Shown: piece by piece, positions 1 to 64,000 of the stretch
Position numbering within the stretch: the stretch's first letter is position 1
How the letters are laid out: every line of letters begins with the position of its first letter
Assembly: GCA_015075635.1 (NCBI GenBank)
Contig: JABTUA010000001.1
Span: forward strand, 1,302,001-1,366,000
DNA length: 64,000 nucleotides
Direction: 5' to 3'
DNA from: Polyangiaceae bacterium
GTDB taxonomy: Bacteria; Myxococcota_A; Polyangia; Polyangiales; Polyangiaceae
Program-made: the position numbers and the translations under genes
Notes under the pieces: model-generated
Told to the model about the DNA's origin: nothing
The model's input: only the letters and a program-made list of their open reading frames with translations
Databases searched by the model: none

Positions 1-1238
1 TAGTTGTTCCAGTTCGCCTTGCAGCCCAGGTTCAGCCCGACGGGCGAGAGCACGTCGTCGTAGGGCTTGGTGGTCGCTCCCAGGTGGTGGATGCAGGCGT
101 TCTCGCCGCTGCGCTGCAAGAGGCAGTCCTCGTAGAAGCTCTGGTACTTCTGGATGCCCGTCGCGAGCGCGATGGTCTTCATGAACGACAGGCTCATGGC
201 GGCGTTGTAGCCGCCGAAGAAGGTGCCCGCCCAGATCTTGCCGTGCTCGGTCACGCGTCCGTCCCAGTCCACGAAGGTCAGCTCGTTTTCGATCATGTGA
301 TCGCCGACCTTCGTGAGCAGGCTCTTGACCGTGGTCTGCACGTCCGGGTCGTCCACCAGCTTGGCGATGGCGCCGAGGGCGAACATGTGGCCCGCGTATT
401 CGTCCTCGCTCACGTTGTCGAGGAAGCACCAGCCGGCGTATTTGCCGAGCCCGCACACGCTGGACTTCTTCCAGGCCAAGGTCGTCGGGTCGGTGTTCTC
501 GAGGCAGCCGTCGGCGGCCACCTTGACCCAATGGTTGCTCGTCTTCTTCTCGTCCGGCGCGTACTGGGCCGGATCGGTGGGGCAAGCGATGCCCGGCACT
601 CCCGGTGGGATCATCTGGCGCGTGAAGATGCCCGGCACGCCGGTGATCTCCATGCGCTTCACCTCCGAGTCGAGCAGGAGCTTCAACATTTCGAGGGCCG
701 CGGGGTCCTGGGTCACCGCCCAGCGGTAAGCCTGGGCGCCCATGTAGAGCGCGCTCCAGAGGCCATCGTTCTCGCCCGTGTCCCAGCTCTCCACGTCGTC
801 GTAGGTCGCCGTCGTCTCGGGCACGCCCGGCTTGGTACAGTCGCTGCCGGCGCAGGGCAGGGTCACGTCAGCCATCCAGCCGAGCGCCGGGTGAACGTGC
901 AGGCGCTTCGAGACGTCCTCGAAATACTCGGCCTTCTCCCGCAATGACTCGGCGGTCGCCTTCGGCTCGCCCGCGCACTGGTCGAACTTCGGGCTGCCCC
1001 AGCGCCAGGGCTCGACGCACCGATCGACGTCGCAGACCTTGCCCTGCTCGCGCATGCACTCGGTGACCTGCCACTTGCCGGCGTTGCAGATCCGCAGCGA
1101 GAGCGCGTCCTCCGAGCACTCCACGCTCTCGCCTTCGCACTCCGGCGTGGTGGAGGGCTCCGCGGCGTCGTCGCTCCCGCACGACGCGACCGCCACGATG
1201 GCGAGGCACACCCCGAGGACTCGAGCGAGCCGGCTCAT
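1..1238 (-). CDS. Secreted lipoprotein, 3' end cut by the window edge
   Basis: At least 412 residues are visible and the frame is still open at base 1. The ATG at 1238 begins a short lipoprotein signal (LAIVAVASCG), so the Cys near residue 20 should be lipidated. A Cys-rich segment follows (about residues 33-75, eight Cys), which may be a small disulfide-bonded module. The remainder is helical with many Trp and Tyr (ENDGLWSALYMGAQAYRW, DEYAGHMFALGAIAKL), a texture reminiscent of alpha/alpha-toroid proteins. That resemblance is inference only; I recognise no named family. The gene lies 19 bp downstream of the kinase gene on the same strand and may be co-transcribed with it. Confidence 0.75.
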   Translation of the reverse strand, partial: MSRLARVLGVCLAIVAVASCGSDDAAEPSTTPECEGESVECSEDALSLRICNAGKWQVTECMREQGKVCDVDRCVEPWRWGSPKFDQCAGEPKATAESLREKAEYFEDVSKRLHVHPALGWMADVTLPCAGSDCTKPGVPETTATYDDVESWDTGENDGLWSALYMGAQAYRWAVTQDPAALEMLKLLLDSEVKRMEITGVPGIFTRQMIPPGVPGIACPTDPAQYAPDEKKTSNHWVKVAADGCLENTDPTTLAWKKSSVCGLGKYAGWCFLDNVSEDEYAGHMFALGAIAKLVDDPDVQTTVKSLLTKVGDHMIENELTFVDWDGRVTEHGKIWAGTFFGGYNAAMSLSFMKTIALATGIQKYQSFYEDCLLQRSGENACIHHLGATTKPYDDVLSPVGLNLGCKANWNN

Positions 1239-1257
1239 GCTGGCGAGGTTAGCTCAA

Positions 1258-2751
1258 TCACGAGCCCTTGATCGCCCCGAGCAGCTTCTTGGCCTCGGCC
1301 TCGTTCTGCGGCACCAGCACCTCCAGGATGGCGGCGCTCTCCCGCTCGACCGCTACGCCGAGCTTCTGCCGCAACAGGGGCTCCGTCTTCTTCGCCTCTT
1401 CGAGGTCGTCGAAGCGGTACAGGGTGACCGTGCCCTTGTCGGTGCCGCGCTGGATGGACATCTGCGAGCTGGTGAACGTGCCCTCGATGTTCTTGATCGG
1501 CTCGCCGACGACGTGCCAGCCCGCCGGCTTGATGCGCAGGCCGATGGTGGTGGCTCCGATGCCGTCGAAGCCCTTGCCGCTCCGCGCCCCGAGCTCGGTG
1601 GGCTCCCCGGCAGCGGGGGGCTCGCTGCCGGCGCCGGGGCCGGCGCCCGCGCGAGGGGTGGATGACGGCTGCACGAGGAAGAACGCGACCGCCGCCACCA
1701 CGACGCCGGCTGCGCCCAAGGCGACGATGCCCGCGACCACCGCGATGGCGATGCCGGCGCCGGAACGCGTCGCCGGCGCCTGGGTGATCACCTGCACCGC
1801 GCCACCCGTGTGCGGCGGCGTGGAGGGCCCCGGCGCGTACGGCGACACCGGGGTCGGCGGCGCGAGGGAGCCGTGTCCTGGGAACGTGGCTGCGAGCGCT
1901 TGGGGGCCGGCACCGCTCTGCGCGCGCTCGAGGTCCATCAGCATCTCGGCCGCGGAGCCGTAGCGGAGCGCCGGCGACTTCTGCGTCGCGCGCTGGATGA
2001 CGCCGCCCAACGGGCCGCCGAGCACCTCCGGCGGAAGCGCCAGAGGCTCCGCCGACGAGTGGGCGAGGAAGACGTCCATCAGGTTCCGCCCCTGCACCAC
2101 CACGCGTCCGGCCAGGAGCTCCGCCATGGTCAACCCGAGCGCGTAGAGGTCGGTGCCCGGCCCAATGGCCTCGTTCCTCACCTGCTCTGGGGACATGTAG
2201 CTCGGCGTCCCGACCGGAGTGGCCCCGGCGGTCATCGTCGCGCCCGACTCCTGGAGCGTCTTGGCCACGCCGAAGTCGAGCACCTTCACGAAATCCGGCT
2301 CGCCGGGGAAATCCGTGAGCACGATGTTCGCCGGCTTGATGTCGCGGTGCACGATCCCGGCGGCGTGGGCCTCCATCAGCGCCTTCAGGATCTGGCGCGC
2401 CACGTGCGCCACGCGCGACGGCGGCATCGGCCCCTCGCGGGCGATCACCGTGTCCAGAGGCCGCCCTTCCAGGTGCTCCCAGGCGATGAAAGGCAGGCCA
2501 TGGTCGGTGGTGCCGAAGTCGTAGACGCGGACCGTGTTCGGGCTCTTGAGCTGCTGCGCCAGCTCCGCCTCGCGCCGAAAGCGCGCCAGCGCGCCGTCGG
2601 TGACCACCAGGCCCGGGTGCAGCACCTTGAGCGCGACCGCACGGTTCAAGTTCAACTGGGTCGCACGGTACACCGCGCCGAAGCCGCCGCCGCCGATCGC
2701 GGCGTCCACGCGGTAACGTCCCCCGACGACTTCACCGACTCGCAGGCTCAC
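1258..2751 (-). CDS. Membrane-anchored eukaryote-like Ser/Thr protein kinase
   Basis: A 497-residue Hanks-type kinase. The kinase domain fills about residues 8-275: Gly-rich loop GGGGFGAVY, ATP-binding Lys in ALKVLHP, catalytic loop HRDIKPAN, DFGVAK and SYMSPEQ. A Pro/Gly-rich linker leads to one membrane helix of about 25 residues (GIAIAVVAGIVALGAAGVVV), then an outer segment of about 140 residues with no recognised domain, the usual layout of a receptor kinase sensing the periplasm. The GTG at 2751 was chosen because the conserved N-terminus (GEVVGGRYRV) begins a few residues later; an upstream ATG at 2877 would add 42 residues of poor quality. The substrate is unknown. Myxobacteria carry many such kinases. 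Confidence 0.93.
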   Translation of the reverse strand: MSLRVGEVVGGRYRVDAAIGGGGFGAVYRATQLNLNRAVALKVLHPGLVVTDGALARFRREAELAQQLKSPNTVRVYDFGTTDHGLPFIAWEHLEGRPLDTVIAREGPMPPSRVAHVARQILKALMEAHAAGIVHRDIKPANIVLTDFPGEPDFVKVLDFGVAKTLQESGATMTAGATPVGTPSYMSPEQVRNEAIGPGTDLYALGLTMAELLAGRVVVQGRNLMDVFLAHSSAEPLALPPEVLGGPLGGVIQRATQKSPALRYGSAAEMLMDLERAQSGAGPQALAATFPGHGSLAPPTPVSPYAPGPSTPPHTGGAVQVITQAPATRSGAGIAIAVVAGIVALGAAGVVVAAVAFFLVQPSSTPRAGAGPGAGSEPPAAGEPTELGARSGKGFDGIGATTIGLRIKPAGWHVVGEPIKNIEGTFTSSQMSIQRGTDKGTVTLYRFDDLEEAKKTEPLLRQKLGVAVERESAAILEVLVPQNEAEAKKLLGAIKGS

Positions 2752-3003
2752 GTTGTCCCTCGACCCGAGGGAGTGACACGGATGGCCTGCGAGTGCCAGC
2801 CTCCCGAGCTGGAAGTCCTGATAAGGACCATCGGTCGGGCAGCAGAAGAAATGCGGCACGGCGCCAACGGACGCCACGGCGCCACGGTTCTCGTTTTGTG
2901 GACCGGAGCAGGAGCTTCCGACCTGGGAGCCCTGAGCAGGTCGGATGACGTGCTGGGATCAGCGTTCGGGGGAACAGGAGCATCGCCCGGACGACGCGCA
3001 TAC

Positions 3004-3074
3004 AGGTTTGACACCAAAGTTCGTCTTCTTCGTCTTCTTTCGTGGCGTCACGGCGTCGTGGCGTTCGTGGCGCA
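3004..3074 (+). repeat. Solo (TTC)n / CGTGGCGT tail motif
   Basis: An intergenic motif made of GACACCAAA, an imperfect TTC tract, then direct repeats of CGTGGCGT / TTCGTGGCG. The same motif recurs at 31533-31590 and, inverted, at 39014-39086, and similar tails end all three DUF559 units. This copy runs straight into the first DUF559 unit. The 250 bp between the kinase start (2751) and this motif hold no convincing gene, only a diverged relative of the 107-111 bp repeat at 30922-31232 (about 2858-2945). Confidence 0.6.
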
Positions 3075-3420
3075 TTTCCTGCCCCAACTCGCCGCCGCTG
3101 CGCGGCGTCGGTCTTCCCCAAATTCGCGCTTCGCGCGAATGGGGAAGACGGGTCGTCCCGAGCTCGGTGCGTCTTAGCTCGTCGCTACGTGCGGTGTTCC
3201 GTAGCTGGCACGTCGTCGCACGCTGCTGCGAGCGGCCTGGTGTCCTCGGCCCGGCGCGGTGGTCGGGCTCCGCTCAACCGGCGCACGCTCTGCGCCACGC
3301 CGCTCGATCACTCGAAGCAACGGGCCGAATGTGTCGACGAATACGAAGCTGATGTGAGTTCCGGAAAATCTGGCCGCATCCGTTCCGGAAAATCTGGCAC
3401 CCCCTTGAAGGGAGCCAGAG

Positions 3421-3682
3421 ATGGAGCCAAGCGTAGCTGACGCGATGAAACGGCAGCGGCAACCGGAGGAGATGTTGCCGCTCCTCAAGAGACACGAGGT
3501 TCAGGTTCTCCGCCGTGCGGGGTTGAGCGCTGCGGACGTCGCGAAGCGGACGGGAGTGTCGCTCCGTCAGGTTCGCCGGCTCGACAAGGAGACGCCGCCG
3601 TCTGATGCGGACGATGCGCGCGAGCGGAAGGCGCGCCGGATCGGGCGGCCCTCGAAGGCCGAGCCGTTCCGCGCGTTCGCGC
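3421..3682 (+). pseudogene. istA-like transposase, N-terminal fragment
   Basis: The ATG at 3421 opens a frame whose first 85 or so residues look like the N-terminal helix-turn-helix of an IS21 IstA transposase (VLRRAGLSAADVAKRTGVS, then RIGRPSKAEPFR). After that the frame turns into low-quality Arg/Pro sequence. The DDE catalytic core is absent. The switch in coding frame near 3680 marks the internal deletion joint with the istB remnant. The fragment might still give a short DNA-binding peptide, but there is no sign that it does. Confidence 0.7.
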
Positions 3683-3815
3683 GACCCCGACCTCGCCAGG
3701 GCGATCGTCGACCGCATCCTCGAACGCGGCCGCATCGTTGTCCTCGACGGCCCCTCGGGTCGCACGCGCCACCTGCCGCACGACGAGCTCGACCCAGACG
3801 AGCACGCCGTGGCGT
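3683..3815 (+). pseudogene. istB-like ATPase, C-terminal fragment
   Basis: Read in a different frame from the istA fragment, this stretch gives DPDLARAIVDRILERG followed by GPSGRTRHL. This resembles the C-terminal end of IS21 IstB helper ATPases, where a conserved Ala-X-X-Asp-Arg-X-X-X-(His/Arg) helix is followed by a short beta segment with Ser-X-Arg. The Walker motifs and everything upstream are missing. The assignment is by pattern memory and is less certain than that of the element ends. Confidence 0.5.
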
Positions 3816-4010
3816 CACGCGGCCTTCAGGCGGCCCCCGCCGACGTGCAAGGAAGCGCCGTCCCAGTACTGCCCACCGGTGCCAGAGTTTCCGGAAAACC
3901 AGGGGCAGATTTTCCGGAACCTACAGCTGAGAGCGCCACAGGCGGCGTGTCACAGATCGTGCGCCCTGGGTCGCGAAGCCCGCCCACCACGCCGGGCCTC
4001 GGAGGAACCC

Positions 4011-4376
4011 ATGTCCGCTCGCCCCATCACTCAGCTTCGTCGCCAGCAAGTCCTCTCGCAGCGTGCCGCCGAGATGCGTGCGGCGCCCACCCGGTCGGAG
4101 GCCGCCCTCTGGCAGGCGCTGCGGGCCAAGAAGCTCGGCGTCGAGGTCCGCCGTCAGGTGGTGCTCGGGAACTACATCGCGGACTTCGTCGTGCCCTCGG
4201 CGAGGCTCGTCATCGAGGTGGACGGGGGCTACCACTGCAGGCGAGTCGCCGCCGACGCGCGGCGGGAACGGGCGCTCCGGCGCCTCGGCTACCGCGTGCT
4301 CCGGCTCGACGCACAGCTCGTGCTGGGCGCCCTGCCCGAAGCGCTCCTGCAGGTGCGGCAAGCGCTCGTCGGCTGA
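4011..4376 (+). CDS. DUF559 (Vsr-like, PD-(D/E)XK) protein, copy 1
   Basis: A 121-residue protein of the DUF559 family, small proteins related to Vsr and other PD-(D/E)XK nucleases. The start is fixed by GGAGGA five bases upstream of the ATG. Recognisable parts are the N-terminal RAAPTRSEAALWQALR helix, the beta-hairpin VRRQVVLGNYIADFVV (Asp of the nuclease core), LVIEVDGGYH (Glu-X-Asp), and the closing RALRRLGYRVLRLDAQLVL. The core residues are all present, so it may be active; the family's natural substrate is not established. The protein is identical or nearly so to copies 2 and 3. It sits in a repeat unit whose promoter-side head contains the IS21-type insertion. Confidence 0.88.
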   Translation: MSARPITQLRRQQVLSQRAAEMRAAPTRSEAALWQALRAKKLGVEVRRQVVLGNYIADFVVPSARLVIEVDGGYHCRRVAADARRERALRRLGYRVLRLDAQLVLGALPEALLQVRQALVG

Positions 4377-4470
4377 GGCCTGCGCCTCTGCCTCTGAGAC
4401 AAAGATTGCTTCTTCTTCTTCTTCTTCTTCTTCTTCGTGGCGTTCGTGGCGTCGTGGCGTTCGTGGCGCA

Positions 4471-5251
4471 TTTCCTGCCCCAACTCGCCGCCGCTGCGCG
4501 GCGTCGGTCTTCCCCAAATTCGCGCTTCGCGCGAATGGGGAAGACGGGTCGTCCCGAGCTCGGTGCGTCTTCGCTCGTCGCTACGTGCGGTGTTCCGTAG
4601 CTGGCACGTCGTCGCACGCTGCTGAGAGCGGCCTGGTGTCCTCGGCCCGGCGCGGTGGTCGGGCTCCGCTCAACCGGCGCACGCTCTGCGCCACGCCGCT
4701 CGATCACTCGAAGCAACGGGCCGAATGTGTCGACGAATACGAAGCTGAGAGCGCCACAGGCGGCGTGTCACAGATCGTGCGCCCTGGGTCGCGAAGCCCG
4801 CCCACCACGCCGGGCCTCGGAGGAACCCATGTCCGCTCGCCCCATCACTCAGCTTCGTCGCCAGCAAGTCCTCTCGCAGCGTGCCGCCGAGATGCGTGCG
4901 GCGCCCACCCGGTCGGAGGCCGCCCTCTGGCAGGCGCTGCGGGCCAAGAAGCTCGGCGTCGAGGTCCGCCGTCAGGTGGTGCTCGGGAACTACATCGCGG
5001 ACTTCGTCGTGCCCTCGGCGAGGCTCGTCATCGAGGTGGACGGGGGCTACCACTGCAGGCGAGTCGCCGCCGACGCGCGGCGGGAACGGGCGCTCCGGCG
5101 CCTCGGCTACCGCGTGCTCCGGCTCGACGCACAGCTCGTGCTGGGCGCCCTGCCCGAAGCGCTCCTGCAGGTGCGGCAAGCGCTCGTCGGCTGAGGCCTG
5201 CGCCTCTGCCTCTGAGACAAAGATTGCTTCTTCTTCTTCTTCTTCTTCTTC
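4471..5251 (+). repeat. DUF559 repeat unit 2 (uninterrupted)
   Basis: A 781-bp unit, head to (TTC)8 tract, lying directly behind unit 1 in the same orientation; the two are separated only by the CGTGGCGT-type tail at 4437-4470. The spacing from the GCTGA site to the ATG is 81 bp in all three units. Its own tail continues to about 5277. The tandem pair probably arose by unequal recombination, or by a second insertion into the first unit's tail, since both heads are preceded by the same GTGGCGTTCGTGGCGCA. Confidence 0.9.
4829..5194 (+). CDS. DUF559 (Vsr-like, PD-(D/E)XK) protein, copy 2
   Basis: A second 121-residue DUF559 protein with the same sequence as copy 1 as far as I can read. The GGAGG ribosome-binding site and the putative catalytic NYIADFVV and VIEVDGGYH segments are preserved. 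The reading frame is intact in all three copies. This suggests either recent duplication or selection on the protein; the sequence alone does not separate these. There is no partner gene (methylase or specificity subunit) next to it, so it is not an ordinary restriction system. Confidence 0.88.
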   Translation: MSARPITQLRRQQVLSQRAAEMRAAPTRSEAALWQALRAKKLGVEVRRQVVLGNYIADFVVPSARLVIEVDGGYHCRRVAADARRERALRRLGYRVLRLDAQLVLGALPEALLQVRQALVG

Positions 5252-5318
5252 GTGGCGTCGTGGCGTTCGTGGCGCAGCTTCTCTCCCGTGGATTCACGGC
5301 AAGAGAGAGCGCTTCTCC

Positions 5319-5849
5319 CTAGAACAGCCAGCCCACGGTCAGGTTGAACCCCATGGTGCCGCGGGTGACCGGCGCGAGGAGCCCGCGCTCGTCGAATTCG
5401 TGGATCACCGAGAGCCCCACCGAGGGCGTGACCTCCTGAAGGCCGAAGACCACGAAGCGGTAGCCGAAGCGTGCGGTCTCCTCGACCTGCCAGTAGGCGC
5501 CCAGGGAGCGGTTCTGGCGCCGGCTCTCGAGGGACGTGCGGGCGGCCACGCTGCCGAGCGCGAGGTAGGGACCGGTCATGCCGCGCTTCTCCTTCAGCCA
5601 CCAGCGGCCCTCGGCCTTGAGCACCCAGGTCTGGGAGGCGAAGTCGTCACGCGCCCCGAAGCGCGCGCCCACGCCGCCCACGAGGCTGAGCTCCGGCAGC
5701 ACCAGGCGCTCGTATTGGATCAGCATGCCGCGCGAGAGCAGCGCGAACGGCTCCCAGGAGATCGCGTTGCGCTTGGGCTCTGCAGCTCGCGCACGGGCGC
5801 ACCACGAGAGGGACAACAGCGCGAGCGCCAGCGCCAGCCCGACCCTCAA
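5319..5849 (-). CDS. Small outer-membrane beta-barrel protein
   Basis: A 176-residue protein with a signal peptide (LALALALLSLSWCARARA, likely cut after ARARA). The mature part alternates hydrophobic and polar residues in strands (LSLVGGVGARFGAR, WVLKAEGRWWLKEKRG, PYLALGSVAART) and ends with aromatic residues (NLTVGWLF), as outer-membrane barrels do. It resembles DUF3575-type barrels, which I cannot confirm. The TTG start at 5849 overlaps the stop of the upstream hydrolase gene (TTGA), so the two are translationally coupled. An odd Cys in the signal is probably not a lipobox. Confidence 0.72.
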   Translation of the reverse strand: MRVGLALALALLSLSWCARARAAEPKRNAISWEPFALLSRGMLIQYERLVLPELSLVGGVGARFGARDDFASQTWVLKAEGRWWLKEKRGMTGPYLALGSVAARTSLESRRQNRSLGAYWQVEETARFGYRFVVFGLQEVTPSVGLSVIHEFDERGLLAPVTRGTMGFNLTVGWLF

Positions 5850-6745
5850 GGCTCACCCATGCTGCGCACGAGGAAGTCGGCGAGCGCGAGCCACGCCTCC
5901 GGGGTGGTGAGCGAGATGGAGATCTGCATGTCGCCGGGATCGGCGCCGGGGTTCAGCAGGTGTCCGCCGCCGGCGAGCGTCAGCACCTCGGCGGAGTTGC
6001 CCTGGGCGCGGAGCGCCTCGCCCATGTCGCGGGTGCCGTCGATGCCGACGAACCAGTCGGCCCCACCGGTGATCAGCAAGAACGGCGGCAGCCCCGGGCG
6101 CACGTGGGTGATGGGGGAGGCCTGACGGTAGCGCTCGGGCACCTGGCTCTCGCTGCCACCGAGCAACTCTTCGACGATGTCGTGGCTCTTGCCCTGAAGG
6201 TCGTACACGCCCGCGCCCGGGATCACCGCCGCCGGCGCCATGGGCACACCCGAAGCGCAGTCCGGCGCGAGCTCGGGGTCGTCCCAGGCGACGCCCAGGA
6301 GCGCGCTCAGGTGTCCCCCGGCGGAGTAGCCGGAGACGGCGATGCGCTCCGGGTCGAGGCCCCACTCTGCGGCGTTGTCCTGCAAGAAGGAGAGCGCGCA
6401 GGCGACGTCTTGGAAGTTCCGCGGGAACTCGCCGCCCGGGAGCAGGCGATAGTTGACGCTGGCCACGGCCCAGCCGGAGCGCGCCAGGCGCTGGGCCATG
6501 GGGCGCATCGCGCTCTTGTCGCCGTATTTCCAGGCGCCGCCGTGGATGAGCATCACCGTGGGCAGCGCGTCGCCGCTCTCCGGCAGGTAGAGGTCCAGCG
6601 TGGCGCGCCCGAAGCGCGCGTCGTACCGGACGTCTTCGATCTCGCGGGGCGCGGCGCAGCCGAACGCGAGCAGCGTGAACGACAAGGCACGCACGAGCCG
6701 GGAACGCGGGGTCACGCTCGGGGCGCAATTCGCGGCTTTTGGCAT
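5846..6745 (-). CDS. Alpha/beta-hydrolase lipoprotein (esterase)
   Basis: About 299 residues. It has a lipoprotein signal (FTLLAFGCAAP), then an alpha/beta-hydrolase fold of the BD-FAE / hormone-sensitive-lipase-like esterase type. Oxyanion loop HGGAW, nucleophile elbow SGYSAGGH, an Asp in GGADWFVG and a His in GGGHLLN give a complete Ser-Asp-His triad. It probably acts on acyl or acetyl esters outside the cytoplasm, tethered to a membrane. The start is uncertain: ATG at 6745 was taken, ATG at 6802 and GTG codons nearer the lipobox are alternatives, and none has a good ribosome-binding site. It overlaps the downstream barrel gene by 4 bp. Confidence 0.85.
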   Translation of the reverse strand: MPKAANCAPSVTPRSRLVRALSFTLLAFGCAAPREIEDVRYDARFGRATLDLYLPESGDALPTVMLIHGGAWKYGDKSAMRPMAQRLARSGWAVASVNYRLLPGGEFPRNFQDVACALSFLQDNAAEWGLDPERIAVSGYSAGGHLSALLGVAWDDPELAPDCASGVPMAPAAVIPGAGVYDLQGKSHDIVEELLGGSESQVPERYRQASPITHVRPGLPPFLLITGGADWFVGIDGTRDMGEALRAQGNSAEVLTLAGGGHLLNPGADPGDMQISISLTTPEAWLALADFLVRSMGEP

Positions 6746-6829
6746 GTGCTGGAGGCGAGATCGCAGGGAGCGTGCCAGCTCCCCATCGACGCGCGCCTCC
6801 ATCGACCTACACGGCGGCCACTCGGTGGA

Positions 6830-8719
6830 TCAGAACCGCACCGTCGCGTCCAGCCGCGCGCCCTCGAAGGGCGGGTAGATGCGACACACGCCGCCCACGC
6901 AGCGGAGCGACCCCCGGCGCTGACCCACGAAGGCACCCACGCTGGAGGACTGCGTGATCTTGTAGGTGAGCTGGCCGTTGTAATACATGTCCGGCACCGA
7001 GGGGTTGGTGCTGTACTCGACGCCGAACGCGGCGGACAGGTGCGGGGACCAGTCCACGCCCGTGATGTGCTGGCCCTCGAACCACGGATCTTCCGGGCCG
7101 CCCACCACCTGGTGCCGGCGCCGGTGCCAGCCCTGGAGCTGGAGCGAGAACGGCCCACCCAGCCAGCGGATCACGTCGTAGCGCGCGTAGGTCTCCTGGT
7201 AATAGAGGTTGGTCTGGGCGCCGTTCGGCAGCGCGATGGCCTCCTCAGCCTCGTCGATGCGGGCGCCGACCGTCAGGTTCGCGCGGCTCTTGCGCTTCTG
7301 CGCCGTGATCTCCATGCCCGAGGCGAGATCCCAGACCCGGTTCAAGTTCGCGTCGCTGGTCTCGCAGCTCTCGTTCAGCGCGCGCTCCGCCCAGGTCCGG
7401 TAGTGCCCGACCCAGGCGAACACGCTCTCGTCCTTGCTCAGGTGCACGTCGCCCTTCAGCCGCCCGCCGGTCACGCAGGTGTTGAAGCCCTCGAACTCGG
7501 TGTCGATCCAGAAGGCCTCGGTGGTGGGCGGCGCGCTGTACTGCACCAACGAGAACTCCCTGGCGCGGGCCGTGTCCACGTTGGCCGCCAGCGCGAAGAA
7601 GCGCCGGTAGTGCTTGCCCTCGAACATCAGCGTCACCGGATCCTCGATCAGCGTCAGCGCGGCGTAGACCGCGTAGCCCTTCTTGCCGTCGAGCAGCTCC
7701 CGGTTCGAGCTGGTGCGGTCGCGGTCCGCGTCGTCCAGGCTCTGCACCGCGACCTCGACGTAGCCGTCCCCGGAGCCGTCGAAGTCGGCGATCTCCAGGG
7801 ATTGGCTGCCTGTCAGGACGGTGTCGGCCTGGCGCACCACGTCGGAGGTCAGCGGATCCTGCCGGCGCAGGAACGACGCCTGAGTGCCGAGCTTCAGCCC
7901 CTTCGGCATGATCTCGATCTGCGTCGCGACGAGGCGGTCCGGCGCGTAACTCGGCGATGCTGGCAGGAAATCCGTCTCCACCGCCCGGGGCATGCCGGCC
8001 TCGGTCGCCGCGACCCAGCTCGGCGTGACGTCGCTCGTCACCCCGAGGTAGCGACCGCTCGACTCGTCGATGCGCAGCGGGTTCATCTCGCCGCCCAGGG
8101 CCGAGAGCCGGAGCTTCAGGGGACCCGCGTTGATGCGGCCGGTCACGCGCGCCCCTCGCACCGTGGTGTCGCTGGCCAGCTCGTCCATCTTGCGCACGCT
8201 GAGCACGAAGCCGCGGCCGAGCGCCGCGTAGAAGTCCCCGAGCGTGACCTCGACGTCCCGCGTGGTGTAGCCGACGTAGTACTTCGACGGGTAGACCCAG
8301 TTGATGTAGCGGTTCGACAGCTCCGCGCCGGCCTCGTTGAATTTTTGGCGGAAGAGCTGCGCGTCGGAGATGCCGCCGCCCGCCGGCCGCGTCTCCACCA
8401 CGTCGAGCGCGATGGCCTCGGGGTAAGGCGAACGATAGAACCAGGCGTTGTCGATCCGCAGCCCGGCGGTGACCTTGCCCCAGGAGGCCTGGAGGTTCAG
8501 CCGGTTGTACCACATGCCCCAGTCGTCGTTGGCGCGCGTAGGCACGTCCAGCGGCCGAGAGTCGCGGTTGTCGAAGTTGTAGAGCACGCTCGTGGCGTTG
8601 GTGACGTCCAGGTGCACCTCGTCGTCGCCCAACTTGCCGGTCTCGATCGCGAGCGCAGACGAGGCGAGCGTGAGGACCAGCACTCCGCTCGCCGCGGCTC
8701 GAGGGATCCCGACGCGCAT
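6830..8719 (-). CDS. DUF6029-like outer-membrane beta-barrel protein
   Basis: A 629-residue exported protein with a cleavable signal ending SSALAIE. The rest is made of amphipathic strands and ends RLDATVRF, with the C-terminal Phe typical of outer-membrane barrels. Segments such as VTLGDFYAALGRGFVL followed by a ...GARVTGRINAG... strand are like DUF6029 proteins; this family call is from memory. Its gene starts 4 bp after the stop of a thioredoxin-like lipoprotein gene, so the two form an operon. The barrel may depend on the lipoprotein for disulfide handling, as it contains paired Cys residues in its second half (TCVTGG, SCETSD, CVGGVC). Confidence 0.68.
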   Translation of the reverse strand: MRVGIPRAAASGVLVLTLASSALAIETGKLGDDEVHLDVTNATSVLYNFDNRDSRPLDVPTRANDDWGMWYNRLNLQASWGKVTAGLRIDNAWFYRSPYPEAIALDVVETRPAGGGISDAQLFRQKFNEAGAELSNRYINWVYPSKYYVGYTTRDVEVTLGDFYAALGRGFVLSVRKMDELASDTTVRGARVTGRINAGPLKLRLSALGGEMNPLRIDESSGRYLGVTSDVTPSWVAATEAGMPRAVETDFLPASPSYAPDRLVATQIEIMPKGLKLGTQASFLRRQDPLTSDVVRQADTVLTGSQSLEIADFDGSGDGYVEVAVQSLDDADRDRTSSNRELLDGKKGYAVYAALTLIEDPVTLMFEGKHYRRFFALAANVDTARAREFSLVQYSAPPTTEAFWIDTEFEGFNTCVTGGRLKGDVHLSKDESVFAWVGHYRTWAERALNESCETSDANLNRVWDLASGMEITAQKRKSRANLTVGARIDEAEEAIALPNGAQTNLYYQETYARYDVIRWLGGPFSLQLQGWHRRRHQVVGGPEDPWFEGQHITGVDWSPHLSAAFGVEYSTNPSVPDMYYNGQLTYKITQSSSVGAFVGQRRGSLRCVGGVCRIYPPFEGARLDATVRF

Positions 8720-8723
8720 GCCG

Positions 8724-9431
8724 CTACTTCCCGCGCTTCTCGAGCTCGCCCTCGACGAACGGCCAGATCACCGCGCCTTTGTCGCCGGTGGTGCCGAACA
8801 GCACCTTCATGGTCTTGGCGTCCACCACCAGGTTGAGGGGCGCGGTCTGATCCACGCCGAAGGTGCCGCCCAGCTGATTCTCCGGGTCGAGCACGAACGG
8901 GAAGTCCGTCTCGTAGGTCTTGGCCCAGCTCACCAGGTGCTTCTCCTGGGCCGGGTTGAAGCTGCCGTCCTCGAACAGCGCGCTCAAGACCACGAAGCCG
9001 CGCGGCGCGAGGGCCGCCGCGTGCTCGCCGAGGGAGGGGTTGGAGCCCGTGCCCTCGTGCTCGTTCTTGCAGGCGCCGCACCAGCCCGCCGCGGTGTTGA
9101 AGAGCAGGATCTCGTGCCCCTTCGTTCCGTCCGGATCGTAGAAGTCCGAGAGTTTGATGGGCACGAGCTTGGCCGGGTCGTAGCCCTCCGCCTTCGGGTT
9201 CAACCAACCCTTCTGGAAGCTGATGTCGGCGATGGGCAGCGCGTCGCTGATGCTCTTCGCGTAGGGGCCGCTCGGGTAGCCCGCCGTCGTGCCCGCGTCG
9301 TCCTCGAGCAGGTAGGCCGGGATGTCGGGACGGTTGGTCCCGCAGGCGCTGCCCAGGAGCGCAACTGCAGCGGTGAGCACGAGCCGACTCGACCTTCGCT
9401 GTCTTGGTACGGGCAGCTCTCGGCTCGCCAC
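8724..9431 (-). CDS. Thioredoxin-like (TlpA/peroxiredoxin-type) lipoprotein
   Basis: About 235 residues: a basic n-region with RQRRSSR, lipobox LLGSACG, then a thioredoxin fold with the redox motif WCGAC in FNTAAGWCGACKNEHEG and the later strand-turn ...TAPLNLVVDAKTM..., where the cis-Pro is expected. It should act outside the cytoplasm as a thiol oxidoreductase. The GTG at 9431 is preferred because it gives a normal-length signal; the frame is open further upstream (to 9725) but that part reads as non-coding. It is transcribed with the barrel gene downstream (4-bp gap). A 167-bp gap separates it from the upstream lipoprotein gene on the same strand. Confidence 0.85.
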   Translation of the reverse strand: MASRELPVPRQRRSSRLVLTAAVALLGSACGTNRPDIPAYLLEDDAGTTAGYPSGPYAKSISDALPIADISFQKGWLNPKAEGYDPAKLVPIKLSDFYDPDGTKGHEILLFNTAAGWCGACKNEHEGTGSNPSLGEHAAALAPRGFVVLSALFEDGSFNPAQEKHLVSWAKTYETDFPFVLDPENQLGGTFGVDQTAPLNLVVDAKTMKVLFGTTGDKGAVIWPFVEGELEKRGK

Positions 9432-9598
9432 CAAGGCCGAGACCCACGAGAATGCCGGCGAGGCCGGCGCACTCCCGTTGCCAGGTGGGACCGTTCGCGC
9501 GGCGCCCCCTGAGCGGGTATCAGCAAGGCCCCCTGGGAACGCGCCGCGCAACAGCCAGCGCGGGGCGCATCCGAGCGCAGATTGAGTCCACCGTCCCA

Positions 9599-10585
9599 TC
9601 ACTTCTTCTTGACGCCGAACACGCTGAGGGACGGGACGCCCTCGCCGTCGTTGGTCACCACGCTCTTGCCGTCCGCGCTCACCTTGCCTCCGCTGACCTT
9701 CGCCCAGCCCCCGTAGGGCGCCCACCAGCCCTCGCTCGCCGTCACGCCGTGGATCCAGAACTCGACCTCGGTGCCGGCGGGCCAGCCCGGGGTGTTCGGC
9801 ACGCTCAGCGTGGCGTGGGGGCAGAAATCGCTCTCGATGGGCGTCGTGCCCACCAAGATCTCGAAGCCGGCGGCCGAATCCACCGCCGGCGGAGCCTTGG
9901 CCATGGGCAGCTCCACCGCACGGAATTTCTGGAGCTCCTCGGTGTCGAAGGTCAGCTCGTCGAACTTGATCTTGGTGCCAGCAGCCAGCGTGAGGGTCAC
10001 CCCGTTGCTGGTGGCCGAGCTGCCGCCCGCGAGCGCCACACCCTGCGCGGGATCGGGCAGCTTGGCGGTGACGACGTCACCGAGCGCGTATTTGGAGACA
10101 TTGGTCGGCAGGAGCTGCGCGAAGCGCACGTAGCCGATGCCGTCACCGTACTTGAACGCGGGGCGTTTGAAGGTGGTGCCCGCGTCCGGCAAGATCCCGG
10201 GAATGCAGAGCCCGCTCGTCTTGTCCGGGTTGCACACGACGCCCTGGTCGGTCGTGCTGCCGTACAGGCAGACGTCCAAACCGCACACCTGCGCGGGCAC
10301 GCCGGCCGCAGGAGCCCCAGCGAGATCGAGCACCGTGCCGGTGACCTCCTCGATGGCATGATCGGTGTCGCTCGAGGGGAAGCCGGGCGCCTCCGCGCAG
10401 CTCGCGCCACCTCCGCTGCCCGCGCTACCGCCGCCGCCGCCGGCGCCGCCGGTGACCGTGCCGCCGCTGCCGCCGGAGCCGCCGCTGCCGCCGCTGCCGG
10501 CGGCGCCGCCGTCGTCGCCGCCGCAGGCGACCGAGCCGAGTGCGCTGAGAGCCAGGACTGCCGATGCGATTCGAAGCGAAGTCAT
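9599..10585 (-). CDS. Gly/Ser-linker lipoprotein, carboxypeptidase-regulatory-like
   Basis: A 328-residue lipoprotein. AAGGGA lies upstream of the ATG at 10585, and the lipobox is ALGSVACG. A 40-residue linker of repeated GGSGGSGG type follows, common on myxobacterial surface lipoproteins. The folded part begins with EEVTGTVLDLAGAPAAGVP, the signature of a carboxypeptidase-regulatory-like beta sandwich (prealbumin-like fold), and continues with further beta-rich sequence. Four Cys residues lie between the sandwich and the next region (VCGLDVCLYG, VVCN, LCIPG). It is likely a structural or surface protein; no enzyme motif is seen. Confidence 0.8.
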   Translation of the reverse strand: MTSLRIASAVLALSALGSVACGGDDGGAAGSGGSGGSGGSGGTVTGGAGGGGGSAGSGGGASCAEAPGFPSSDTDHAIEEVTGTVLDLAGAPAAGVPAQVCGLDVCLYGSTTDQGVVCNPDKTSGLCIPGILPDAGTTFKRPAFKYGDGIGYVRFAQLLPTNVSKYALGDVVTAKLPDPAQGVALAGGSSATSNGVTLTLAAGTKIKFDELTFDTEELQKFRAVELPMAKAPPAVDSAAGFEILVGTTPIESDFCPHATLSVPNTPGWPAGTEVEFWIHGVTASEGWWAPYGGWAKVSGGKVSADGKSVVTNDGEGVPSLSVFGVKKK

Positions 10586-10765
10586 GCTGATTCCCTTGAC
10601 GCGCTCGCGCACGGACCCTTGCGCGCGCGGCCGCGCCGGATCTTTACCAGAGGCCCGACGCTTGACCAGGGCTGGCGGGGTGCTGCCGCCTGATTTCGGC
10701 TGATTTTCAGCGAGCCGGTCTGGTTTGTGGCTCCGGCTGCCGGGGGGTACGCTTCTCACCGTCGC

Positions 10766-11353
10766 ATGAGGCTCTCGGTCGCACCCAACCGGCCGGCGCG
10801 CGTGCAGGCTTCGACCGTGCGCGTGCGTCAGGCGTTCGCCGAGGCGCGCTTCGGCGAGCACGCTCCGGAGCGGCTGCGCCGGGCAGCGAGCCCCGAGCTC
10901 CGGGCCCTGCTCGCGTCCAAGGACTCACCGCCCGGAGGCTGGGTCCCGTTTGCGCTGTTCGTCGAGGTCAACCAGCTCGTCGATCGCCAGTTCGGCAGCG
11001 GCGATGGCAGCTTGATCTGGGAGTCTGGGCGCTTCGCCGCTTCCCACAACGCGGGCGTGTGGAAGAGCTTGATCATGCGTCACGTCACGCCGGGCATGCT
11101 GGTCGGCCTGGCGAGCAGCCTGTGGAGCAAGCACTACGAAGGCGGGCGGCTGGTGAGCCGCTCGGCAGGCGGCAACACCTTGATGGTCAGCATCGTGGAC
11201 TTCCCCGAGCCGCACCCGGCGCACTGCAAGGCCATCGGCGGCTGGATGCTCGGCTCCATCGAGCTAGGCCCGCGCAAGAACCCGGCGGTGCAGGAGCTCG
11301 CCTGTCGCGCGAACGGCGCGGCCATCTGCGAGTTCAGGTTGACCTGGACCTAA
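10766..11353 (+). CDS. V4R / haem-NO-binding-like small protein
   Basis: About 195 residues. The C-terminal half has the pattern of V4R-type domains: a helix with WSKHYEGG, strands NTLMVSIVDFPEPH, helix AIGGWMLGSIELG, and the closing CRANGAAICEFRLTW, where V4R proteins keep two Cys and an aromatic. Relatives in myxobacteria often bind small hydrophobic ligands or act as signalling modules; the ligand here is unknown. ATG at 10766 was chosen over ATG at 10727 because protein-like sequence starts there; neither has a strong ribosome-binding site. It is convergent with the next gene, whose stop is 2 bp away. Confidence 0.7.
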   Translation: MRLSVAPNRPARVQASTVRVRQAFAEARFGEHAPERLRRAASPELRALLASKDSPPGGWVPFALFVEVNQLVDRQFGSGDGSLIWESGRFAASHNAGVWKSLIMRHVTPGMLVGLASSLWSKHYEGGRLVSRSAGGNTLMVSIVDFPEPHPAHCKAIGGWMLGSIELGPRKNPAVQELACRANGAAICEFRLTWT

Positions 11354-11354
11354 T

Positions 11355-13523
11355 TTAGAACAAAACGCCCAAGTACCAGCGGAGGATCTGCGCCGTGCTC
11401 GTCTCCGTCGAGCCGGGGCCGAGTCCCTGCTCGATCTGCTGGGCCTCGACCTCCTGGTAACCCAGGCCGCCCATCGGGAAGAGCACGCCCCACTGCAGCA
11501 TGGTGTAGAAGCCGCCGGGCTTGTCGTGGTTGTCGTTCAGCGAGCCGTCCTTCGACTGGTAGTAGAGCGAGAGGTCGAGCTCGATGCCGAGATCGCGCTT
11601 GTGTCCCGGCGTCTGGACGAACTCGCTGGCGCGCGTCCAGATCCCCGCGAAGCCGCCGCCGAAGCGCTGGCCGCTGGGCTCGCGGATGAAGTCGTACTCG
11701 ACGCTGGGCCGGAAGTAGTAGGTGCCCTGCACCCGCGAGAGCAGGTTCCGGTGGAGGATCAGGTCCACCTTGTAGTTCGGGTGGAAGCGGAAGGTGCTGA
11801 TGGTGTCGTCGCCCTGCTGCGGCTGCAGCCCGTTCCAGCCCGGTGAGAGGCCGCCCGCGCCGCTGATGGGGCCGAACACGTCTGGATCGCCCGAGGCCCA
11901 GCCGGTCTTGAACTCGAGCTTCAGTCGGTCTTCGACCAGCTTCTGCTCGATCTCCGCGGCGTAGCCCCACTGCTCGATCTTGCGGCCGTTCACCGCGTCG
12001 TCGGGCGTGCTCTCGATGGATCCCTGGATGGTGACCGCCTCCGCCTCGAAGCGGAACTTCTTGTAGAGGAGCTGGATCCACAAGTCGGGGATCCACGCCG
12101 AAGCACCGCGGCGCACGTAGCCGGCGCCGAAGTTCTCGGTGGGACAGCCCAGCGTCGGGGCGCCGGTTCCGCACTGGCCGGTTCCGCCCTCGTTGGCGAT
12201 GAGCTGGCGGCGATGCACCACGTAGGCGCCGCCGTTCAGGACCAGGTTGCCCTGCGCCAGCGCCAGCTTGGTGAGCTCCGGGTTCTTGCGGCGCGCGAGG
12301 ACGAACACGTACTGATCCACGTCGTCGAGCTGCCCCATGTCGTAGGGCTGGGCCTGCGGCTGGTTCAGCGAGTCGCTGGTCTGCCCTTCGTTGGCGAAGT
12401 CCCAGGCGGCGCCCAGGTACAGATCCAACGACTTCAGCCCCGTCACGAACATGATGCGGTCGTTCGTGGTCTGGTAGTCGTCGTCCGGCCCGTCGCCGGC
12501 GTTGGCCAGGATGCCCAGGCCCCAGTGGCTGGGCATGCGTCCGAAGCGCAGCTGGCCGACCGGCGTCATGTACTCCGCCCACACGCGCTTGACCCGGATG
12601 CTGTCACGGAAGCTGTTGCGCCCGTCGCTGGGCGGCGCCTGCGTGTTGTCGAAGGCGCCGATGGGGTTGTAGCCGCTGCGCTTGTTGACCACGTAGCCCG
12701 TCGCGCCCGGGGAGTTCGAGTAGCCCTCCGGCGTGGAGCCCAGCACCAAGTTGTCGAGCAGGTCGATCTGCGACAGGACGCGCAGGTTGTCCGAGACGTG
12801 CAGCTCCGGGTTCAGCCGAAAGCGCATGTTGGCGCCGGCCTGCGTCTTGTTCTTGCAGGGGTAGAGCCCCTCGCGCGGATCGTCGCTGGCCGACGAGGAC
12901 TCGGCGGACTCGTCCCCGGTGCAGAGCGCCGGCCCGAACGAGCCGCCCGTCCGAGAGTTGTAGTGGTTGTCGCTCGGCAGCGGCCAGAGCGCGGTGTTCG
13001 GCGGGTCCACGCGGCCGAGCGAGAAGTTGTGGAACAGCTCAGCGCGCAGCCGGTAGTAGCCGTGGATCTCGAAGATGGGCCGCGCGTGGGACCACCAGTC
13101 TTCGGCGTAGATCTCGTCGGACGTCTTGGCGCGCTTCTGCGCCGCCGCCGGCTCCTTGCCTTGCTTCTCGAGCGCCGCAGCGTCCGTCGCCGGTTGCGGC
13201 CACATCGGCATCGGCCCGAAGCCTCCTGGCGCTGGCGTCGGAGTGACGCCCTCACCGCCTGGTCCCTTGCCGGTGGTGGGCGGCTTCGCCGGCGGCTCTT
13301 CTTCTTCCTCACCCTCGGGACTGGGCGGCGGTTCGGGCTCCTCCGCTGCGGGCTGCTCGGCAGCCGCGGGCTTGGCACCTGGCGGCTTCGGCGGAGCCGG
13401 CGCGGGCTTGGCAGCGGGCGCTGGCGCAGGCTTCGGTGGCGCTGGTGCCGGCGCTTGCGCTTGCGCCAGGGCGCTCGTCACGACCCAGCTCAGAGACAAA
13501 AGGAAGGCGGATCGCTTGAGCAT
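11355..13523 (-). CDS. TIGR04551-like outer-membrane protein with Pro/Ala-rich N-terminus
   Basis: A 722-residue protein: signal peptide (ending about ALAQAQA), about 110 residues of Pro/Ala/Lys and acidic low-complexity sequence, then a long barrel-like part starting near EDWWSHARPIFEIHGYYRL. Strands such as LGRVDPPNTALWPL and VKRVWAEYMTPVGQLRFGRM and the terminal RWYLGVLF support an outer-membrane barrel. The layout matches what I recall of TIGR04551, a family largely confined to deltaproteobacteria and myxobacteria. The Pro-rich arm may cross the periplasm or peptidoglycan. A clear sigma70-like promoter lies just upstream (13540-13569). Confidence 0.72.
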   Translation of the reverse strand: MLKRSAFLLSLSWVVTSALAQAQAPAPAPPKPAPAPAAKPAPAPPKPPGAKPAAAEQPAAEEPEPPPSPEGEEEEEPPAKPPTTGKGPGGEGVTPTPAPGGFGPMPMWPQPATDAAALEKQGKEPAAAQKRAKTSDEIYAEDWWSHARPIFEIHGYYRLRAELFHNFSLGRVDPPNTALWPLPSDNHYNSRTGGSFGPALCTGDESAESSSASDDPREGLYPCKNKTQAGANMRFRLNPELHVSDNLRVLSQIDLLDNLVLGSTPEGYSNSPGATGYVVNKRSGYNPIGAFDNTQAPPSDGRNSFRDSIRVKRVWAEYMTPVGQLRFGRMPSHWGLGILANAGDGPDDDYQTTNDRIMFVTGLKSLDLYLGAAWDFANEGQTSDSLNQPQAQPYDMGQLDDVDQYVFVLARRKNPELTKLALAQGNLVLNGGAYVVHRRQLIANEGGTGQCGTGAPTLGCPTENFGAGYVRRGASAWIPDLWIQLLYKKFRFEAEAVTIQGSIESTPDDAVNGRKIEQWGYAAEIEQKLVEDRLKLEFKTGWASGDPDVFGPISGAGGLSPGWNGLQPQQGDDTISTFRFHPNYKVDLILHRNLLSRVQGTYYFRPSVEYDFIREPSGQRFGGGFAGIWTRASEFVQTPGHKRDLGIELDLSLYYQSKDGSLNDNHDKPGGFYTMLQWGVLFPMGGLGYQEVEAQQIEQGLGPGSTETSTAQILRWYLGVLF

Positions 13524-13539
13524 TCGACGGCCGGCCGTG

Positions 13540-13569
13540 GCTATCGCACGCGCCCGGGAAGACTGTCAA
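13540..13569 (-). promoter_or_regulatory. Sigma70-type promoter of the TIGR04551-like gene
   Basis: On the minus strand TTGACA (13569-13564) is followed after 18 bases by GATAGC (13545-13540), 17 bases before the ATG at 13523. The -35 box is perfect and the -10 box weak. The short leader leaves little room for other control. Confidence 0.5.
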
Positions 13570-13601
13570 CGACGCACTTTTTCCGAAGCCTTTCGCGAGC
13601 C

Positions 13602-14759
<1,158 letters not shown>

Positions 14760-14893
14760 GGACGAGAGGATAGCGTGGACGGCTCCGGCCTCGAAAATCT
14801 CGGGCTTTGTCTGTCGATCATGGCCGTTGCGAAATGCTGGCGGGGTATGCGAGCCTTGGCTTCGCTGAGGGTGAACCCCCTCGGTGTCGGAGG

Positions 14894-16447
14894 ATGATTC
14901 CGTTGCCGCTGCCCCTCGTCGCGCTCCCCGCTGCCCGCTTCCGCCCAAGCACCTCCCACCGCTCGCGCCGCATCGCCGGAGCGGTCGGAGCTGCCAGCGT
15001 GCTCGGCCTCGTCTTCGCTGCCGCACCGGCGCTGGCGCAGGACGCCGCCGACAAGGAGTTTTCGGTTCAGCGCTTCGACCCGGCGCCCGGGCCCCGTAAC
15101 TACTTCAGCACGCGCGGCGTGCGGACCGACGGCAAGATGGCGTGGAGCGCAGGGCTCTTCGTCAACTACGCCTGGAAGCCCTTCGTGGTGCGCAGCTGTT
15201 TCAGCGAGACGAACTGCGACGACCCGAACGCCAGCGGCATCGACGACCTCAAGGTCATCGAGAACCTGGTCACGGGCGACGCGCTGGCCTCGTTGACCCC
15301 GATCCCGCGCTTGCAGGTCGGGCTCAAAGTCCCCGTCACTTGGGTGAACGGCGATGGCATCGACGAGGGAGGCGTCGCCAAGCAGGGCGGCATCGACGCC
15401 GTCGGCATGGGCGACGCCACCCTGGAGGGCAAGTACCGCCTCCACGGCGAGCTCCGGGACCCCTTCGTGGTCGGCGTCGGGGCATGGTTCACCGGCCCCC
15501 TCGGGCGGGCGACCGCCAAGGACAACTACATCGGCGACGCTACGCCGACCGCGGGCATTCGCGGCATCTTCGACGGCGAGCAGGGCCCGTTCTCCTTCGG
15601 CGGCAACCTGGGCGCCGTGTATCGCGGCGAGGGGCGCGTGGGCTCCACCACTCTCGGACCGGAGTTCCGATACGGCGTGGGAGCGGGCTTCAAGGCGAGC
15701 CCGGTATTCCGCCTCGTGCTCGACGGCTTCGGCGGCACGAAGTTCAGCGCCAAGAACGGCACCAACAGCCTCGAGGCGGACCTTGGCGTGCAGATCATGC
15801 CGCTCGACTCTCCGTTCGTGATCTCGGCGGGCGTAGGCACCGGCCTGATCCAGGGTGTGGGCGTGCCGACCGTGCGCGCCTTCCTCGGCGTGATGTACGT
15901 GCACGAAGGCGGGGACAAGGACGGCGACGGGATCCCGGACGCGGACGACCAGTGTCCGACCATCGCCGGCACCGCAGAAGCGCAGGGCTGCCCCGCGGGT
16001 GCGCGCGACTCGGACGGCGACACCATCCCCGACGACGCCGACAAGTGTCCGAAGCAGCCGGAAGACCCGGATGGCTTCCAGGACTCCGACGGCTGCCCCG
16101 AGCTCGACAACGACGGTGACGGCGTAGCCGACGACCAGGACCGCTGCCCCGACAAGCCCGAGACCAAGAACGGCTTCAAGGACGACGACGGCTGCCCGGA
16201 CGAGCCCGATCGCGACAACGACGGCGTTCCGGACAAGCTCGACAAGTGCCCCGACGCTCCGGAGGACACCGACGGCTTCGAGGATACCGACGGCTGCCCC
16301 GATCCGGACAACGACAACGACGGCGTGCCGGACCAGCAGGACGAGTGCGGCGATCAGCCGGAGACCAAGAACGGCTACCAGGACGAGGACGGGTGCCCGG
16401 ACGAGGTTCCCGCGGACGACAAGAAGAAGGACAAGAAGAAGAAGTGA
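14894..16447 (+). CDS. OmpA-type barrel with thrombospondin type-3 repeats, lacking an OmpA domain
   Basis: A 517-residue exported protein. The signal peptide (GLVFAAAPALAQ) is preceded by a long n-region. A barrel of about 300 residues is followed by six or so Asp-rich calcium-binding type-3 repeats (DSDGDTIPDDADKCP, DNDGVPDKLDKCPDAPEDTD). In related proteins these repeats lead to an OmpA peptidoglycan-binding domain; here the protein ends with KKKDKKKK, so that domain is absent. The Lys tail might bind acidic wall polymers, which is speculation. The ATG at 14894 has GGAGG immediately before it. The next gene's GTG overlaps its stop (GTGA), so the two are coupled. Confidence 0.85.
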   Translation: MIPLPLPLVALPAARFRPSTSHRSRRIAGAVGAASVLGLVFAAAPALAQDAADKEFSVQRFDPAPGPRNYFSTRGVRTDGKMAWSAGLFVNYAWKPFVVRSCFSETNCDDPNASGIDDLKVIENLVTGDALASLTPIPRLQVGLKVPVTWVNGDGIDEGGVAKQGGIDAVGMGDATLEGKYRLHGELRDPFVVGVGAWFTGPLGRATAKDNYIGDATPTAGIRGIFDGEQGPFSFGGNLGAVYRGEGRVGSTTLGPEFRYGVGAGFKASPVFRLVLDGFGGTKFSAKNGTNSLEADLGVQIMPLDSPFVISAGVGTGLIQGVGVPTVRAFLGVMYVHEGGDKDGDGIPDADDQCPTIAGTAEAQGCPAGARDSDGDTIPDDADKCPKQPEDPDGFQDSDGCPELDNDGDGVADDQDRCPDKPETKNGFKDDDGCPDEPDRDNDGVPDKLDKCPDAPEDTDGFEDTDGCPDPDNDNDGVPDQQDECGDQPETKNGYQDEDGCPDEVPADDKKKDKKKK

Positions 16448-16992
16448 CCCAACGAAAGTGCTTCTCGCGTTGGGGGGGAGTGATCGTCGCCGTGGGGCTC
16501 GGCCTCGCGGCGATGGGCTGCGGCAAGATGGGACCGAGCCAGACCGGCGGCGCTGCGGAGCACTCGCTGGTCGGGGCTCCGGCGCCCCCCTTCGACCTCC
16601 CGGGCTACTCCGGCGGCGCGAAGAAGGTCGCGCTGTCCGACGGCGCCGGAAAAGTGATGCTGGTCGACTTCTGGGCGACCTGGTGCGAGCCGTGCAAGGA
16701 CTCGTTCCCGCACCACCAGGCGCTGGCGGAAAAATATGCCGGGCAGCTCGTGGTGGTCGGCATCAGCATCGACGACGAGCCGGGTGGTATCGCGGACTTC
16801 GCCAAGAAGAACGGCGCCAAGTTCGCCATCGGCTGGGACGAGGGACAGTCCGTCTCCGGGACCTATTCGCCGCCCACGATGCCGACCGCGTACCTCATCG
16901 ACAAGAGCGGCATCGTTCGTTACGTGCACGCTGGATTCCGCAAAGGCGACGAAGCCGAGATCGACGCGCATGTCGCCGACCTCTTGAAGTGA
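16444..16992 (+). CDS. TlpA/ResA-type thioredoxin lipoprotein
   Basis: A 182-residue periplasmic thiol-disulfide protein. The lipobox LAAMGCG is followed by an AhpC/TSA-type thioredoxin fold: LVGAPAPPFDLPGY, the active-site strand MLVDFWATWCEPCKD with redox motif CEPC, VVGISIDDEPGG, and the cis-Pro loop PPTMPTAYLIDKSG. It probably reduces or oxidises exported Cys-containing proteins; the adjacent TSP3 protein, which has many Cys in its repeats, is a natural candidate partner since the genes overlap by 4 bp (GTGA). GTG start; AAGAAGAAG just upstream may serve as the ribosome-binding site. Confidence 0.9.
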   Translation: MTQRKCFSRWGGVIVAVGLGLAAMGCGKMGPSQTGGAAEHSLVGAPAPPFDLPGYSGGAKKVALSDGAGKVMLVDFWATWCEPCKDSFPHHQALAEKYAGQLVVVGISIDDEPGGIADFAKKNGAKFAIGWDEGQSVSGTYSPPTMPTAYLIDKSGIVRYVHAGFRKGDEAEIDAHVADLLK

Positions 16993-17013
16993 GGTAAGCC
17001 CATGTAGGCGAAC

Positions 17014-17028
17014 GACCCATCTTGGGTC
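17014..17028 (+). terminator. Hairpin without a T tract after the TlpA gene
   Basis: GACCCA-TCT-TGGGTC is a perfect 6-bp stem, enclosed by a wider GTGAGG (16989) ... CCTCAC (17034) pair. There is no run of T, so it may be a weak or factor-aided terminator or only a transcript-stabilising hairpin. Confidence 0.3.
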
Positions 17029-17060
17029 GGCGTCCTCACTGAGCTACGCTGACGTTCAGC

Positions 17061-17879
17061 GTGCGGTTCTGGCTCGGCCTCCGGCTGCAACGACTCGCGC
17101 TCGCCGTGGCGTGCGCGCTGGCGCTAGCCATTTCACACGGCAGCGCCGCGGGCGCCGGGTCAGTCGACCAGCTGATCGAGCGGCTCGCAAAGGGCGAAGA
17201 CTTCCGCGTGCGCGTGCAGGCCGCGCTCGAGCTCGGCAAGACGAAGCACCCGGACGCCCGCCTGCCGCTCGAGAAGGCGCTGGACGACGACAACGCCGCG
17301 GTGCGGACCGCCGCCGCCGCCGCGCTCAAGGTGCTGGGCGACAAGCAGAGCATCCCGGCGCTCGAAGCGCACAAGAAGGACAGCTCGCAGGCGGTGCGGA
17401 CCCAGATCCAGGCAACGCTGGCTTCGCTCAGGATGGTCACCAGCAGCAGCGTGAAGATGATCGTCAAGATGGGCCGGATGCGCATGGGCAAGGACGTGCG
17501 CGGCAAGTTGGTGGGCGACCTCGAGAGCGCGAGCCGCCAGAGGTTCGGCGAGCTGCCCGGCGTGAAGGTGATCGAGGAGAGCGAGAGCGCCGAGGCCGCC
17601 GACAAGGGCAAAAAGATGGTCATGGTGACCGGGCTCTTGCGCAAGCTGAACGAGTCGGCGGAGGGCTCGGAGGTGGTGTACTCCGCGAGCGTCGAGTACG
17701 TCGTGCACCGCATGCCGGAGCAGGCCATCGCCGGCACGGTCACCGGCTCTGCCAGCACCCGGGCCAGCAAGGCCGAGGCCAAGAAGCGGGCTGGCGAGCT
17801 TCAGAAGCTGGTCCTGGCCGCGGCAGTAGCCAGCGCCGTCAAACGCGCGCCGGAGGCGCTGGCGGCGGCGACCCGGTAG
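17061..17879 (+). CDS. Exported HEAT-repeat protein
   Basis: A 272-residue protein with a signal peptide (ACALALAISHGSAAGAG). Residues 35-120 hold two to three HEAT / PBS-lyase-type helical repeats (RVQAALELGKTKHPDARLPL, ALKVLGDKQSIPALEAHKKD). After residue 130 comes a second domain of alternating strands (KKMVMVTGLLRKLNE, VVYSASVEYVVH) and a C-terminal Ala/Lys helix. The HEAT part is a protein-interaction scaffold and the C-terminal domain is unrecognised. GTG start at 17061. The stop is 46 bp upstream of the glycosyltransferase gene. Confidence 0.78.
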   Translation: MRFWLGLRLQRLALAVACALALAISHGSAAGAGSVDQLIERLAKGEDFRVRVQAALELGKTKHPDARLPLEKALDDDNAAVRTAAAAALKVLGDKQSIPALEAHKKDSSQAVRTQIQATLASLRMVTSSSVKMIVKMGRMRMGKDVRGKLVGDLESASRQRFGELPGVKVIEESESAEAADKGKKMVMVTGLLRKLNESAEGSEVVYSASVEYVVHRMPEQAIAGTVTGSASTRASKAEAKKRAGELQKLVLAAAVASAVKRAPEALAAATR

Positions 17880-17925
17880 TAGCGCGATTGACGGGGGCCG
17901 GCAGGTCGGCCGATACCAGGGACCC

Positions 17926-19035
17926 GTGCCCACGCCGCCGCGCGTCCTGTTCGTCTCGAAGCCGGTGGTGCCGCCGTTCCATGACGGCACGAAGTGCCTG
18001 GTGCGCGACGTGGCCCAGAACCTGGAGCAGGTGCACCCGGTGGTGATGGGGGCGAGAGGCGCCGAGCCCCTCCCGGGTGTCGAGAGCGTCGAGGTCTACT
18101 CGGATGCCGGCGCCCACGCGCCCGCGTTCATCGAGAACGCGCGCGCGGCGTCGTTCTTGGCGGTCTCCGCGCGGGCGCCGCTCTGGCACTTCGTGTTCGC
18201 GCCCAATCCGCGCACGAGTCGCGTCGCGCGCTTGCTCCGCGCGGCTCGACGCACGCGCGTCATGCAGACCATCGCGTCACCTCCGCGGGACTTCGCGGGC
18301 GTGGCGCGCTTGCTCTTCGGCGACGTCGTGGTCGCCCAGAGCTGCGCCACCGCGGCCCGCATCTCGGAGCAGGCGCCGGGGCGACGCATCGAGGTGATCC
18401 CACCGCCGGTCGCCGAGCTCGCCCCGCGCGCGCTGGCGGCGCGGCGCGCGCTCCGGCAGCGCCTGGCGCTCCCCGACGACGCGCTGATCCTGGTCTACCC
18501 AGGGGACATCGAGCTGTCCGCCGGGGCCGAGAACGTGGCGGCGCTGGTCGAGCCGCTGTGCCGGGAGCTGCCGAACCTGGTGGTGGTGTTCGCCTATCGC
18601 GAGAAGACGCCGCGCGCCCCCGAGGTGGCGCGCGCGCTGGAGCGCCGGCTGCCGGAGCGGCACACGCGCTTCACGGCCGCGCTCCCCGACGTGCTGGCGC
18701 TGATCGAAGAGGCGCGCGCCGTGCTGTTTCCGGTGGACGACCTCTGGGGCAAGGTGGACATGCCGATCGTGCTGCTCGAGTCGATGCGGCTCGGCGTGCC
18801 GGTGCTGGCGCTGGACCAGGGACCGCTCCGCGAGCTGGGCGGCACCGTGCAACTGCCGGCGGGGGACCGCGCGGCGTGGGTCGGAGCGGTGCTCGAGCTG
18901 TGCCGGGATGACGCGCGGGTGCGCCAGGTCGTGGAGGCGCAGCGCGCCCACATCGCCCGGGAGCACGACGCCAAGGTGGTGGCGCGACGCTACGAGAGGC
19001 TCTACTTGGAGCTGCTCGAGAGGAGTGGGCGATGA
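17926..19035 (+). CDS. GT-B glycosyltransferase
   Basis: A 369-residue glycosyltransferase of the GT1/GT4-like fold. The N-terminal half starts with VLFVSKPVVPPFHDGTK, the usual first strand and Gly-rich acceptor-side loop. The C-terminal half has LVYPGDIELSAGAENVAALV (equivalent of the YxG...KG nucleotide-sugar region) and the acidic E-X7-E motif region MPIVLLESMRLGVPVLALD. Donor and acceptor cannot be read from sequence; a cell-surface polysaccharide or lipid is likely. GTG start at 17926. The ATG of the crotonase gene overlaps its stop by 4 bp, so the two are co-translated. Confidence 0.85.
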   Translation: MPTPPRVLFVSKPVVPPFHDGTKCLVRDVAQNLEQVHPVVMGARGAEPLPGVESVEVYSDAGAHAPAFIENARAASFLAVSARAPLWHFVFAPNPRTSRVARLLRAARRTRVMQTIASPPRDFAGVARLLFGDVVVAQSCATAARISEQAPGRRIEVIPPPVAELAPRALAARRALRQRLALPDDALILVYPGDIELSAGAENVAALVEPLCRELPNLVVVFAYREKTPRAPEVARALERRLPERHTRFTAALPDVLALIEEARAVLFPVDDLWGKVDMPIVLLESMRLGVPVLALDQGPLRELGGTVQLPAGDRAAWVGAVLELCRDDARVRQVVEAQRAHIAREHDAKVVARRYERLYLELLERSGR

Positions 19036-19775
19036 GCGTGCGATTCGAGTCTCGGGGGCAAGTGGGCGTGGTCAGTCTGGACCGACCCGAACGCAGGAAC
19101 GCGGTCGACCGCGCGACCGCCGCCGCGTTGCTCGACGCCTACCGGCGCTTCGAGGCGGACGCGGCGCTCCGGGTGCTGGTGGTCACCGGCAGCGGCGGCA
19201 CGTTCTGCGCCGGCGCGGATCTGAAGGCCCTCGACAACGACGTGGACTCGAGCGAAGGCCCGATGGGCTTCACCCGGCTCAGGTCGGAGAAACCCTGCAT
19301 CGCCGCCATCGAGGGCCATTGCGTGGCCGGCGGCCTCGAGATCGCGCTGTTCTGCGATCTGCGCGTGGCCGGGCGCTCGGCCCAGCTCGGCTGCCTCGAG
19401 CGGCGCTGGGGCGTGCCGCTGATCGACGGGGGCACGCAGCGCTTGCCGCGCATCGTCGGGCTCGGGCGCGCGCTCGATCTGGTGCTGACCGGCCGCCTCG
19501 TCGACTCTACCGAGGCCGAGCGCATCGGCCTGGTCGATCGCGTGGTGGAGGACGGCAGCGCGCTCGAGCGAGCCGTGGAGCTCGCCGGCGAGCTCGCGGC
19601 GTTCCCCTGGGCCTGCCTGCTCGCGGACCGCGCGTCCCTGCTCGACGCCCAGGGCCTGCCGCTCTCCGAAGGCATCGCGCGGGAGGCCGCACGCGGCCGC
19701 GAGGTCTTGGCGGAGGCCGCGCTCGGCGCCAAGGTGTTCGCGGACGGAGCGGGCCGGCACGGTCAGAGGCGCTGA
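19032..19775 (+). CDS. Enoyl-CoA hydratase/isomerase family protein
   Basis: A 247-residue crotonase-fold protein. It has the N-terminal DRPERRNAV, the CoA/oxyanion segment GTFCAGADLKAL, the second oxyanion segment EGHCVAGGLEIALFCDLR, and the helix RWGVPLIDGGTQRLPRIVG. In classic hydratases the two Glu residues sit near the GG(L/M)ELA...E and ...PE... positions; here the second region reads RRWGVPLIDGGTQ, with Asp instead of Glu, as in several isomerase or hydrolase subgroups. The exact reaction is therefore open. It is coupled to the glycosyltransferase (ATGA). Its 3' end overlaps the convergent pseudo-M48 gene by 13 bp. Confidence 0.88.
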   Translation: MSVRFESRGQVGVVSLDRPERRNAVDRATAAALLDAYRRFEADAALRVLVVTGSGGTFCAGADLKALDNDVDSSEGPMGFTRLRSEKPCIAAIEGHCVAGGLEIALFCDLRVAGRSAQLGCLERRWGVPLIDGGTQRLPRIVGLGRALDLVLTGRLVDSTEAERIGLVDRVVEDGSALERAVELAGELAAFPWACLLADRASLLDAQGLPLSEGIAREAARGREVLAEAALGAKVFADGAGRHGQRR

Positions 19776-22183
19776 GCCGCGACCAGCCGCGCGTAGTCGT
19801 CCGACAGGTAGAACGAGAGCAGCGCGGCGATGCGCACCGCCAGATCCTGGTGCGCGAAGTGTCCCTCCGGCGTGCGCTCGCGTAGCACGGCCAGGGCGCC
19901 GTCGCGCTCTCCGAGCGAGAGCTCCGCGCGCTGGTCGGGTCGCACCAGCAGCATGGCGCGCAGCGCCGCCGGCAGGTCGCGGCACGCCAGGAGCCCCGCG
20001 CGGTCTGCCGTGAGCTGCATCACGCGGGCGGTGGCGACCAGATCTTCGTGCATGGCGGAGAGCACGTCGTCGCTCTCGTGGGGCATGCCAAGATCGGGGC
20101 GGCTCTTGAGCCGCTTCCGCACCGCGCTCGCTCCGCCGACGACCCGCTGGATGGTGCTGGTGGGGATCTTCTGCAAGAGCGAGTACGCCCGCTCGGCCAT
20201 GCGGTAGCTCTTGAACAGCGGCAACAGGCCCAGGAGCAGGTCGAGGCCTTCGCGGCTCCGGTCGAACAGCCCGCGCCAGACCTCGCTCGAGGTGACGCGC
20301 GCGTGGCCGTAGGCGACGTGGGCGATCTCGGTGGCGACGGCGAAAGACAGCTCGCTCGCCGTCATGCCGTACTCGGGATCGTCGTCCAGGTGGCGGCCGC
20401 CCACCAAGACGAAGGCCGGCGGCCCCTCGTAGGCGCGCAGCCCGATGCCCTTCTTGCCGCGGGAGACGAAGCCCTGCACGCGTTCGACCCCGAGCAGGCG
20501 CGCGGCGTGCATCAGCGCGCGGGCGGCTTCGGGTTGGCGCGCCACGCTGATGGGCTCGACGTACTCGAGCAGCATGCCGTGGTCCGGCTCGGGCACGGCG
20601 GCGAGCAGGCTCTGAATGCGACCGAGCACCGCGCTGCCCTCTCGGGCCGCCGGGTGGGGGAGCACGTCGCGCAAGAGCTCCTCGGTCAGCGCAGACGTCT
20701 CCCGCTCGCCCCCGGCCAGCTCTCGGCGCGCGAGTCCGCCGGGCCCGAGCGCCGCGAGCACCACGGAGGCGCGCTCTCGGAGCTCGCCTTCCGCCACCGA
20801 GTGAAGCGCGCGGACGCGTGCCTCGACCAGCGGCTGCAAGCGCGCGAGCTCGGCCAAGGCACGAACGCACGGACCTTGTGCGGTGCGGCGCGCGTCCGCC
20901 AACAGCTCGAACACGCGGATGCGCAGCACCTGTCCGCCGGCGCCCGCTGTCAGATCCGCGTCCTGGCTCGGCAACAGATCGAGCAGCTCCTCGCTTGGCA
21001 GCGCCGCCAATCGAGCTTCGAGCAGCACCCGCGCGCGCTCGCGCTGGCCCGACCGGATCAGGTGCTCGGCGAGCTCGACGTCCGCGCGCGCCAGTCGCTT
21101 CGGATCGTGGCGGAGATCGAGCAAGCGTGCGTGCAGGCGCTCGTGGAGCGTGAGCGCCCAAGGCTCGGCGGCGTCGCCGTGGCTCGTCAGGCGGTCGAGC
21201 AGCACCACCGCCGCCTCCGGCGACAGGCGGAAGTCCTTCCACACCGCGGCCAGCGCGTCCGGTGGCAGGCGATGCGAGGCGAGCGCGGAGACGAGGCCGT
21301 CGACCTCGGGGCCCAGCTCGAGCGGCTCCGAGGTGTCCACCGAGACCATCACCGCCGCGGCGATGGCCAGCGGGTCGCCGGCCTTCACGCAGCGGTCGAG
21401 CAGCCTGCGGGCGAACCCGAGCGAGGCCGGATCCGCGCGCCCCAGCCAGTTCCAGCGCGCGAACACCCGCATGCGCGCCGGTCCCTCGTGCTCGAGCGCC
21501 GCGAGGAGCTCGCGCCACAGATCGAGCTCCGAGCGCGGCACTCGCCAGCGGAAGCGCCCCGCCAGTACCTCGGACTTTCCCAGGCTCTCGTCCAGCGAGA
21601 GGCGCACGCCGTCCAGCGCCTCGACGCGCCGGTCGCCGAGCTCGGAGAGCACCACGCGGGCGATCCGGCGCTCGCTCGCGAACAGGTAGCCGGTCCCACT
21701 CTGGCCCGGGCAGAGCGCCGACTCGACCGGCGCGCCCTTGTCGGTCTCGCGGAACGCGAGCAAGAGCTCGCCGGGCTCGATGAACCCGCCGAGGAACGCC
21801 CGAACGACTGGGCTGAGCGCGGCGACGTGCCGGCCGAGCTCCTGCAAGCGTTCCTGCGAGCCGCCGCTCAGGCGCGCCAGGGCCAGCGCGCGACGCGCGT
21901 CACGTCGCGCAGTCGTGGGGACCACGACCTCCGCGTCCCCGACCACGATGCGATCGCCGAAGGAGCCCGGCTCGTAGCGGAAGTCGCTGCGTCCGAGCAG
22001 GTCGATGGCGACGCCCTCGGAGGCGCTCTTCGCCGCGACCAGGTAGAGGCCCTTGGTGGTGCGCACGAGGCTCGCCGCCCCGCGCGCGCCGGCGCCCAGC
22101 GCGAGCTTACCGCGCAGCGCGACCCGGTCCTCGACGCGGCCGAGGTCCTTGGCCTCTACCAGGGCGAGTGCGGCGTCGGCCAT
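19763..22183 (-). CDS. Large helical protein with degenerate M48-peptidase-like region
   Basis: 806 residues, with no signal peptide or membrane helix. Residues 1-550 are helical and Leu/Ala/Arg-rich, solenoid-like. Near residue 618 the sequence ATEIAHVAYGHARV matches the zinc motif helix of M48 peptidases (HEXXH) except that the first His is Thr. About 105 residues later, MQLTADRAGLLACRDLPAAL matches the second conserved M48 segment, normally Glu-X-X-Ala-Asp-X-X-Gly, with Glu replaced by Leu/Thr. Two of three zinc ligands are thus missing, so it is probably a non-catalytic relative. ATG at 22183 is 70 bp from the divergent alaS start. It shares 13 bp with the crotonase gene end. Confidence 0.75.
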   Translation of the reverse strand: MADAALALVEAKDLGRVEDRVALRGKLALGAGARGAASLVRTTKGLYLVAAKSASEGVAIDLLGRSDFRYEPGSFGDRIVVGDAEVVVPTTARRDARRALALARLSGGSQERLQELGRHVAALSPVVRAFLGGFIEPGELLLAFRETDKGAPVESALCPGQSGTGYLFASERRIARVVLSELGDRRVEALDGVRLSLDESLGKSEVLAGRFRWRVPRSELDLWRELLAALEHEGPARMRVFARWNWLGRADPASLGFARRLLDRCVKAGDPLAIAAAVMVSVDTSEPLELGPEVDGLVSALASHRLPPDALAAVWKDFRLSPEAAVVLLDRLTSHGDAAEPWALTLHERLHARLLDLRHDPKRLARADVELAEHLIRSGQRERARVLLEARLAALPSEELLDLLPSQDADLTAGAGGQVLRIRVFELLADARRTAQGPCVRALAELARLQPLVEARVRALHSVAEGELRERASVVLAALGPGGLARRELAGGERETSALTEELLRDVLPHPAAREGSAVLGRIQSLLAAVPEPDHGMLLEYVEPISVARQPEAARALMHAARLLGVERVQGFVSRGKKGIGLRAYEGPPAFVLVGGRHLDDDPEYGMTASELSFAVATEIAHVAYGHARVTSSEVWRGLFDRSREGLDLLLGLLPLFKSYRMAERAYSLLQKIPTSTIQRVVGGASAVRKRLKSRPDLGMPHESDDVLSAMHEDLVATARVMQLTADRAGLLACRDLPAALRAMLLVRPDQRAELSLGERDGALAVLRERTPEGHFAHQDLAVRIAALLSFYLSDDYARLVAAQRL

Positions 22184-22253
22184 GCGGGTCCGGCTCGGGA
22201 TGCTACTCCAGCCGCGCGCAGAGCGGGGGCCTGTGCTAGACCCCCGCCCTGCC

Positions 22254-24923
22254 ATGTCGAAGACGTCCCAGGAGCTGCGCCGAGCGTTCCTCGAGTTCTT
22301 CCGGAGCCGCGGGCACGCGGTCGTAGAGAGCGGTGCTCTGGTGCCCCCCAACGATCCGACGCTGATGTTTGCCAACGCCGGGATGGTGCAGTTCAAGGAC
22401 TGCTTCACCGGTCGCGAGAAGCGCGCGTACACCCGCGCCGCCAGCAGCCAGAAGTGCATCCGCATCAGCGGCAAGCACAACGACCTGGAGAACGTCGGCC
22501 CGAGCCCGCGCCACCACACGTTCTTCGAGATGCTGGGCAACTTCAGCTTCGGCGACTACTTCAAGGAAGAGGCCATCGTGTTCGCCTGGGACTTCCTGAT
22601 CAAGGAGGTCGGGCTCGACCCGTCGCGCTTCGTCTTCACCTACTTCAAGGGCGAGGAGGGCGTGCCCGCCGACGCCGAGGCGCGAGAGCTCTGGCGCAAG
22701 GTCACCGGCATGGGGGACGACCGCGTCCTGGGCCTGGGCATGGCGGACAACTTCTGGGCCATGGGTGACACCGGTCCCTGCGGTCCGTGCAGCGAGCTGC
22801 ACTACTACGTCGGTCCCGAGGTGGACCTCGGACGCTTCGGGCAGGAGCAGACCGCCGAGGGCCACGGCTGGATGGAGATCTGGAACCTGGTCTTCATGCA
22901 GTTCGAGCGCAAGCAGAAGGACTCCGCGCTCGAGCCGCTGCCGGCGCCCAGCATCGACACCGGGATGGGACTCGAGCGCCTGGCCGGCATCGTGCAGGGC
23001 AAGACCAGCAACTACGACTCGGATCTCTTGCGCACGCTGGTGGAGCGCGCGGCAGAGCTCTCGAAGAAGCCCTACGCCGGCGGCATGACGCCGGACGAGG
23101 TCTCGATGCGCGTCATCGCGGACCACGCGCGCACCACGGCGTTCTTGATCGCCGAGGGCATCATGCCGGACCGCACCGGGCGCGAGTACGTGCTCCGGCG
23201 CGTGATGCGGCGGGCCATCCGTCACGGGCACCGGCTCGGCATCGCGGAGCCGTTCCTGCACGACGTCGCCGATCTGGTCGTCACCCACATGGGCGAGCAA
23301 TACCCGGAGCTCCGCGAGCGTCGGGAGATGATCCGCTCCGTGGCCGAGGCCGAGGAGGTGCGCTTCCGCCAGACCATCGAACGCGGTCTGTCGCTGCTCG
23401 AGCTCGCATTCGACGCGATGAAGCGCGCCGACTCGAAGGAGCTCTCCGGCGCGGACGCCTTCCAGCTCTACGACACCTACGGCTTCCCCCTGGACCTCAC
23501 CCAGGTGATCTGCGCCGAGCGGGGCTACGCGGTGGACGTCGCGGGGTACGACGCGGCGCTGGAGGAGGCGCGCAAGCGCAGTGAGTTCCGCGGCATGGAG
23601 CAGGCGGTGGAGAGCGTGTACCGCGACGCGCTCGGCAAGCTGCCGAGCGGCGCCGTCGCCTTCAGCGGCTACGAACGGGACGTGGACAAGAGCCGAGTCG
23701 TCGCCATCGTCAAGGCGGGTACCTTGGCGGAGTCGGCCGAGGCCGGCGACGCCGTCGAGCTGGTGACGGAGCGCACGCCGTTCTACGGCGAAGCCGGCGG
23801 CCAGGTGGGCGATCACGGCAGCATCGTGATCGGCGCCGCACGCTTGCGGGTGACCGACACGCAGAAGCCGGTGCCGGGCCTGGTCGTCCACCGAGCCACC
23901 GTGGAAGAGGGTGGATTCCGCGTCGGCGACGAGGCGGAGCTCCGCATCGACGTGGCGCGCCGCGACGCCATCCGGAAGAACCACTCCGCGACGCACCTCC
24001 TGCACTGGGCGCTGCGCCAGGTGGTGGGCAGCCACGCCCAGCAGAAGGGCTCGCTGGTCGGCCCCGAGCGGCTGCGCTTCGACTTCACGCACGGTAAGGC
24101 CCTGAGCCCGGAGGAGCTCACCAAGATCGAAGATCTGGTGAACCAGCGCACGCTGGCCAACGCGCCGGTGCGCACCGAGGTCTTGAGCATGGACGAGGCG
24201 AAGAAGCGCGGCGCCATGATGATCTTCGAGGAGAAATACGGCGACACGGTGCGCTTGCTCAGCATGGCGGAGAGCGTCGAGCTGTGCGGCGGCACCCACG
24301 CCCGGGCCACCGGTGACATCGGGCTGTTCAAGATCCAGCTCGAGCAAGGCATCGCCGCCGGCGTCCGGCGCATCGTGGCGACGACGGGAGAGGGCTCCCT
24401 CGCCCACCTGCGCACGCTGGAGAGCGAGCTCGGTCGCGCTGCGCAGGCGGCCAAGGCGAGCCCGGCGCAGCTCGTGGACAAGATCGAGAAGCTCGTGGCC
24501 GAGAGCCGGAGCCTGGAGAAGAAGGTGGAGGAGCTCCAGAAGAAGCTCCTGACCGGCGGCGGAGGCGGCGGCATGGACGCGCTCCTCGGCAAGGCCCGGG
24601 ACCTGGGCGGGGTGAAGGTGCTGGGTGTCAGGACCGAGGTCACCGATCGAGGCGCGCTGCGCGAGCTCGCCGAGCAGCTGCGCGACAAGCTCGGCGACAG
24701 CATCGTCCTGGTCGGCTCGGAGGTGGACGGCAAGGCACAGCTGGTGCTCACGGTCGCCAAACAGCTCACCGATCGGTTCAAGGCCGGCGAGCTGATCCGT
24801 CCCATCGCGGCCATCGTCGGCGGCTCCGGCGGCGGTCGCCCGGACATGGCCCAGGCCGGCGGCACCGACCCCGCAAAGCTCGAGCAGGCCATCGAGGCCG
24901 TGTATCAGGGCATCGGCGGCTGA
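22254..24923 (+). CDS. alaS: Alanyl-tRNA synthetase
   Basis: 889 residues, the normal length. It charges tRNA-Ala with alanine in the cytoplasm. The N-terminal class II catalytic domain starts RRAFLEFFRSRGH and includes motif-2-type sequence around YTRAASSQKCIRISGKHNDL and GNFSFGDYFKEEA. The editing domain has the zinc/His motif HSATHLLHWAL and the partner motif ELCGGTHARATG. Near the end a Gly-rich GGGGGG linker leads to the C-Ala domain, closing with GGSGGGRPDMAQAGG. The ATG at 22254 matches the conserved bacterial start (SKTSQELRRAFLEFF). The end overlaps the convergent murB gene by 19 bp. Confidence 0.98.
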   Translation: MSKTSQELRRAFLEFFRSRGHAVVESGALVPPNDPTLMFANAGMVQFKDCFTGREKRAYTRAASSQKCIRISGKHNDLENVGPSPRHHTFFEMLGNFSFGDYFKEEAIVFAWDFLIKEVGLDPSRFVFTYFKGEEGVPADAEARELWRKVTGMGDDRVLGLGMADNFWAMGDTGPCGPCSELHYYVGPEVDLGRFGQEQTAEGHGWMEIWNLVFMQFERKQKDSALEPLPAPSIDTGMGLERLAGIVQGKTSNYDSDLLRTLVERAAELSKKPYAGGMTPDEVSMRVIADHARTTAFLIAEGIMPDRTGREYVLRRVMRRAIRHGHRLGIAEPFLHDVADLVVTHMGEQYPELRERREMIRSVAEAEEVRFRQTIERGLSLLELAFDAMKRADSKELSGADAFQLYDTYGFPLDLTQVICAERGYAVDVAGYDAALEEARKRSEFRGMEQAVESVYRDALGKLPSGAVAFSGYERDVDKSRVVAIVKAGTLAESAEAGDAVELVTERTPFYGEAGGQVGDHGSIVIGAARLRVTDTQKPVPGLVVHRATVEEGGFRVGDEAELRIDVARRDAIRKNHSATHLLHWALRQVVGSHAQQKGSLVGPERLRFDFTHGKALSPEELTKIEDLVNQRTLANAPVRTEVLSMDEAKKRGAMMIFEEKYGDTVRLLSMAESVELCGGTHARATGDIGLFKIQLEQGIAAGVRRIVATTGEGSLAHLRTLESELGRAAQAAKASPAQLVDKIEKLVAESRSLEKKVEELQKKLLTGGGGGGMDALLGKARDLGGVKVLGVRTEVTDRGALRELAEQLRDKLGDSIVLVGSEVDGKAQLVLTVAKQLTDRFKAGELIRPIAAIVGGSGGGRPDMAQAGGTDPAKLEQAIEAVYQGIGG

Positions 24924-25975
24924 GCGAAACCCCAGAACACGGGCTCGGGCTCGAGGCGAACGCCGAAGCGTTCCAGCACGGTCCTCTGCACGCGCGCGGC
25001 GAAGCGCACGATCTCGTCGGCGCGCGCCCCCGGGTGAGCGACGATGCAGAGTGTGTGCTTGGTCGAGAGGCCGACGTTGCCGTCGCGGGTGCCCTTCTCG
25101 AGGCCCGCGCGCTCGATGAGCCAAGCGGCGGAGAGCTTCACGCGTCCGTCGGCCTGCGCAAAGCGGGGCATGCTCGGATCGGCTGCCCGTGCGCCGACCT
25201 CATCCGCCAGCGCCGCATCGACGATGGGGTTCACGAAGAACGAGCCGCAGCTCCGGCCGTTCTCGTCGCTCGGGTCGAAGAGCATGGACTTTCGCCCGCG
25301 CAGCGCGAGCACTACCCGCCGGACGTCGGCCAGGCTCGGCTCGCGGAGCCCGCGTGCGGCGAGCTCGCGCTCGAGCTCCGGGTAGCGCACCGCCGGCGCG
25401 CCGCCGGGGGTCAGGCGAAACTCCACCGCGAGCACCACGAAGCGCCCCGGCGCGTGGCTCTTGAAGTAGCTGTCGCGGTAGGCGAAGCGGCATTCGCCGT
25501 TCCCGAGCTCGACCACGGCGCCGCTCTCTCGGTCGAAGGCGCGCACCCGCGCGATGCGCTCGCTCACCTCCTGGCCATAGGCGCCCACGTTCTGGATCGG
25601 CGTCGCACCGACCAGGCCGGGGATGCCGCTCAAGCACTCGAGCCCCGCGAGCCCGCGCTCGACGCTGGCCGCCACGAGCGCGTCCCAGGGCTCACCGGCG
25701 GCGGCGGTCACTCGGCCGTCCGCGCGCCACTCCACGCCCCGGAGCGAGATGGCGAGCGTGAGACCCTCGACCCCCGCGTCGGACACCACGAGGTTGCTGC
25801 CGCCTCCGAGCACTTGGAGGGGGAGCTTCTGCGCTCGGGCGCGCGCCACTGCTTCGGCGACGTCCGCTTCGCTCCGGGCCACGGCGAGCGCTGCGGCGGC
25901 GCCACCGACCCCGAGGGTCGTCTTCGGCGCGAGAGGGACCGAGGGTTCGAGCTCCACGTTCGGGGCTCTTATCAC
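24905..25975 (-). CDS. murB: UDP-N-acetylenolpyruvoylglucosamine reductase
   Basis: 356 residues. MurB reduces the enolpyruvyl group of UDP-GlcNAc-enolpyruvate to UDP-MurNAc with NADPH and FAD, early in peptidoglycan synthesis. The FAD-binding part has LQVLGGGSNLVVSDAG and LSGIPGLVGATPIQNVGAYGQE. The substrate domain has YRDSYFK and NGRSCGSFFVNPIV, where the Ser of GSFF is the catalytic proton donor, and the C-terminal Glu in EPEPVFWG. The insertion pattern is the type I (E. coli-like) form. It stands apart from any mur operon here, with a small unknown gene immediately upstream (8 bp). Confidence 0.95.
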   Translation of the reverse strand: MIRAPNVELEPSVPLAPKTTLGVGGAAAALAVARSEADVAEAVARARAQKLPLQVLGGGSNLVVSDAGVEGLTLAISLRGVEWRADGRVTAAAGEPWDALVAASVERGLAGLECLSGIPGLVGATPIQNVGAYGQEVSERIARVRAFDRESGAVVELGNGECRFAYRDSYFKSHAPGRFVVLAVEFRLTPGGAPAVRYPELERELAARGLREPSLADVRRVVLALRGRKSMLFDPSDENGRSCGSFFVNPIVDAALADEVGARAADPSMPRFAQADGRVKLSAAWLIERAGLEKGTRDGNVGLSTKHTLCIVAHPGARADEIVRFAARVQRTVLERFGVRLEPEPVFWGFAQPPMP

Positions 25976-25983
25976 GGACTAGC

Positions 25984-26361
25984 TCACCGCGGTCGCGCAC
26001 GGCGTAGCGGCTTGGGTCGCGCCAGGACGCGCACCTGCCGCGCGCGGCTCTCGCCGGCGGCGGCGCGTCCCTCGCGCTTGGCGCGCGCGGCCTCGAGGAG
26101 CTCGCGGGCCTCGGAGGTCAGCTCCGCGGGCAGACCGTGGACCGCCAGAGGAGCGATGGCGTCCGCCAGGGTGAGCACCCGGTCGAAGAGCGGGCTCTTG
26201 GCGTCGAGCAACACCAGCGACTGGCCGTTCAAGCGGATCATGCCCCCCGAAGCGTGGTGCACTGCCACGCGCAGCGGCTCGATGCGCACGGTGACCCCCA
26301 GCGCGCGGGCCACCTTGACGAGCTCCTCGAGAAGGCGCTCCGGGTCCACCCACGGAAGCAT
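25984..26361 (-). CDS. Small conserved-looking protein upstream of murB
   Basis: 125 residues, function not recognised. It starts MLPWVDPERLLEELVKVA, continues with a small alpha/beta pattern (VTVRIEPLRVAVHHASGGMI, QSLVLLDAKSPLFDRV) and ends in a basic Arg/Pro-rich tail (RVLARPKPLRRARPR) that could bind nucleic acid. The Val-His-His-Ala-Ser-Gly-Gly stretch is the most distinctive segment. ATG at 26361 was used; a TTG three codons upstream is possible. The stop is 8 bp before murB, so the two form a likely operon. It is divergent from the macro-domain gene (67-bp gap). Confidence 0.65.
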   Translation of the reverse strand: MLPWVDPERLLEELVKVARALGVTVRIEPLRVAVHHASGGMIRLNGQSLVLLDAKSPLFDRVLTLADAIAPLAVHGLPAELTSEARELLEAARAKREGRAAAGESRARQVRVLARPKPLRRARPR

Positions 26362-26428
26362 ACGGCACAAAACGGGCTGCCGCCGAGGCGGGCTTTACGG
26401 CGGGCACAAATCCTCTTTAGTTTCCGCC

Positions 26429-26983
26429 ATGCACCGCTACTCGCTGGGGGAGGCGAGCCTGGAGCTTCGCCGCGGGAACATCACCGAGTCCGACACCACG
26501 GCCATCGCCAACGCCGCCAACTCGCTGCTCATGGGCGGCGGCGGCGTGGACGGCGCCATCCACCGTGCCGCGGGCCCCGAGCTCGCCCTCGCGCTGCGCG
26601 AGCTCAAGCGCGACCTGCCGGGCGGCGTGCTCGAGACCGGCGGTGCGGTCATCACTCCGGGGTTCTCGCTCCCCGCTCGATGGGTGATCCACTGCGTCGG
26701 CCCCATCTACGATCGCGAAGGCGAGCGCGCGCCGAAGCTGCTCGCGCGCTGCTACGCCAAGGCGCTCGAGCTGTGCCGAAAGAACGGCATCGAGTCGATC
26801 GCCTTTCCGTCGATCAGCACCGGGGTCTACGGCTACCCCGTGGAGCTGGCGGCGCCCGTGGCTCTGGAGGCGGTCCGGCGCGGCCTCGGCAGTGGCGGCG
26901 TGCCGAAGCTGGTCCGCTTCGTGCTGTTCGACGAGGCAACGCTCCAGGCTTATCGAACCGCGGCGGATGCGCTCTGGGCGTGA
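26429..26983 (+). CDS. Macro-domain protein (MacroD type, O-acetyl-ADP-ribose deacetylase)
   Basis: 184 residues, a single macro domain. It has the N-terminal LRRGNITESDTTAIANAANS with the conserved AIANAAN, the Gly loop MGGGGVDGAIHRAAG, and the second loop FPSISTGVYGYP that surrounds the distal ribose. The Asn of ANAAN and the Asp of GVDGAIH are the residues tied to hydrolysis in MacroD proteins, and both are present. It should remove ADP-ribose from proteins or hydrolyse O-acetyl-ADP-ribose. The start is the ATG at 26429 just before the domain. It stands alone, with no ADP-ribosyltransferase beside it. Confidence 0.93.
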   Translation: MHRYSLGEASLELRRGNITESDTTAIANAANSLLMGGGGVDGAIHRAAGPELALALRELKRDLPGGVLETGGAVITPGFSLPARWVIHCVGPIYDREGERAPKLLARCYAKALELCRKNGIESIAFPSISTGVYGYPVELAAPVALEAVRRGLGSGGVPKLVRFVLFDEATLQAYRTAADALWA

Positions 26984-27121
26984 ATTCCGGTTTCCCGGCC
27001 CAGAGCCGCCGTGCTATGCGCCAGGCCGCGTGTGCGCATTGCCGGAGGTGGGAGCGATGATCGCTTCCCAGGCGTGCCACCCGAGAGAACCCAATGTTCT
27101 CCACGAACCAAGAGACTCAGA

Positions 27122-28801
27122 ATGACCTTTACGGAAGCTGCGGCGCAGGTACTGCGCCTCGTGGGCAAGCCCCTGCACTATAAGGAGATAACGGACGTCG
27201 CGATCGAGAAGAACCTGCTGAGCCATGTCGGAAAGAGCCCCGAGGTGACGATGGGGGCCCGGCTCGCAGCGCTCGTGAAGAAGGGGGACAAGGAGAACCC
27301 CCTCGTCCGTATCAAGCCTGGCGTCTTCGCGCTCCGCGAATGGGACCAGTCGACCATCGACAAGGGCCTGGCGGATCGCACGCCGGCCCTCGAGATCGCC
27401 AAGAACGCGAAGCTGGATCTCTCCCAGCTCGAGCACGGCGGCAAGAGCGACGAGGAGGAAGAGGACGAGCTCCTGCACTCGGCGCCGGGCAACGTGCTCG
27501 ACGACGAGGAGGGCGAAGAGGCGACCGTCGCGAAGACCGACGCCGAGGAGGTCGCGCGTCGCGAGCGCGCTGCCGCGGCCAGCGATCTCTTCGAACCGGA
27601 GGCCGACGACGACCTGCCGATCTTCGGTCGCCCGGAGGAAGAAGAGGAGGGCGAAGAAGAAGGCGAGGGGGAGGAAGGCGAGAAGGATGCCGGCGGGCGT
27701 CGTCGCCGTCGCCGCCGGCGTCGTGGGCGTGGCAACGAGCGCGACGAGGTGCGCACAGGCGGGGACGATCTGCCGACCTACACCGTCTCCGATGCGCCAG
27801 CCGACGTGCCCATCGATGCCATCCGCGAAGGTGAGCCGTCCGAGGAGCCGCGCGACCGCGGTGGTGACCGTGACCGTGACCGTGACCGTGACCGCGACCG
27901 CGGCCGGGATCGGGATCGTGGGCGTGGTGACCGTGGTGACCGTGGTGACCGTGACCGTGACCGTGATCGCGACCGCGACCGCCGCGACGAGGGCGGCGCT
28001 CCGCTCGACGAGCTCGCCGCGCGCCCCCTGGCCGACGCGGTGGCGTCGCTGCTCTCGACCTTCGACCGGGGCGGCGGGCCCGTCGGCGCGCAGAAGCTCG
28101 CGGACGCCGCTCAGCGGCGCGGGCGGCTGACCGGGGACTTCCAGCAGGCCCAAGGCCAGATCCTGGCCGCAGCGCGCGCGGACAACCTGCGCCGCGAGGC
28201 AGCCGGCCAGCGCGTGCGCTTCCGCATCAGCGGCGGTCGCCTCGCGCTCACGGACTGGGCGCTGGACCCCGAAGCGCTGCGGATGGAGCGGGAGATCGCG
28301 GCTCTGGCCGAGCGCTACCGCGAGGCCGTGAGGCGTACGCTGCTCCGACGCATCCAGGACCTCCCGCACCGGGCCATGGGCGAGATCGCCTGCCTGTTGC
28401 TCGAACGCATCGGCATGACCGACGTCCAGGTCGTGCGCCGCCCCGGCTCGCCGGGCTCGGAGCTGCACCTGTCGGCGGTCGCCCGCGGACCGGGTGGCAA
28501 CGTGCCGACCGCGGTCGTCGTGCGCCGCGACGGCCGCGAGATCGGCCGCGAGCGCGTGACCGAGCTGCGCGGTGCGCTGCACCACTACGGGCCGGCTGCC
28601 GCCGGCTGGCTCGTGACCACGGGCCAGGTGCTGAGCGGCGCTCGGGAAGAGGCCGCCGCCACCGGGGCCGCGCCGGTCACCTTGGTCGACGGCATCGGGC
28701 TCGCACGCCTGTGCGAGGAACAAGGCGTCGCGGTGCTCCAGACGCGTCTGACCCTCCCGGTCCCGGACGTGGAGCTCTTCGAGGCGCTTCGCGGCTCATG
28801 A
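27122..28801 (+). CDS. HARE-HTH protein with charged linker and Mrr-like C-terminal domain
   Basis: 559 residues in three parts. Residues 1-72 are a HARE-HTH domain (FTEAAAQVLRLVGKPLHYKE ... VRIKPGVFALREW), a winged helix known from RNA polymerase delta subunits and chromatin or restriction proteins. Residues 100-290 are acidic, then Arg-rich, then an Arg-Asp dipeptide repeat encoded by GACCGT/GACCGC hexamers (27858-27988). Residues from about 415 fit the Mrr restriction-endonuclease fold (HRAMGEIACLLLERIGM, GWLVTTGQVLSGAREEA). The expected catalytic residues seem replaced: Gly-X-Asp reads GSELHL and Gln-X-Lys reads AVVVRRDG. It may be a DNA-binding regulator rather than a nuclease. The next gene's ATG overlaps its stop. 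Confidence 0.8.
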   Translation: MTFTEAAAQVLRLVGKPLHYKEITDVAIEKNLLSHVGKSPEVTMGARLAALVKKGDKENPLVRIKPGVFALREWDQSTIDKGLADRTPALEIAKNAKLDLSQLEHGGKSDEEEEDELLHSAPGNVLDDEEGEEATVAKTDAEEVARRERAAAASDLFEPEADDDLPIFGRPEEEEEGEEEGEGEEGEKDAGGRRRRRRRRRGRGNERDEVRTGGDDLPTYTVSDAPADVPIDAIREGEPSEEPRDRGGDRDRDRDRDRDRGRDRDRGRGDRGDRGDRDRDRDRDRDRRDEGGAPLDELAARPLADAVASLLSTFDRGGGPVGAQKLADAAQRRGRLTGDFQQAQGQILAAARADNLRREAAGQRVRFRISGGRLALTDWALDPEALRMEREIAALAERYREAVRRTLLRRIQDLPHRAMGEIACLLLERIGMTDVQVVRRPGSPGSELHLSAVARGPGGNVPTAVVVRRDGREIGRERVTELRGALHHYGPAAAGWLVTTGQVLSGAREEAAATGAAPVTLVDGIGLARLCEEQGVAVLQTRLTLPVPDVELFEALRGS

Positions 28802-29688
28802 GCCCGGCGCCGACAGCGCGTGACCTGGCGGCGCTCGCTCTCGCGGGCGCGCTGCTCGGCTGCTCGCGCTCGCCGCCGCCGTCACAGTTCCCCAACGCGC
28901 ACGAGGCTCTCGAGCGCATGCACGCGACCTACGCCTGCAGCCGCGGCGTGCAGGGCGAGGCCAAGCTCGACTACTTCGGCGAGCGCGGGCGCGTGCGCGG
29001 CAACGTGATGTACATGACGATGCTGCCGGAGGAGCTGCGCTTCGACGTGTTCAGCCCGTTCGGCGTCACCCTCTCCACGCTCACCGCCGACGGTCGAGAC
29101 TTCGCGCTCTACGACCTGAAGGAGAAGACCTTCCTGCGCGGTCCGGCGAACACCTGCAACGTCGCCCGCTTCACCCAGGTGCCGGTGCCGCCCTTCGCGC
29201 TGTCGCAGCTCCTGCGCGGGGAGGCGCCGGTGCTGGTGCACGAGCCGGCCGCCGCGTCGCTCGGCTGGGAGGGCGGCGAATACGTGCTCAAGATCACCAG
29301 CAAGCACTCGGCCACACAGGAGATCCACCTCGAGCCCCACCCGGGCGACTGGGCGGAGCCCTGGCAGAAGCAGCGGGTGCGCGTGCTCGAGGTGCACGTG
29401 GCCCAGCACGGCATGGACCTCTACCGCGCGTACCTGGCCGATCACGAAGCGGTGAAGACCGCGCCCCCGCGCAAGGACCCGGAGGGCCTGGAGCCGACGA
29501 TTCAGCCGAGCGGGCCGGCGTGCGGCGCGGAGGTGCCGAAGCGGCTGCGGCTGGTGACTCCGGACACGGACCAGGAGCTCGTGCTCCGGAACAAGGAAGT
29601 GATGCACAATCCTCCGATCCCCGAGGGAGTGTTCCGCCAGGTTCCGCCGCGCGGCGTGCGGGTGCGACACTCGGCCTGCGCGGATTGA
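28798..29688 (+). CDS. LolA/LolB-like (DUF4292-type) lipoprotein
   Basis: 296 residues. The lipoprotein signal (LALAGALLGCSRSP) is followed by a beta-sheet domain that reads like the half-barrel of LolA/LolB or DUF4292 proteins: GVQGEAKLDYFGERGRVRGN, MLPEELRFDVFSPFGVTLST, TADGRDFALYDLKEKTFL. These bind lipids or lipoproteins in transit to the outer membrane; whether this one does so is inference. Two extra Cys pairs may be structural. The ATG overlaps the stop of the HARE-HTH/Mrr gene (ATGA), an odd pairing of a DNA-binding and an envelope protein that probably only reflects dense packing. Confidence 0.72.
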   Translation: MSPAPTARDLAALALAGALLGCSRSPPPSQFPNAHEALERMHATYACSRGVQGEAKLDYFGERGRVRGNVMYMTMLPEELRFDVFSPFGVTLSTLTADGRDFALYDLKEKTFLRGPANTCNVARFTQVPVPPFALSQLLRGEAPVLVHEPAAASLGWEGGEYVLKITSKHSATQEIHLEPHPGDWAEPWQKQRVRVLEVHVAQHGMDLYRAYLADHEAVKTAPPRKDPEGLEPTIQPSGPACGAEVPKRLRLVTPDTDQELVLRNKEVMHNPPIPEGVFRQVPPRGVRVRHSACAD

Positions 29689-29729
29689 CGATCCGTCCGG
29701 GCGGTTTTTCCGTATAGTTCGGCTCCGAG

Positions 29730-30905
29730 ATGGCCAAGAAGCGCAAGGCCCGGGCGGCCCTGGTCGACGCGGCGCGCGCCGAGCGCCTGGCGCTGGCCAA
29801 GCAGCGTGCCGAGCAGCGCGGCCGAGCCCAGAAGACCAAGGCGGAGCGCGAGAAGGCCGCCGCCAAGCGCGCGGCCCGCCAGGCCGAATCCGCCGAGAAG
29901 CGCGCCGGCTCGCGTCCGACCCCGACCGAACGCCTGCCGCGTTTCGCCGGCGTGCCGACGTTCCTGCGTCTGCCCGTGGTGCAGGAGGCGGGCAGCGTCC
30001 CGGACGTGGACGTGCTGCTGTGCGGCGTTCCCTTCGACGCCGGCTCGAGCTACCGGCCGGGCGCGCGCCTCGCGCCCCGGGCGGTTCGCGACGCCTCGGC
30101 GCTCGCCCGGGGGTTCTCCGCGGCGCTGGGCATCGACGTGTTCGACGAGCTCCGGGTGGCCGACGGCGGTGACGTCGCGGCTTCCCCTCACGACATCGAC
30201 GCGGCCCTCGACGCGATCACCGCGCGGGCCGAGGCCATCGCCCGCTCCGGGGTGATCGGCGGCTACGTCGGCGGCGATCAGACCGCTACGCTGGGCGTGC
30301 TCCGCGGCATTCACCGCGCCAAGCTCAAGGCCGTGGGTCTGGTGCACATCGACGCGCACAGCAACACCGCGGGCCCGGCCTGGGGCCGCGACATCCACCA
30401 CGGCAGCGTGGTTCGACACGCGGTGAGCGAAGGCCTGATACGCCCGGACTGGACCGTGCAGATCGGCCTGCGCGGGCCGTATTCGAGCTCCGGCGACCTC
30501 GCGTTCGCGATGAGCCATGGTTTCGAGATCGTCAACGTGGACGAGGTGAAGTGGGATCTCCACTCGGCCGTCAGCACGCTGCGCAAGATCGTGCGGCAAG
30601 GTCCCGTCTACGTCAGCGTGGACATCGCCGCGCTCGACCCTTCGCAGGCTCCCGGCGTGGGCATCCCCTGGCCGGGAGGCATGACCTCGTGGGAGCTACA
30701 GCAGATCCTGCGGGCGCTGGTCGGGAGCGAGATCGTCGGCTTCGACGTGGTGGAGATCTGCCCGCCGTTCGACGTCTCGGAGATCACGGCGCACGTCGGC
30801 GTGATGGTGCTGCAAGAGATCCTGGCGGCCATCGCGGACACGCGCCGCAGCGCCCGCCCGGCCCCGAGCACCCGTGATGCCCGCGGCGGCCGCATCTCCG
30901 CGTGA
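29730..30905 (+). CDS. Ureohydrolase-fold protein with altered metal ligands
   Basis: 391 residues. Residues 1-65 are a Lys/Arg/Ala coiled-coil-like extension absent from normal agmatinases. Residues 70-370 follow the arginase/agmatinase fold closely (GVPFDAGSSYRPGARLAPRA, GLVHIDAHSN, YVSVDIAALDPSQAPGVG). Three of the six manganese ligands differ: the first His is Gln184 (GGDQ instead of GGDH), the last Asp of DAHXD is Asn212, and the second Asp of SXDXD is Ala300. Asp208, His210 and Asp298 remain. Either it no longer hydrolyses guanidino compounds or it uses another chemistry. A good -10 box (TATAGT, 29713-29718) lies just before the ATG; its -35 is poorly spaced. Confidence 0.88.
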   Translation: MAKKRKARAALVDAARAERLALAKQRAEQRGRAQKTKAEREKAAAKRAARQAESAEKRAGSRPTPTERLPRFAGVPTFLRLPVVQEAGSVPDVDVLLCGVPFDAGSSYRPGARLAPRAVRDASALARGFSAALGIDVFDELRVADGGDVAASPHDIDAALDAITARAEAIARSGVIGGYVGGDQTATLGVLRGIHRAKLKAVGLVHIDAHSNTAGPAWGRDIHHGSVVRHAVSEGLIRPDWTVQIGLRGPYSSSGDLAFAMSHGFEIVNVDEVKWDLHSAVSTLRKIVRQGPVYVSVDIAALDPSQAPGVGIPWPGGMTSWELQQILRALVGSEIVGFDVVEICPPFDVSEITAHVGVMVLQEILAAIADTRRSARPAPSTRDARGGRISA

Positions 30906-30921
30906 GTGTGCGGGTTGGGCG

Positions 30922-31232
30922 GCAGAAGAAGAAGTTGCGCAACGACGCAACGACGCCACGACGCCACGATTTTTGCTTTGCGGAGCTGACGAGGACCTCC
31001 TGACCGGGGCGACTTGTCCGGGTTGGCGGCAGAGCACCGGAAGAAGTTTCGCCACGACGCCACGACGCCACGACGCCACGATTCTTGTTTTGCGGAGCTG
31101 ACGAGGACCTTCTGACCGGGGCGACTTGTCCGGGTTGGGGAGCGGAAGAAGTTGCGCCACGACGCCACGACGCAACGACGCAACGATCTTCGTCTTGTGC
31201 AGCTGACGAGGACCTTCGGACCGGGGCGACTT
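30922..31232 (+). repeat. Three 93-111 bp intergenic direct repeats
   Basis: Units start at 30922, 31029 and 31140. Each begins with a (G)CGGAAGAAG-like stretch, runs through a short array of CGACGCCA/CGACGCAA octamers, then TTTTGCGGAGCTGACGAGGA and CCGGGGCGACTTGTCCGG. The third is cut short where the 51-bp array begins. A diverged relative lies at about 2858-2945. No gene is credible here: frames across it encode only octamer-derived low-complexity sequence. The octamer is the reverse complement of the CGTGGCGT element found in the DUF559 tails. Confidence 0.75.
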
Positions 31233-31436
31233 GGCGCATCGGAGCGGGCTCTGGCGCACGGGACGTCCGCGGGATGGACGTTCGGCGCATCGGAGCGGGC
31301 TCTGACGCGCGGGATGTCCGTGGGATGGACGTCTGGCGCATCGGAGCGGGCTCTGACGCACGGGACGTCCGTGAGATGGACGTTCGGCGCATCGGAGCGG
31401 GCTCTGGCGCACGGGACGTCCGCGGGATGGACGTTC
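31233..31436 (+). repeat. Four 51-bp tandem repeats
   Basis: Four consecutive copies, starting at 31233, 31284, 31335 and 31386, each beginning GGCGCATCGGAGCGGGCTCT and ending GGATGGACGT(T/C). They differ at a few positions only. The period is a multiple of three, so several frames stay open (one reads RIGAGSGARDVRGMDV per repeat), but there is no ribosome-binding site or codon bias supporting a gene. A degraded fifth start follows at 31437. They lie between the ureohydrolase and GDPD genes. Confidence 0.85.
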
Positions 31437-31532
31437 CGCGCATTGGAAAGGGCGGGTCCCCGAGGCGAGCTGGATGACGTGCTGGTTCAGCGCCTCGGGG
31501 CAGCCGAGCGCTGCAGTGGGCGACGCGCTCCC

Positions 31533-31590
31533 AGGTCTGACACCAAATTCTTCTTCTTTCGTGGCGTCGTGGCGCTCGTGGCGCCGTGGC
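31533..31590 (+). repeat. Solo (TTC)n / CGTGGCGT tail motif
   Basis: GGTCTGACACCAAATTC, a TTC tract, then CGTGGCGT direct repeats, a close match to 3004-3074 and to the inverted copy at 39014-39086, including a CGACGCGCTC block just upstream (31520). It abuts the end of the GDPD gene (stop at 31597). Confidence 0.7.
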
Positions 31591-31596
31591 GCAATC

Positions 31597-32367
31597 TCAA
31601 TCCAACGCCTTCGCGATCGCGCCCGGCACGTCGCTGATCAGCGCGTCCACGCCCGCCGCCGCCAGGCGTCGTGCCTCGGCGGGCTCGTTCACCGTCCACA
31701 CGTTCACCAGGGCGCCCTGGGCGTGCCAGCGGCGCACGCGGGCGTCGGCCGCAATCGCAAGCTCCGGGTGCACCCCGACCGCGCCCAGGCGGCGATACCC
31801 GGGCGCGGCGGAGAGCACGCGTTGCTTCGCGTGGACCAGCCACGCGCTCGGTACCTCCGGCACGAGCCAGGCGAGGGCCCGCACGAACAACGGATCGAAC
31901 GAAGACAAGAGCACGCGCTCGCGCGCCGCCGGGTGCGCCCGGAGGAGCTTCGCGACGCGCCACACCAGCGCGCGGCGCTCGCTGACGTCGCGCTTCAGCT
32001 CCACGTTCAGGAGGTGGCCGCCGCTCACCGCCCAGTCGAGCACCTCCGAGAGCGCCGGAACGCGTGCGCCCCCCGCGAGGGAGACGGCGTCGAGCTCGCG
32101 CCCCGAAAGCTGCTCGACGTCCCGCGAGTCCGCGCCCGAGGTCACGCGCTCGAGCGTGCGGTCGTGGAGCACGATCACGCGGCCGTCGCCGTCGAGACGC
32201 ACGTCGAGCTCGACGCCGGCGGCGCCCTGCTCCACCGCCAGCTGGAACGCCGGCAGCGTGTTCTCCGGCGCCTCGCGCCGGGCGCCGCGGTGACCGAGCA
32301 CCCAAGGGGGTGCGCCAGCGTGGCGACGAAAGTGGCGGAGCGCCGGCGGTTCGCGGCGGGGGCTCAC
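31597..32367 (-). CDS. Glycerophosphodiester phosphodiesterase
   Basis: 256 residues, a cytoplasmic single-domain GDPD (no signal peptide). The TIM-barrel signature is complete: LGHRGARREAPENTLPAF (catalytic His and Arg, metal Glu), GVELDVRLDGDGRVIVLHD (metal Glu and Asp, second catalytic His), LNVELK and WTVNEP near the end. It should cleave glycerophosphodiesters to glycerol-3-phosphate and an alcohol. The GTG at 32367 overlaps the stop of the upstream DHH gene (GTGA), so it is co-translated with it. The 3' end runs into a repeat motif and has no obvious terminator. Confidence 0.93.
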   Translation of the reverse strand: MSPRREPPALRHFRRHAGAPPWVLGHRGARREAPENTLPAFQLAVEQGAAGVELDVRLDGDGRVIVLHDRTLERVTSGADSRDVEQLSGRELDAVSLAGGARVPALSEVLDWAVSGGHLLNVELKRDVSERRALVWRVAKLLRAHPAARERVLLSSFDPLFVRALAWLVPEVPSAWLVHAKQRVLSAAPGYRRLGAVGVHPELAIAADARVRRWHAQGALVNVWTVNEPAEARRLAAAGVDALISDVPGAIAKALD

Positions 32368-33320
32368 GCCAGCTCTTCGGCGATGGACCGCGCCACCTCG
32401 CGCGCTCGGTCCACCTCGTTCGATCGGAACGAGATCGCGCCGACCACGGGGTGCCCACCGCCGCCGTAGCGCGCGCAGATCGCGCTGATGTCGGTGTCCA
32501 GCGGCTTGCCGCTCCACGGGTTGTATCCGACGCTCACCTTGGCGCCGCTCTTCAGCACGCCGACGATGACCGAGTAGACCGAGTCGGGGAAGAGCGCGTA
32601 GGTGACGAACTTGCCGACGCTGTCGAGCACGGAGCTGGTCAGGTCCACGAACACGACTCGACCCATGCGCTGGCCCGCCTGGCGCACGCGCTCGACGAAG
32701 CGCGCGTGTTTGTCGCCCAAGGGCTTGAAGCGGTCCTCGATGGCCTTGGCGCGCGCGACCTCGGCCAGCGGCTTCTTCAAGAGCTCCGGCACCATGCGCT
32801 CGAGGAATTTGTCGTCACCGTAGTGCTCGACCACGCTGACCATGCGCAAGATGGGCTCGGTGCGGCTGATGGCCTGCTCCGGCGAGTCGAAGCGCGCGGC
32901 GTCCACGATGTCGGCCCAGTGGACCAGCTCCTTGAGCCCCGGGTCGTTGATGGCGAAGTGTCGCCAGGCGACGTCGGCGATGAGCTTGGTGCAGGAGCTG
33001 TAGTCCGGATCGTAGAAGTAACGGCCGTTGCCCTTGTGCGCTTCGAATACCCGCTGTTCCTCGCTCGTCTGAAATGCCGTCCGATGGTGATCGAAGAACC
33101 AGGTCACCTTCCCCGTCGCCGAGTAGCGGTAGTCGAGGATGGCGTTCTCGTCGCCGCTCAGGATCTCGGCGTCCGCGCGGGTCTGCCCGTTGCCGTAGCC
33201 GCACGCCCGGTACACGCACTTGCGCTTCTTCTCGTCGAGCGCGCCCAGCAAGCGCGTGAAGAGCACGGCGCTGGCGAGCCCGTCGAAGCAGTGCCCGTGG
33301 GTGGCGACGACGACCTTCAC
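32364..33320 (-). CDS. DHH-family phosphoesterase
   Basis: 318 residues. It has the DHH superfamily pattern: the first motif region THGHCFDGLASAVL, an Asp in ENAILDYRYS, the DHH motif in FFDHHRTAF, and the C-terminal DHHA1-type glycine motif YGGGGHPVVGAISF. Such enzymes hydrolyse short oligonucleotides, cyclic dinucleotide products or polyphosphates with manganese; the substrate is not decided by sequence. The GTG at 33320 was chosen because the domain begins there. It is coupled to GDPD (4-bp overlap) and divergent from a lipoprotein gene, with a perfect inverted repeat in between. Confidence 0.85.
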   Translation of the reverse strand: MKVVVATHGHCFDGLASAVLFTRLLGALDEKKRKCVYRACGYGNGQTRADAEILSGDENAILDYRYSATGKVTWFFDHHRTAFQTSEEQRVFEAHKGNGRYFYDPDYSSCTKLIADVAWRHFAINDPGLKELVHWADIVDAARFDSPEQAISRTEPILRMVSVVEHYGDDKFLERMVPELLKKPLAEVARAKAIEDRFKPLGDKHARFVERVRQAGQRMGRVVFVDLTSSVLDSVGKFVTYALFPDSVYSVIVGVLKSGAKVSVGYNPWSGKPLDTDISAICARYGGGGHPVVGAISFRSNEVDRAREVARSIAEELA

Positions 33321-33333
33321 CCCGACCCTGTTA

Positions 33334-33354
33334 CCACAGGTCCTGGTCCTGTGG
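33334..33354. promoter_or_regulatory. Inverted repeat between divergent genes, possible operator
   Basis: CCACAGG-TCCTGGT-CCTGTGG has perfect 7-bp arms and a 7-bp centre. It lies 14 bp upstream of the DHH start on one side and 59 bp upstream of the lipoprotein ATG on the other, next to a TATAGA box at 33366. It may be a regulator site; the regulator is unknown. Confidence 0.35.
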
Positions 33355-33412
33355 GGCGATGTGGGTATAGACTCCAGCTCGCCGATTTCAGCTGCCAGAG
33401 GGAGCTTCGAGC

Positions 33413-34132
33413 ATGCATTCCATGACCTCACGAACGGCCATCAGCGTCGCCCTGCTGGGTGCACTTGCGCTCACGCAGTGCAAGAAGAAGGACCAAGGCC
33501 AGGACGCTCAGTTCCAGCAAGGCCAGTCCGGCGGTCAGTATGGCCCCGGCCCCGGCCCCGGGCCGGCGCCGGTCGGGCCGGACGGCGGCACCGGAGCGCC
33601 AGGGGCCTGCCAGCCCGGGCAACCCTGCAACCCGCAACCCGGGCAGGTTCCTGCGCTCGGAACCGTCGGCAGCGACCCCAACGCGCTGCAGGCCATCATC
33701 GCCGGGGCGCTCTCCGGAGGCGCGGCGACCCTCGGCCTGCTCACCGGCGGTGAGACGGGTCAGCTCGAGGCGGGCATCAAGATGAAGGCGGGAACCGACG
33801 CCAAGGGCAAGAAGGCCGACGGCCAGCTGATGAGCGCGAAGCTCCAGCAGGGCGGGCACGCCCAGGCGGACTTCACGCTCCAGCCGGGCAGTTGCTACAC
33901 CTTCATCGGCTTCGGTAACCCGGGCGTCTTCAACTACCAGATCAACATCCTCACCGCGCCGCCCATGCCGCCGCAGGTACTGGCCCAGAGCGACGCCGAC
34001 AGCGTGGATCCGACGGTGGGCCCGAACGAGCAGTGCGTGAAGAATCCCTACCCGACGCCGCTGGCCGTGAAGATCGACATGCACGTGCTCAAGGGCCAAG
34101 GGCTGGTCGGCGCCCAGGCCTTCAAGAAGTGA
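33413..34132 (+). CDS. Lipoprotein with Pro/Gly/Gln-rich linker
   Basis: 239 residues. GAGGGAG precedes the ATG at 33413. The lipobox LGALALTQCKKK is followed by about 65 residues of Gln/Gly/Pro sequence (GQYGPGPGPGPAPVG), then a domain of about 140 residues with ALQAIIAGALSGGAATLGLL, AQADFTLQPGSCYTFIGFGN and a Cys near NEQCVKNPYP. This domain looks like the small sandwich domains that recur in myxobacterial lipoproteins; I do not recognise a function. It stands 37 bp ahead of dprA on the same strand and could be co-transcribed, although the roles seem unrelated. Confidence 0.75.
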   Translation: MHSMTSRTAISVALLGALALTQCKKKDQGQDAQFQQGQSGGQYGPGPGPGPAPVGPDGGTGAPGACQPGQPCNPQPGQVPALGTVGSDPNALQAIIAGALSGGAATLGLLTGGETGQLEAGIKMKAGTDAKGKKADGQLMSAKLQQGGHAQADFTLQPGSCYTFIGFGNPGVFNYQINILTAPPMPPQVLAQSDADSVDPTVGPNEQCVKNPYPTPLAVKIDMHVLKGQGLVGAQAFKK

Positions 34133-34169
34133 TCGCGCAACTCCGGCGCTGAGCGACCGATGGGGGCGA

Positions 34170-35129
34170 GTGCCCGAGCTCCCCGTCGAAGTGTTGAGTG
34201 GCGCGAAGCTGCCGTCGCGCGCACGTGAGCTGCCCAGGCCTCCCGAGCGCCTCTACCTGTGCGGCGAGCTGCCCCGCGTGCCCTGCGTGGCGGTCGTCGG
34301 GACGCGCTCTCCCACCAAGGAAGGCGTGGCCTACGCGCGCCACCTCGCTGGTGCGCTGGCTCGGGCGGGCGTCGCCGTGCTCTCCGGAGGTGCCGAGGGC
34401 ATCGACACCGCAGCTCACTTGGGCGCGCTCGACGTCGGGGGCGTGACGGTGGTGGTGGCGCCGTCGGGCTTCGAGCGGCCATTCCCCGAGGAGAACGCGG
34501 AGCTGTTCGAGCAGGTGGTCCGCGCCGGCGGCGCGTTCCTCTCGCAGCACGCCCCGGATGTGCCAGCCCGGCCGGACGCGTTCTTCGCGCGCAACGCGCT
34601 CTTGGTGGCGCTGTCCCACGCCGTGGTGGTGGTCGAAGCGCCCTGGCGCAGCGGCGCCCGCAACGCCGCCAAGCAGGCGCGCCGGATGGGCCGGACCCTC
34701 TTCGTGGTGCCCCATGCTCCGTGGAACCGCCGCGGCTCCGGCTGGGCGCTCGAGCTCGCGCTGGGCGCTCGGCTCTGCAACGGCCCCGAAGACGTGCTCG
34801 ACCGGCTCCGCGAACAGAACCTCCACCCCCTCGCGCGCGTAGGCGCGCCCGCCCCGGCGCCCGCGCCCGTGCCCGCGCCCGCCCGCGAAGAAGGGTCCGA
34901 GCCTCCGCCTCCGCCACCGGCGCGGCCCGTCCCCACCCACCCGGACCCCGAGCTCCGAGCGGTGCTGGCGGCTCACGCTGCGGGGGCCACGCATCCCGAC
35001 GAAATCGCTCAGCGAACGGGCCTGAGCATCCCGCGCATTCAATACGCGCTCTTGACTCTGAAGCTGGAAGGCGTGTTAGTAGCGGCCCCCTCGAACCCGG
35101 GCGGGTCCGTAAATCGGCGAAAGCATTGA
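34170..35129 (+). CDS. dprA: DNA-processing protein DprA
   Basis: 319 residues. DprA binds single-stranded DNA taken up in transformation and loads RecA. The Rossmann-like core is clear: CVAVVGTRSPTKEGVAYARH, VLSGGAEGIDTAAHLGAL, RNALLVALSHAVVVVEA and SGARNAAKQARRMGRTLFVV. The usual N-terminal SAM-like domain is missing; only about 35 residues precede the core. After a Pro/Ala linker, a C-terminal winged helix (HPDEIAQRTGLSIPRIQYAL) is present. GTG start at 34170. It leads the dprA-topA-trmFO run, a gene order conserved in many bacteria. Confidence 0.93.
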   Translation: MPELPVEVLSGAKLPSRARELPRPPERLYLCGELPRVPCVAVVGTRSPTKEGVAYARHLAGALARAGVAVLSGGAEGIDTAAHLGALDVGGVTVVVAPSGFERPFPEENAELFEQVVRAGGAFLSQHAPDVPARPDAFFARNALLVALSHAVVVVEAPWRSGARNAAKQARRMGRTLFVVPHAPWNRRGSGWALELALGARLCNGPEDVLDRLREQNLHPLARVGAPAPAPAPVPAPAREEGSEPPPPPPARPVPTHPDPELRAVLAAHAAGATHPDEIAQRTGLSIPRIQYALLTLKLEGVLVAAPSNPGGSVNRRKH

Positions 35130-35207
35130 CTATTGATGCGGTATCGTCGGGGAACGGCCTTGCACGTCGTCCTCCGGGATCGCATCAAGGGGGATTCGGG
35201 CAGCCCA

Positions 35208-37673
35208 ATGGAGAAGACCCTCGTCGTCGTCGAGTCACCGGCCAAGGCCAAGACCATCAAGAAGTACCTGGGTCCCGGGTACGAGGTCCTGGCCAGCAAG
35301 GGCCACGTGAAGGATCTGCCCAAGCGCATGGGCATCGACGTCGAGAACGGCTTCCGTGAGACCTACGAGGTCATCGAGGCCAAAGCCAAGGTCCTCACCG
35401 AGCTCAAGACGCACTCCAAGAAGGCCGAGCGCCTGCTGCTCGCCACCGACCCCGATCGCGAGGGCGAGGCCATCGCCTGGCACATCTTCGAGGAGCTGAA
35501 GCGGCCGAAGCTCGAGGTGGTGCGCGTCGAGTTCCACGAGATCACCAAGAAGGGGGTCGAGAAGGGGCTGGCGTCGCCCCGCGCTTTGGACGAGCACCTG
35601 TACGACGCCCAGCGCTGCCGGCGCGTGCTCGATCGCATCGTCGGCTACGACGTGTCGGCCCTGGTCTGGAACAAGCTCGCCTTCGGGCTCTCGGCGGGCC
35701 GCGTGCAGTCCGTGGCCCTGCGCCTGATCGACGAGCGCGAGCGCGAGATCGAGGCCTTCGTCTCCGAGGAGTACTGGAACGTCGGTGCTGCCCTGAAGAG
35801 CAAGACCTCGGCGCCGCTGGTGGCGCGCCTGACCCGCCTCGGCGGCGAGAAGGCCGAGGTGAAGAACGCTGAGCAAGCGAGCGGGATCCGCGCCGATCTG
35901 GAGAGCGCGAAGTTTCGCATCGCGACCGTCGTCAAGAAGGAGCAGAAGCGTAACGCGCCCGCCCCTTACACCACCAGCAAGCTGCAACAGGACGCCACGG
36001 GCTACCTGCGCTTCACCGCGAAGCGCACCATGAGCGTGGCCCAGAAGCTCTACGAAGGCGTCGATCTCAAGAAGGACGGCGGCCCGGTCGGGCTCATCAC
36101 CTACATGCGTACCGACAGCATGCGCGTCAGCCAGGACGCCATCGACGCAGTGCGCGAGCACATCGGCCAGAAGTACGGCGCCGACTTCCTGCCCGCGAAG
36201 CCCAACGTCTTCCGCGCCAAGAAGAACGCGCAGGAGGCCCACGAGGCCATCCGCCCGACCTCCCTCGAGCTCTCTCCGGACGTGGTGATGAAGCACCTCA
36301 CCGCCGAGGAGTACAAGCTCTACAAGCTGATCTGGGATCGCTTCGTGGCCTCGCAGATGGCGCCGGCGGTCTACGACCAGACCGCGGTGGACATCGAGGC
36401 GACGCCGACCCGGAAGGGTGCCGCGCACGCCTCGCTCACGCTGCGCGCCAACGGCAAGGTGCTCAAGTTCGCGGGCTGGCTCGCCGAGTACGGCAAGGGC
36501 ACCTTCGGCGAGGGCGAGAAGCTGGCCGGCGAGGATGAGGTGAGCGACGGCGAGGCGCGTGACAGCGTGCCGCCGCCGCCCTCCGGCGAGACGGTCAAGA
36601 CCCTGGGCTTCGACAGCGACGACGGCACCCTGCCGGAGCTCCACGAGAACGAGGAGCTCTCGCTGGTCACCCCGCCCGGCGTGCTCACCGAGCAGAAGTT
36701 CACGCAGCCCCCGCCGCGTTACAACGAGGGCTCGCTGGTCCGCGAGCTGGAGAAGCGCGGCATCGGCCGGCCCAGCACCTACGCGGAGATCATCAGCAAG
36801 GTGCAGGCCCGCGACTACGTCGAGAAGCTGCCCGGCGGGCAGATGAAGCCGACGGAGCTCGGCAAAATCGTGGTCTCCGGCCTGCTCGGCACCCAGCTGG
36901 ACTTCATGGACCCGGACTTCACCGCCAAGCTCGAGGAAGAGCTCGACGAGGTCGAGGCCGGGCGGCTCGAGCGCGTGAAGCTGCTCGGGCGCTTCTACAA
37001 GCGTTTCCGCGAGGTGCTCGACGTCGCCAAGAAGCAGAAGCGCTGGACGCCGGAGCCGGAGAAGACCGAGGAGAAGTGCCCGGAGTGTGGCTCGTTCCTG
37101 CTCAAGCGCTGGAGCAAGAACGGCTGGTTCATGGGCTGCGAGGCCTATCCGAAGTGCAAGTTCACCCGCGACCTGGGCAAGGACGGCGCCCCGGCGGCCG
37201 AGCCGAAGGTCACCGACGTGATCTGCGACAAGTGCGGCAAGCCGATGGTGATCAAGACCGGGCGCTTCGGGGAGTTCTTGGCGTGCAGCGGCTACCCCGC
37301 CTGCAAGAACGCCAAGCCGGTACCGCTCGGCGTGCCTTGCCCGAAGTGCGGCGGGGACATCGTCGAGGTGCGCAGCAAGAAGCGCGGCGGCAAGACCTTC
37401 TACGGCTGCACCAAGTACCCGGACTGCGACTTCAAGCTCTGGCAGCGGCCCATCAACGAGCCCTGTCCGCTCTGCAAGCACCCGTTCTTGACCGAGACCG
37501 GCGGCAAGAAGAAGAAGATCGTATGCCCGCGCGGCAAGGACTGCGGCTACTCCCGCGAGGTCGTCGTGCCCGAGGAGGGCGCGGCCCAGCCCGACGCGGA
37601 GGGCGCGCCGGAGTCCGGCACCACGCTCTCGGCGCGTGGGGCCAGGCAGCCCGTCGAGTCCGCGGCGCCGTGA
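35208..37673 (+). CDS. topA: DNA topoisomerase I
   Basis: 821 residues. It relaxes negatively supercoiled DNA by transient single-strand cleavage. The TOPRIM domain starts at the N-terminus ([33 protein letters not shown]). The catalytic Tyr is in [15 protein letters not shown], with [14 protein letters not shown] later. The C-terminus carries three to four four-Cys zinc ribbons ([44 protein letters not shown]). ATG at 35208 with AAGGGGG upstream fits the family start; the frame is open 75 bp further up. The trmFO GTG overlaps its stop. Confidence 0.97.
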
Positions 37674-39001
37674 CCGCCACGGTCACGGTCGTCGGCGCGG
37701 GTCTCGCAGGCTCCGAGGCGGCGCTCCAGCTCGGGGCGCGCGGCATCCGCGTGCGCTTGCTCGAGCAGAAGCCCGTGCAGCGCACCGAGGCCCAGTCGAG
37801 CGACGCGCTCGCGGAGCTGGTCTGCTCGAACTCGTTCCGCGGCGCCGCGCTCGTGAACGCGGTCGGGCTGCTCAAGGAGGAGATGCGGCGCCTGGGCTCG
37901 TTCGTGATGCAAGCGGCGGAGAAGACGCGCGTGCCCGCCGGCGGCGCGCTGGCCGTCGACCGCGAGCGCTTCGCGGCGGAGATGACCCGGCGCCTCCGCG
38001 AGAGCCCGCTCGTCGAGCTGGTGCCCGGCGTGGTCGAACGCATCCCGAGCGAGCGCCCGTGCATCATCGCCACGGGTCCCCTCACCGGAGCCGCGCTGGC
38101 GGCAGACATCGCCGCTCGCGTGGGCAGCGAGCACCTGGCCTACTACGACGCCATCGCGCCCATCGTGGACGCCGACAGCATCGACTGGGACAAGGTGTTC
38201 GTCGCGTCGCGCTACGGCAAGGGCGAAACCGCCGAAGACCAGCAGGCCTACGTGAACTGCCCGCTCGACAAGGAGCAGTACCTAGCCTTCGTGCAGGCGG
38301 TGCGCGAGGCCCAGAAGGTCGAGCCCAAGAGCTTCGAGGAGGTGCGCTACTTCGAAGGCTGCCTGCCCATCGAGGTGATGGCGGCCCGCGGCGAGATGAC
38401 GCTGCGCTACGGACCGATGAAGTCCGTCGGTCTCGACGACCCGCGCACCGGGCGCTGGCCTTTCGCGGTGGTGCAGCTGCGCAAAGAAGACGAGGCGGGC
38501 ACGGCCTACAACCTCGTGGGTTTCCAGACGCGCATGACCTGGCCGGAGCAGCAGCGCGTGCTCCGCACCATCCCCGGGCTCGAGCAGGCGGAGTTCCTGC
38601 GTCTGGGCTCGGTGCACCGGAACACCTTCATCCACGCGCCCAAGTGCCTGGGCCCCACGCTTGAGCTCCAGGGTGAGCCGGGCCTGTACTTCGCGGGGCA
38701 GATCACCGGCACCGAGGGCTACGTGGAGAGCGCCGCGGGCGGCTGGCTGGCTGCCCATTTCGTCGCCGAGCGCCTGGCAGGGCGCACGCCGCTGCCGCCG
38801 CCGGCCACCACGGCGCACGGTGGCCTGCTGACGCACCTGTCGCGACCGACAACCGACTACCAGCCGTCGAACATCACCTTCGCGCACCTGCCGCCGCTGG
38901 AAGGCACGCGCCTGAAGAAGCGCGCCCGCTACGAGGCCCTGGCGGCGCGCGCGCTCGGGGATCTGGAGACCTGGTGGGCGTCGGCGCGTCGGGCGGCGTG
39001 A
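37670..39001 (+). CDS. trmFO: Methylenetetrahydrofolate-tRNA-(uracil-5-)-methyltransferase
   Basis: 443 residues. TrmFO makes 5-methyluridine at position 54 of tRNA with methylenetetrahydrofolate and FAD. The N-terminal FAD-binding motif is [16 protein letters not shown]; then [33 protein letters not shown], and the C-terminal FAD loop [19 protein letters not shown]. Cys residues in ELVCSNS and FEGCLP sit where the family has its catalytic pair. GTG at 37670 overlaps the topA stop (GTGA). The end is followed by CGACGCCA/CGACGCAA-type repeats. Confidence 0.96.
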
Positions 39002-39013
39002 GCGGAGAAGAGA

Positions 39014-39131
39014 GTTGCGCCACGGCGCCACGAACGCCACGAACGCCACGAAGCAGAAGAGATTTGGGTGTCAGACCGGAGAGCGCGTCGGACTGAGCTT
39101 GCGCAACGACGCAACGACGCAACGACGCAAC
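39014..39131 (-). repeat. Inverted solo tail motif and CGACGCAA array
   Basis: On the minus strand 39086-39014 reads GGTCTGACACCCAAATC, a TTC-rich tract, then TTCGTGGCG repeats, matching 31533-31590 and 3004-3074. Right after it (39099-39131, plus strand) come four CAACGACG octamers. Together they fill the gap between trmFO and the GxxExxY gene. Confidence 0.65.
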
Positions 39132-39153
39132 GACTTCAAATTTCGGGAATCGT

Positions 39154-39588
39154 TCACGGACGAGGGGTGGGTGCGGCGAGCAGCACTCGGCGGACGCCGC
39201 GTTGCAGCCGATGCACGTTGAAGTTGACCAGCAGTCCCAGCCGGCAGCGCGACGCACGCAGGTAGGAGATGACCTGCGCGAAGTGAACCGGCGCGAGCGC
39301 CTCCACAGCCTTGACCTCCACCACCAATCGCTCGCCGACCAGCAGATCGAGGCGGCACTCGCCGACGGCGAGACCGCGGTAGCTCAGCGGGATCGAGACT
39401 TGACGCTGGAACGGAATAGCGAGGCGGCGGAGCTCGATGGCCAAGGACTCCTCGTAGACCGACTCGACGAAGCCCGGACCCATGGAGCGATGCACTGCGA
39501 AGGCCGCATCGAGCACGACCGTAGCGAGTCGGTCCAGATCCGGGTCCGGCTCGGTCACGAGGTTGGGCGATCTCCAAGCCGTGGGCAC
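39154..39588 (-). CDS. GxxExxY family protein (PD-(D/E)XK-like)
   Basis: 144 residues. The name-giving motif is present (GFVESVYEESLAIEL), followed by IPFQRQVSIPLSYRG, the nuclease-core-like strands ECRLDLLVGERLVVEVKAVE (Asp...Glu-X-Lys) and NFNVHRL near the end, all as in the family. The core residues are intact, so it is a possible nuclease; the role is not known. A GTG at 39588 was chosen; a TTG at 39615 would place the first codons inside the neighbouring DUF559 unit, whose boundary (39603) lies only 15 bp upstream. The unit therefore inserted next to, or replaced, its promoter. Confidence 0.85.
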   Translation of the reverse strand: MPTAWRSPNLVTEPDPDLDRLATVVLDAAFAVHRSMGPGFVESVYEESLAIELRRLAIPFQRQVSIPLSYRGLAVGECRLDLLVGERLVVEVKAVEALAPVHFAQVISYLRASRCRLGLLVNFNVHRLQRGVRRVLLAAPTPRP

Positions 39589-39602
39589 GACCAACTCATC
39601 GG

Positions 39603-40383
39603 TTTCCTGCCCCAACTCGCCGCCGCTGCGCGGCGTCGGTCTTCCCCAAATTCGCGCTTCGCGCGAATGGGGAAGACGGGTCGTCCCGAGCTCGGTGCGT
39701 CTTCGCTCGTCGCTACGTGCGGTGTTCCGTAGCTGGCACGTCGTCGCACGCTGCTGCGAGCGGCCTGGTGTCCTCGGCCCGGCGCGGTGGTCGGGCTCCG
39801 CTCAACCGGCGCACGCTCTGCGCCACGCCGCTCGATCACTCGAAGCAACGGGCCGAATGTGTCGACGAATACGAAGCTGAGAGCGCCACAGGCGGCGTGT
39901 CACAGATCGTGCGCCCTGGGTCGCGAAGCCCGCCCACCACGCCGGGCCTCGGAGGAACCCATGTCCGCTCGCCCCATCACTCAGCTTCGTCGCCAGCAAG
40001 TCCTCTCGCAGCGTGCCGCCGAGATGCGTGCGGCGCCCACCCGGTCGGAGGCCGCCCTCTGGCAGGCGCTGCGGGCCAAGAAGCTCGGCGTCGAGGTCCG
40101 CCGTCAGGTGGTGCTCGGGAACTACATCGCGGACTTCGTCGTGCCCTCGGCGAGGCTCGTCATCGAGGTGGACGGGGGCTACCACTGCAGGCGAGTCGCC
40201 GCCGACGCGCGGCGGGAACGGGCGCTCCGGCGCCTCGGCTACCGCGTGCTCCGGCTCGACGCACAGCTCGTGCTGGGCGCCCTGCCGGAAGCGCTCCTGC
40301 AGGTGCGGCAAGCGCTCGTCGGCTGAGGCCTGCGCCTCTGCCTCTGAGACAAAGATTGCTTCTTCTTCTTCTTCTTCTTCTTC
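39603..40383 (+). repeat. DUF559 repeat unit 3
   Basis: A 781-bp copy of the unit at 4471-5251, 35 kb away, with the same head, hairpin, 81-bp leader, gene and (TTC)8 tract. The tail (40384-40409) is built of TTCGTGGCG. Its left edge, unlike those of units 1 and 2, is not in a CGTGGCGT array but next to the GxxExxY gene, so this edge shows the true 5' boundary of the unit (TTTCCTGCCCC). Confidence 0.9.
39961..40326 (+). CDS. DUF559 (Vsr-like, PD-(D/E)XK) protein, copy 3
   Basis: 121 residues, the same protein as in units 1 and 2. One silent base change is seen near the end of the gene (codon CCG instead of CCC in the LGALPEALL segment). The putative catalytic Asp and Glu-X-Asp are kept. Next door on the left is a GxxExxY gene, another small PD-(D/E)XK-like protein transcribed the other way; on the right hemW converges. 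Confidence 0.88.
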   Translation: MSARPITQLRRQQVLSQRAAEMRAAPTRSEAALWQALRAKKLGVEVRRQVVLGNYIADFVVPSARLVIEVDGGYHCRRVAADARRERALRRLGYRVLRLDAQLVLGALPEALLQVRQALVG

Positions 40384-40423
40384 GTGGCGTTCGTGGCGTT
40401 CGTGGCGCGTGAATCTGCACCGG

Positions 40424-41641
40424 TCAAATCAACGAAGCGATCGTCCCGTCCGCGAAGAGCCACGCGCTCTTCGGGATCCTGAGCACGTCACCTTCCAGCG
40501 CGAGCCGACCCCGCTCCAGCAGCTTCTGCGCCGCCCTGCGGCGCTGGTCCGTCCACGCCGCCACGCCCAGCTCCTGCGCAGCGGCTCCCAGATCCAGGCC
40601 CTCGGCCAGGCGGAGCCCGAGCAGGATGCGCTCGCGAAGCGCCGTCTCGGCGTCGATGGGCTCGTGCTCGGGGACCAGGGCGCTCTCCCGCGACAGATCC
40701 ACCCGCCTCCAGTCCGCCCCGAGGTAGCGCTCCACCGCGGGCGTGTTGCGGTAGCGCACGCGGCCGAGCGTGCCCCAGGCTCCCGTTCCGAGGCCCAGGT
40801 ACTCGCCCCCGAGCCAATAGCCCAGGTTGTGGCGGGAGCGAGCGCCAGGCCTGGCGAAGTTGCTGATCTCGTAGTGCTCGAAGCCGAGCGTCGCGAGCGC
40901 CTCGTCCACCGCGACGAAGGACTCGGCGATGACCTCGTCGGGCAGGAGCGGCAAGCTCTTGTGCCGCGCGCGCTGTCCGAACTCGGTGCCCGGCTCGATG
41001 GTCAGCGCGTACGCGGAGAGGTGCTCGACGCCGAGCTCTGCGACTCGCCGCACCTCCGCCGCGGCCTCCTCCGGAGTCTGTCCGTGTACGCCGTAGATCA
41101 GATCTGCGGACACCCGGGGCACGCCGGCCGCGAGTGCGTCGCGCACCGCGCGGAGGCCACCGGCGGCGTCGTGCAGGCGACCCAGGAACGCCAGGCGTTC
41201 CTCGTTCAGGCTCTGAACGCCGATGCTCACCCGGTTCACACCCAGGTCGAGCAGGGCGCGCGCCCGCTCGGCGTCGAAGCTCGAGGGGTTGCACTCGACG
41301 GTGACCTCGACGTCCCCCTGGTGCGCAAAGCTCGCGCGGATACTGGCCAGCACCCGCCCGAGCTCCCGCGGCTCCCACAGGCTCGGCGTCCCGCCGCCGA
41401 AGAACACGCTCTCGAGGCAACCCTCGGTCAGGGCCTCCCGTCGACGTTCCAGCTCGGAAATCACGGCGTTCGCGTAGGCCGCATGGGGCAGGCCTTGCCG
41501 TTCGTGGGGAATGCTCAAGAAATCACAGTACGGACACTTCTTCAGGCACCACGGAAAGTGGACGTACACCCCGAGCGGTGTGAGCCGTTCGCCGTTGTTC
41601 GGGCGTCCATGCGGGCCCAACGCGGGTTTTGCGAGGGACAT
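40424..41641 (-). CDS. hemW: Radical SAM haem chaperone HemW
   Basis: 405 residues. The N-terminus has GVYVHFPWCLKKCPYCDF with the CXXXCXXC cluster motif plus the following Cys spacing of HemW/HemN-like radical SAM proteins, then VFFGGGTPSLW and VTVECNPSSFD. The C-terminal HemN-type domain is present (RERILLGLRLAEGLDL). HemW-type proteins lack oxygen-independent coproporphyrinogen oxidase activity and insert haem into targets such as respiratory enzymes; the short N-terminus here fits HemW rather than HemN. ATG at 41641, divergent from rel with a 50-bp gap. It converges on the third DUF559 unit. Confidence 0.93.
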   Translation of the reverse strand: MSLAKPALGPHGRPNNGERLTPLGVYVHFPWCLKKCPYCDFLSIPHERQGLPHAAYANAVISELERRREALTEGCLESVFFGGGTPSLWEPRELGRVLASIRASFAHQGDVEVTVECNPSSFDAERARALLDLGVNRVSIGVQSLNEERLAFLGRLHDAAGGLRAVRDALAAGVPRVSADLIYGVHGQTPEEAAAEVRRVAELGVEHLSAYALTIEPGTEFGQRARHKSLPLLPDEVIAESFVAVDEALATLGFEHYEISNFARPGARSRHNLGYWLGGEYLGLGTGAWGTLGRVRYRNTPAVERYLGADWRRVDLSRESALVPEHEPIDAETALRERILLGLRLAEGLDLGAAAQELGVAAWTDQRRRAAQKLLERGRLALEGDVLRIPKSAWLFADGTIASLI

Positions 41642-41691
41642 GCCGTGGTGATACTTTCCATGCGCCCGAGTCTTTCGCTCGGTCATCTTCC

Positions 41692-43854
<2,163 letters not shown>

Positions 43855-43885
43855 GCGAACCGCCGCCCGCGACGGAGCTGACTCC

Positions 43886-44527
43886 GTGTACCTGAACCAC
43901 CACCTCCTCGGCGACGCGGACATCGAGCTGTTCCATCGCTACCTCGCGCCGCTCGCGACGGACGACTTCGCCCGAGCGAGCGACGGAGAGCGCGTGTCGC
44001 GTGTCGAGGGGGCCGTTACCGGCCTCGGCATCGACCTCGGCAAGTGGAAGGACCTGCACGGCGCGCTCGGGCTGCGCGGCGACGCGCTCGTTCGCCGGGT
44101 CGGGTACGTGATGTACTTCTTCCCGGCGTCTTTCGTTCACCAGCGCTCGAAGGGTGAGCTCTGCCAGAGCGGGGGGACCTTCACCCTCCATGCCTGGCTG
44201 GCGCTGAGCGCGACCGGCTGCTCCAAGCTGGTGCCGGCCGGGACGGACGCAGGCAGCGTGGAGTTCCGCGGCACTCACTTCCGGCGCTACGCCTGGCTCC
44301 GGGCGCACGAGCTCCGCGAGGTCCGGGCGCGGCGTCCCCTGAGCGAGCTCCGTGTGGCGGCGCGTGCCCAAGGCGACGCCCCGGCCTGGCCTCGCGAAAC
44401 CGTGGACGAGCACGTTCAGCGCTCCATCGAGCAGTGCGAAGCGGTGCTCCGCTTCCTCGAGCCCGCCGCCAAGGCCGGGCTGGGCGTGCTGTCCGAGGTC
44501 AACAACACCGACTGGGAGTACGAGTAG
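43886..44527 (+). CDS. Unrecognised 213-residue protein
   Basis: I do not recognise the family. The protein is soluble, with no signal or membrane helix. Notable segments are MYLNHHLLGDADIELFHRYL, GYVMYFFPASFVHQRSKGEL, a helix with WPRETVDEHVQRSIEQCEAV, and an acidic aromatic end NNTDWEYE. GTG start at 43886, 31 bp after rel on the same strand, and 12 bp before the pseudo-beta-lactamase gene, so it may belong to a three-gene unit. Codon use is like its neighbours. Confidence 0.65.
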   Translation: MYLNHHLLGDADIELFHRYLAPLATDDFARASDGERVSRVEGAVTGLGIDLGKWKDLHGALGLRGDALVRRVGYVMYFFPASFVHQRSKGELCQSGGTFTLHAWLALSATGCSKLVPAGTDAGSVEFRGTHFRRYAWLRAHELREVRARRPLSELRVAARAQGDAPAWPRETVDEHVQRSIEQCEAVLRFLEPAAKAGLGVLSEVNNTDWEYE

Positions 44528-44539
44528 GACGAGGCAACC

Positions 44540-46138
44540 TTGTCCTCCCCGGCGATAGGGTCGACAGTACGCGCCGTGGCGACGCGGCGCGCGTTCCTGA
44601 TCGGCATGGCCGGCTCCCTCGCGGCCCTGTCTCCCGGCTGCTACTCGCAGCCGAAGAAGCCGTATCCGTTCGCGCCCACGCCGGAGGAGGAGCTTCGGGA
44701 GCGCATCGCCGCGCGGGTGCGCTCCTTTCACGCGGCAGCGCCGGAAGCCGGCATCACTGTCGGCCTGTGGCAGGACGGTCGCCCCAGCGTGTTCGGATTC
44801 GGTCGCACGGGCCACCACGATCCGCGCCCACCGAACGCGGACTCGCTGTTCGAGCTCGGAGGTCTGGCCGAGGTTCTAGTCGGAATCCTGCTCATGGAGC
44901 TGGTAGCGCGGAAGCGCGCGAGCCTCGACGACTCGGCTCGCGCTCACCTGCCTGCGACGCTGAAGCTGCCGGAGCACGACGGTCAGCCGATCACGCTGCG
45001 CCAGCTCGCCCTCCACACCTCCGGCCTGCCCGCGGTCCCCGAGCTCGAGGCCGCGGCTCGCGACGAGCCGGCCCTCGCCGCGCTCCTCGCCAAGACCCGG
45101 CTCGAGACCCCGCCCGGCCAGCGCTTCCAACCCTCGAACCTCGGGATCGCCTTGCTCGGCCACGCCTTGGCCACCCGCGAGGGTCGCGCCATCGGCTGGC
45201 TGCTCCGCCAGCGCGTCGCCCTGCCGCTCGGCATGACCTCGACCTCGACCTTCGAGCGCGACGTCTCCCTCGACGAGAACCGCCTGGTCGAGGGCCGTGA
45301 CGCCCGCGCCCAGCGCGTCGCGCCGCGCTTCGACGTGCCGCTGCTTTCGACCCACGCGCTGCGCACCAGCGTGAACGACCTCCTGCGTCTGCTCGCCGTC
45401 GTCCTCACCCCCGGCGCCAATCCGCTGGCCTCGGCCGTGCACGCCGCCATCGGCACCCGCCGCCCGCTCGGCGACGGCACCGAGGTCGCCGCCGGCTGGC
45501 GTTACGACCCGGCGCGGGACCACCTCTGGCAGGCCGGCGAGTCCGCGGCCTTCCGCGCCGCCGTGCTCGTCGATCGCCCGCGTTCCCGGGCCCTGGCGCT
45601 GTGCGTCGGCTCCGCGGCCATCGACGCCCGCGGCCTGCTCTTCGAGATCGCGCGGGAGGAGTCGCTGCCGTCCAGTCGAACGATCCGGCCGACCGGTCCC
45701 ACCGTGCGCGAGCTGCCCCCGAATGCCATCCGCGCCAACGTCGTCATCGACCGCCTCGTCCGCTTCACCGGGCATCGCGTCGAGAGCCCCGTCGCTCACC
45801 CCGGCGATACACTGCGCGTCACGCTCTACTGGCAGTGCCTCGCGCGCATCGGAGACGACCTGCGGGTCATCGTCTCCGGCGTGGACGAGACCGGGCGCGA
45901 GCGCCTGCGCGCCGATCACTACCCCGCCGACGGCCGCTACCCGACCTACCAGTGGCGCGTCGGTGACGTCGTCGCCGACGAGCTGACGATCCGGCTGCCG
46001 GAGGGCTTCGATGCCGGTCGCCTGACGCTGTGGCTCGGGCTCGGTGCCGGCGGTCGTGCCCTTCGACCCGAGCCGGGCCCCGAGGTCGACATCAGCGGTC
46101 GCATCCGCGGTCCCAGCGTGGAAATCACGCGGAAATAA
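44540..46138 (+). CDS. Beta-lactamase-fold lipoprotein without catalytic residues
   Basis: 532 residues. The N-terminus combines a twin-arginine-like signal (RRAFLIGMAGSLAALSPGC) and a lipobox Cys34, suggesting Tat export and lipidation. Residues 50-380 follow the serine beta-lactamase / esterase fold (DSLFELGGLAEVL, LRQLALHTSGLP, QPSNLGIALLG). The catalytic Ser-X-X-Lys is Gly108-X-X-Glu111, and Tyr-X-Asn is Pro198-Ser-Asn200, so acyl-enzyme chemistry is not possible in the usual way. Residues 395-520 form a beta-sandwich (HPGDTLRVTLYWQCL) as on some surface proteins. It is probably a binding protein. It ends 56 bp before tRNA-Gly. Confidence 0.82.
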   Translation: MSSPAIGSTVRAVATRRAFLIGMAGSLAALSPGCYSQPKKPYPFAPTPEEELRERIAARVRSFHAAAPEAGITVGLWQDGRPSVFGFGRTGHHDPRPPNADSLFELGGLAEVLVGILLMELVARKRASLDDSARAHLPATLKLPEHDGQPITLRQLALHTSGLPAVPELEAAARDEPALAALLAKTRLETPPGQRFQPSNLGIALLGHALATREGRAIGWLLRQRVALPLGMTSTSTFERDVSLDENRLVEGRDARAQRVAPRFDVPLLSTHALRTSVNDLLRLLAVVLTPGANPLASAVHAAIGTRRPLGDGTEVAAGWRYDPARDHLWQAGESAAFRAAVLVDRPRSRALALCVGSAAIDARGLLFEIAREESLPSSRTIRPTGPTVRELPPNAIRANVVIDRLVRFTGHRVESPVAHPGDTLRVTLYWQCLARIGDDLRVIVSGVDETGRERLRADHYPADGRYPTYQWRVGDVVADELTIRLPEGFDAGRLTLWLGLGAGGRALRPEPGPEVDISGRIRGPSVEITRK

Positions 46139-46154
46139 CCGTCGATTCGAGAGC

Positions 46155-46183
46155 TTGACAGGTCTCGGCCCGAGCGGTAGTTA
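46155..46183 (+). promoter_or_regulatory. Sigma70 promoter of tRNA-Gly
   Basis: TTGACA (46155-46160), 17 bases, TAGTTA (46178-46183), ending 11 bp before the tRNA. The -35 box is perfect and the spacing ideal, the clearest housekeeping promoter in the window. Confidence 0.75.
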
Positions 46184-46194
46184 CACGCCCTTCC

Positions 46195-46266
46195 GCGGGA
46201 GTAACTCAGCGGTAGAGTGCCACCTTGCCAAGGTGGACGTCGAGGGTTCAAATCCCTTCTCCCGCT
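46195..46266 (+). tRNA. tRNA-Gly (anticodon GCC)
   Basis: 72 bases. The acceptor stem GCGGGAG pairs with CTCCCGC. The D arm includes the conserved AGCGGTAGAG, the anticodon loop is CTTGCCAAG (GCC), and the T arm is GAGGG TTCAAAT CCCTT. The discriminator is T and CCA is not encoded. It reads GGC/GGT codons. Its 3' half is the likely attachment site of the integrase gene that follows. Confidence 0.95.
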
Positions 46267-46287
46267 CAAGCAGAGCAGAACAGAATC

Positions 46288-46321
46288 AGCCGGTTAGCGT
46301 AGACGCGCTAGCCGGCTTTTT
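46288..46321 (+). terminator. Rho-independent terminator after tRNA-Gly
   Basis: AGCCGGTTAGCG (46288-46299) pairs with CGCTAGCCGGCT (46306-46317) with one mismatch, followed by a run of T. It ends the tRNA transcript and overlaps the last codons of the integrase gene coming from the other strand. Confidence 0.8.
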
Positions 46322-47660
46322 CGTTCTTGGCACCACCTCCAGGATCCGAAGCACCACCTGAAGCACCACCTACTGTGGGAAACGCACCACTTTGGTGCAT
46401 TCGATCACTACCGGCGTCGTCAATCCCGCGCGTCCCGAACAGGCTGATGACGCGCCCGATGCTCTCCCGCTGCTCGTCGGGTTGGACCGTCGAGTAGTGG
46501 TGCTGCATCCGCTCCGTGAGGTGCCCCGAGATGCTGCGCGTAACGAGTGCCTCGACCTTTGCAGCTCGAGCCAGATCGTTGAACGTGCGGCGCATCCCGC
46601 TCTGCGTGAAGGCGTAGCCGAGACCGATGGCCTCGGACACCTCCGCGAAGGGCTTGTTGAGCACTGTCGGCGACCGATAGCCACCCGTTACGGACGGAAA
46701 AAGCAGCTCGGACTCTGCTTGCGGCGGGGTGACGAGCTGCGTGTCCACGTGCCACCCCAGGACGTCCAGGACTTCCTGTGGCAGGTCGATGGTGTAACGG
46801 GTCTTCTGCTTGGTGGTGTTCAACGGCGTGTCGCCGAGCGTTTGTGAGCGGCGGACCAGGAGCCGGCGCTGCTCCCACAGGACGTCTGGGGTCGGCCCCG
46901 CGCGCCTGAGCGGTCGCAGCGACGACGGGCGCAGGCCCGTCGCCAGCCCGAGGTAGGTCATGGCGTAGTGCGCCGGGTGGAGCTCCCGGAGCGCGGCCAA
47001 GAACTCCGGCACCTGCTCGCGGGTCAGCGAGTTCGGCGCCTCCTCGGGGTAGGTGACGTGCTCGGACGTGTCGAAGTCCGGCACGCCCTCCGTGAAGGCT
47101 TCGGGGAGCTTGAACCGGCGCTTGGCCTCCTGCGCAATGACGCGCAAGACCGACAGCCAGCCGTTGGTCGTGTTGGGCGAGTACTCGCCCGCGACGATCA
47201 GCTCCACGATGCCCTCCCGCCACGCCAGCACGTGCTCGCTCCGGATCTGGTCGACGAAACAGTCGCCGAAGCCGGGCACGTGCCGTGACTCGTCGGCGGT
47301 AACGGTCCCGCCGATCAGGTGCTCGAGGGTGTACTTCCAGCGTTCAGCGCTTTTTGCGCTTTTGAGATGCCCCTGTCGGAGCTTGTGGTCCAGGACCGAG
47401 AGCGCGAAGTCGGCGAAGCGCGTCTTCGGTAGCTGGGCAATGACGAGGCCGGCCCGCACGCGTGCCCGCTCGTCTTCCAGCCACTTGAACGCCGTCGCCA
47501 GGTCCGCCTCGGGCAGGACCCTCTTGATCTCCTTCATGCGTCCCGTCAGGGGATCGACGACCCGGGCTCGCACGAGATGACCTCCTCCTTTCCGTTTCCA
47601 GACGCCCGGCACCCGCGTCGGGGTGACCAGGCAGTTCCACTGTGTCTTCCAGTTGTCCAT
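46308..47660 (-). CDS. Tyrosine recombinase (integrase) at tRNA-Gly
   Basis: 450 residues. The C-terminal catalytic domain shows the first Arg in LGLATGLRPSSLRPLRR, the second-box Arg in QSGMRRTFNDLAR (the usual preceding His of HXXR is Ser here), the third-box His in SISGHLTERM, and the nucleophile Tyr in QHHYSTV. The N-terminal SAM-like core-binding domain is at about residues 80-190. AAAGGAG precedes the ATG at 47660. It ends only 41 bp from tRNA-Gly, the classic position of an island integrase whose attachment site is the tRNA 3' end. The upstream HTH gene overlaps its first 317 bp. Confidence 0.92.
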   Translation of the reverse strand: MDNWKTQWNCLVTPTRVPGVWKRKGGGHLVRARVVDPLTGRMKEIKRVLPEADLATAFKWLEDERARVRAGLVIAQLPKTRFADFALSVLDHKLRQGHLKSAKSAERWKYTLEHLIGGTVTADESRHVPGFGDCFVDQIRSEHVLAWREGIVELIVAGEYSPNTTNGWLSVLRVIAQEAKRRFKLPEAFTEGVPDFDTSEHVTYPEEAPNSLTREQVPEFLAALRELHPAHYAMTYLGLATGLRPSSLRPLRRAGPTPDVLWEQRRLLVRRSQTLGDTPLNTTKQKTRYTIDLPQEVLDVLGWHVDTQLVTPPQAESELLFPSVTGGYRSPTVLNKPFAEVSEAIGLGYAFTQSGMRRTFNDLARAAKVEALVTRSISGHLTERMQHHYSTVQPDEQRESIGRVISLFGTRGIDDAGSDRMHQSGAFPTVGGASGGASDPGGGAKNEKAG

Positions 47661-48693
47661 GTGCGACTCCTTTGGGCGCCGCACCCGGACGATCCGACTC
47701 GACCGTAACAGGTGTGCCGCCGCGCAGAAATCGGTCGAGCTCCGCTGGGTCCCACATCAGGGTCCCCCGTCCGCCACGGCTGCCGGCGGCGACGATGCGC
47801 CCCTCGTGCTTCGCCTTCCTGAGCGCGGACGTGCTCGTGTAGCTGCAGTAGGCCGCCGCCTCGCGCGTCGTCAGCAGCCGTCGCGGGATGGCGGCAGGCG
47901 CTGGCACAGGGGCTGGGCCGGGCTCAGGGGTTGGTTCCGGTTCCGGGACTGGCTCTGGTGCCGGCTCTGGCTCTGGTGCCTGGTCTGGCTCTGGTGCCGG
48001 CTCTGGGTCTGGGTCTGGGTCTGGGTCCGCGCTGGCCGAGGGCGACGCCCGTGCCGGGCGGGGCCGGCGAGGGCGCGCGCGGCGACCATGGCGGCGAACC
48101 CGGAACCGCGCGTGCCGAAAGCGAGCAGCGGAAGGCATCGGGGCTGGGGTTGCGAGCTTCTGCATGCGCTCGGCGACCGTCTCACGCAGGGCGTCCAGGA
48201 TCTGCTGGCTGACCTTGGCCTGCTCGGGCTGGGGCAGCTCCAGCAGGTTTCCCGCGCTGGCGGTGATCTCGGCGATCGGGTCTTTGTCTGGAGGATTGAC
48301 GAGGAGGTCCTGGAGCACCGGCCAGAGCTCGTCAGGGCAGCCAGCCCACGAGGCGATGAAGGCATCGAAGGCGCGGAGCTCGTCCGCGCACACCCCGAGC
48401 AGGACGGCGGACTCGCGCGCGGCTTCGATGACCGCCAGGGCCGCGCCGCGGTCTCGCGTGGTCACGAGGTAGGTCAGCGCTGACTTCGGGTCCTGACGCC
48501 ACCAGGTGCGCCACGTCACGCCACAGTAGATCCGCCAGCTCTCGGGCGAGCCGGCGAAGGCCGTTACTTGCTGGGCGACCTGGCGCGCCTCCGGCGAGCA
48601 CTGGCGTGCGATCTTGACGACCTCCTCGCGGGCCCGGTCGAGAACCAACCGAAACGGGTCGGCTGCGACGAGGGTGTCGAACAGCGGGCGCAT
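47344..48693 (-). CDS. Excisionase-like HTH protein with Pro/Glu-rich linker
   Basis: 449 residues as an open frame. Residues 1-180 are helical and unrecognised (PLFDTLVAADPFRLVLDRAR, ACPDEL-type Trp/Cys segments). Residues 210-270 are Arg-rich, then Pro-Glu/Asp repeats (PEPAPEPDQAPEPEPAPEPV). Residues 275-330 are a MerR/excisionase-like helix-turn-helix (LTTREAAAYCSYTSTSALRK ... MWDPAELDRFLRG), as in island Xis proteins. The remaining 110 residues overlap the integrase gene in another frame and look like run-on translation of it. The HTH part probably helps excision and controls the integrase. ATG at 48693. Confidence 0.72.
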   Translation of the reverse strand: MRPLFDTLVAADPFRLVLDRAREEVVKIARQCSPEARQVAQQVTAFAGSPESWRIYCGVTWRTWWRQDPKSALTYLVTTRDRGAALAVIEAARESAVLLGVCADELRAFDAFIASWAGCPDELWPVLQDLLVNPPDKDPIAEITASAGNLLELPQPEQAKVSQQILDALRETVAERMQKLATPAPMPSAARFRHARFRVRRHGRRARPRRPRPARASPSASADPDPDPDPEPAPEPDQAPEPEPAPEPVPEPEPTPEPGPAPVPAPAAIPRRLLTTREAAAYCSYTSTSALRKAKHEGRIVAAGSRGGRGTLMWDPAELDRFLRGGTPVTVESDRPGAAPKGVAHGQLEDTVELPGHPDAGAGRLETERRRSSRASPGRRSPDGTHEGDQEGPARGGPGDGVQVAGRRAGTRAGRPRHCPATEDALRRLRALGPGPQAPTGASQKRKKR

Positions 48694-49032
48694 GTGTCCT
48701 GAATCGTGAGCGCTGATGGACAGCGGGTCAAGGTCGACTTCGCCGGCGAAGGCTCTGGTCGCCGGCAGGTGTTACGGGCCGACGAACGACGGGGTGGTGC
48801 GCCTCCACCTTGGGGCTACAAGAGCGCGCAGGCGCCGCTGTCGTGCACCGCGGGGGACGCGGTGGGGGAGCGACAATGCCGCGGGCGGGATAGCTGATTT
48901 GGCGGGGTTTTCTAGCTGTGTTCGGGGGCGCCGTCTGCGAGCCTCGCGGGCAGCAAGAACGCCGGCGCGGACTTCGCGGCGATCGCACTCATTCAGTGCT
49001 CGGCGTGCTCCGCCCCCCGACGAGGGACGAGC
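48694..49032. other. Gene-free gap upstream of the HTH/integrase pair
   Basis: 339 bp between the HTH start and the end of the delta-60 gene, both on the minus strand. It should contain the promoter of the HTH/integrase unit. I see no clear promoter boxes, RNA gene or repeat. Frames on the plus strand have no ribosome-binding site and poor composition. Confidence 0.5.
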
Positions 49033-50742
49033 TCAGTTCCAGAACCGAGCAGCCCACATCCTGAAGCTTGGGGTCGTGTACGGAGGGAGCCATTTGGTGC
49101 TGGCCATCACGATTCGTCCGTCCTTCTGGAATCCGATTCGGATGCCGTACATCAGCAGCGACCCAGTCGAGACCACGTATTGCCCGCCTTCTCCAAAGGC
49201 ACCATCGAGCTTGAAGTCAGGCAGGAAGCGGGTCAGCAGGATGTGTTCGCCGACAAAGCCAACGGCGAGTATCTTGTTGTCTCCCTGGCGGATTAGGTGG
49301 GTAGCGTGCTGTGGGAAGGTCACGGATCCGAAGACTCCGAGGGTCTGCGTGTCCTTCCCCGCCGAGTCCACGAGCGACAGCGTTCCAAGCCCTTTTCCGG
49401 TCAAGACGATGAAGCTCGAGGGAGGCTCGAAGAGGAACGCATGAGCCTGTCCGCTTGTGGGAGCGAATAGGAGGCTCTTGCCTTGCGTGCCGAAGTTCGG
49501 ATCCGGAGCGCCTGTCGGAGTGAGCTTTGCCATGAGCGGCTGGTATGACTGCGGGTCGTAACAGTCGTGAGACTCTCCGACCAGCATGATGCTGCCGTTC
49601 GTATTTATGCGCGCTTCATTGGCAAGCTCGCACACCGTGCCGGCCACGACGACTAGCCCCCCAGCCGCAAACGTGGAATCGATCTGCCCGTCCGCACTTA
49701 GTCTTGCGACTGCGAAGTTCCAGTTGTTGGAAGCGTTCAGTGCGCTACCTGCAAGCAGAAGTTTCCCATCGCTTTGCACGACGAGATTGCGCGCAGAGAA
49801 TTTCTTCGCCGCCGCCGGCAGCGTAGCGGTGCCGCCACTGCCGAACGCAGAGTCGATCGATCCATCCGCTTGATACCGACGTAGGACGCCACCTGTGGGA
49901 GCATTCGACTCGGTGAAGACAACCACCCCTTTCGCTCCTTGGTCAGCGATTACGGTACCGCGCTCGTCCGCGGCGATGGGAGCGTGGACTGTGCCAGACC
50001 CGCCAAACGTGGAGTCGGGCGTGCCGTCTGGCTTGAACTTCGCCAGCGCCGTGCCGTTTGGAGTCGTGCCTCCAACCGGGCCGACTCCCACCCAGCCAGC
50101 AAGGACGATGCTGTCGTCCGACCGTATCGCCATGTCGAGGCAGTAGCTGTCTACGCCGCCCGCGTGCGCTTCCAGTTGGCCTTGGTTGCCAAAGGTAGTG
50201 TCGAGTGAGCCCGGTCGTCCGCGGACGAACAGGCTGGTTGCCGCAGTCCGGTTCAGCCCTGTGCTCGACCCAGTGGCTGACACCGTGATGTCCTTCGGAC
50301 CTTGCGGCGCGGCTAGCGTTGCACTGATGGTGAGCGTAACCGACGCATCGGTGGGCGCTGCAATGGCCGTCGTTGACACGACTCCTGCGGGAAGGCCCTC
50401 GGCGGACACCACTGCAGACTCGGAGGACCCGCTGCTCCTGGTGATGGACACGGTCAGCTCGACTGAGTTCCCCAAGGTAAGAGTGACCGGCCCCGGCGCA
50501 CTCGATATCGAGAAGTCGCCCACTGCCGAATCGGGAGGAACCGCGTCGGCCCCGTCGGTCGTCGCATCCGCTCCGCCGTCCGGTGCCGCGCCTTCACCGC
50601 CGGCGTCCTTTGCGCTCCCGCAGCTCCGGGTGTCCTCACAGGAGTCCGAAGAGCTGCAGCCCTGTGCGAGCACGACGATCGAAATCAGAACTGACGCGAA
50701 GCACGCCGGGCGCCTTCTCAGGTACCTCCGCCGAATGAGCAT
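49033..50742 (-). CDS. Delta-60 repeat lipoprotein
   Basis: 569 residues. The lipobox VVLAQGCSSS is followed by an Asp/Ala/Gly linker and an Ig-like region (GPVTLTLGNSVELTVSI). From residue 180, delta-60 repeats run to the end; these 55-60-residue units (GSLDTTFGNQGQL, DGTPDSTFGGSGTV, DGSIDSAFGSGGTA, DGQIDSTFAAGGLV) fold as beta-propeller-like blades. Such proteins are common in myxobacteria and may be adhesins or scaffolds. ATG at 50742 chosen for the signal peptide; the frame is open to 50811. Base composition here is less GC-rich than the core genes, as expected in an island. Confidence 0.85.
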   Translation of the reverse strand: MLIRRRYLRRRPACFASVLISIVVLAQGCSSSDSCEDTRSCGSAKDAGGEGAAPDGGADATTDGADAVPPDSAVGDFSISSAPGPVTLTLGNSVELTVSITRSSGSSESAVVSAEGLPAGVVSTTAIAAPTDASVTLTISATLAAPQGPKDITVSATGSSTGLNRTAATSLFVRGRPGSLDTTFGNQGQLEAHAGGVDSYCLDMAIRSDDSIVLAGWVGVGPVGGTTPNGTALAKFKPDGTPDSTFGGSGTVHAPIAADERGTVIADQGAKGVVVFTESNAPTGGVLRRYQADGSIDSAFGSGGTATLPAAAKKFSARNLVVQSDGKLLLAGSALNASNNWNFAVARLSADGQIDSTFAAGGLVVVAGTVCELANEARINTNGSIMLVGESHDCYDPQSYQPLMAKLTPTGAPDPNFGTQGKSLLFAPTSGQAHAFLFEPPSSFIVLTGKGLGTLSLVDSAGKDTQTLGVFGSVTFPQHATHLIRQGDNKILAVGFVGEHILLTRFLPDFKLDGAFGEGGQYVVSTGSLLMYGIRIGFQKDGRIVMASTKWLPPYTTPSFRMWAARFWN

Positions 50743-51180
50743 GTCGCCGAGTCTACTACCGTGGGAAAAGTTGAGAACCCCCTGGCGACCGAGCGAATCC
50801 TGGTGCGACAAGCGGCGACGTTAGCCACTCCGAGATGCGAATTCCGGCTCGGCCTATGTAATCGATCCGCGTCCATCTAGACTCCAGCCCTGCGCGGCGA
50901 CGACGTCGATGGTGTCTTGGCCCCTTGGCTTCGCCCGCCCGCCAGGACGTTCCGGTCGACGCGGACTCCGTCCGGGCGCGAGGCGCCGAGGCGTCCCTGC
51001 CGCCCGCCCATTGGCGACCACTCACGTCCAGCTAAACGCGGCCCGACCATCGTGGCCTCCGCGGTGTTCTGCCTCGCGTGGGCGCTCGACGGCCCCGCAC
51101 GTCCGTCCAGTCGGACATTCCGTGTCCCAACGCGGGTTGGAGCTGTCGCGTCCAATGCTCACACTCTCGGGAGCAACGCG
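50743..51180. other. Divergent promoter region, no gene seen
   Basis: 438 bp between the delta-60 gene (minus) and the TPR gene (plus). There is an AT-rich patch at about 50830-50880 (GCCTATGTAATCGATCC) that may hold promoters. No RNA gene or repeat was found and open frames here lack ribosome-binding sites. Confidence 0.45.
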
Positions 51181-51516
51181 ATGACCCAGACTCTTCCAGG
51201 CCCCGCCGATCCCGAAAAGCCCGCGCCAGTGCCGCATGCGCTGCGTGCGCTGCACGCCCGGGCGCTCGGCGCGTTCGCGGCGGGCCGGTACCGCCGCGCG
51301 CTGCCGCTCCTCGGGCGCCTGGTCCTCGCGCTCCCTGTCGGAAACAGCCTGCGCCCGACCGTGCGTGGGTGCCTGGCCCGGGCCTTCATCGAGCTTGGCA
51401 ACGTGGCGGCGGCCCGGCGCGAGCTCGGCCATGCCCTCGCTGCCGAGCCTCAGAATTCGACGTTTCGCACGGTGCAGAAGTTGCTGCGCCGAGCTGAGCG
51501 GGAGCGACCGCTGTGA
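51181..51516 (+). CDS. Small TPR-like protein
   Basis: 111 residues. Two helical hairpins fit tetratricopeptide repeats: ALGAFAAGRYRRALPLLGRL and GCLARAFIELGNVAAARREL followed by GHALAAEPQN. This gives a short scaffold for binding another protein. ATG at 51181. It is followed 25 bp later by the small gene at 51542 and then the phosphatase gene, all on the plus strand, so they probably form one unit. No partner can be named from sequence. Confidence 0.7.
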   Translation: MTQTLPGPADPEKPAPVPHALRALHARALGAFAAGRYRRALPLLGRLVLALPVGNSLRPTVRGCLARAFIELGNVAAARRELGHALAAEPQNSTFRTVQKLLRRAERERPL

Positions 51517-51541
51517 GGGCCCGAAGCAAAGGAGGAGACGG

Positions 51542-51784
51542 ATGGATCCAGGGATCATGATCGTGTTGGCCGTGGGCCTGAGCTGCGACGGGGACACCGC
51601 GCGGCTGTGCCGGGTCGTCGTGGATCCCGCGGCGTCCCGGGGGGTCCCGGCGCTGAGCAGCGCATCGGTTGTGCTTCCGGCGGGCGAGAGTCGGAGCAGG
51701 AACGTGCTGCGCGAAGAGCGTCGCGGCGAGGGCGCTAGCGCGGGCGAGGCCGCCGCGCGACCGCGCCAAGCGGAGCCTCGCTGA
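51542..51784 (+). CDS. Unrecognised 80-residue protein
   Basis: A short gene supported mainly by its ribosome-binding site (AAAGGAGGAG, 7 bases from the ATG) and by the TGATG overlap with the phosphatase gene. The protein starts MDPGIMIVLAVGLSCDGDTA, with a short hydrophobic stretch, and ends Arg/Glu-rich. No family is recognised. It may serve only for translational coupling. Confidence 0.5.
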   Translation: MDPGIMIVLAVGLSCDGDTARLCRVVVDPAASRGVPALSSASVVLPAGESRSRNVLREERRGEGASAGEAAARPRQAEPR

Positions 51785-52308
51785 TGCTGGAGCTTCGCGA
51801 GATGCCTTGCGTTTCCGGCTTCGCCACGCCGGAAGAGCTCTACTGCGTCGCGCTCGAGCCGGCGCCCCTCTTCGGAATGCCGCATCCCATGCGGCGGCCG
51901 CCCGCGGACTGGGAATCGCTGTTCGAGGCAGGGATCCGCGGCGTGCTCTGTCTGACCGGCGAACGAGCTCACTACGACCCCACGCCGGTGGAGCTCCTGG
52001 CTGCTGTCGAGCTGGAGGATCTGTTCACGGGCGCCCCTCCGGCCGATCCTGGGGCCGAGCTCGCGCTCATCCGCCGGCACGTCGACCTGGTCCTCGATCG
52101 CCTGGCGAAGCACCAGGGAGTGGTCGTTCACTGTCTCGCCGGTCGCGGGCGCACGAGCACGGTGCTGGGCTGCGTGCTGGTGCGCCTGGGAGAAGAGCCG
52201 CAACGAGTCATCGACTACTTCGACCGCTTGCACAAAGCCCGGGGACGCACCGGCTGGCCCGAGGCGGAGTGGCAAGCGGGTGTCGTTCGGGGGGCGACGG
52301 AGTGGTGA
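51784..52308 (+). CDS. Dual-specificity / tyrosine phosphatase
   Basis: 174 residues. The P-loop VVHCLAGRGRTSTVLG is the Cys-X5-Arg signature (Cys-Leu-Ala-Gly-Arg-Gly-Arg) of the DSP/PTP family, followed by the helix GCVLVRLGEEPQRVIDYFDR. The general-acid Asp expected about 30-40 residues upstream could lie in TGAPPADPGAE. It should dephosphorylate proteins or another phosphoester. The ATG overlaps the preceding stop (TGATG). Near the kinase-rich core genome such a phosphatase is unsurprising, but in the island it is paired with a TPR protein. Confidence 0.88.
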   Translation: MLELREMPCVSGFATPEELYCVALEPAPLFGMPHPMRRPPADWESLFEAGIRGVLCLTGERAHYDPTPVELLAAVELEDLFTGAPPADPGAELALIRRHVDLVLDRLAKHQGVVVHCLAGRGRTSTVLGCVLVRLGEEPQRVIDYFDRLHKARGRTGWPEAEWQAGVVRGATEW

Positions 52309-52447
52309 GGTGACCACCAATCGTGCTCGCGGCTCCGCATTGGTGCTTCGGAAACGCTTGCTCGTAGAGTGACTGCGGGATGTCCACGAGGCCCAGAGTT
52401 GCGAGGTCGTGAAGCAGGCGCAGGTCCTTCGGAGGTACCGGTTGCCC

Positions 52448-53098
52448 CTATCGGGTGAACACGTAGAAAGGGCCCCAACCTCGTGCGTCTGACGCCGACT
52501 GGTTCAGCCGCCGCAGGCGCTCCGGAACGCGGTGGTAGGCCCACGCAGCCAGCGCACAAACCGTCGAATCGATGACGCCGTCATCGAGCTCAGGGGTGGA
52601 CCCTCTGAGACTGAAGGCGGCGTTCAGTCCTTGCCAGAGTGCATCCAGCCACGCTTGTCGACGCGGGTCCTCCTTCTTCTTGTAACCCGAGACCGCCTCG
52701 CTCTGGTCGGGCAGGAGGAATTGCAAGCACGCCCGGGGGTGCGTCTCGAGCAGGGTGCCGACTCGCGGAGCCAACGCCTCGGCGAGCTGTCGCCCGCGTA
52801 CCGGCACCGCCATGAGCGAGTTCTGAGAGGCGACCCAGTCGCGGCAGCCCGCCGGCAGCAAGGCCCGGAGTTGCTCGTCCGAGGAACGAAACCCGTTCTC
52901 CTCGCTCAGGGCGTAGGTGAGCTGCGCGTCGACCGCGGCGGCTGCCACTTCGTTGCTCGTTGCGGCTTCGACAATTTCCGCGAGCGTGCGTCGCGCGGGG
53001 CCGTTCACCAGCGTCAGGCCGTCGTCTTGCTCCACGATCAGGCAGGCCCAGGTGTTGGAGCGGCCTGCCACGTCGATGCCCATGAAGAGTGTGTCCAT
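52448..53098 (-). CDS. DUF429-type RNase H-fold protein
   Basis: 216 residues. Segments TLFMGIDVAGRSNTWACLI (first Asp), AAAVDAQLTY (second Asp) and TLLETHPRACLQFLL (Glu and the Pro-containing turn) match DUF429, a family predicted to have an RNase H-like fold. VIDSTVCALAAWAYHR near the end carries a third Asp. The acidic residues needed for metal-dependent nuclease action are present. AAAGGACGAGGC precedes the ATG at 53098. A second, longer protein with the same pattern lies at 56088-57347 on the other strand. Confidence 0.8.
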   Translation of the reverse strand: MDTLFMGIDVAGRSNTWACLIVEQDDGLTLVNGPARRTLAEIVEAATSNEVAAAAVDAQLTYALSEENGFRSSDEQLRALLPAGCRDWVASQNSLMAVPVRGRQLAEALAPRVGTLLETHPRACLQFLLPDQSEAVSGYKKKEDPRRQAWLDALWQGLNAAFSLRGSTPELDDGVIDSTVCALAAWAYHRVPERLRRLNQSASDARGWGPFYVFTR

Positions 53099-53117
53099 GC
53101 CTCGTCCTTTCTGACTC

Positions 53118-53441
53118 TCACGACTGCGCCCACGCTGACGACGGGGAGGACGGGAGCCTGACGTCGAGCTGGAGGATCTGTGCACGGGCGCCCACGACTA
53201 GTGCGGTCTCCTCCTCATCTAACGGGTCCCCGAACATCTCGATGAATCGTGGCCGCGCCTCGCGCGACAGCGCCTCGAAGCACAGTCGCGCGAACTGACG
53301 GTCGGCGCGTACCCGGACGACCAAAGCAGCGAAGCGCAGGCCGAAACGCCCGACGCACTCGGCGCAGAACACGCTCGCGAGCCGGGACGGAGTCAGACAG
53401 CACGGGCAGGCGCCGATGCGCGGCAGAGCATGGGAGGTCAC
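53118..53441 (-). CDS. Small zinc-ribbon protein A
   Basis: 107 residues. GACPCCLTPSRLASVFCAEC gives two Cys pairs (CPCC and CAEC), a zinc-ribbon pattern; then RFGLRFAALVVRVRADRQFA and REARPRFIEMFGDPLDEEE. The part after the ribbon is related to the small protein at 57742-57951 (RFVELAARVRRDRRFAAMVL). GTG at 53441 is a guess; the frame is open upstream but would overlap the PcfJ-like gene. Function unknown. It lies 19 bp from the DUF429 gene start on the same strand. Confidence 0.6.
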   Translation of the reverse strand: MTSHALPRIGACPCCLTPSRLASVFCAECVGRFGLRFAALVVRVRADRQFARLCFEALSREARPRFIEMFGDPLDEEETALVVGARAQILQLDVRLPSSPSSAWAQS

Positions 53442-53497
53442 TGCAGTGACAGACGCTCGGCGTGCGCTCCGCTTGACAGGCCCCAGCCCCCCGCCGA

Positions 53498-53980
53498 CTA
53501 ACGCGCGTGCTTGGTCGGCTTCTTCGCGCTCTTGCGCCGAGCCTGCCGCTCCTTCCACTCGACCAGGGCCGAGCGATGCCACGCGAAGACGGCTTGCCAC
53601 GTCTCGTGCGCTACCGGGCCGTTTTGAAAGCCGCGGAGCTGCGCAACGCGCGGGTGGCTCCCGCTCAGGTCGATTTCCAGTGTGGCTCGCTCGGGGCTGA
53701 GGACGCGGTAGATGCAGGCCAGACGGTTCCTCACGTCCCGGGCGTAGACCACGGAACAGTACTGCATGACACGCCCTTCCGCGTCGAGCTCCGCGAGCGT
53801 CCGAATGGGAACGATGTCCTTCGACCCCCGGAGTGCGGGCCTCGGAAATTTCTCGCGGTCATCAGTGGAGAACGTCTTGTCTGTCTGGATCAGCTGGTCT
53901 GCCAGCTCGTCGTGCAGAGTGCGCAACGCGCCGACCTGCTGAAGGTTGCGGAGGCGAGCCTCGATGTCTTGCACGCCCAA
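53498..53980 (-). CDS. PcfJ-like protein, N-terminally truncated
   Basis: 160 residues that match the C-terminal third of the PcfJ-like protein at 60127-61344: DIVPIRTLAELDAEGRVMQY with IVPVATVDELAAEGRELRHC, and IYRVLSPERATLEIDL with VYRVLAPERATLEVAI. Homology continues to and slightly beyond the first possible start (TTG 53980 or GTG 53974: ...TALGVQDIEA against AALGRRDVSA). About 250 N-terminal residues of the long form are missing. Its conserved Cys is kept (QYCSVV), but shifted in context. It may be a remnant rather than a working gene. Confidence 0.72.
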   Translation of the reverse strand: MGVQDIEARLRNLQQVGALRTLHDELADQLIQTDKTFSTDDREKFPRPALRGSKDIVPIRTLAELDAEGRVMQYCSVVYARDVRNRLACIYRVLSPERATLEIDLSGSHPRVAQLRGFQNGPVAHETWQAVFAWHRSALVEWKERQARRKSAKKPTKHAR

Positions 53981-54024
53981 CGCGGTCGCCAGGCCGGTAC
54001 CGGTTCTGGCACTGGAGCTTCAAG

Positions 54025-54318
54025 GTGTACGGGCTGCAGGACGTCACGACACGCATCGCCGCGGCCCTGCGCGCGTTGAGCTCGGACGGCATGCTCCACC
54101 CGTGGTTCGTGCAGATCGTCGACGAGGGAACGGGCCGCAAATTCGAGGGCAGTCACAACGAGCGATGGCTGCACGAGACTCGTCCCGTCGTCGAGGCCTT
54201 CCTGCACGCGAAGTACTTCCTGGAGATGGTCTGCCGCTACGGACGTGAGCTCGAGGAACCTCCGAAGACGCTGCCGAGCGGATGGGCCGCGGTGCTGGAG
54301 CTGTACGGCATCCGGTGA
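54025..54318 (+). pseudogene. 5'-truncated gene divergent from the short pcfJ-like gene
   Basis: In one frame protein-like sequence begins abruptly near 53993 (RYRFWHWSFKVYGLQDVTT) with no start codon before it; the first usable one is the GTG at 54025. The downstream part looks like a real protein (GMLHPWFVQIVDEGTGRKFE, AFLHAKYFLEMVCRYGREL, LPSGWAAVLELYGIR), and Trp-His-Trp-Ser-Phe-Lys-Val-Tyr seems familiar from myxobacterial hypothetical proteins. It is most simply a gene that lost its 5' end at the same junction that truncated the pcfJ-like gene. Confidence 0.6.
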
Positions 54319-54359
54319 GCGCCCACGGAGGCCCCGAGCCTCGCCTCAGCGCGCAGCGC

Positions 54360-55109
54360 CTAGCACAGCCGCTCGAGCACGCGCTCGGCGCGGTCGCGGT
54401 CCGTGTCGGCGGCGCAGAGCTGCTCGAGCAGCCGCTGGCCGCGACTGGCCCATTGCCAGAGCGTCTGCTCGCTCGGTTCGCCGAGGTCCTGCTGGCGGAG
54501 GCGCTCGGCGACTTCCGCCGACGTGTCAGCGCAGATCCGCAGCCAGTAGCAGGTCCAGATTTGTGCCCGCGCCCGGGACGTCGGGGGCGCGGCCGCAGCG
54601 GCCGCGTCGGCGTAGTGCCGGATCGCTGCGTCGCGCGCCCGCGCTTCCTGGTCCAGCTCGACCAGGAAGTCGGCTCGCGGGAAGACGCCGGACTGCTCGG
54701 TGTGTGCGGCGGCGGGCGAGTCTTCGGCCACGTGACGGGCGCGGAATCGGGCGCGCGAGCGGTGCTCGTCGATGGCGGCGTTCGCGGCCATCGTGCGCAG
54801 CCAGCCCCTGGCGTTTCGCACCGACTCGGGTTCCGGCTGCTCGAAGTAGGCGTTGACGCGGATCAGCACCTTCTGGCGGAGCTCGTCGAGGTCGAGGCCT
54901 GACGCGTTGCAGAAGATCTGCCCGCGGTGGGCGCGCAGTGAGCGGTCGAGGCGCGTGAACCGCCGCTCGAAGGCGGCGCGGTCGCCGTCACGGACGGCGC
55001 GGTGCACGGCGCTGACGGCCGTGTCGAGGTCCGGGACGTGGGGCGGGGGGCACGAGGTGCCCGGTCGAGGGTCGAGGGGGTTGCGGGAGCGGGACGCGGC
55101 GTTGTTCAT
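54360..55109 (-). CDS. Sigma-70-like (ECF type) factor
   Basis: 249 residues. Residues 75-125 resemble sigma region 2: LDELRQKVLIRVNAYFEQPE and ARGWLRTMAANAAIDEHRSR, the usual helix that ends Ala-X-X-X-Ala-X-Asp-Glu-X-Arg-Arg. Region 4 should be in the last 80 residues; a helical segment is there (EVAERLRQQDLGEPSEQTLW) with only weak HTH features. Such a factor could direct transcription of island genes. No anti-sigma gene is adjacent. ATG at 55109. The stop lies 41 bp from the end of the truncated gene on the other strand. Confidence 0.65.
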   Translation of the reverse strand: MNNAASRSRNPLDPRPGTSCPPPHVPDLDTAVSAVHRAVRDGDRAAFERRFTRLDRSLRAHRGQIFCNASGLDLDELRQKVLIRVNAYFEQPEPESVRNARGWLRTMAANAAIDEHRSRARFRARHVAEDSPAAAHTEQSGVFPRADFLVELDQEARARDAAIRHYADAAAAAAPPTSRARAQIWTCYWLRICADTSAEVAERLRQQDLGEPSEQTLWQWASRGQRLLEQLCAADTDRDRAERVLERLC

Positions 55110-55138
55110 GCGCCTTAGTACTGGCGAGCACGTCCGGG

Positions 55139-55918
55139 TTACGGCGGGTGGCGGAAACAGTGACCATGGGCTTCACGGGTCAGACGCTCCGTCGCATGCC
55201 ACGCCTCCTGGCCTTCATGCTCCAGGAACGCCCACGTGAGGATGTCCGCGACTGCGTGCTCCGCGATGCGCGTGCGAGTCTGCTCGTCCAGGCTGTCGTG
55301 AAGCGCGGCGAGCTTCGCCGTCGCCCAGCGCATCCACATCGCCTCCGTCGGGCGTCCCCCGTCGAACGCCGCCAGCGCCGCCCCGCGCTCAAACATCCAA
55401 CGTTCCCGTCCGTCGACGACGCGTTTCTGGCGCGGGACGCGCTCGGCGAGCGCCGGGTCCTCGCCCACCTGCTCGAGCAGCTCTCGCAGGGTGCGCAGCT
55501 CGCTGGTTGCGCGGCCGATCTTGCGGAGCTCCGCATCGTGACGCTTGAGCGTTCGCATCACCTGCCGCGGCTCGCGATCGAGCTCTGCCGCGAGCTGTGC
55601 CAGAGACACCCACCCGTCCGGGGCTCCCCGCTGCGATCGCTCTTGCCCTGGCGACACCTTGCGTCGACGCAAGCGCCGCGTGGTGATCGGGGCGGCGGCA
55701 CGGCGCCGCGGCAGCTTCTTGGCGAGCTTCGCGACCTTCCCCGCGTCGTAGAGGGTGCGCCAAGCCGTCTGCCCGTCGGGAAGCCACGTGCCCGCGCGCG
55801 CCGGCTCTAGGTGCACCCGCAGCGTCGTCGTCGGGATGCCTTCGAATCGCGCGTCCCTCAGAAGTTGAGCGAGGGTCACGGTGCCAGGGGGCTGAACCCC
55901 GCCACGATGTACCGCCAT
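55139..55918 (-). CDS. HTH-containing island protein
   Basis: 259 residues. A C-terminal half rich in Ala/Glu/Arg follows an HTH-like segment (GWVSLAQLAAELDREPRQVM). The N-terminal part has VTLAQLLRDARFEGIPTTTL, which may be a second, similar unit. A basic stretch (KLPRRRAAAPITTRRLRRRK) lies between them. It is likely a DNA-binding protein of the island; the family is not recognised. ATG at 55918 was chosen. It precedes the sigma-like gene on the same strand by 29 bp, so the two may be one operon. Confidence 0.6.
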   Translation of the reverse strand: MAVHRGGVQPPGTVTLAQLLRDARFEGIPTTTLRVHLEPARAGTWLPDGQTAWRTLYDAGKVAKLAKKLPRRRAAAPITTRRLRRRKVSPGQERSQRGAPDGWVSLAQLAAELDREPRQVMRTLKRHDAELRKIGRATSELRTLRELLEQVGEDPALAERVPRQKRVVDGRERWMFERGAALAAFDGGRPTEAMWMRWATAKLAALHDSLDEQTRTRIAEHAVADILTWAFLEHEGQEAWHATERLTREAHGHCFRHPP

Positions 55919-56087
55919 GGGCCGACCCGTCGATGAATGTAGCCTGGGTCTCGACCACGACCAATCCGCCAGGGGGCTGCAGGTCTCGGTGTCAGGAACG
56001 CCCACGGCGCAGCGTCCTCAAGGCTTGGCGGCTAGGTGCCAGGCTGATATGAACGGCGCGCACGTATCTGCCGGACGGAGCGAAGTC

Positions 56088-57347
56088 ATGCCCAAGATCG
56101 TCATTGCAGACAACCAGTGGTGGTACAGCAAGTACCCGCTCGGTCGCGAAGTCGCAGAATGCCAGTACGTCGTTCTAAACATCGGAGGGCGACAATGCCC
56201 CATGGTGCACTCGGAGCCCGGGAAAGACGGTCGGCCCACCCACTCTTTCAAGTTCGTCAACAGAGAAGACGTCGCGCTGTGGCGGAGCCTTGCCGGCAGC
56301 GAGGTCGAAGTAGCCATCGACTACGCAGGCCCAGAAGACCCCCCCATTGATCTAGCATTTGGCGACGACAGCGCGATCGAGCACGTCGATTCGACGGTTC
56401 CCGTTCAGCACTTGCGGGCCGAAACCACGGTCCGTCGAGCGGGCGTGACCCGCTTCGACGCCTATGTGTTTGTCGACTTCAGCGCCAACTCTGAACCCAA
56501 GGCAGGGAAGGACAGCATCTGGGTTGGCGAGGGCGTGTTCGTCGAGAATGTCTTGGTCGTGTCCGCCGACCGGGCGTCGAATCCGCGGACACGCGCGGAC
56601 TGCGCGTCAGAGATTGCGGGCAAGATTCGCGGCCACGTCGAGGCGGGGCGCAAGGTGCTGCTGGGGCTCGACATCCCCTACGGCTACCCTCACGACGCTT
56701 ACCCACTCCTGTTTCCGAATACTGATTCTCCAACGTGGAGCACTCTGTGGAGCCACTTGGAACACCATGTCGAGGATCTCCCTTCCAACCGGAACAACCG
56801 ATTCGAAGTAGCAGCGTCGCTCAATGAGCTCGCAGGAGCCGGCTTGTTCTGGGGTTGCCCGGTCTCAAAGGCGGGGCCACATCTGCGCCCGACAAAGAGC
56901 GCGCCCATTTCGACCCCCGAGTACCGCATTGTCGAGCAGCGGCTCCGGGCGAGTCGCCGCAGGGCGTTCTCGCCCTTTCAACTCTTTGGCAACGGCTCCG
57001 TGGGAAGCCAAGCCATCCTTGGCATGGCGATGCTCCACCGCCTGCGGAGCTCGCCGGAGCTTCGGGGCCTGGTGTGGCCGTACGAGACTGGGTTCCAACT
57101 TCCTGAAAACGCAGACGTCGTACACGCCGAAATTTGGCCGGGGTGCATCGACGTGGACTTGACCCTACATCCCGTTCGCGACGCGGCCCAGGTGCTGAGC
57201 TACGTGAAGTGGGCCGCCTCCCACGATGCCGCGGGCTCCCTGGCGGGATACTTCTCCGATCCCACCACGAATCAAGAGGAGCGCGCCGCGGTTCTGCGAC
57301 GAGAGGGATGGATACTCGGCGTCGGATCTGCCACGCCGCGAGGCTAG
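56088..57347 (+). CDS. Long DUF429-like RNase H-fold protein
   Basis: 419 residues. From residue 115 it shows the RNase H-fold pattern: RFDAYVFVDFSANSEPKAGK (first Asp), KVLLGLDIPYGYPHDAY (second Asp), VVHAEIWPGCIDVDL (Glu) and DAAQVLSYVKWAASH. This type is often labelled as a cobalamin or molybdopterin protein in databases, which I think is a carry-over error. The first 110 residues are a separate small domain (QWWYSKYPLGREVAECQYVV). GGAG precedes the ATG at 56088. GC content and codon use are lower than in the core genes. It converges with the next gene (4-bp overlap of stops). Confidence 0.75.
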   Translation: MPKIVIADNQWWYSKYPLGREVAECQYVVLNIGGRQCPMVHSEPGKDGRPTHSFKFVNREDVALWRSLAGSEVEVAIDYAGPEDPPIDLAFGDDSAIEHVDSTVPVQHLRAETTVRRAGVTRFDAYVFVDFSANSEPKAGKDSIWVGEGVFVENVLVVSADRASNPRTRADCASEIAGKIRGHVEAGRKVLLGLDIPYGYPHDAYPLLFPNTDSPTWSTLWSHLEHHVEDLPSNRNNRFEVAASLNELAGAGLFWGCPVSKAGPHLRPTKSAPISTPEYRIVEQRLRASRRRAFSPFQLFGNGSVGSQAILGMAMLHRLRSSPELRGLVWPYETGFQLPENADVVHAEIWPGCIDVDLTLHPVRDAAQVLSYVKWAASHDAAGSLAGYFSDPTTNQEERAAVLRREGWILGVGSATPRG

Positions 57348-57682
57348 CTCGAGCCGCCCGCCCTCATCAGCGGAGTCGGGGGAGCGCTCGCCTTCACCAT
57401 GCTTCGCATCAGTCGTGCTCGACCACGGTTCGAGTCGGAGGCGGCAATGGCCAGGATGAGCGCGGCGCCTTGCTTGGCCTCGGCCTCGATGTCATCGCCC
57501 AGAGCTCCGGCCTCGCCGGCCAGGGCGGCGGCGTGCGCCGGCGGCAGATCGCGTACCCGGAGATAGAGCCAGGCAAGCAGGCGAGCTGGGCCGAGGCGCC
57601 CTCTGGCGTGGAGTCGCGCGAACAAGGCGTACTCCATGAAGTGTTGGGCGAAGGCGTCGGTGCTGGACCGGCGGTGTGTCAT
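57344..57682 (-). CDS. Unrecognised 112-residue helical protein
   Basis: Ala/Leu/Arg-rich and mostly helical: HFMEYALFARLHARGRLGPA, LAWLYLRVRDLPPAHAAALA, AKQGAALILAIAASDSNRGR. ATG at 57682 with AGGGGAACG upstream. It follows zinc-ribbon-like protein B and the protein at 57986-58630 on the same strand, so the three probably form one unit. Function unknown. Confidence 0.55.
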   Translation of the reverse strand: MTHRRSSTDAFAQHFMEYALFARLHARGRLGPARLLAWLYLRVRDLPPAHAAALAGEAGALGDDIEAEAKQGAALILAIAASDSNRGRARLMRSMVKASAPPTPLMRAGGSS

Positions 57683-57741
57683 GGCTCGTTCCCCTGTTCT
57701 CGGAGGCGAGACGACGAGCGCGAGCTCTCGCCTGACACGGG

Positions 57742-57951
57742 TCAAGACTGGCGTTTCGGAGCGCAATTCTCTTCCGAGCCGAAGTGCTGGACGAACAGCT
57801 CCTTGTGCACGGGATCTCGGATCGCGTCCAAGACCATGGCAGCGAACCTGCGGTCCCTCCGCACCCGAGCAGCGAGCTCCACGAAGCGGTGTCCCAGCCT
57901 CGAGCCGCACGCTGCACAACCCCGTGCTCGAGGCGCGCCGTGCGTCGGCAC
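57742..57951 (-). CDS. Small zinc-ribbon-like protein B
   Basis: 69 residues. A single Cys pair (RGCAACGSRLGHRF) is followed by VELAARVRRDRRFAAMVLDA and KELFVQHFGSEE, a relative of protein A (53118-53441) that lacks A's first Cys pair, unless the true start is upstream. GTG at 57951, 34 bp after the 57986-58630 gene. Function unknown. Confidence 0.55.
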   Translation of the reverse strand: MPTHGAPRARGCAACGSRLGHRFVELAARVRRDRRFAAMVLDAIRDPVHKELFVQHFGSEENCAPKRQS

Positions 57952-57985
57952 ACGGAACAGCGCCCGATCTCCGGGCTTCCGCTGG

Positions 57986-58630
57986 TCACGCGAGCGCTCC
58001 GACCCAGGCTTCGAGAACTCGCCGCGCGTCGGTGCCGGGTTCCGCGAAGTCGGGCGCAGCGCGCAGGCTGCGGCGTGCCGCATCTCCGCGCTGCTCGACG
58101 ACCCACCGCGGATGGTCGCTGCAGTCTTCGACCGGGTCCGGGCTGGAGCCCCCGCCGCACCCGCACGTGACATGCCAGCAGGCGCTCTGGTACCAGCGGA
58201 GCGGCGTCGGCTCGATCCACAGCAGGGCCTCGTCGAGCCACCGCGCGTTGTCACAGTCGGCGATCTGCTCCGCAACCTCGACGAGCGCGCGGTGGCCTGG
58301 CCCGTGGTGGTAGAGCCACACCGCGATGGCTTGCCCCGCTCTCCAGCTCGATTCCCAGGCGCCGACCTGGGCAACCACCCACACCAGGTCGTCGGGGTCG
58401 AGCAGGTGGGATTGCCGCTGCTCCAGCGCGTCGAGGACCACCGCTTCCGCGTCGGCGGTGTTCCGCCGGAGCACCGCCAGTCTGAGGTCGCCTGCCACAT
58501 CGTCCCGACGAGGTCGTCGATTCGCCGCATTCCAGGCGCTGGCCTGTCGGAACACCTCTCGCGCAGCTTCCTTGTCACCTCGGGCGCGGGCCTCCTTGAG
58601 CTGTCGGCCGAAGTCCGGCTTGTCTGCCAT
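57986..58630 (-). CDS. Unrecognised 214-residue protein
   Basis: Helical, TPR-like texture without a clear repeat (EARARGDKEAAREVFRQASA, LVWVVAQVGAWESSWRAGQA, IADCDNARWLDEALLWIEPT). A Cys-rich segment CWHVTCGCGGGSSPD may bind metal. ATG at 58630. It is the first gene of a likely three-gene minus-strand unit with zinc-ribbon-like protein B and the 112-residue protein. It is divergent from the membrane protein gene (101-bp gap). Function unknown. Confidence 0.62.
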   Translation of the reverse strand: MADKPDFGRQLKEARARGDKEAAREVFRQASAWNAANRRPRRDDVAGDLRLAVLRRNTADAEAVVLDALEQRQSHLLDPDDLVWVVAQVGAWESSWRAGQAIAVWLYHHGPGHRALVEVAEQIADCDNARWLDEALLWIEPTPLRWYQSACWHVTCGCGGGSSPDPVEDCSDHPRWVVEQRGDAARRSLRAAPDFAEPGTDARRVLEAWVGALA

Positions 58631-58731
58631 TCGAGCCTCCTTGGTGAAGGTGACGATCGCCCGCGTGGAGGCCTGACAGGGGCGTAGAGGCCTGTCAGGT
58701 TCGTCGTTCCCACTGCGTCGAGGGGTGACAC

Positions 58732-60096
58732 ATGACGCCAGATGACCTTCGGGTTCGGTACGTGGAGGCCCTGGCCGAGCAGGTCCGGGACCGGGAGGCG
58801 GTTGGGCTCGATGAGGCGCTGGCCGACATGGGCGCGCAGCTCGCGGGGACCGAGGCCACCGACCTCCGAGACTGGTTCGAGTGCGCCTACGAACGCAGCC
58901 GACTCATTGCCGAGGCTGAGCGATACACGGTACCCGACCGGGAAGCGCTCCCGCCAAGTGCCTGCGACACGGAGACGCTGCGCTCGCTCCGTAGCACACT
59001 GCGGAAATCAGGGCTCGCGCAAGACCGCCGCGCGATCGACCTCGAGGAGCAAGCGACAGGCGCGGTGTCGAACGCACCCTCGGACATCGTCTCGCACGCT
59101 GGGGCCGTCGCAACCAGCGACGCGCGCACCAAGCTCCGCGTCCGTGCCGCGACTTCCGCGATAGAGAGTCGGGCAAGCTCGCAGGCCGAAGGTGAGCTCG
59201 ATCTCGAGGCCCAGCTGGAACGCCTGGCGCGGGGCGTTCAAGCACTCGGCCAAGACCCGGCCGATGCAGCTGCAGCGTGCGACGTCTGGGTCGCGCACTT
59301 GGCTCTGACCTTTGAGATCAGGTTCGCCAGGGACAAAGCGCGCGTCTGTCGCGAAGCGGCCGAACGCATCGACCAGGCGATTGCCCTCGACCTGGACCGC
59401 GACCGCAGCGAGCGCCTGAACGGCTATGCCCGGGAGTATCCGGCGCTCGTCGGTTTCATCACGGAGAGCACGAGCCTCCTGGCCGTCGAGATGGCGGATG
59501 CCGAAGTTCAGGCCGGTTCCACGGACGACGGGCCGGATGACGATGCGGACCCGGGGGATGAGGAAGACGAGGGCAGCGAACCCTTCGACTGGGACGAAAT
59601 CAGCCGGAAGCTCTCTGCCGAGCCTTCGACTCCGCCGTCACCGCGAACGTACCCAGAAGCAGTGCTCACGGGCCTCTGGTCGGGGACCGGTCACGCCGTG
59701 GTCGCGCTTGGGCTCGGAGCCGTATCGGGCGGCATTCTCGGCTGGGTGTATCCGCTGGGCCAGGGGGTCTCGGGACAGGTTTCGGGAGTACTGATCTTCG
59801 GGCTCGTCGGTTCGGCGCTGGTCCCGGCCGCCTGGGGTTGCGTTCTGGTGCTTCAGGCGGCGCTGAAGGTGCTCCAAGTCAACAAGCTGGTCGGAGTCGC
59901 GTTGCTCGGCGCCATTGCTGCAGTCCTGGGGGGTGCAGTGGACCTGTGCTGGGGCAGTGAGCCGGTCGCGATCATCGAACGCGGAGGGCTGCTGGCCATC
60001 CTGATCGCAAGTGCGGTTGGCCTCGGCGCTGCCGCGGTCGTGATGTTCGCATTGACCGCGATTGCGTTCGCGATCGCGGCGGCGTTCCGCAGATGA
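58732..60096 (+). CDS. Membrane protein with helical cytoplasmic N-terminus
   Basis: 454 residues. Residues 1-290 are soluble, helical, Asp/Glu/Arg-rich (ALADMGAQLAGTEATDLRDW, an acidic linker DGPDDDADPGDEEDEG). Residues 305-452 hold four or five membrane helices (VVALGLGAVSGGILGWVYPL, VSGVLIFGLVGSALVPAAWG, VALLGAIAAVLGGAVDLCWG, LLAILIASAVGLGAAAVVMF). No transporter family is recognised. ATG at 58732 with AGGGGTG upstream. It is followed by the long PcfJ-like gene 30 bp later on the same strand. Confidence 0.7.
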   Translation: MTPDDLRVRYVEALAEQVRDREAVGLDEALADMGAQLAGTEATDLRDWFECAYERSRLIAEAERYTVPDREALPPSACDTETLRSLRSTLRKSGLAQDRRAIDLEEQATGAVSNAPSDIVSHAGAVATSDARTKLRVRAATSAIESRASSQAEGELDLEAQLERLARGVQALGQDPADAAAACDVWVAHLALTFEIRFARDKARVCREAAERIDQAIALDLDRDRSERLNGYAREYPALVGFITESTSLLAVEMADAEVQAGSTDDGPDDDADPGDEEDEGSEPFDWDEISRKLSAEPSTPPSPRTYPEAVLTGLWSGTGHAVVALGLGAVSGGILGWVYPLGQGVSGQVSGVLIFGLVGSALVPAAWGCVLVLQAALKVLQVNKLVGVALLGAIAAVLGGAVDLCWGSEPVAIIERGGLLAILIASAVGLGAAAVVMFALTAIAFAIAAAFRR

Positions 60097-60126
60097 CCCC
60101 AAGCACCCGGGCGAAGGAGTGAACGC

Positions 60127-61344
60127 TTGCCTGTTCGACCCCTGTCCGAGCTGATCCCATTCGGCGGAAGCGGCGCCGTGCAGCCGCCGCGGGCGAAGTA
60201 CCGCTTTGCAGAAGGCTCGCTGTGGGTCAGCTTCGCCCCGTTTCTCGGCGTGCAACTGCGGCTGTCCTCGTGGCCCGACGGGCTCGAGCTCTACCGCCAG
60301 GACCTCGAAGGCTGGGTCCGCGAAGAGATGGACCCGCAAGTCCTGAACGTTGCCTCCGTGGAACGGCTCCCCGGCTACCATCCAGTTCGACGCTTCGCCG
60401 CCGACATCCCGGAGTGGGCACGCCAATCAGCGCGCCGGTACGTCTCCTGGCAACTGACGGTGCTCCGGTTGCTTCGACATTGCCCAGCCGCACGCGATCT
60501 GGCTCGGGGGGCTCCGACGTTGCTCTGGCTGTTCGCCTCGGCGGTGGATCGGCGTGACGTGAGCATGCCTCGCGCGTCGCACCTTCTCGAGCACCGACGC
60601 GTCGAAGTTCTCCGCTGGTGTGCCGGGGAACAGGCTTCCGCCTCGACGCTTCGCTTCTTGCAGAAGTTCGTCGCAAGCTATTCGCGCGGTGAGCTCGAGC
60701 TGCTCCAGCGCGCTCTGTCCGAGCCAGAAGTAGTCGCGTGGTTTCGCCACGAACCGGAGGTTCGGGTCGGCGACCTTCGTCGAGTCGTGCTCACACCACG
60801 CCTCCGCCGCTTCCGGTTCTTCCGCGAAGCGGTGGCCCAAGGCGAGGAGCGACCCGAGCTCGTGACGGAGCTCCCGCTGGTCGTGAGGGACGTGCGGCGG
60901 CTCGGCGCGGCGCTCGGGAGGCGCGACGTCTCCGCGGTTCTCGACAGATGCCGAACCGTTGCCAATCTGCGACAGCTCCACGATCGATGGAGCGACCTCG
61001 TGAACCTCGCAGCCGCGGAGCGCCGATTGCCGGACTATGTCGAACGGTACGGAAGCCACGAGTTCCCACGTGCGCCGCTTCCGGGCACCGAGAGCATCGT
61101 GCCCGTTGCCACCGTCGATGAGCTTGCCGCCGAAGGGCGTGAGCTCCGTCACTGCGTGCTCGCCCATGCTCCGGCGATCTTCGAGGGCAGGGCGTACGTT
61201 TACCGCGTGCTCGCTCCGGAACGAGCCACGCTCGAAGTCGCGATCCAGGGCTCGGCACTGACGCTGGCGCAGCTCCGGGGAGCCAGGAACGCCAAGGTCA
61301 GCGAGGAGACCCAGGAGGCCGTGCTGCGGTGGTTGGCGGGGTGA
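60127..61344 (+). CDS. PcfJ-like protein
   Basis: 405 residues. The C-terminal region (from about 315) has the features of PcfJ-like proteins of plasmids and phage-like elements: IVPVATVDELAAEGRELRHC, with the conserved His-Cys, then YVYRVLAPERATLEVAIQGS and LAQLRGARNAKVSEETQEAV. The N-terminal part is helical and unrecognised (FASAVDRRDVSMPRASHLLE). The function of PcfJ-like proteins is not known; they are found on mobile elements. TTG start at 60127 supported by GAAGGAG. A truncated paralogue lies at 53498-53980. Confidence 0.8.
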   Translation: MPVRPLSELIPFGGSGAVQPPRAKYRFAEGSLWVSFAPFLGVQLRLSSWPDGLELYRQDLEGWVREEMDPQVLNVASVERLPGYHPVRRFAADIPEWARQSARRYVSWQLTVLRLLRHCPAARDLARGAPTLLWLFASAVDRRDVSMPRASHLLEHRRVEVLRWCAGEQASASTLRFLQKFVASYSRGELELLQRALSEPEVVAWFRHEPEVRVGDLRRVVLTPRLRRFRFFREAVAQGEERPELVTELPLVVRDVRRLGAALGRRDVSAVLDRCRTVANLRQLHDRWSDLVNLAAAERRLPDYVERYGSHEFPRAPLPGTESIVPVATVDELAAEGRELRHCVLAHAPAIFEGRAYVYRVLAPERATLEVAIQGSALTLAQLRGARNAKVSEETQEAVLRWLAG

Positions 61345-61368
61345 AGTCGAGGCGGTCCGCGGCCGGAG

Positions 61369-62007
61369 TCACTTCTCTTCGTCGAGGTCGATGACCTCGG
61401 GGGTGACGCCGCGCTCGTCGCTCTTCTGGACAGGTGGATCCTCCTTGGGCTTGCCCTCGTCGCCTTCCGTGCTGGGCGACGCCTTTTCGAGATCCTCGTC
61501 CTCGACCGGAGCGCTCGGGGCCGCCTCGGCAGCAGCACGCAGCTCGCGTGCGTGGCGAGACACCGCGGACGAGCGTCGGAGAGCCACGAGCAGGTCTCGA
61601 ATGCTCCCGCGGTCGACCCGTTTGTTCGAGGTGACGAACTCCGCGGTGAACTCGTCCAGCTTCTCCTCGCCGGCCAAGGCGACCATCACGATCTGGACTC
61701 GGTGGTCGCTCGAGAGAAAGCCCCTCTCCTCGACGACTCGCACGGTCGGTTGCAGGACCAGATCCGCGCTGGCGCGCTGCTCGACGACCCTGTAGCCCTG
61801 CTTCTCGAGGTGGGACTTGAGCGCGAGATAGACGCCCCCGCTCGCGCCGAAGATATCCTTGGTCGAGACGTAGACTCGGAGAGCGGCAAGCTCTTTCGGT
61901 GCGCTCTCCTCCGGTCGGGCGTCTTTGGCAGGAGGTGAAGTCGCGGGGCGGTCGCAGGCACCGAGTCCCGCAGACAGCGCTCCGAGGAGGATGCAGGTTC
62001 GCAGCAT
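61369..62007 (-). CDS. Lipoprotein downstream of a VWA / outer-membrane gene pair
   Basis: 212 residues. The lipobox SAGLGACDRP is followed by an alpha/beta part (LRVYVSTKDIFGASGGVYLA, HLEKQGYRVVEQRASADLVL, QIVMVALAGEEKLDEF) reminiscent of small periplasmic domains, and an acidic C-terminal tail. ATG at 62007; an ATG at 62034 would overlap the upstream gene. It is the third gene of a minus-strand operon with the outer-membrane and VWA genes. Function unknown. Confidence 0.68.
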   Translation of the reverse strand: MLRTCILLGALSAGLGACDRPATSPPAKDARPEESAPKELAALRVYVSTKDIFGASGGVYLALKSHLEKQGYRVVEQRASADLVLQPTVRVVEERGFLSSDHRVQIVMVALAGEEKLDEFTAEFVTSNKRVDRGSIRDLLVALRRSSAVSRHARELRAAAEAAPSAPVEDEDLEKASPSTEGDEGKPKEDPPVQKSDERGVTPEVIDLDEEK

Positions 62008-62014
62008 CGGCAGC

Positions 62015-63382
62015 TCACAGGGTGAGGACGGCATGGAGTTGGAGGGACCACAGAACGTCCCAGTTGAGCGGCGGGGATTCCTGCTCAGCGCCGGTCGAGC
62101 TCCCCGAGCCGGTAGTGTCGGTCTTGTCGTCGGACTTCTTCGAGTAGAAGAACGACGCTCCGCCGATCGACCCGGTGGCCCCGGCCACCAGTGAGGGAGC
62201 GCCCGTCGTCAGGGCGCCGAAGTAGCCGACGACCGCGTTGGCTTGGTAGTAGCCGATGGTCCAGTCCTCCGGCAGCGCGTCGGAGAGCTCGAGATCCTGG
62301 AGCAGGTGAACCTGCCCGACGCCGAACTGCATCGCGACGTCGTAGTACAGGCGTTCCGGTGAAGGTGGCACGCCCGCGCCGAGCGCCAGTCCAGCTCCAC
62401 GAAAACGGGCATCGAACACGAACTCATCCAGGTAGGCGTCGCCGACGCGCAGCATGTACGGCTTCGCATAAGCGATGTAGCCGACACCGAGGTAGAAGGG
62501 TGGGTACTTGCTGGTCGGGGTCTCCAGCATGCCGGTCTGTCGAGCGTCGTGGTTGTACTGAAGGCCGACGACGAAAGTCTCGAACGACGAGGTCGTGTGA
62601 ATCGGCTGGGTAGTGAGCGGGAAGCTCGCCGGGTCATCGTTCTGGCTCGCCTTGTGAGGAATGATCCGAACCGGTTGGGTGGGTTGGGCGGTGCTCTCCA
62701 ACGCGCGCGCCTCGTAGCGCAGCACGGGTTCCCAGTGCTCGCTGATCGGAATGCCCACCATCGCCAGCAACCACGCGGCCTTTGCCGCGACATTGCCTGT
62801 CGACTCGGCCGCGGCGGCGAACTCCCCGCGTGGTGCCGCCAGGCCGTTGGACTCGTAGTAGCCCCGATGGATGCGAAGCACGTCGCCCATGTTGGCGTGC
62901 AGGTCGAGTTGCCACGTGGTGTACGTCGTGGCCTTCGCGGTCATGGCCGGGTACTGCTGGACGCTCCAGCCGCGGATCCCCCCGCCTCCGATGAGGTCCA
63001 GCTCGAATTCGTGAGGGGCGAGCCGAGGGTGTTGCGCGGGCTGGCCGCGCACCGCCAGGGCGACGTCTTGGTCACCAGAATCCGACTCCGGCCAAGGCGG
63101 CTCGGGGCCCAGGTTCCGCGGCTCCTCGCTCGGCTGGGCTGCCGGACGGTACCGTGCGCTGGGCTGCGGGCTCCGATACGACGGCGTGCTTGCGCTGGAC
63201 GCGGGCAGGGCCGTGCGAGTCTTGTCGCGGACCTTCTTGCCGATTGTTCCCTCCGCAGAGGCCGGGCGCGCCAGCGCCAGCGCCAGCATGCACGTGAGCG
63301 CAGCGACGCGGCGGCGAGTCGTGCTTGCAGCGTCGTCGCGGTCGGTGGGCATCTGCATCCAGTCGTCGACGATTGCTTTCAC
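62015..63382 (-). CDS. Outer-membrane beta-barrel-like exported protein
   Basis: 455 residues. A signal (VAALTCMLALALARPASAEG) follows a long n-region; then a Pro/Ser-rich stretch and a strand-rich body (HEFELDLIGGGGIRGWSVQQ, PPFYLGVGYIAYAKPYMLRV, WTIGYYQANAVVGYFGALTT) ending LHAVLTL. This is a barrel-like layout, family unknown. The GTG at 63382 is chosen because it overlaps the stop of the upstream VWA gene (GTGA); ATGs at 63358 and 63352 are alternatives. It probably works with the VWA protein and the lipoprotein. Confidence 0.68.
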   Translation of the reverse strand: MKAIVDDWMQMPTDRDDAASTTRRRVAALTCMLALALARPASAEGTIGKKVRDKTRTALPASSASTPSYRSPQPSARYRPAAQPSEEPRNLGPEPPWPESDSGDQDVALAVRGQPAQHPRLAPHEFELDLIGGGGIRGWSVQQYPAMTAKATTYTTWQLDLHANMGDVLRIHRGYYESNGLAAPRGEFAAAAESTGNVAAKAAWLLAMVGIPISEHWEPVLRYEARALESTAQPTQPVRIIPHKASQNDDPASFPLTTQPIHTTSSFETFVVGLQYNHDARQTGMLETPTSKYPPFYLGVGYIAYAKPYMLRVGDAYLDEFVFDARFRGAGLALGAGVPPSPERLYYDVAMQFGVGQVHLLQDLELSDALPEDWTIGYYQANAVVGYFGALTTGAPSLVAGATGSIGGASFFYSKKSDDKTDTTGSGSSTGAEQESPPLNWDVLWSLQLHAVLTL

Positions 63383-64000
63383 GGTATCACGACGCCTTCG
63401 GCGCAGGGCCAACCCGATGGGCTTCTCCGCGAGACGTCGTCGCAACGCCTCTCGTTGTCGAAGTCACTGCGAGCTGCGAACGATCCTGTCGCACCGGAGC
63501 AGGCGGAGGCGACCCGCACGAGCTCGAACCGGACTCCGCGCTCCCGTCGAACCCGCTCAACGGCGTCCGCGCTTGCCCTCGAAAACCTGCCCTTTCCATC
63601 GGTGACCATGACCACGTCCGCCTGTCGGCAGCTCGGCGTATCGAGCGACGTGAGAGCACTCAGGAGTGCAGCGTCAAAGTCTGTCGCACCGTGGAAGCTC
63701 TGACCCAGGAGCTCGACCAGATTCGCGAGCCCCAGCGGGTTAGGCTGGACGTCCCGGGTCTGCTGATCGGACGCCCCGCTGAACTGAATGACGCGCAACA
63801 GGCGACCCTCCGCTCGGAGCTCGCGCGCCAGCGCCAGCACGATGGCCTTCGCGTCGAGCTCGGGCTCGCCGGCCATCGACCCGCTGACGTCCAACAGAAC
63901 AATGAGCGGGCCCCGAGTGTGCCGAACCGTGCGAGTGCGTCGTTCGACGACAGCTAGTTTTTCCGATGCAAGCCGTTCCAGGAACAGTGGGCGAGTGGTC
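63379..64000 (-). CDS. VWA-domain protein, 5' end outside the window
   Basis: 207 residues visible; the frame is open at base 64000. GPLIVLLDVSGSMAGEPELD contains the MIDAS motif Asp-X-Ser-X-Ser; a Thr in HGATDFDAA and an Asp in VVMVTDGKGRFS complete the metal site. The upstream part (LFLERLASEKLAVVERRTRT) is typical of CoxE/DUF2201-like VWA proteins, which often act beside MoxR AAA ATPases. No signal is seen in the visible part, so it is probably cytoplasmic. It is coupled to the outer-membrane gene (GTGA), an unusual pairing. Confidence 0.82.
   Translation of the reverse strand, partial: TTRPLFLERLASEKLAVVERRTRTVRHTRGPLIVLLDVSGSMAGEPELDAKAIVLALARELRAEGRLLRVIQFSGASDQQTRDVQPNPLGLANLVELLGQSFHGATDFDAALLSALTSLDTPSCRQADVVMVTDGKGRFSRASADAVERVRRERGVRFELVRVASACSGATGSFAARSDFDNERRCDDVSRRSPSGWPCAEGVVIP

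Follow-up and report, generated by a model that had tools for sequence, protein, structure and literature searches.

Elements of the IS21 family, such as IS21 and IS5376, encode the transposase IstA and the AAA+ helper IstB, with istA followed by istB. Each of their TG...CA ends carries at least two repeats at a spacing of about 23 bp, and 4-8 bp of the target, frequently 5 bp, are duplicated. A study of an IS21 transposase has reported 5-bp direct repeats and, at each end, two copies of the terminal repeat with a spacing of about 23 bp, IstA requiring both copies (PMC10122671). Bacterial MITEs have been described as arising from internally deleted, non-autonomous IS copies (PMC3189936; PMC10969869). 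They are short, have inverted ends and a target duplication, and lack a transposase, and their presence in several copies indicates that they moved after the deletion. No paper on an IS21-derived MITE was found in the literature searched, whose coverage was partial.

The window (the whole stretch of 64,000 nucleotides analysed, from a Polyangiaceae bacterium) contains a 573-bp insertion that is very probably a single-copy, non-autonomous and internally deleted derivative of an IS21-family element, of a subgroup that occurs in Polyangiaceae and their neighbours within this order. It shares with the IS21 family the TG...CA ends, two repeats per end at about 23-24 bp, the 5-bp duplication and the order istA then istB, the latter as fragments only (5' istA, 3' istB), whereas the IstA catalytic (DDE) domain and most of IstB, including its ATPase domain, are gone. 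With bacterial MITEs such as MITEPsy1 (PMC3189936) it shares its small size, the retention of both ends, the absence of a transposase and the target duplication; in contrast to them, it occurs once, gives no sign of movement after the deletion and keeps recognisable coding remnants. Internally deleted IS copies of this non-autonomous type are a known kind, and the window element is a real, well-preserved and ordinary one, which leaves the general understanding of IS21 elements unchanged.

Ends and Target Duplication of the Insertion

The insertion occupies positions 3353-3925 and is flanked by two exact copies of GCTGA (3348-3352 and 3926-3930), which is present singly at the empty sites. The left outer terminal repeat, TGTGAGTTCCGGAAAATCTGGCC (3353-3375, plus strand), was recognised as inverted repeat I1, 87% complementary over 23 nt, and the left inner repeat (3383-3401, plus strand) through inverted repeat I2 and direct repeat D1. 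Repeat analysis also located the right inner repeat (3878-3896) and the right outer repeat (3903-3925, ending in ...CCTACA), both on the minus strand. Outer and inner repeats have a spacing of 24 bp at the left end and 23 bp at the right end. The element runs from TGTGAG... to ...CCTACA, and its outer 20 bp match between the left and right ends at 18 of the 20 positions. The probability of at least 18 matches for one fixed pair of 20-bp ends is about 1.6e-9, the GCTGA duplication not counted; this value, together with the uninterrupted site present five times, rules out a chance origin of the structure. A sequence-only reading had proposed the coordinates, the 573-bp length, the GCTGA duplication, the TG...CA termini, the 18 matches in the 20-bp ends and the inner repeat copies, all of which are borne out by the sequence and the repeat analysis. 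A sigma-70 scan of positions 3200-4100 gave no promoter-like site, and for this reason no effect on the DUF559 gene is claimed.

Target Repeat and Empty Sites

The repeat unit hit by the insertion carries a DUF559 gene (PF04480, E 1.6e-26). Uninterrupted copies of this unit, each with a single GCTGA, lie inside the window in unit 2 (target site 4744-4748) and unit 3 (39876-39880), and outside it at C1:1289097-1289853 (minus strand), C1:1148691-1149417 and C1:1145992-1146423. Over the 120 bp around the target, four of these five empty sites are mutually identical and the C1:1289097 copy has a single mismatch. Joining the flanks of the insertion gives a sequence with 2 mismatches in 742 bp (99.7% identity) against unit 2, unit 3 and the C1:1289097 copy. 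Given the single-GCTGA empty sites and the near-identical flanks, the insertion thus arose on the lineage of one repeat copy after its separation from the others, with the proviso that gene conversion among the repeat copies could give the flanks a falsely young appearance. The proposal that the insertion postdates the duplication of the DUF559 unit, made earlier on the grounds that units 2 and 3 are empty, is upheld and extended by the three further uninterrupted copies. The locus documents one clean non-autonomous IS21 derivative together with its empty sites.

The DUF559 unit itself is a dispersed repeat, with window copies at 3101-4420 (interrupted), 4471-5240 and 39603-40372. Three more copies elsewhere in the genome are 91-100% identical, and many others match more weakly; above the same threshold, matches were found in both genomes of the same genus and in 0 of 36 others. 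Its right edge carries CTT and CGTGGCGTT repeats in variable number, and the unit looks mobile or amplified.

Gene Remnants and IS21 Relatives in the Order

Two gene remnants, in different frames and both free of stops, are preserved between the ends. The first (3421-3681, plus strand) holds about 80 homologous codons of the istA 5' end, covering the HTH region, before it runs out of homology, and the second (3683-3925, plus strand) corresponds to the last approximately 60 residues of a relative's IstB, its frame continuing through the right terminal repeats. The istA start matches the NCBIfam IS21 transposase profile NF033546 (E 1.6e-4, profile positions 3-55) and the istB tail the IS21 helper ATPase IstB profile NF038214 (E 2.5e-3, positions 203-232 of 232), both with scores below the curated family cut-offs, as expected of fragments. 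Comparison with the nearest long relative (L057, genome G112) gave 59% identity over 79 aa for the istA remnant (E 2e-21) and 48% for the istB remnant (E 8e-15). These profiles and this comparison confirm the earlier description of the element as keeping only the 5' end of istA and the 3' end of istB, out of frame with one another. In the alignment with the reverse complement of L057, element position 315 pairs with 988 (istA) and position 327 with 2927 (istB), so that about 1.9 kb is absent relative to this relative. The junction lies approximately at 3668-3682, in a CGCGCGTTCGCG stretch; the closest candidate parents in the data reach about 73-84% DNA identity, and this over pieces, too distant for its exact position or any microhomology to be read.

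Among the 184 genomes of the order, the own genome counted, 13 carry the double left end when 3 mismatches or fewer are allowed, and a reversed-pattern control gave 0. In G071, a full-length relative of 2,474 bp (L028, 513-2986) has both genes open, with an istA of 530 aa; it possesses the double end on either side and is flanked by a 5-bp duplication of its own, CCCGC. It shares with the window element the double TTCCGGAAAATCTG ends, a homologous istA N-terminus and istB C-terminus and the 5-bp duplication, and differs in its complete reading frames, with a protein identity to the window remnants of about 48-66%. The full-length relative in G112 measures 2,438 bp and has both genes, no duplication is visible around it, and it is 73% identical in DNA to the left 226 bp of the 573-bp element. 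A contig of G002, a genome of the same genus, holds a related istA/istB copy with a right end (L037). Solo left ends of the subgroup were found at three loci (L103, L104 and L109) and a left end with the istA start at a fourth (L110). Among GTDB records, the exact double end occurs in Polyangiaceae and other Myxococcota MAGs. These copies outline an IS21 subgroup of this order with a distinctive double end.

The possibility that another type of element, merely resembling IS21, produced the insertion could draw on the weak profile scores of the remnants. However, the remnants match exactly the istA and istB ends of full relatives that share the same ends and encode the two genes in the same order, and this candidate was rejected as extremely improbable. 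The sequence-only reading had named full-length IS21 elements with these ends as the relatives to look for, and had held that the absence of any IS21 relative with them from related genomes would speak against its interpretation; IS21 relatives with the same ends occur across the order, at full length in G071 and G112.

Copy Number, Helper Search and Order of Events

The 573-bp element is present once in its own genome, where the same double ends were found nowhere else, apart from two lone 14-mers. Among 108 genomes of the family its deletion junction was detected in no other one, nothing comparable to the element was found in 379 genomes of the phylum, plasmid and phage collections gave no match, and the double end had no exact counterpart in viral contigs. 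Other 573-bp copies, which had been suggested as a sign of mobilisation after the deletion, were not found, and such mobilisation is left without support. A search by ends and by IstB family did not find an intact cognate istA/istB in the own genome, although a helper could lie in a gap of the assembly, which is 97.65% complete in 5 contigs. The IstB-family matches obtained there comprise a pair of short fragments from the C-terminal part, which end in a different C-terminus (L053 and L054), and two long open frames that align with the profile only in its middle. The two fragments (G000:C1:3425872 and 3430043) are near-identical, truncated and IstB-like, lie about 4 kb apart with similar flanks, and belong to another IS21 subgroup. 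As no IstA/IstB pair was found in its own genome, the 573-bp element is probably immobile at present. The earlier label of an IS21-type MITE-like remnant accordingly holds for the structure, which fits a MITE, and for nothing beyond that likeness, given the one copy, the missing junction copy and the lack of a cognate helper among the matches.

In the proposed course of events, an IS21 transposase placed either the element itself or the full-length parent into a single copy of the dispersed DUF559 repeat, creating the 5-bp duplication that the empty sites reveal. A deletion of about 1.9 kb, made evident by comparison with the relatives and reaching from inside istA to inside istB, eliminated the catalytic domain of IstA along with most of IstB. 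There is a slight preference for deletion after insertion over deletion before it, since a second element is then not needed. The landing of a full-length element followed by loss of its middle in place, which we consider a little better than an even chance, would take the fewest events and is consistent with the stop-free state of both remnants; decayed and truncated copies of the subgroup are common in relatives (L103, L104, L109 and L110), making decay in place an ordinary outcome, but the own genome has no other full-length copy as a source. Somewhat short of an even chance is the arrival of an already deleted element that, in the manner of MITEs, a full-length IS21 had mobilised in trans. 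The intact ends and inner repeats, the exact duplication, the related istA/istB with a right end in the same genus and a rearranged derivative of about 510 bp with both ends in another genus (G102) all agree with such an arrival, whereas the single copy, the absence of the junction from the other family genomes and the failure to find a cognate helper in the own genome argue against it; the lack of a comparable match in the phylum lends it no support.

The two repeat copies remaining at each end constitute the DNA needed by IstA, and IstA and IstB supplied in trans could in principle move the element, which would lend itself, as a minimal substrate of natural origin, to testing whether the two proteins act in trans. 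More tentatively, the element may be a trans-mobilisable, MITE-like IS21 derivative that was deleted before insertion and whose helper has since been lost; short deleted derivatives of the subgroup would then have arisen more than once in the order (the window element and the rearranged 510-bp one in G102).

The second short derivative of the subgroup (L106, 3689-4198; G102:C106:10188-10697, minus strand) consists of a left end, the istA start, a second left end, an inverted istA piece, the istB tail and a right end; it keeps both ends in a rearranged element and has no target duplication. In another genome, G182, one related left end is present in four copies (L111-L114), three of which adjoin a contig end and the fourth of which lies 82 bases from a contig start, positions to be expected of an IS present in several copies at which the assembly breaks.
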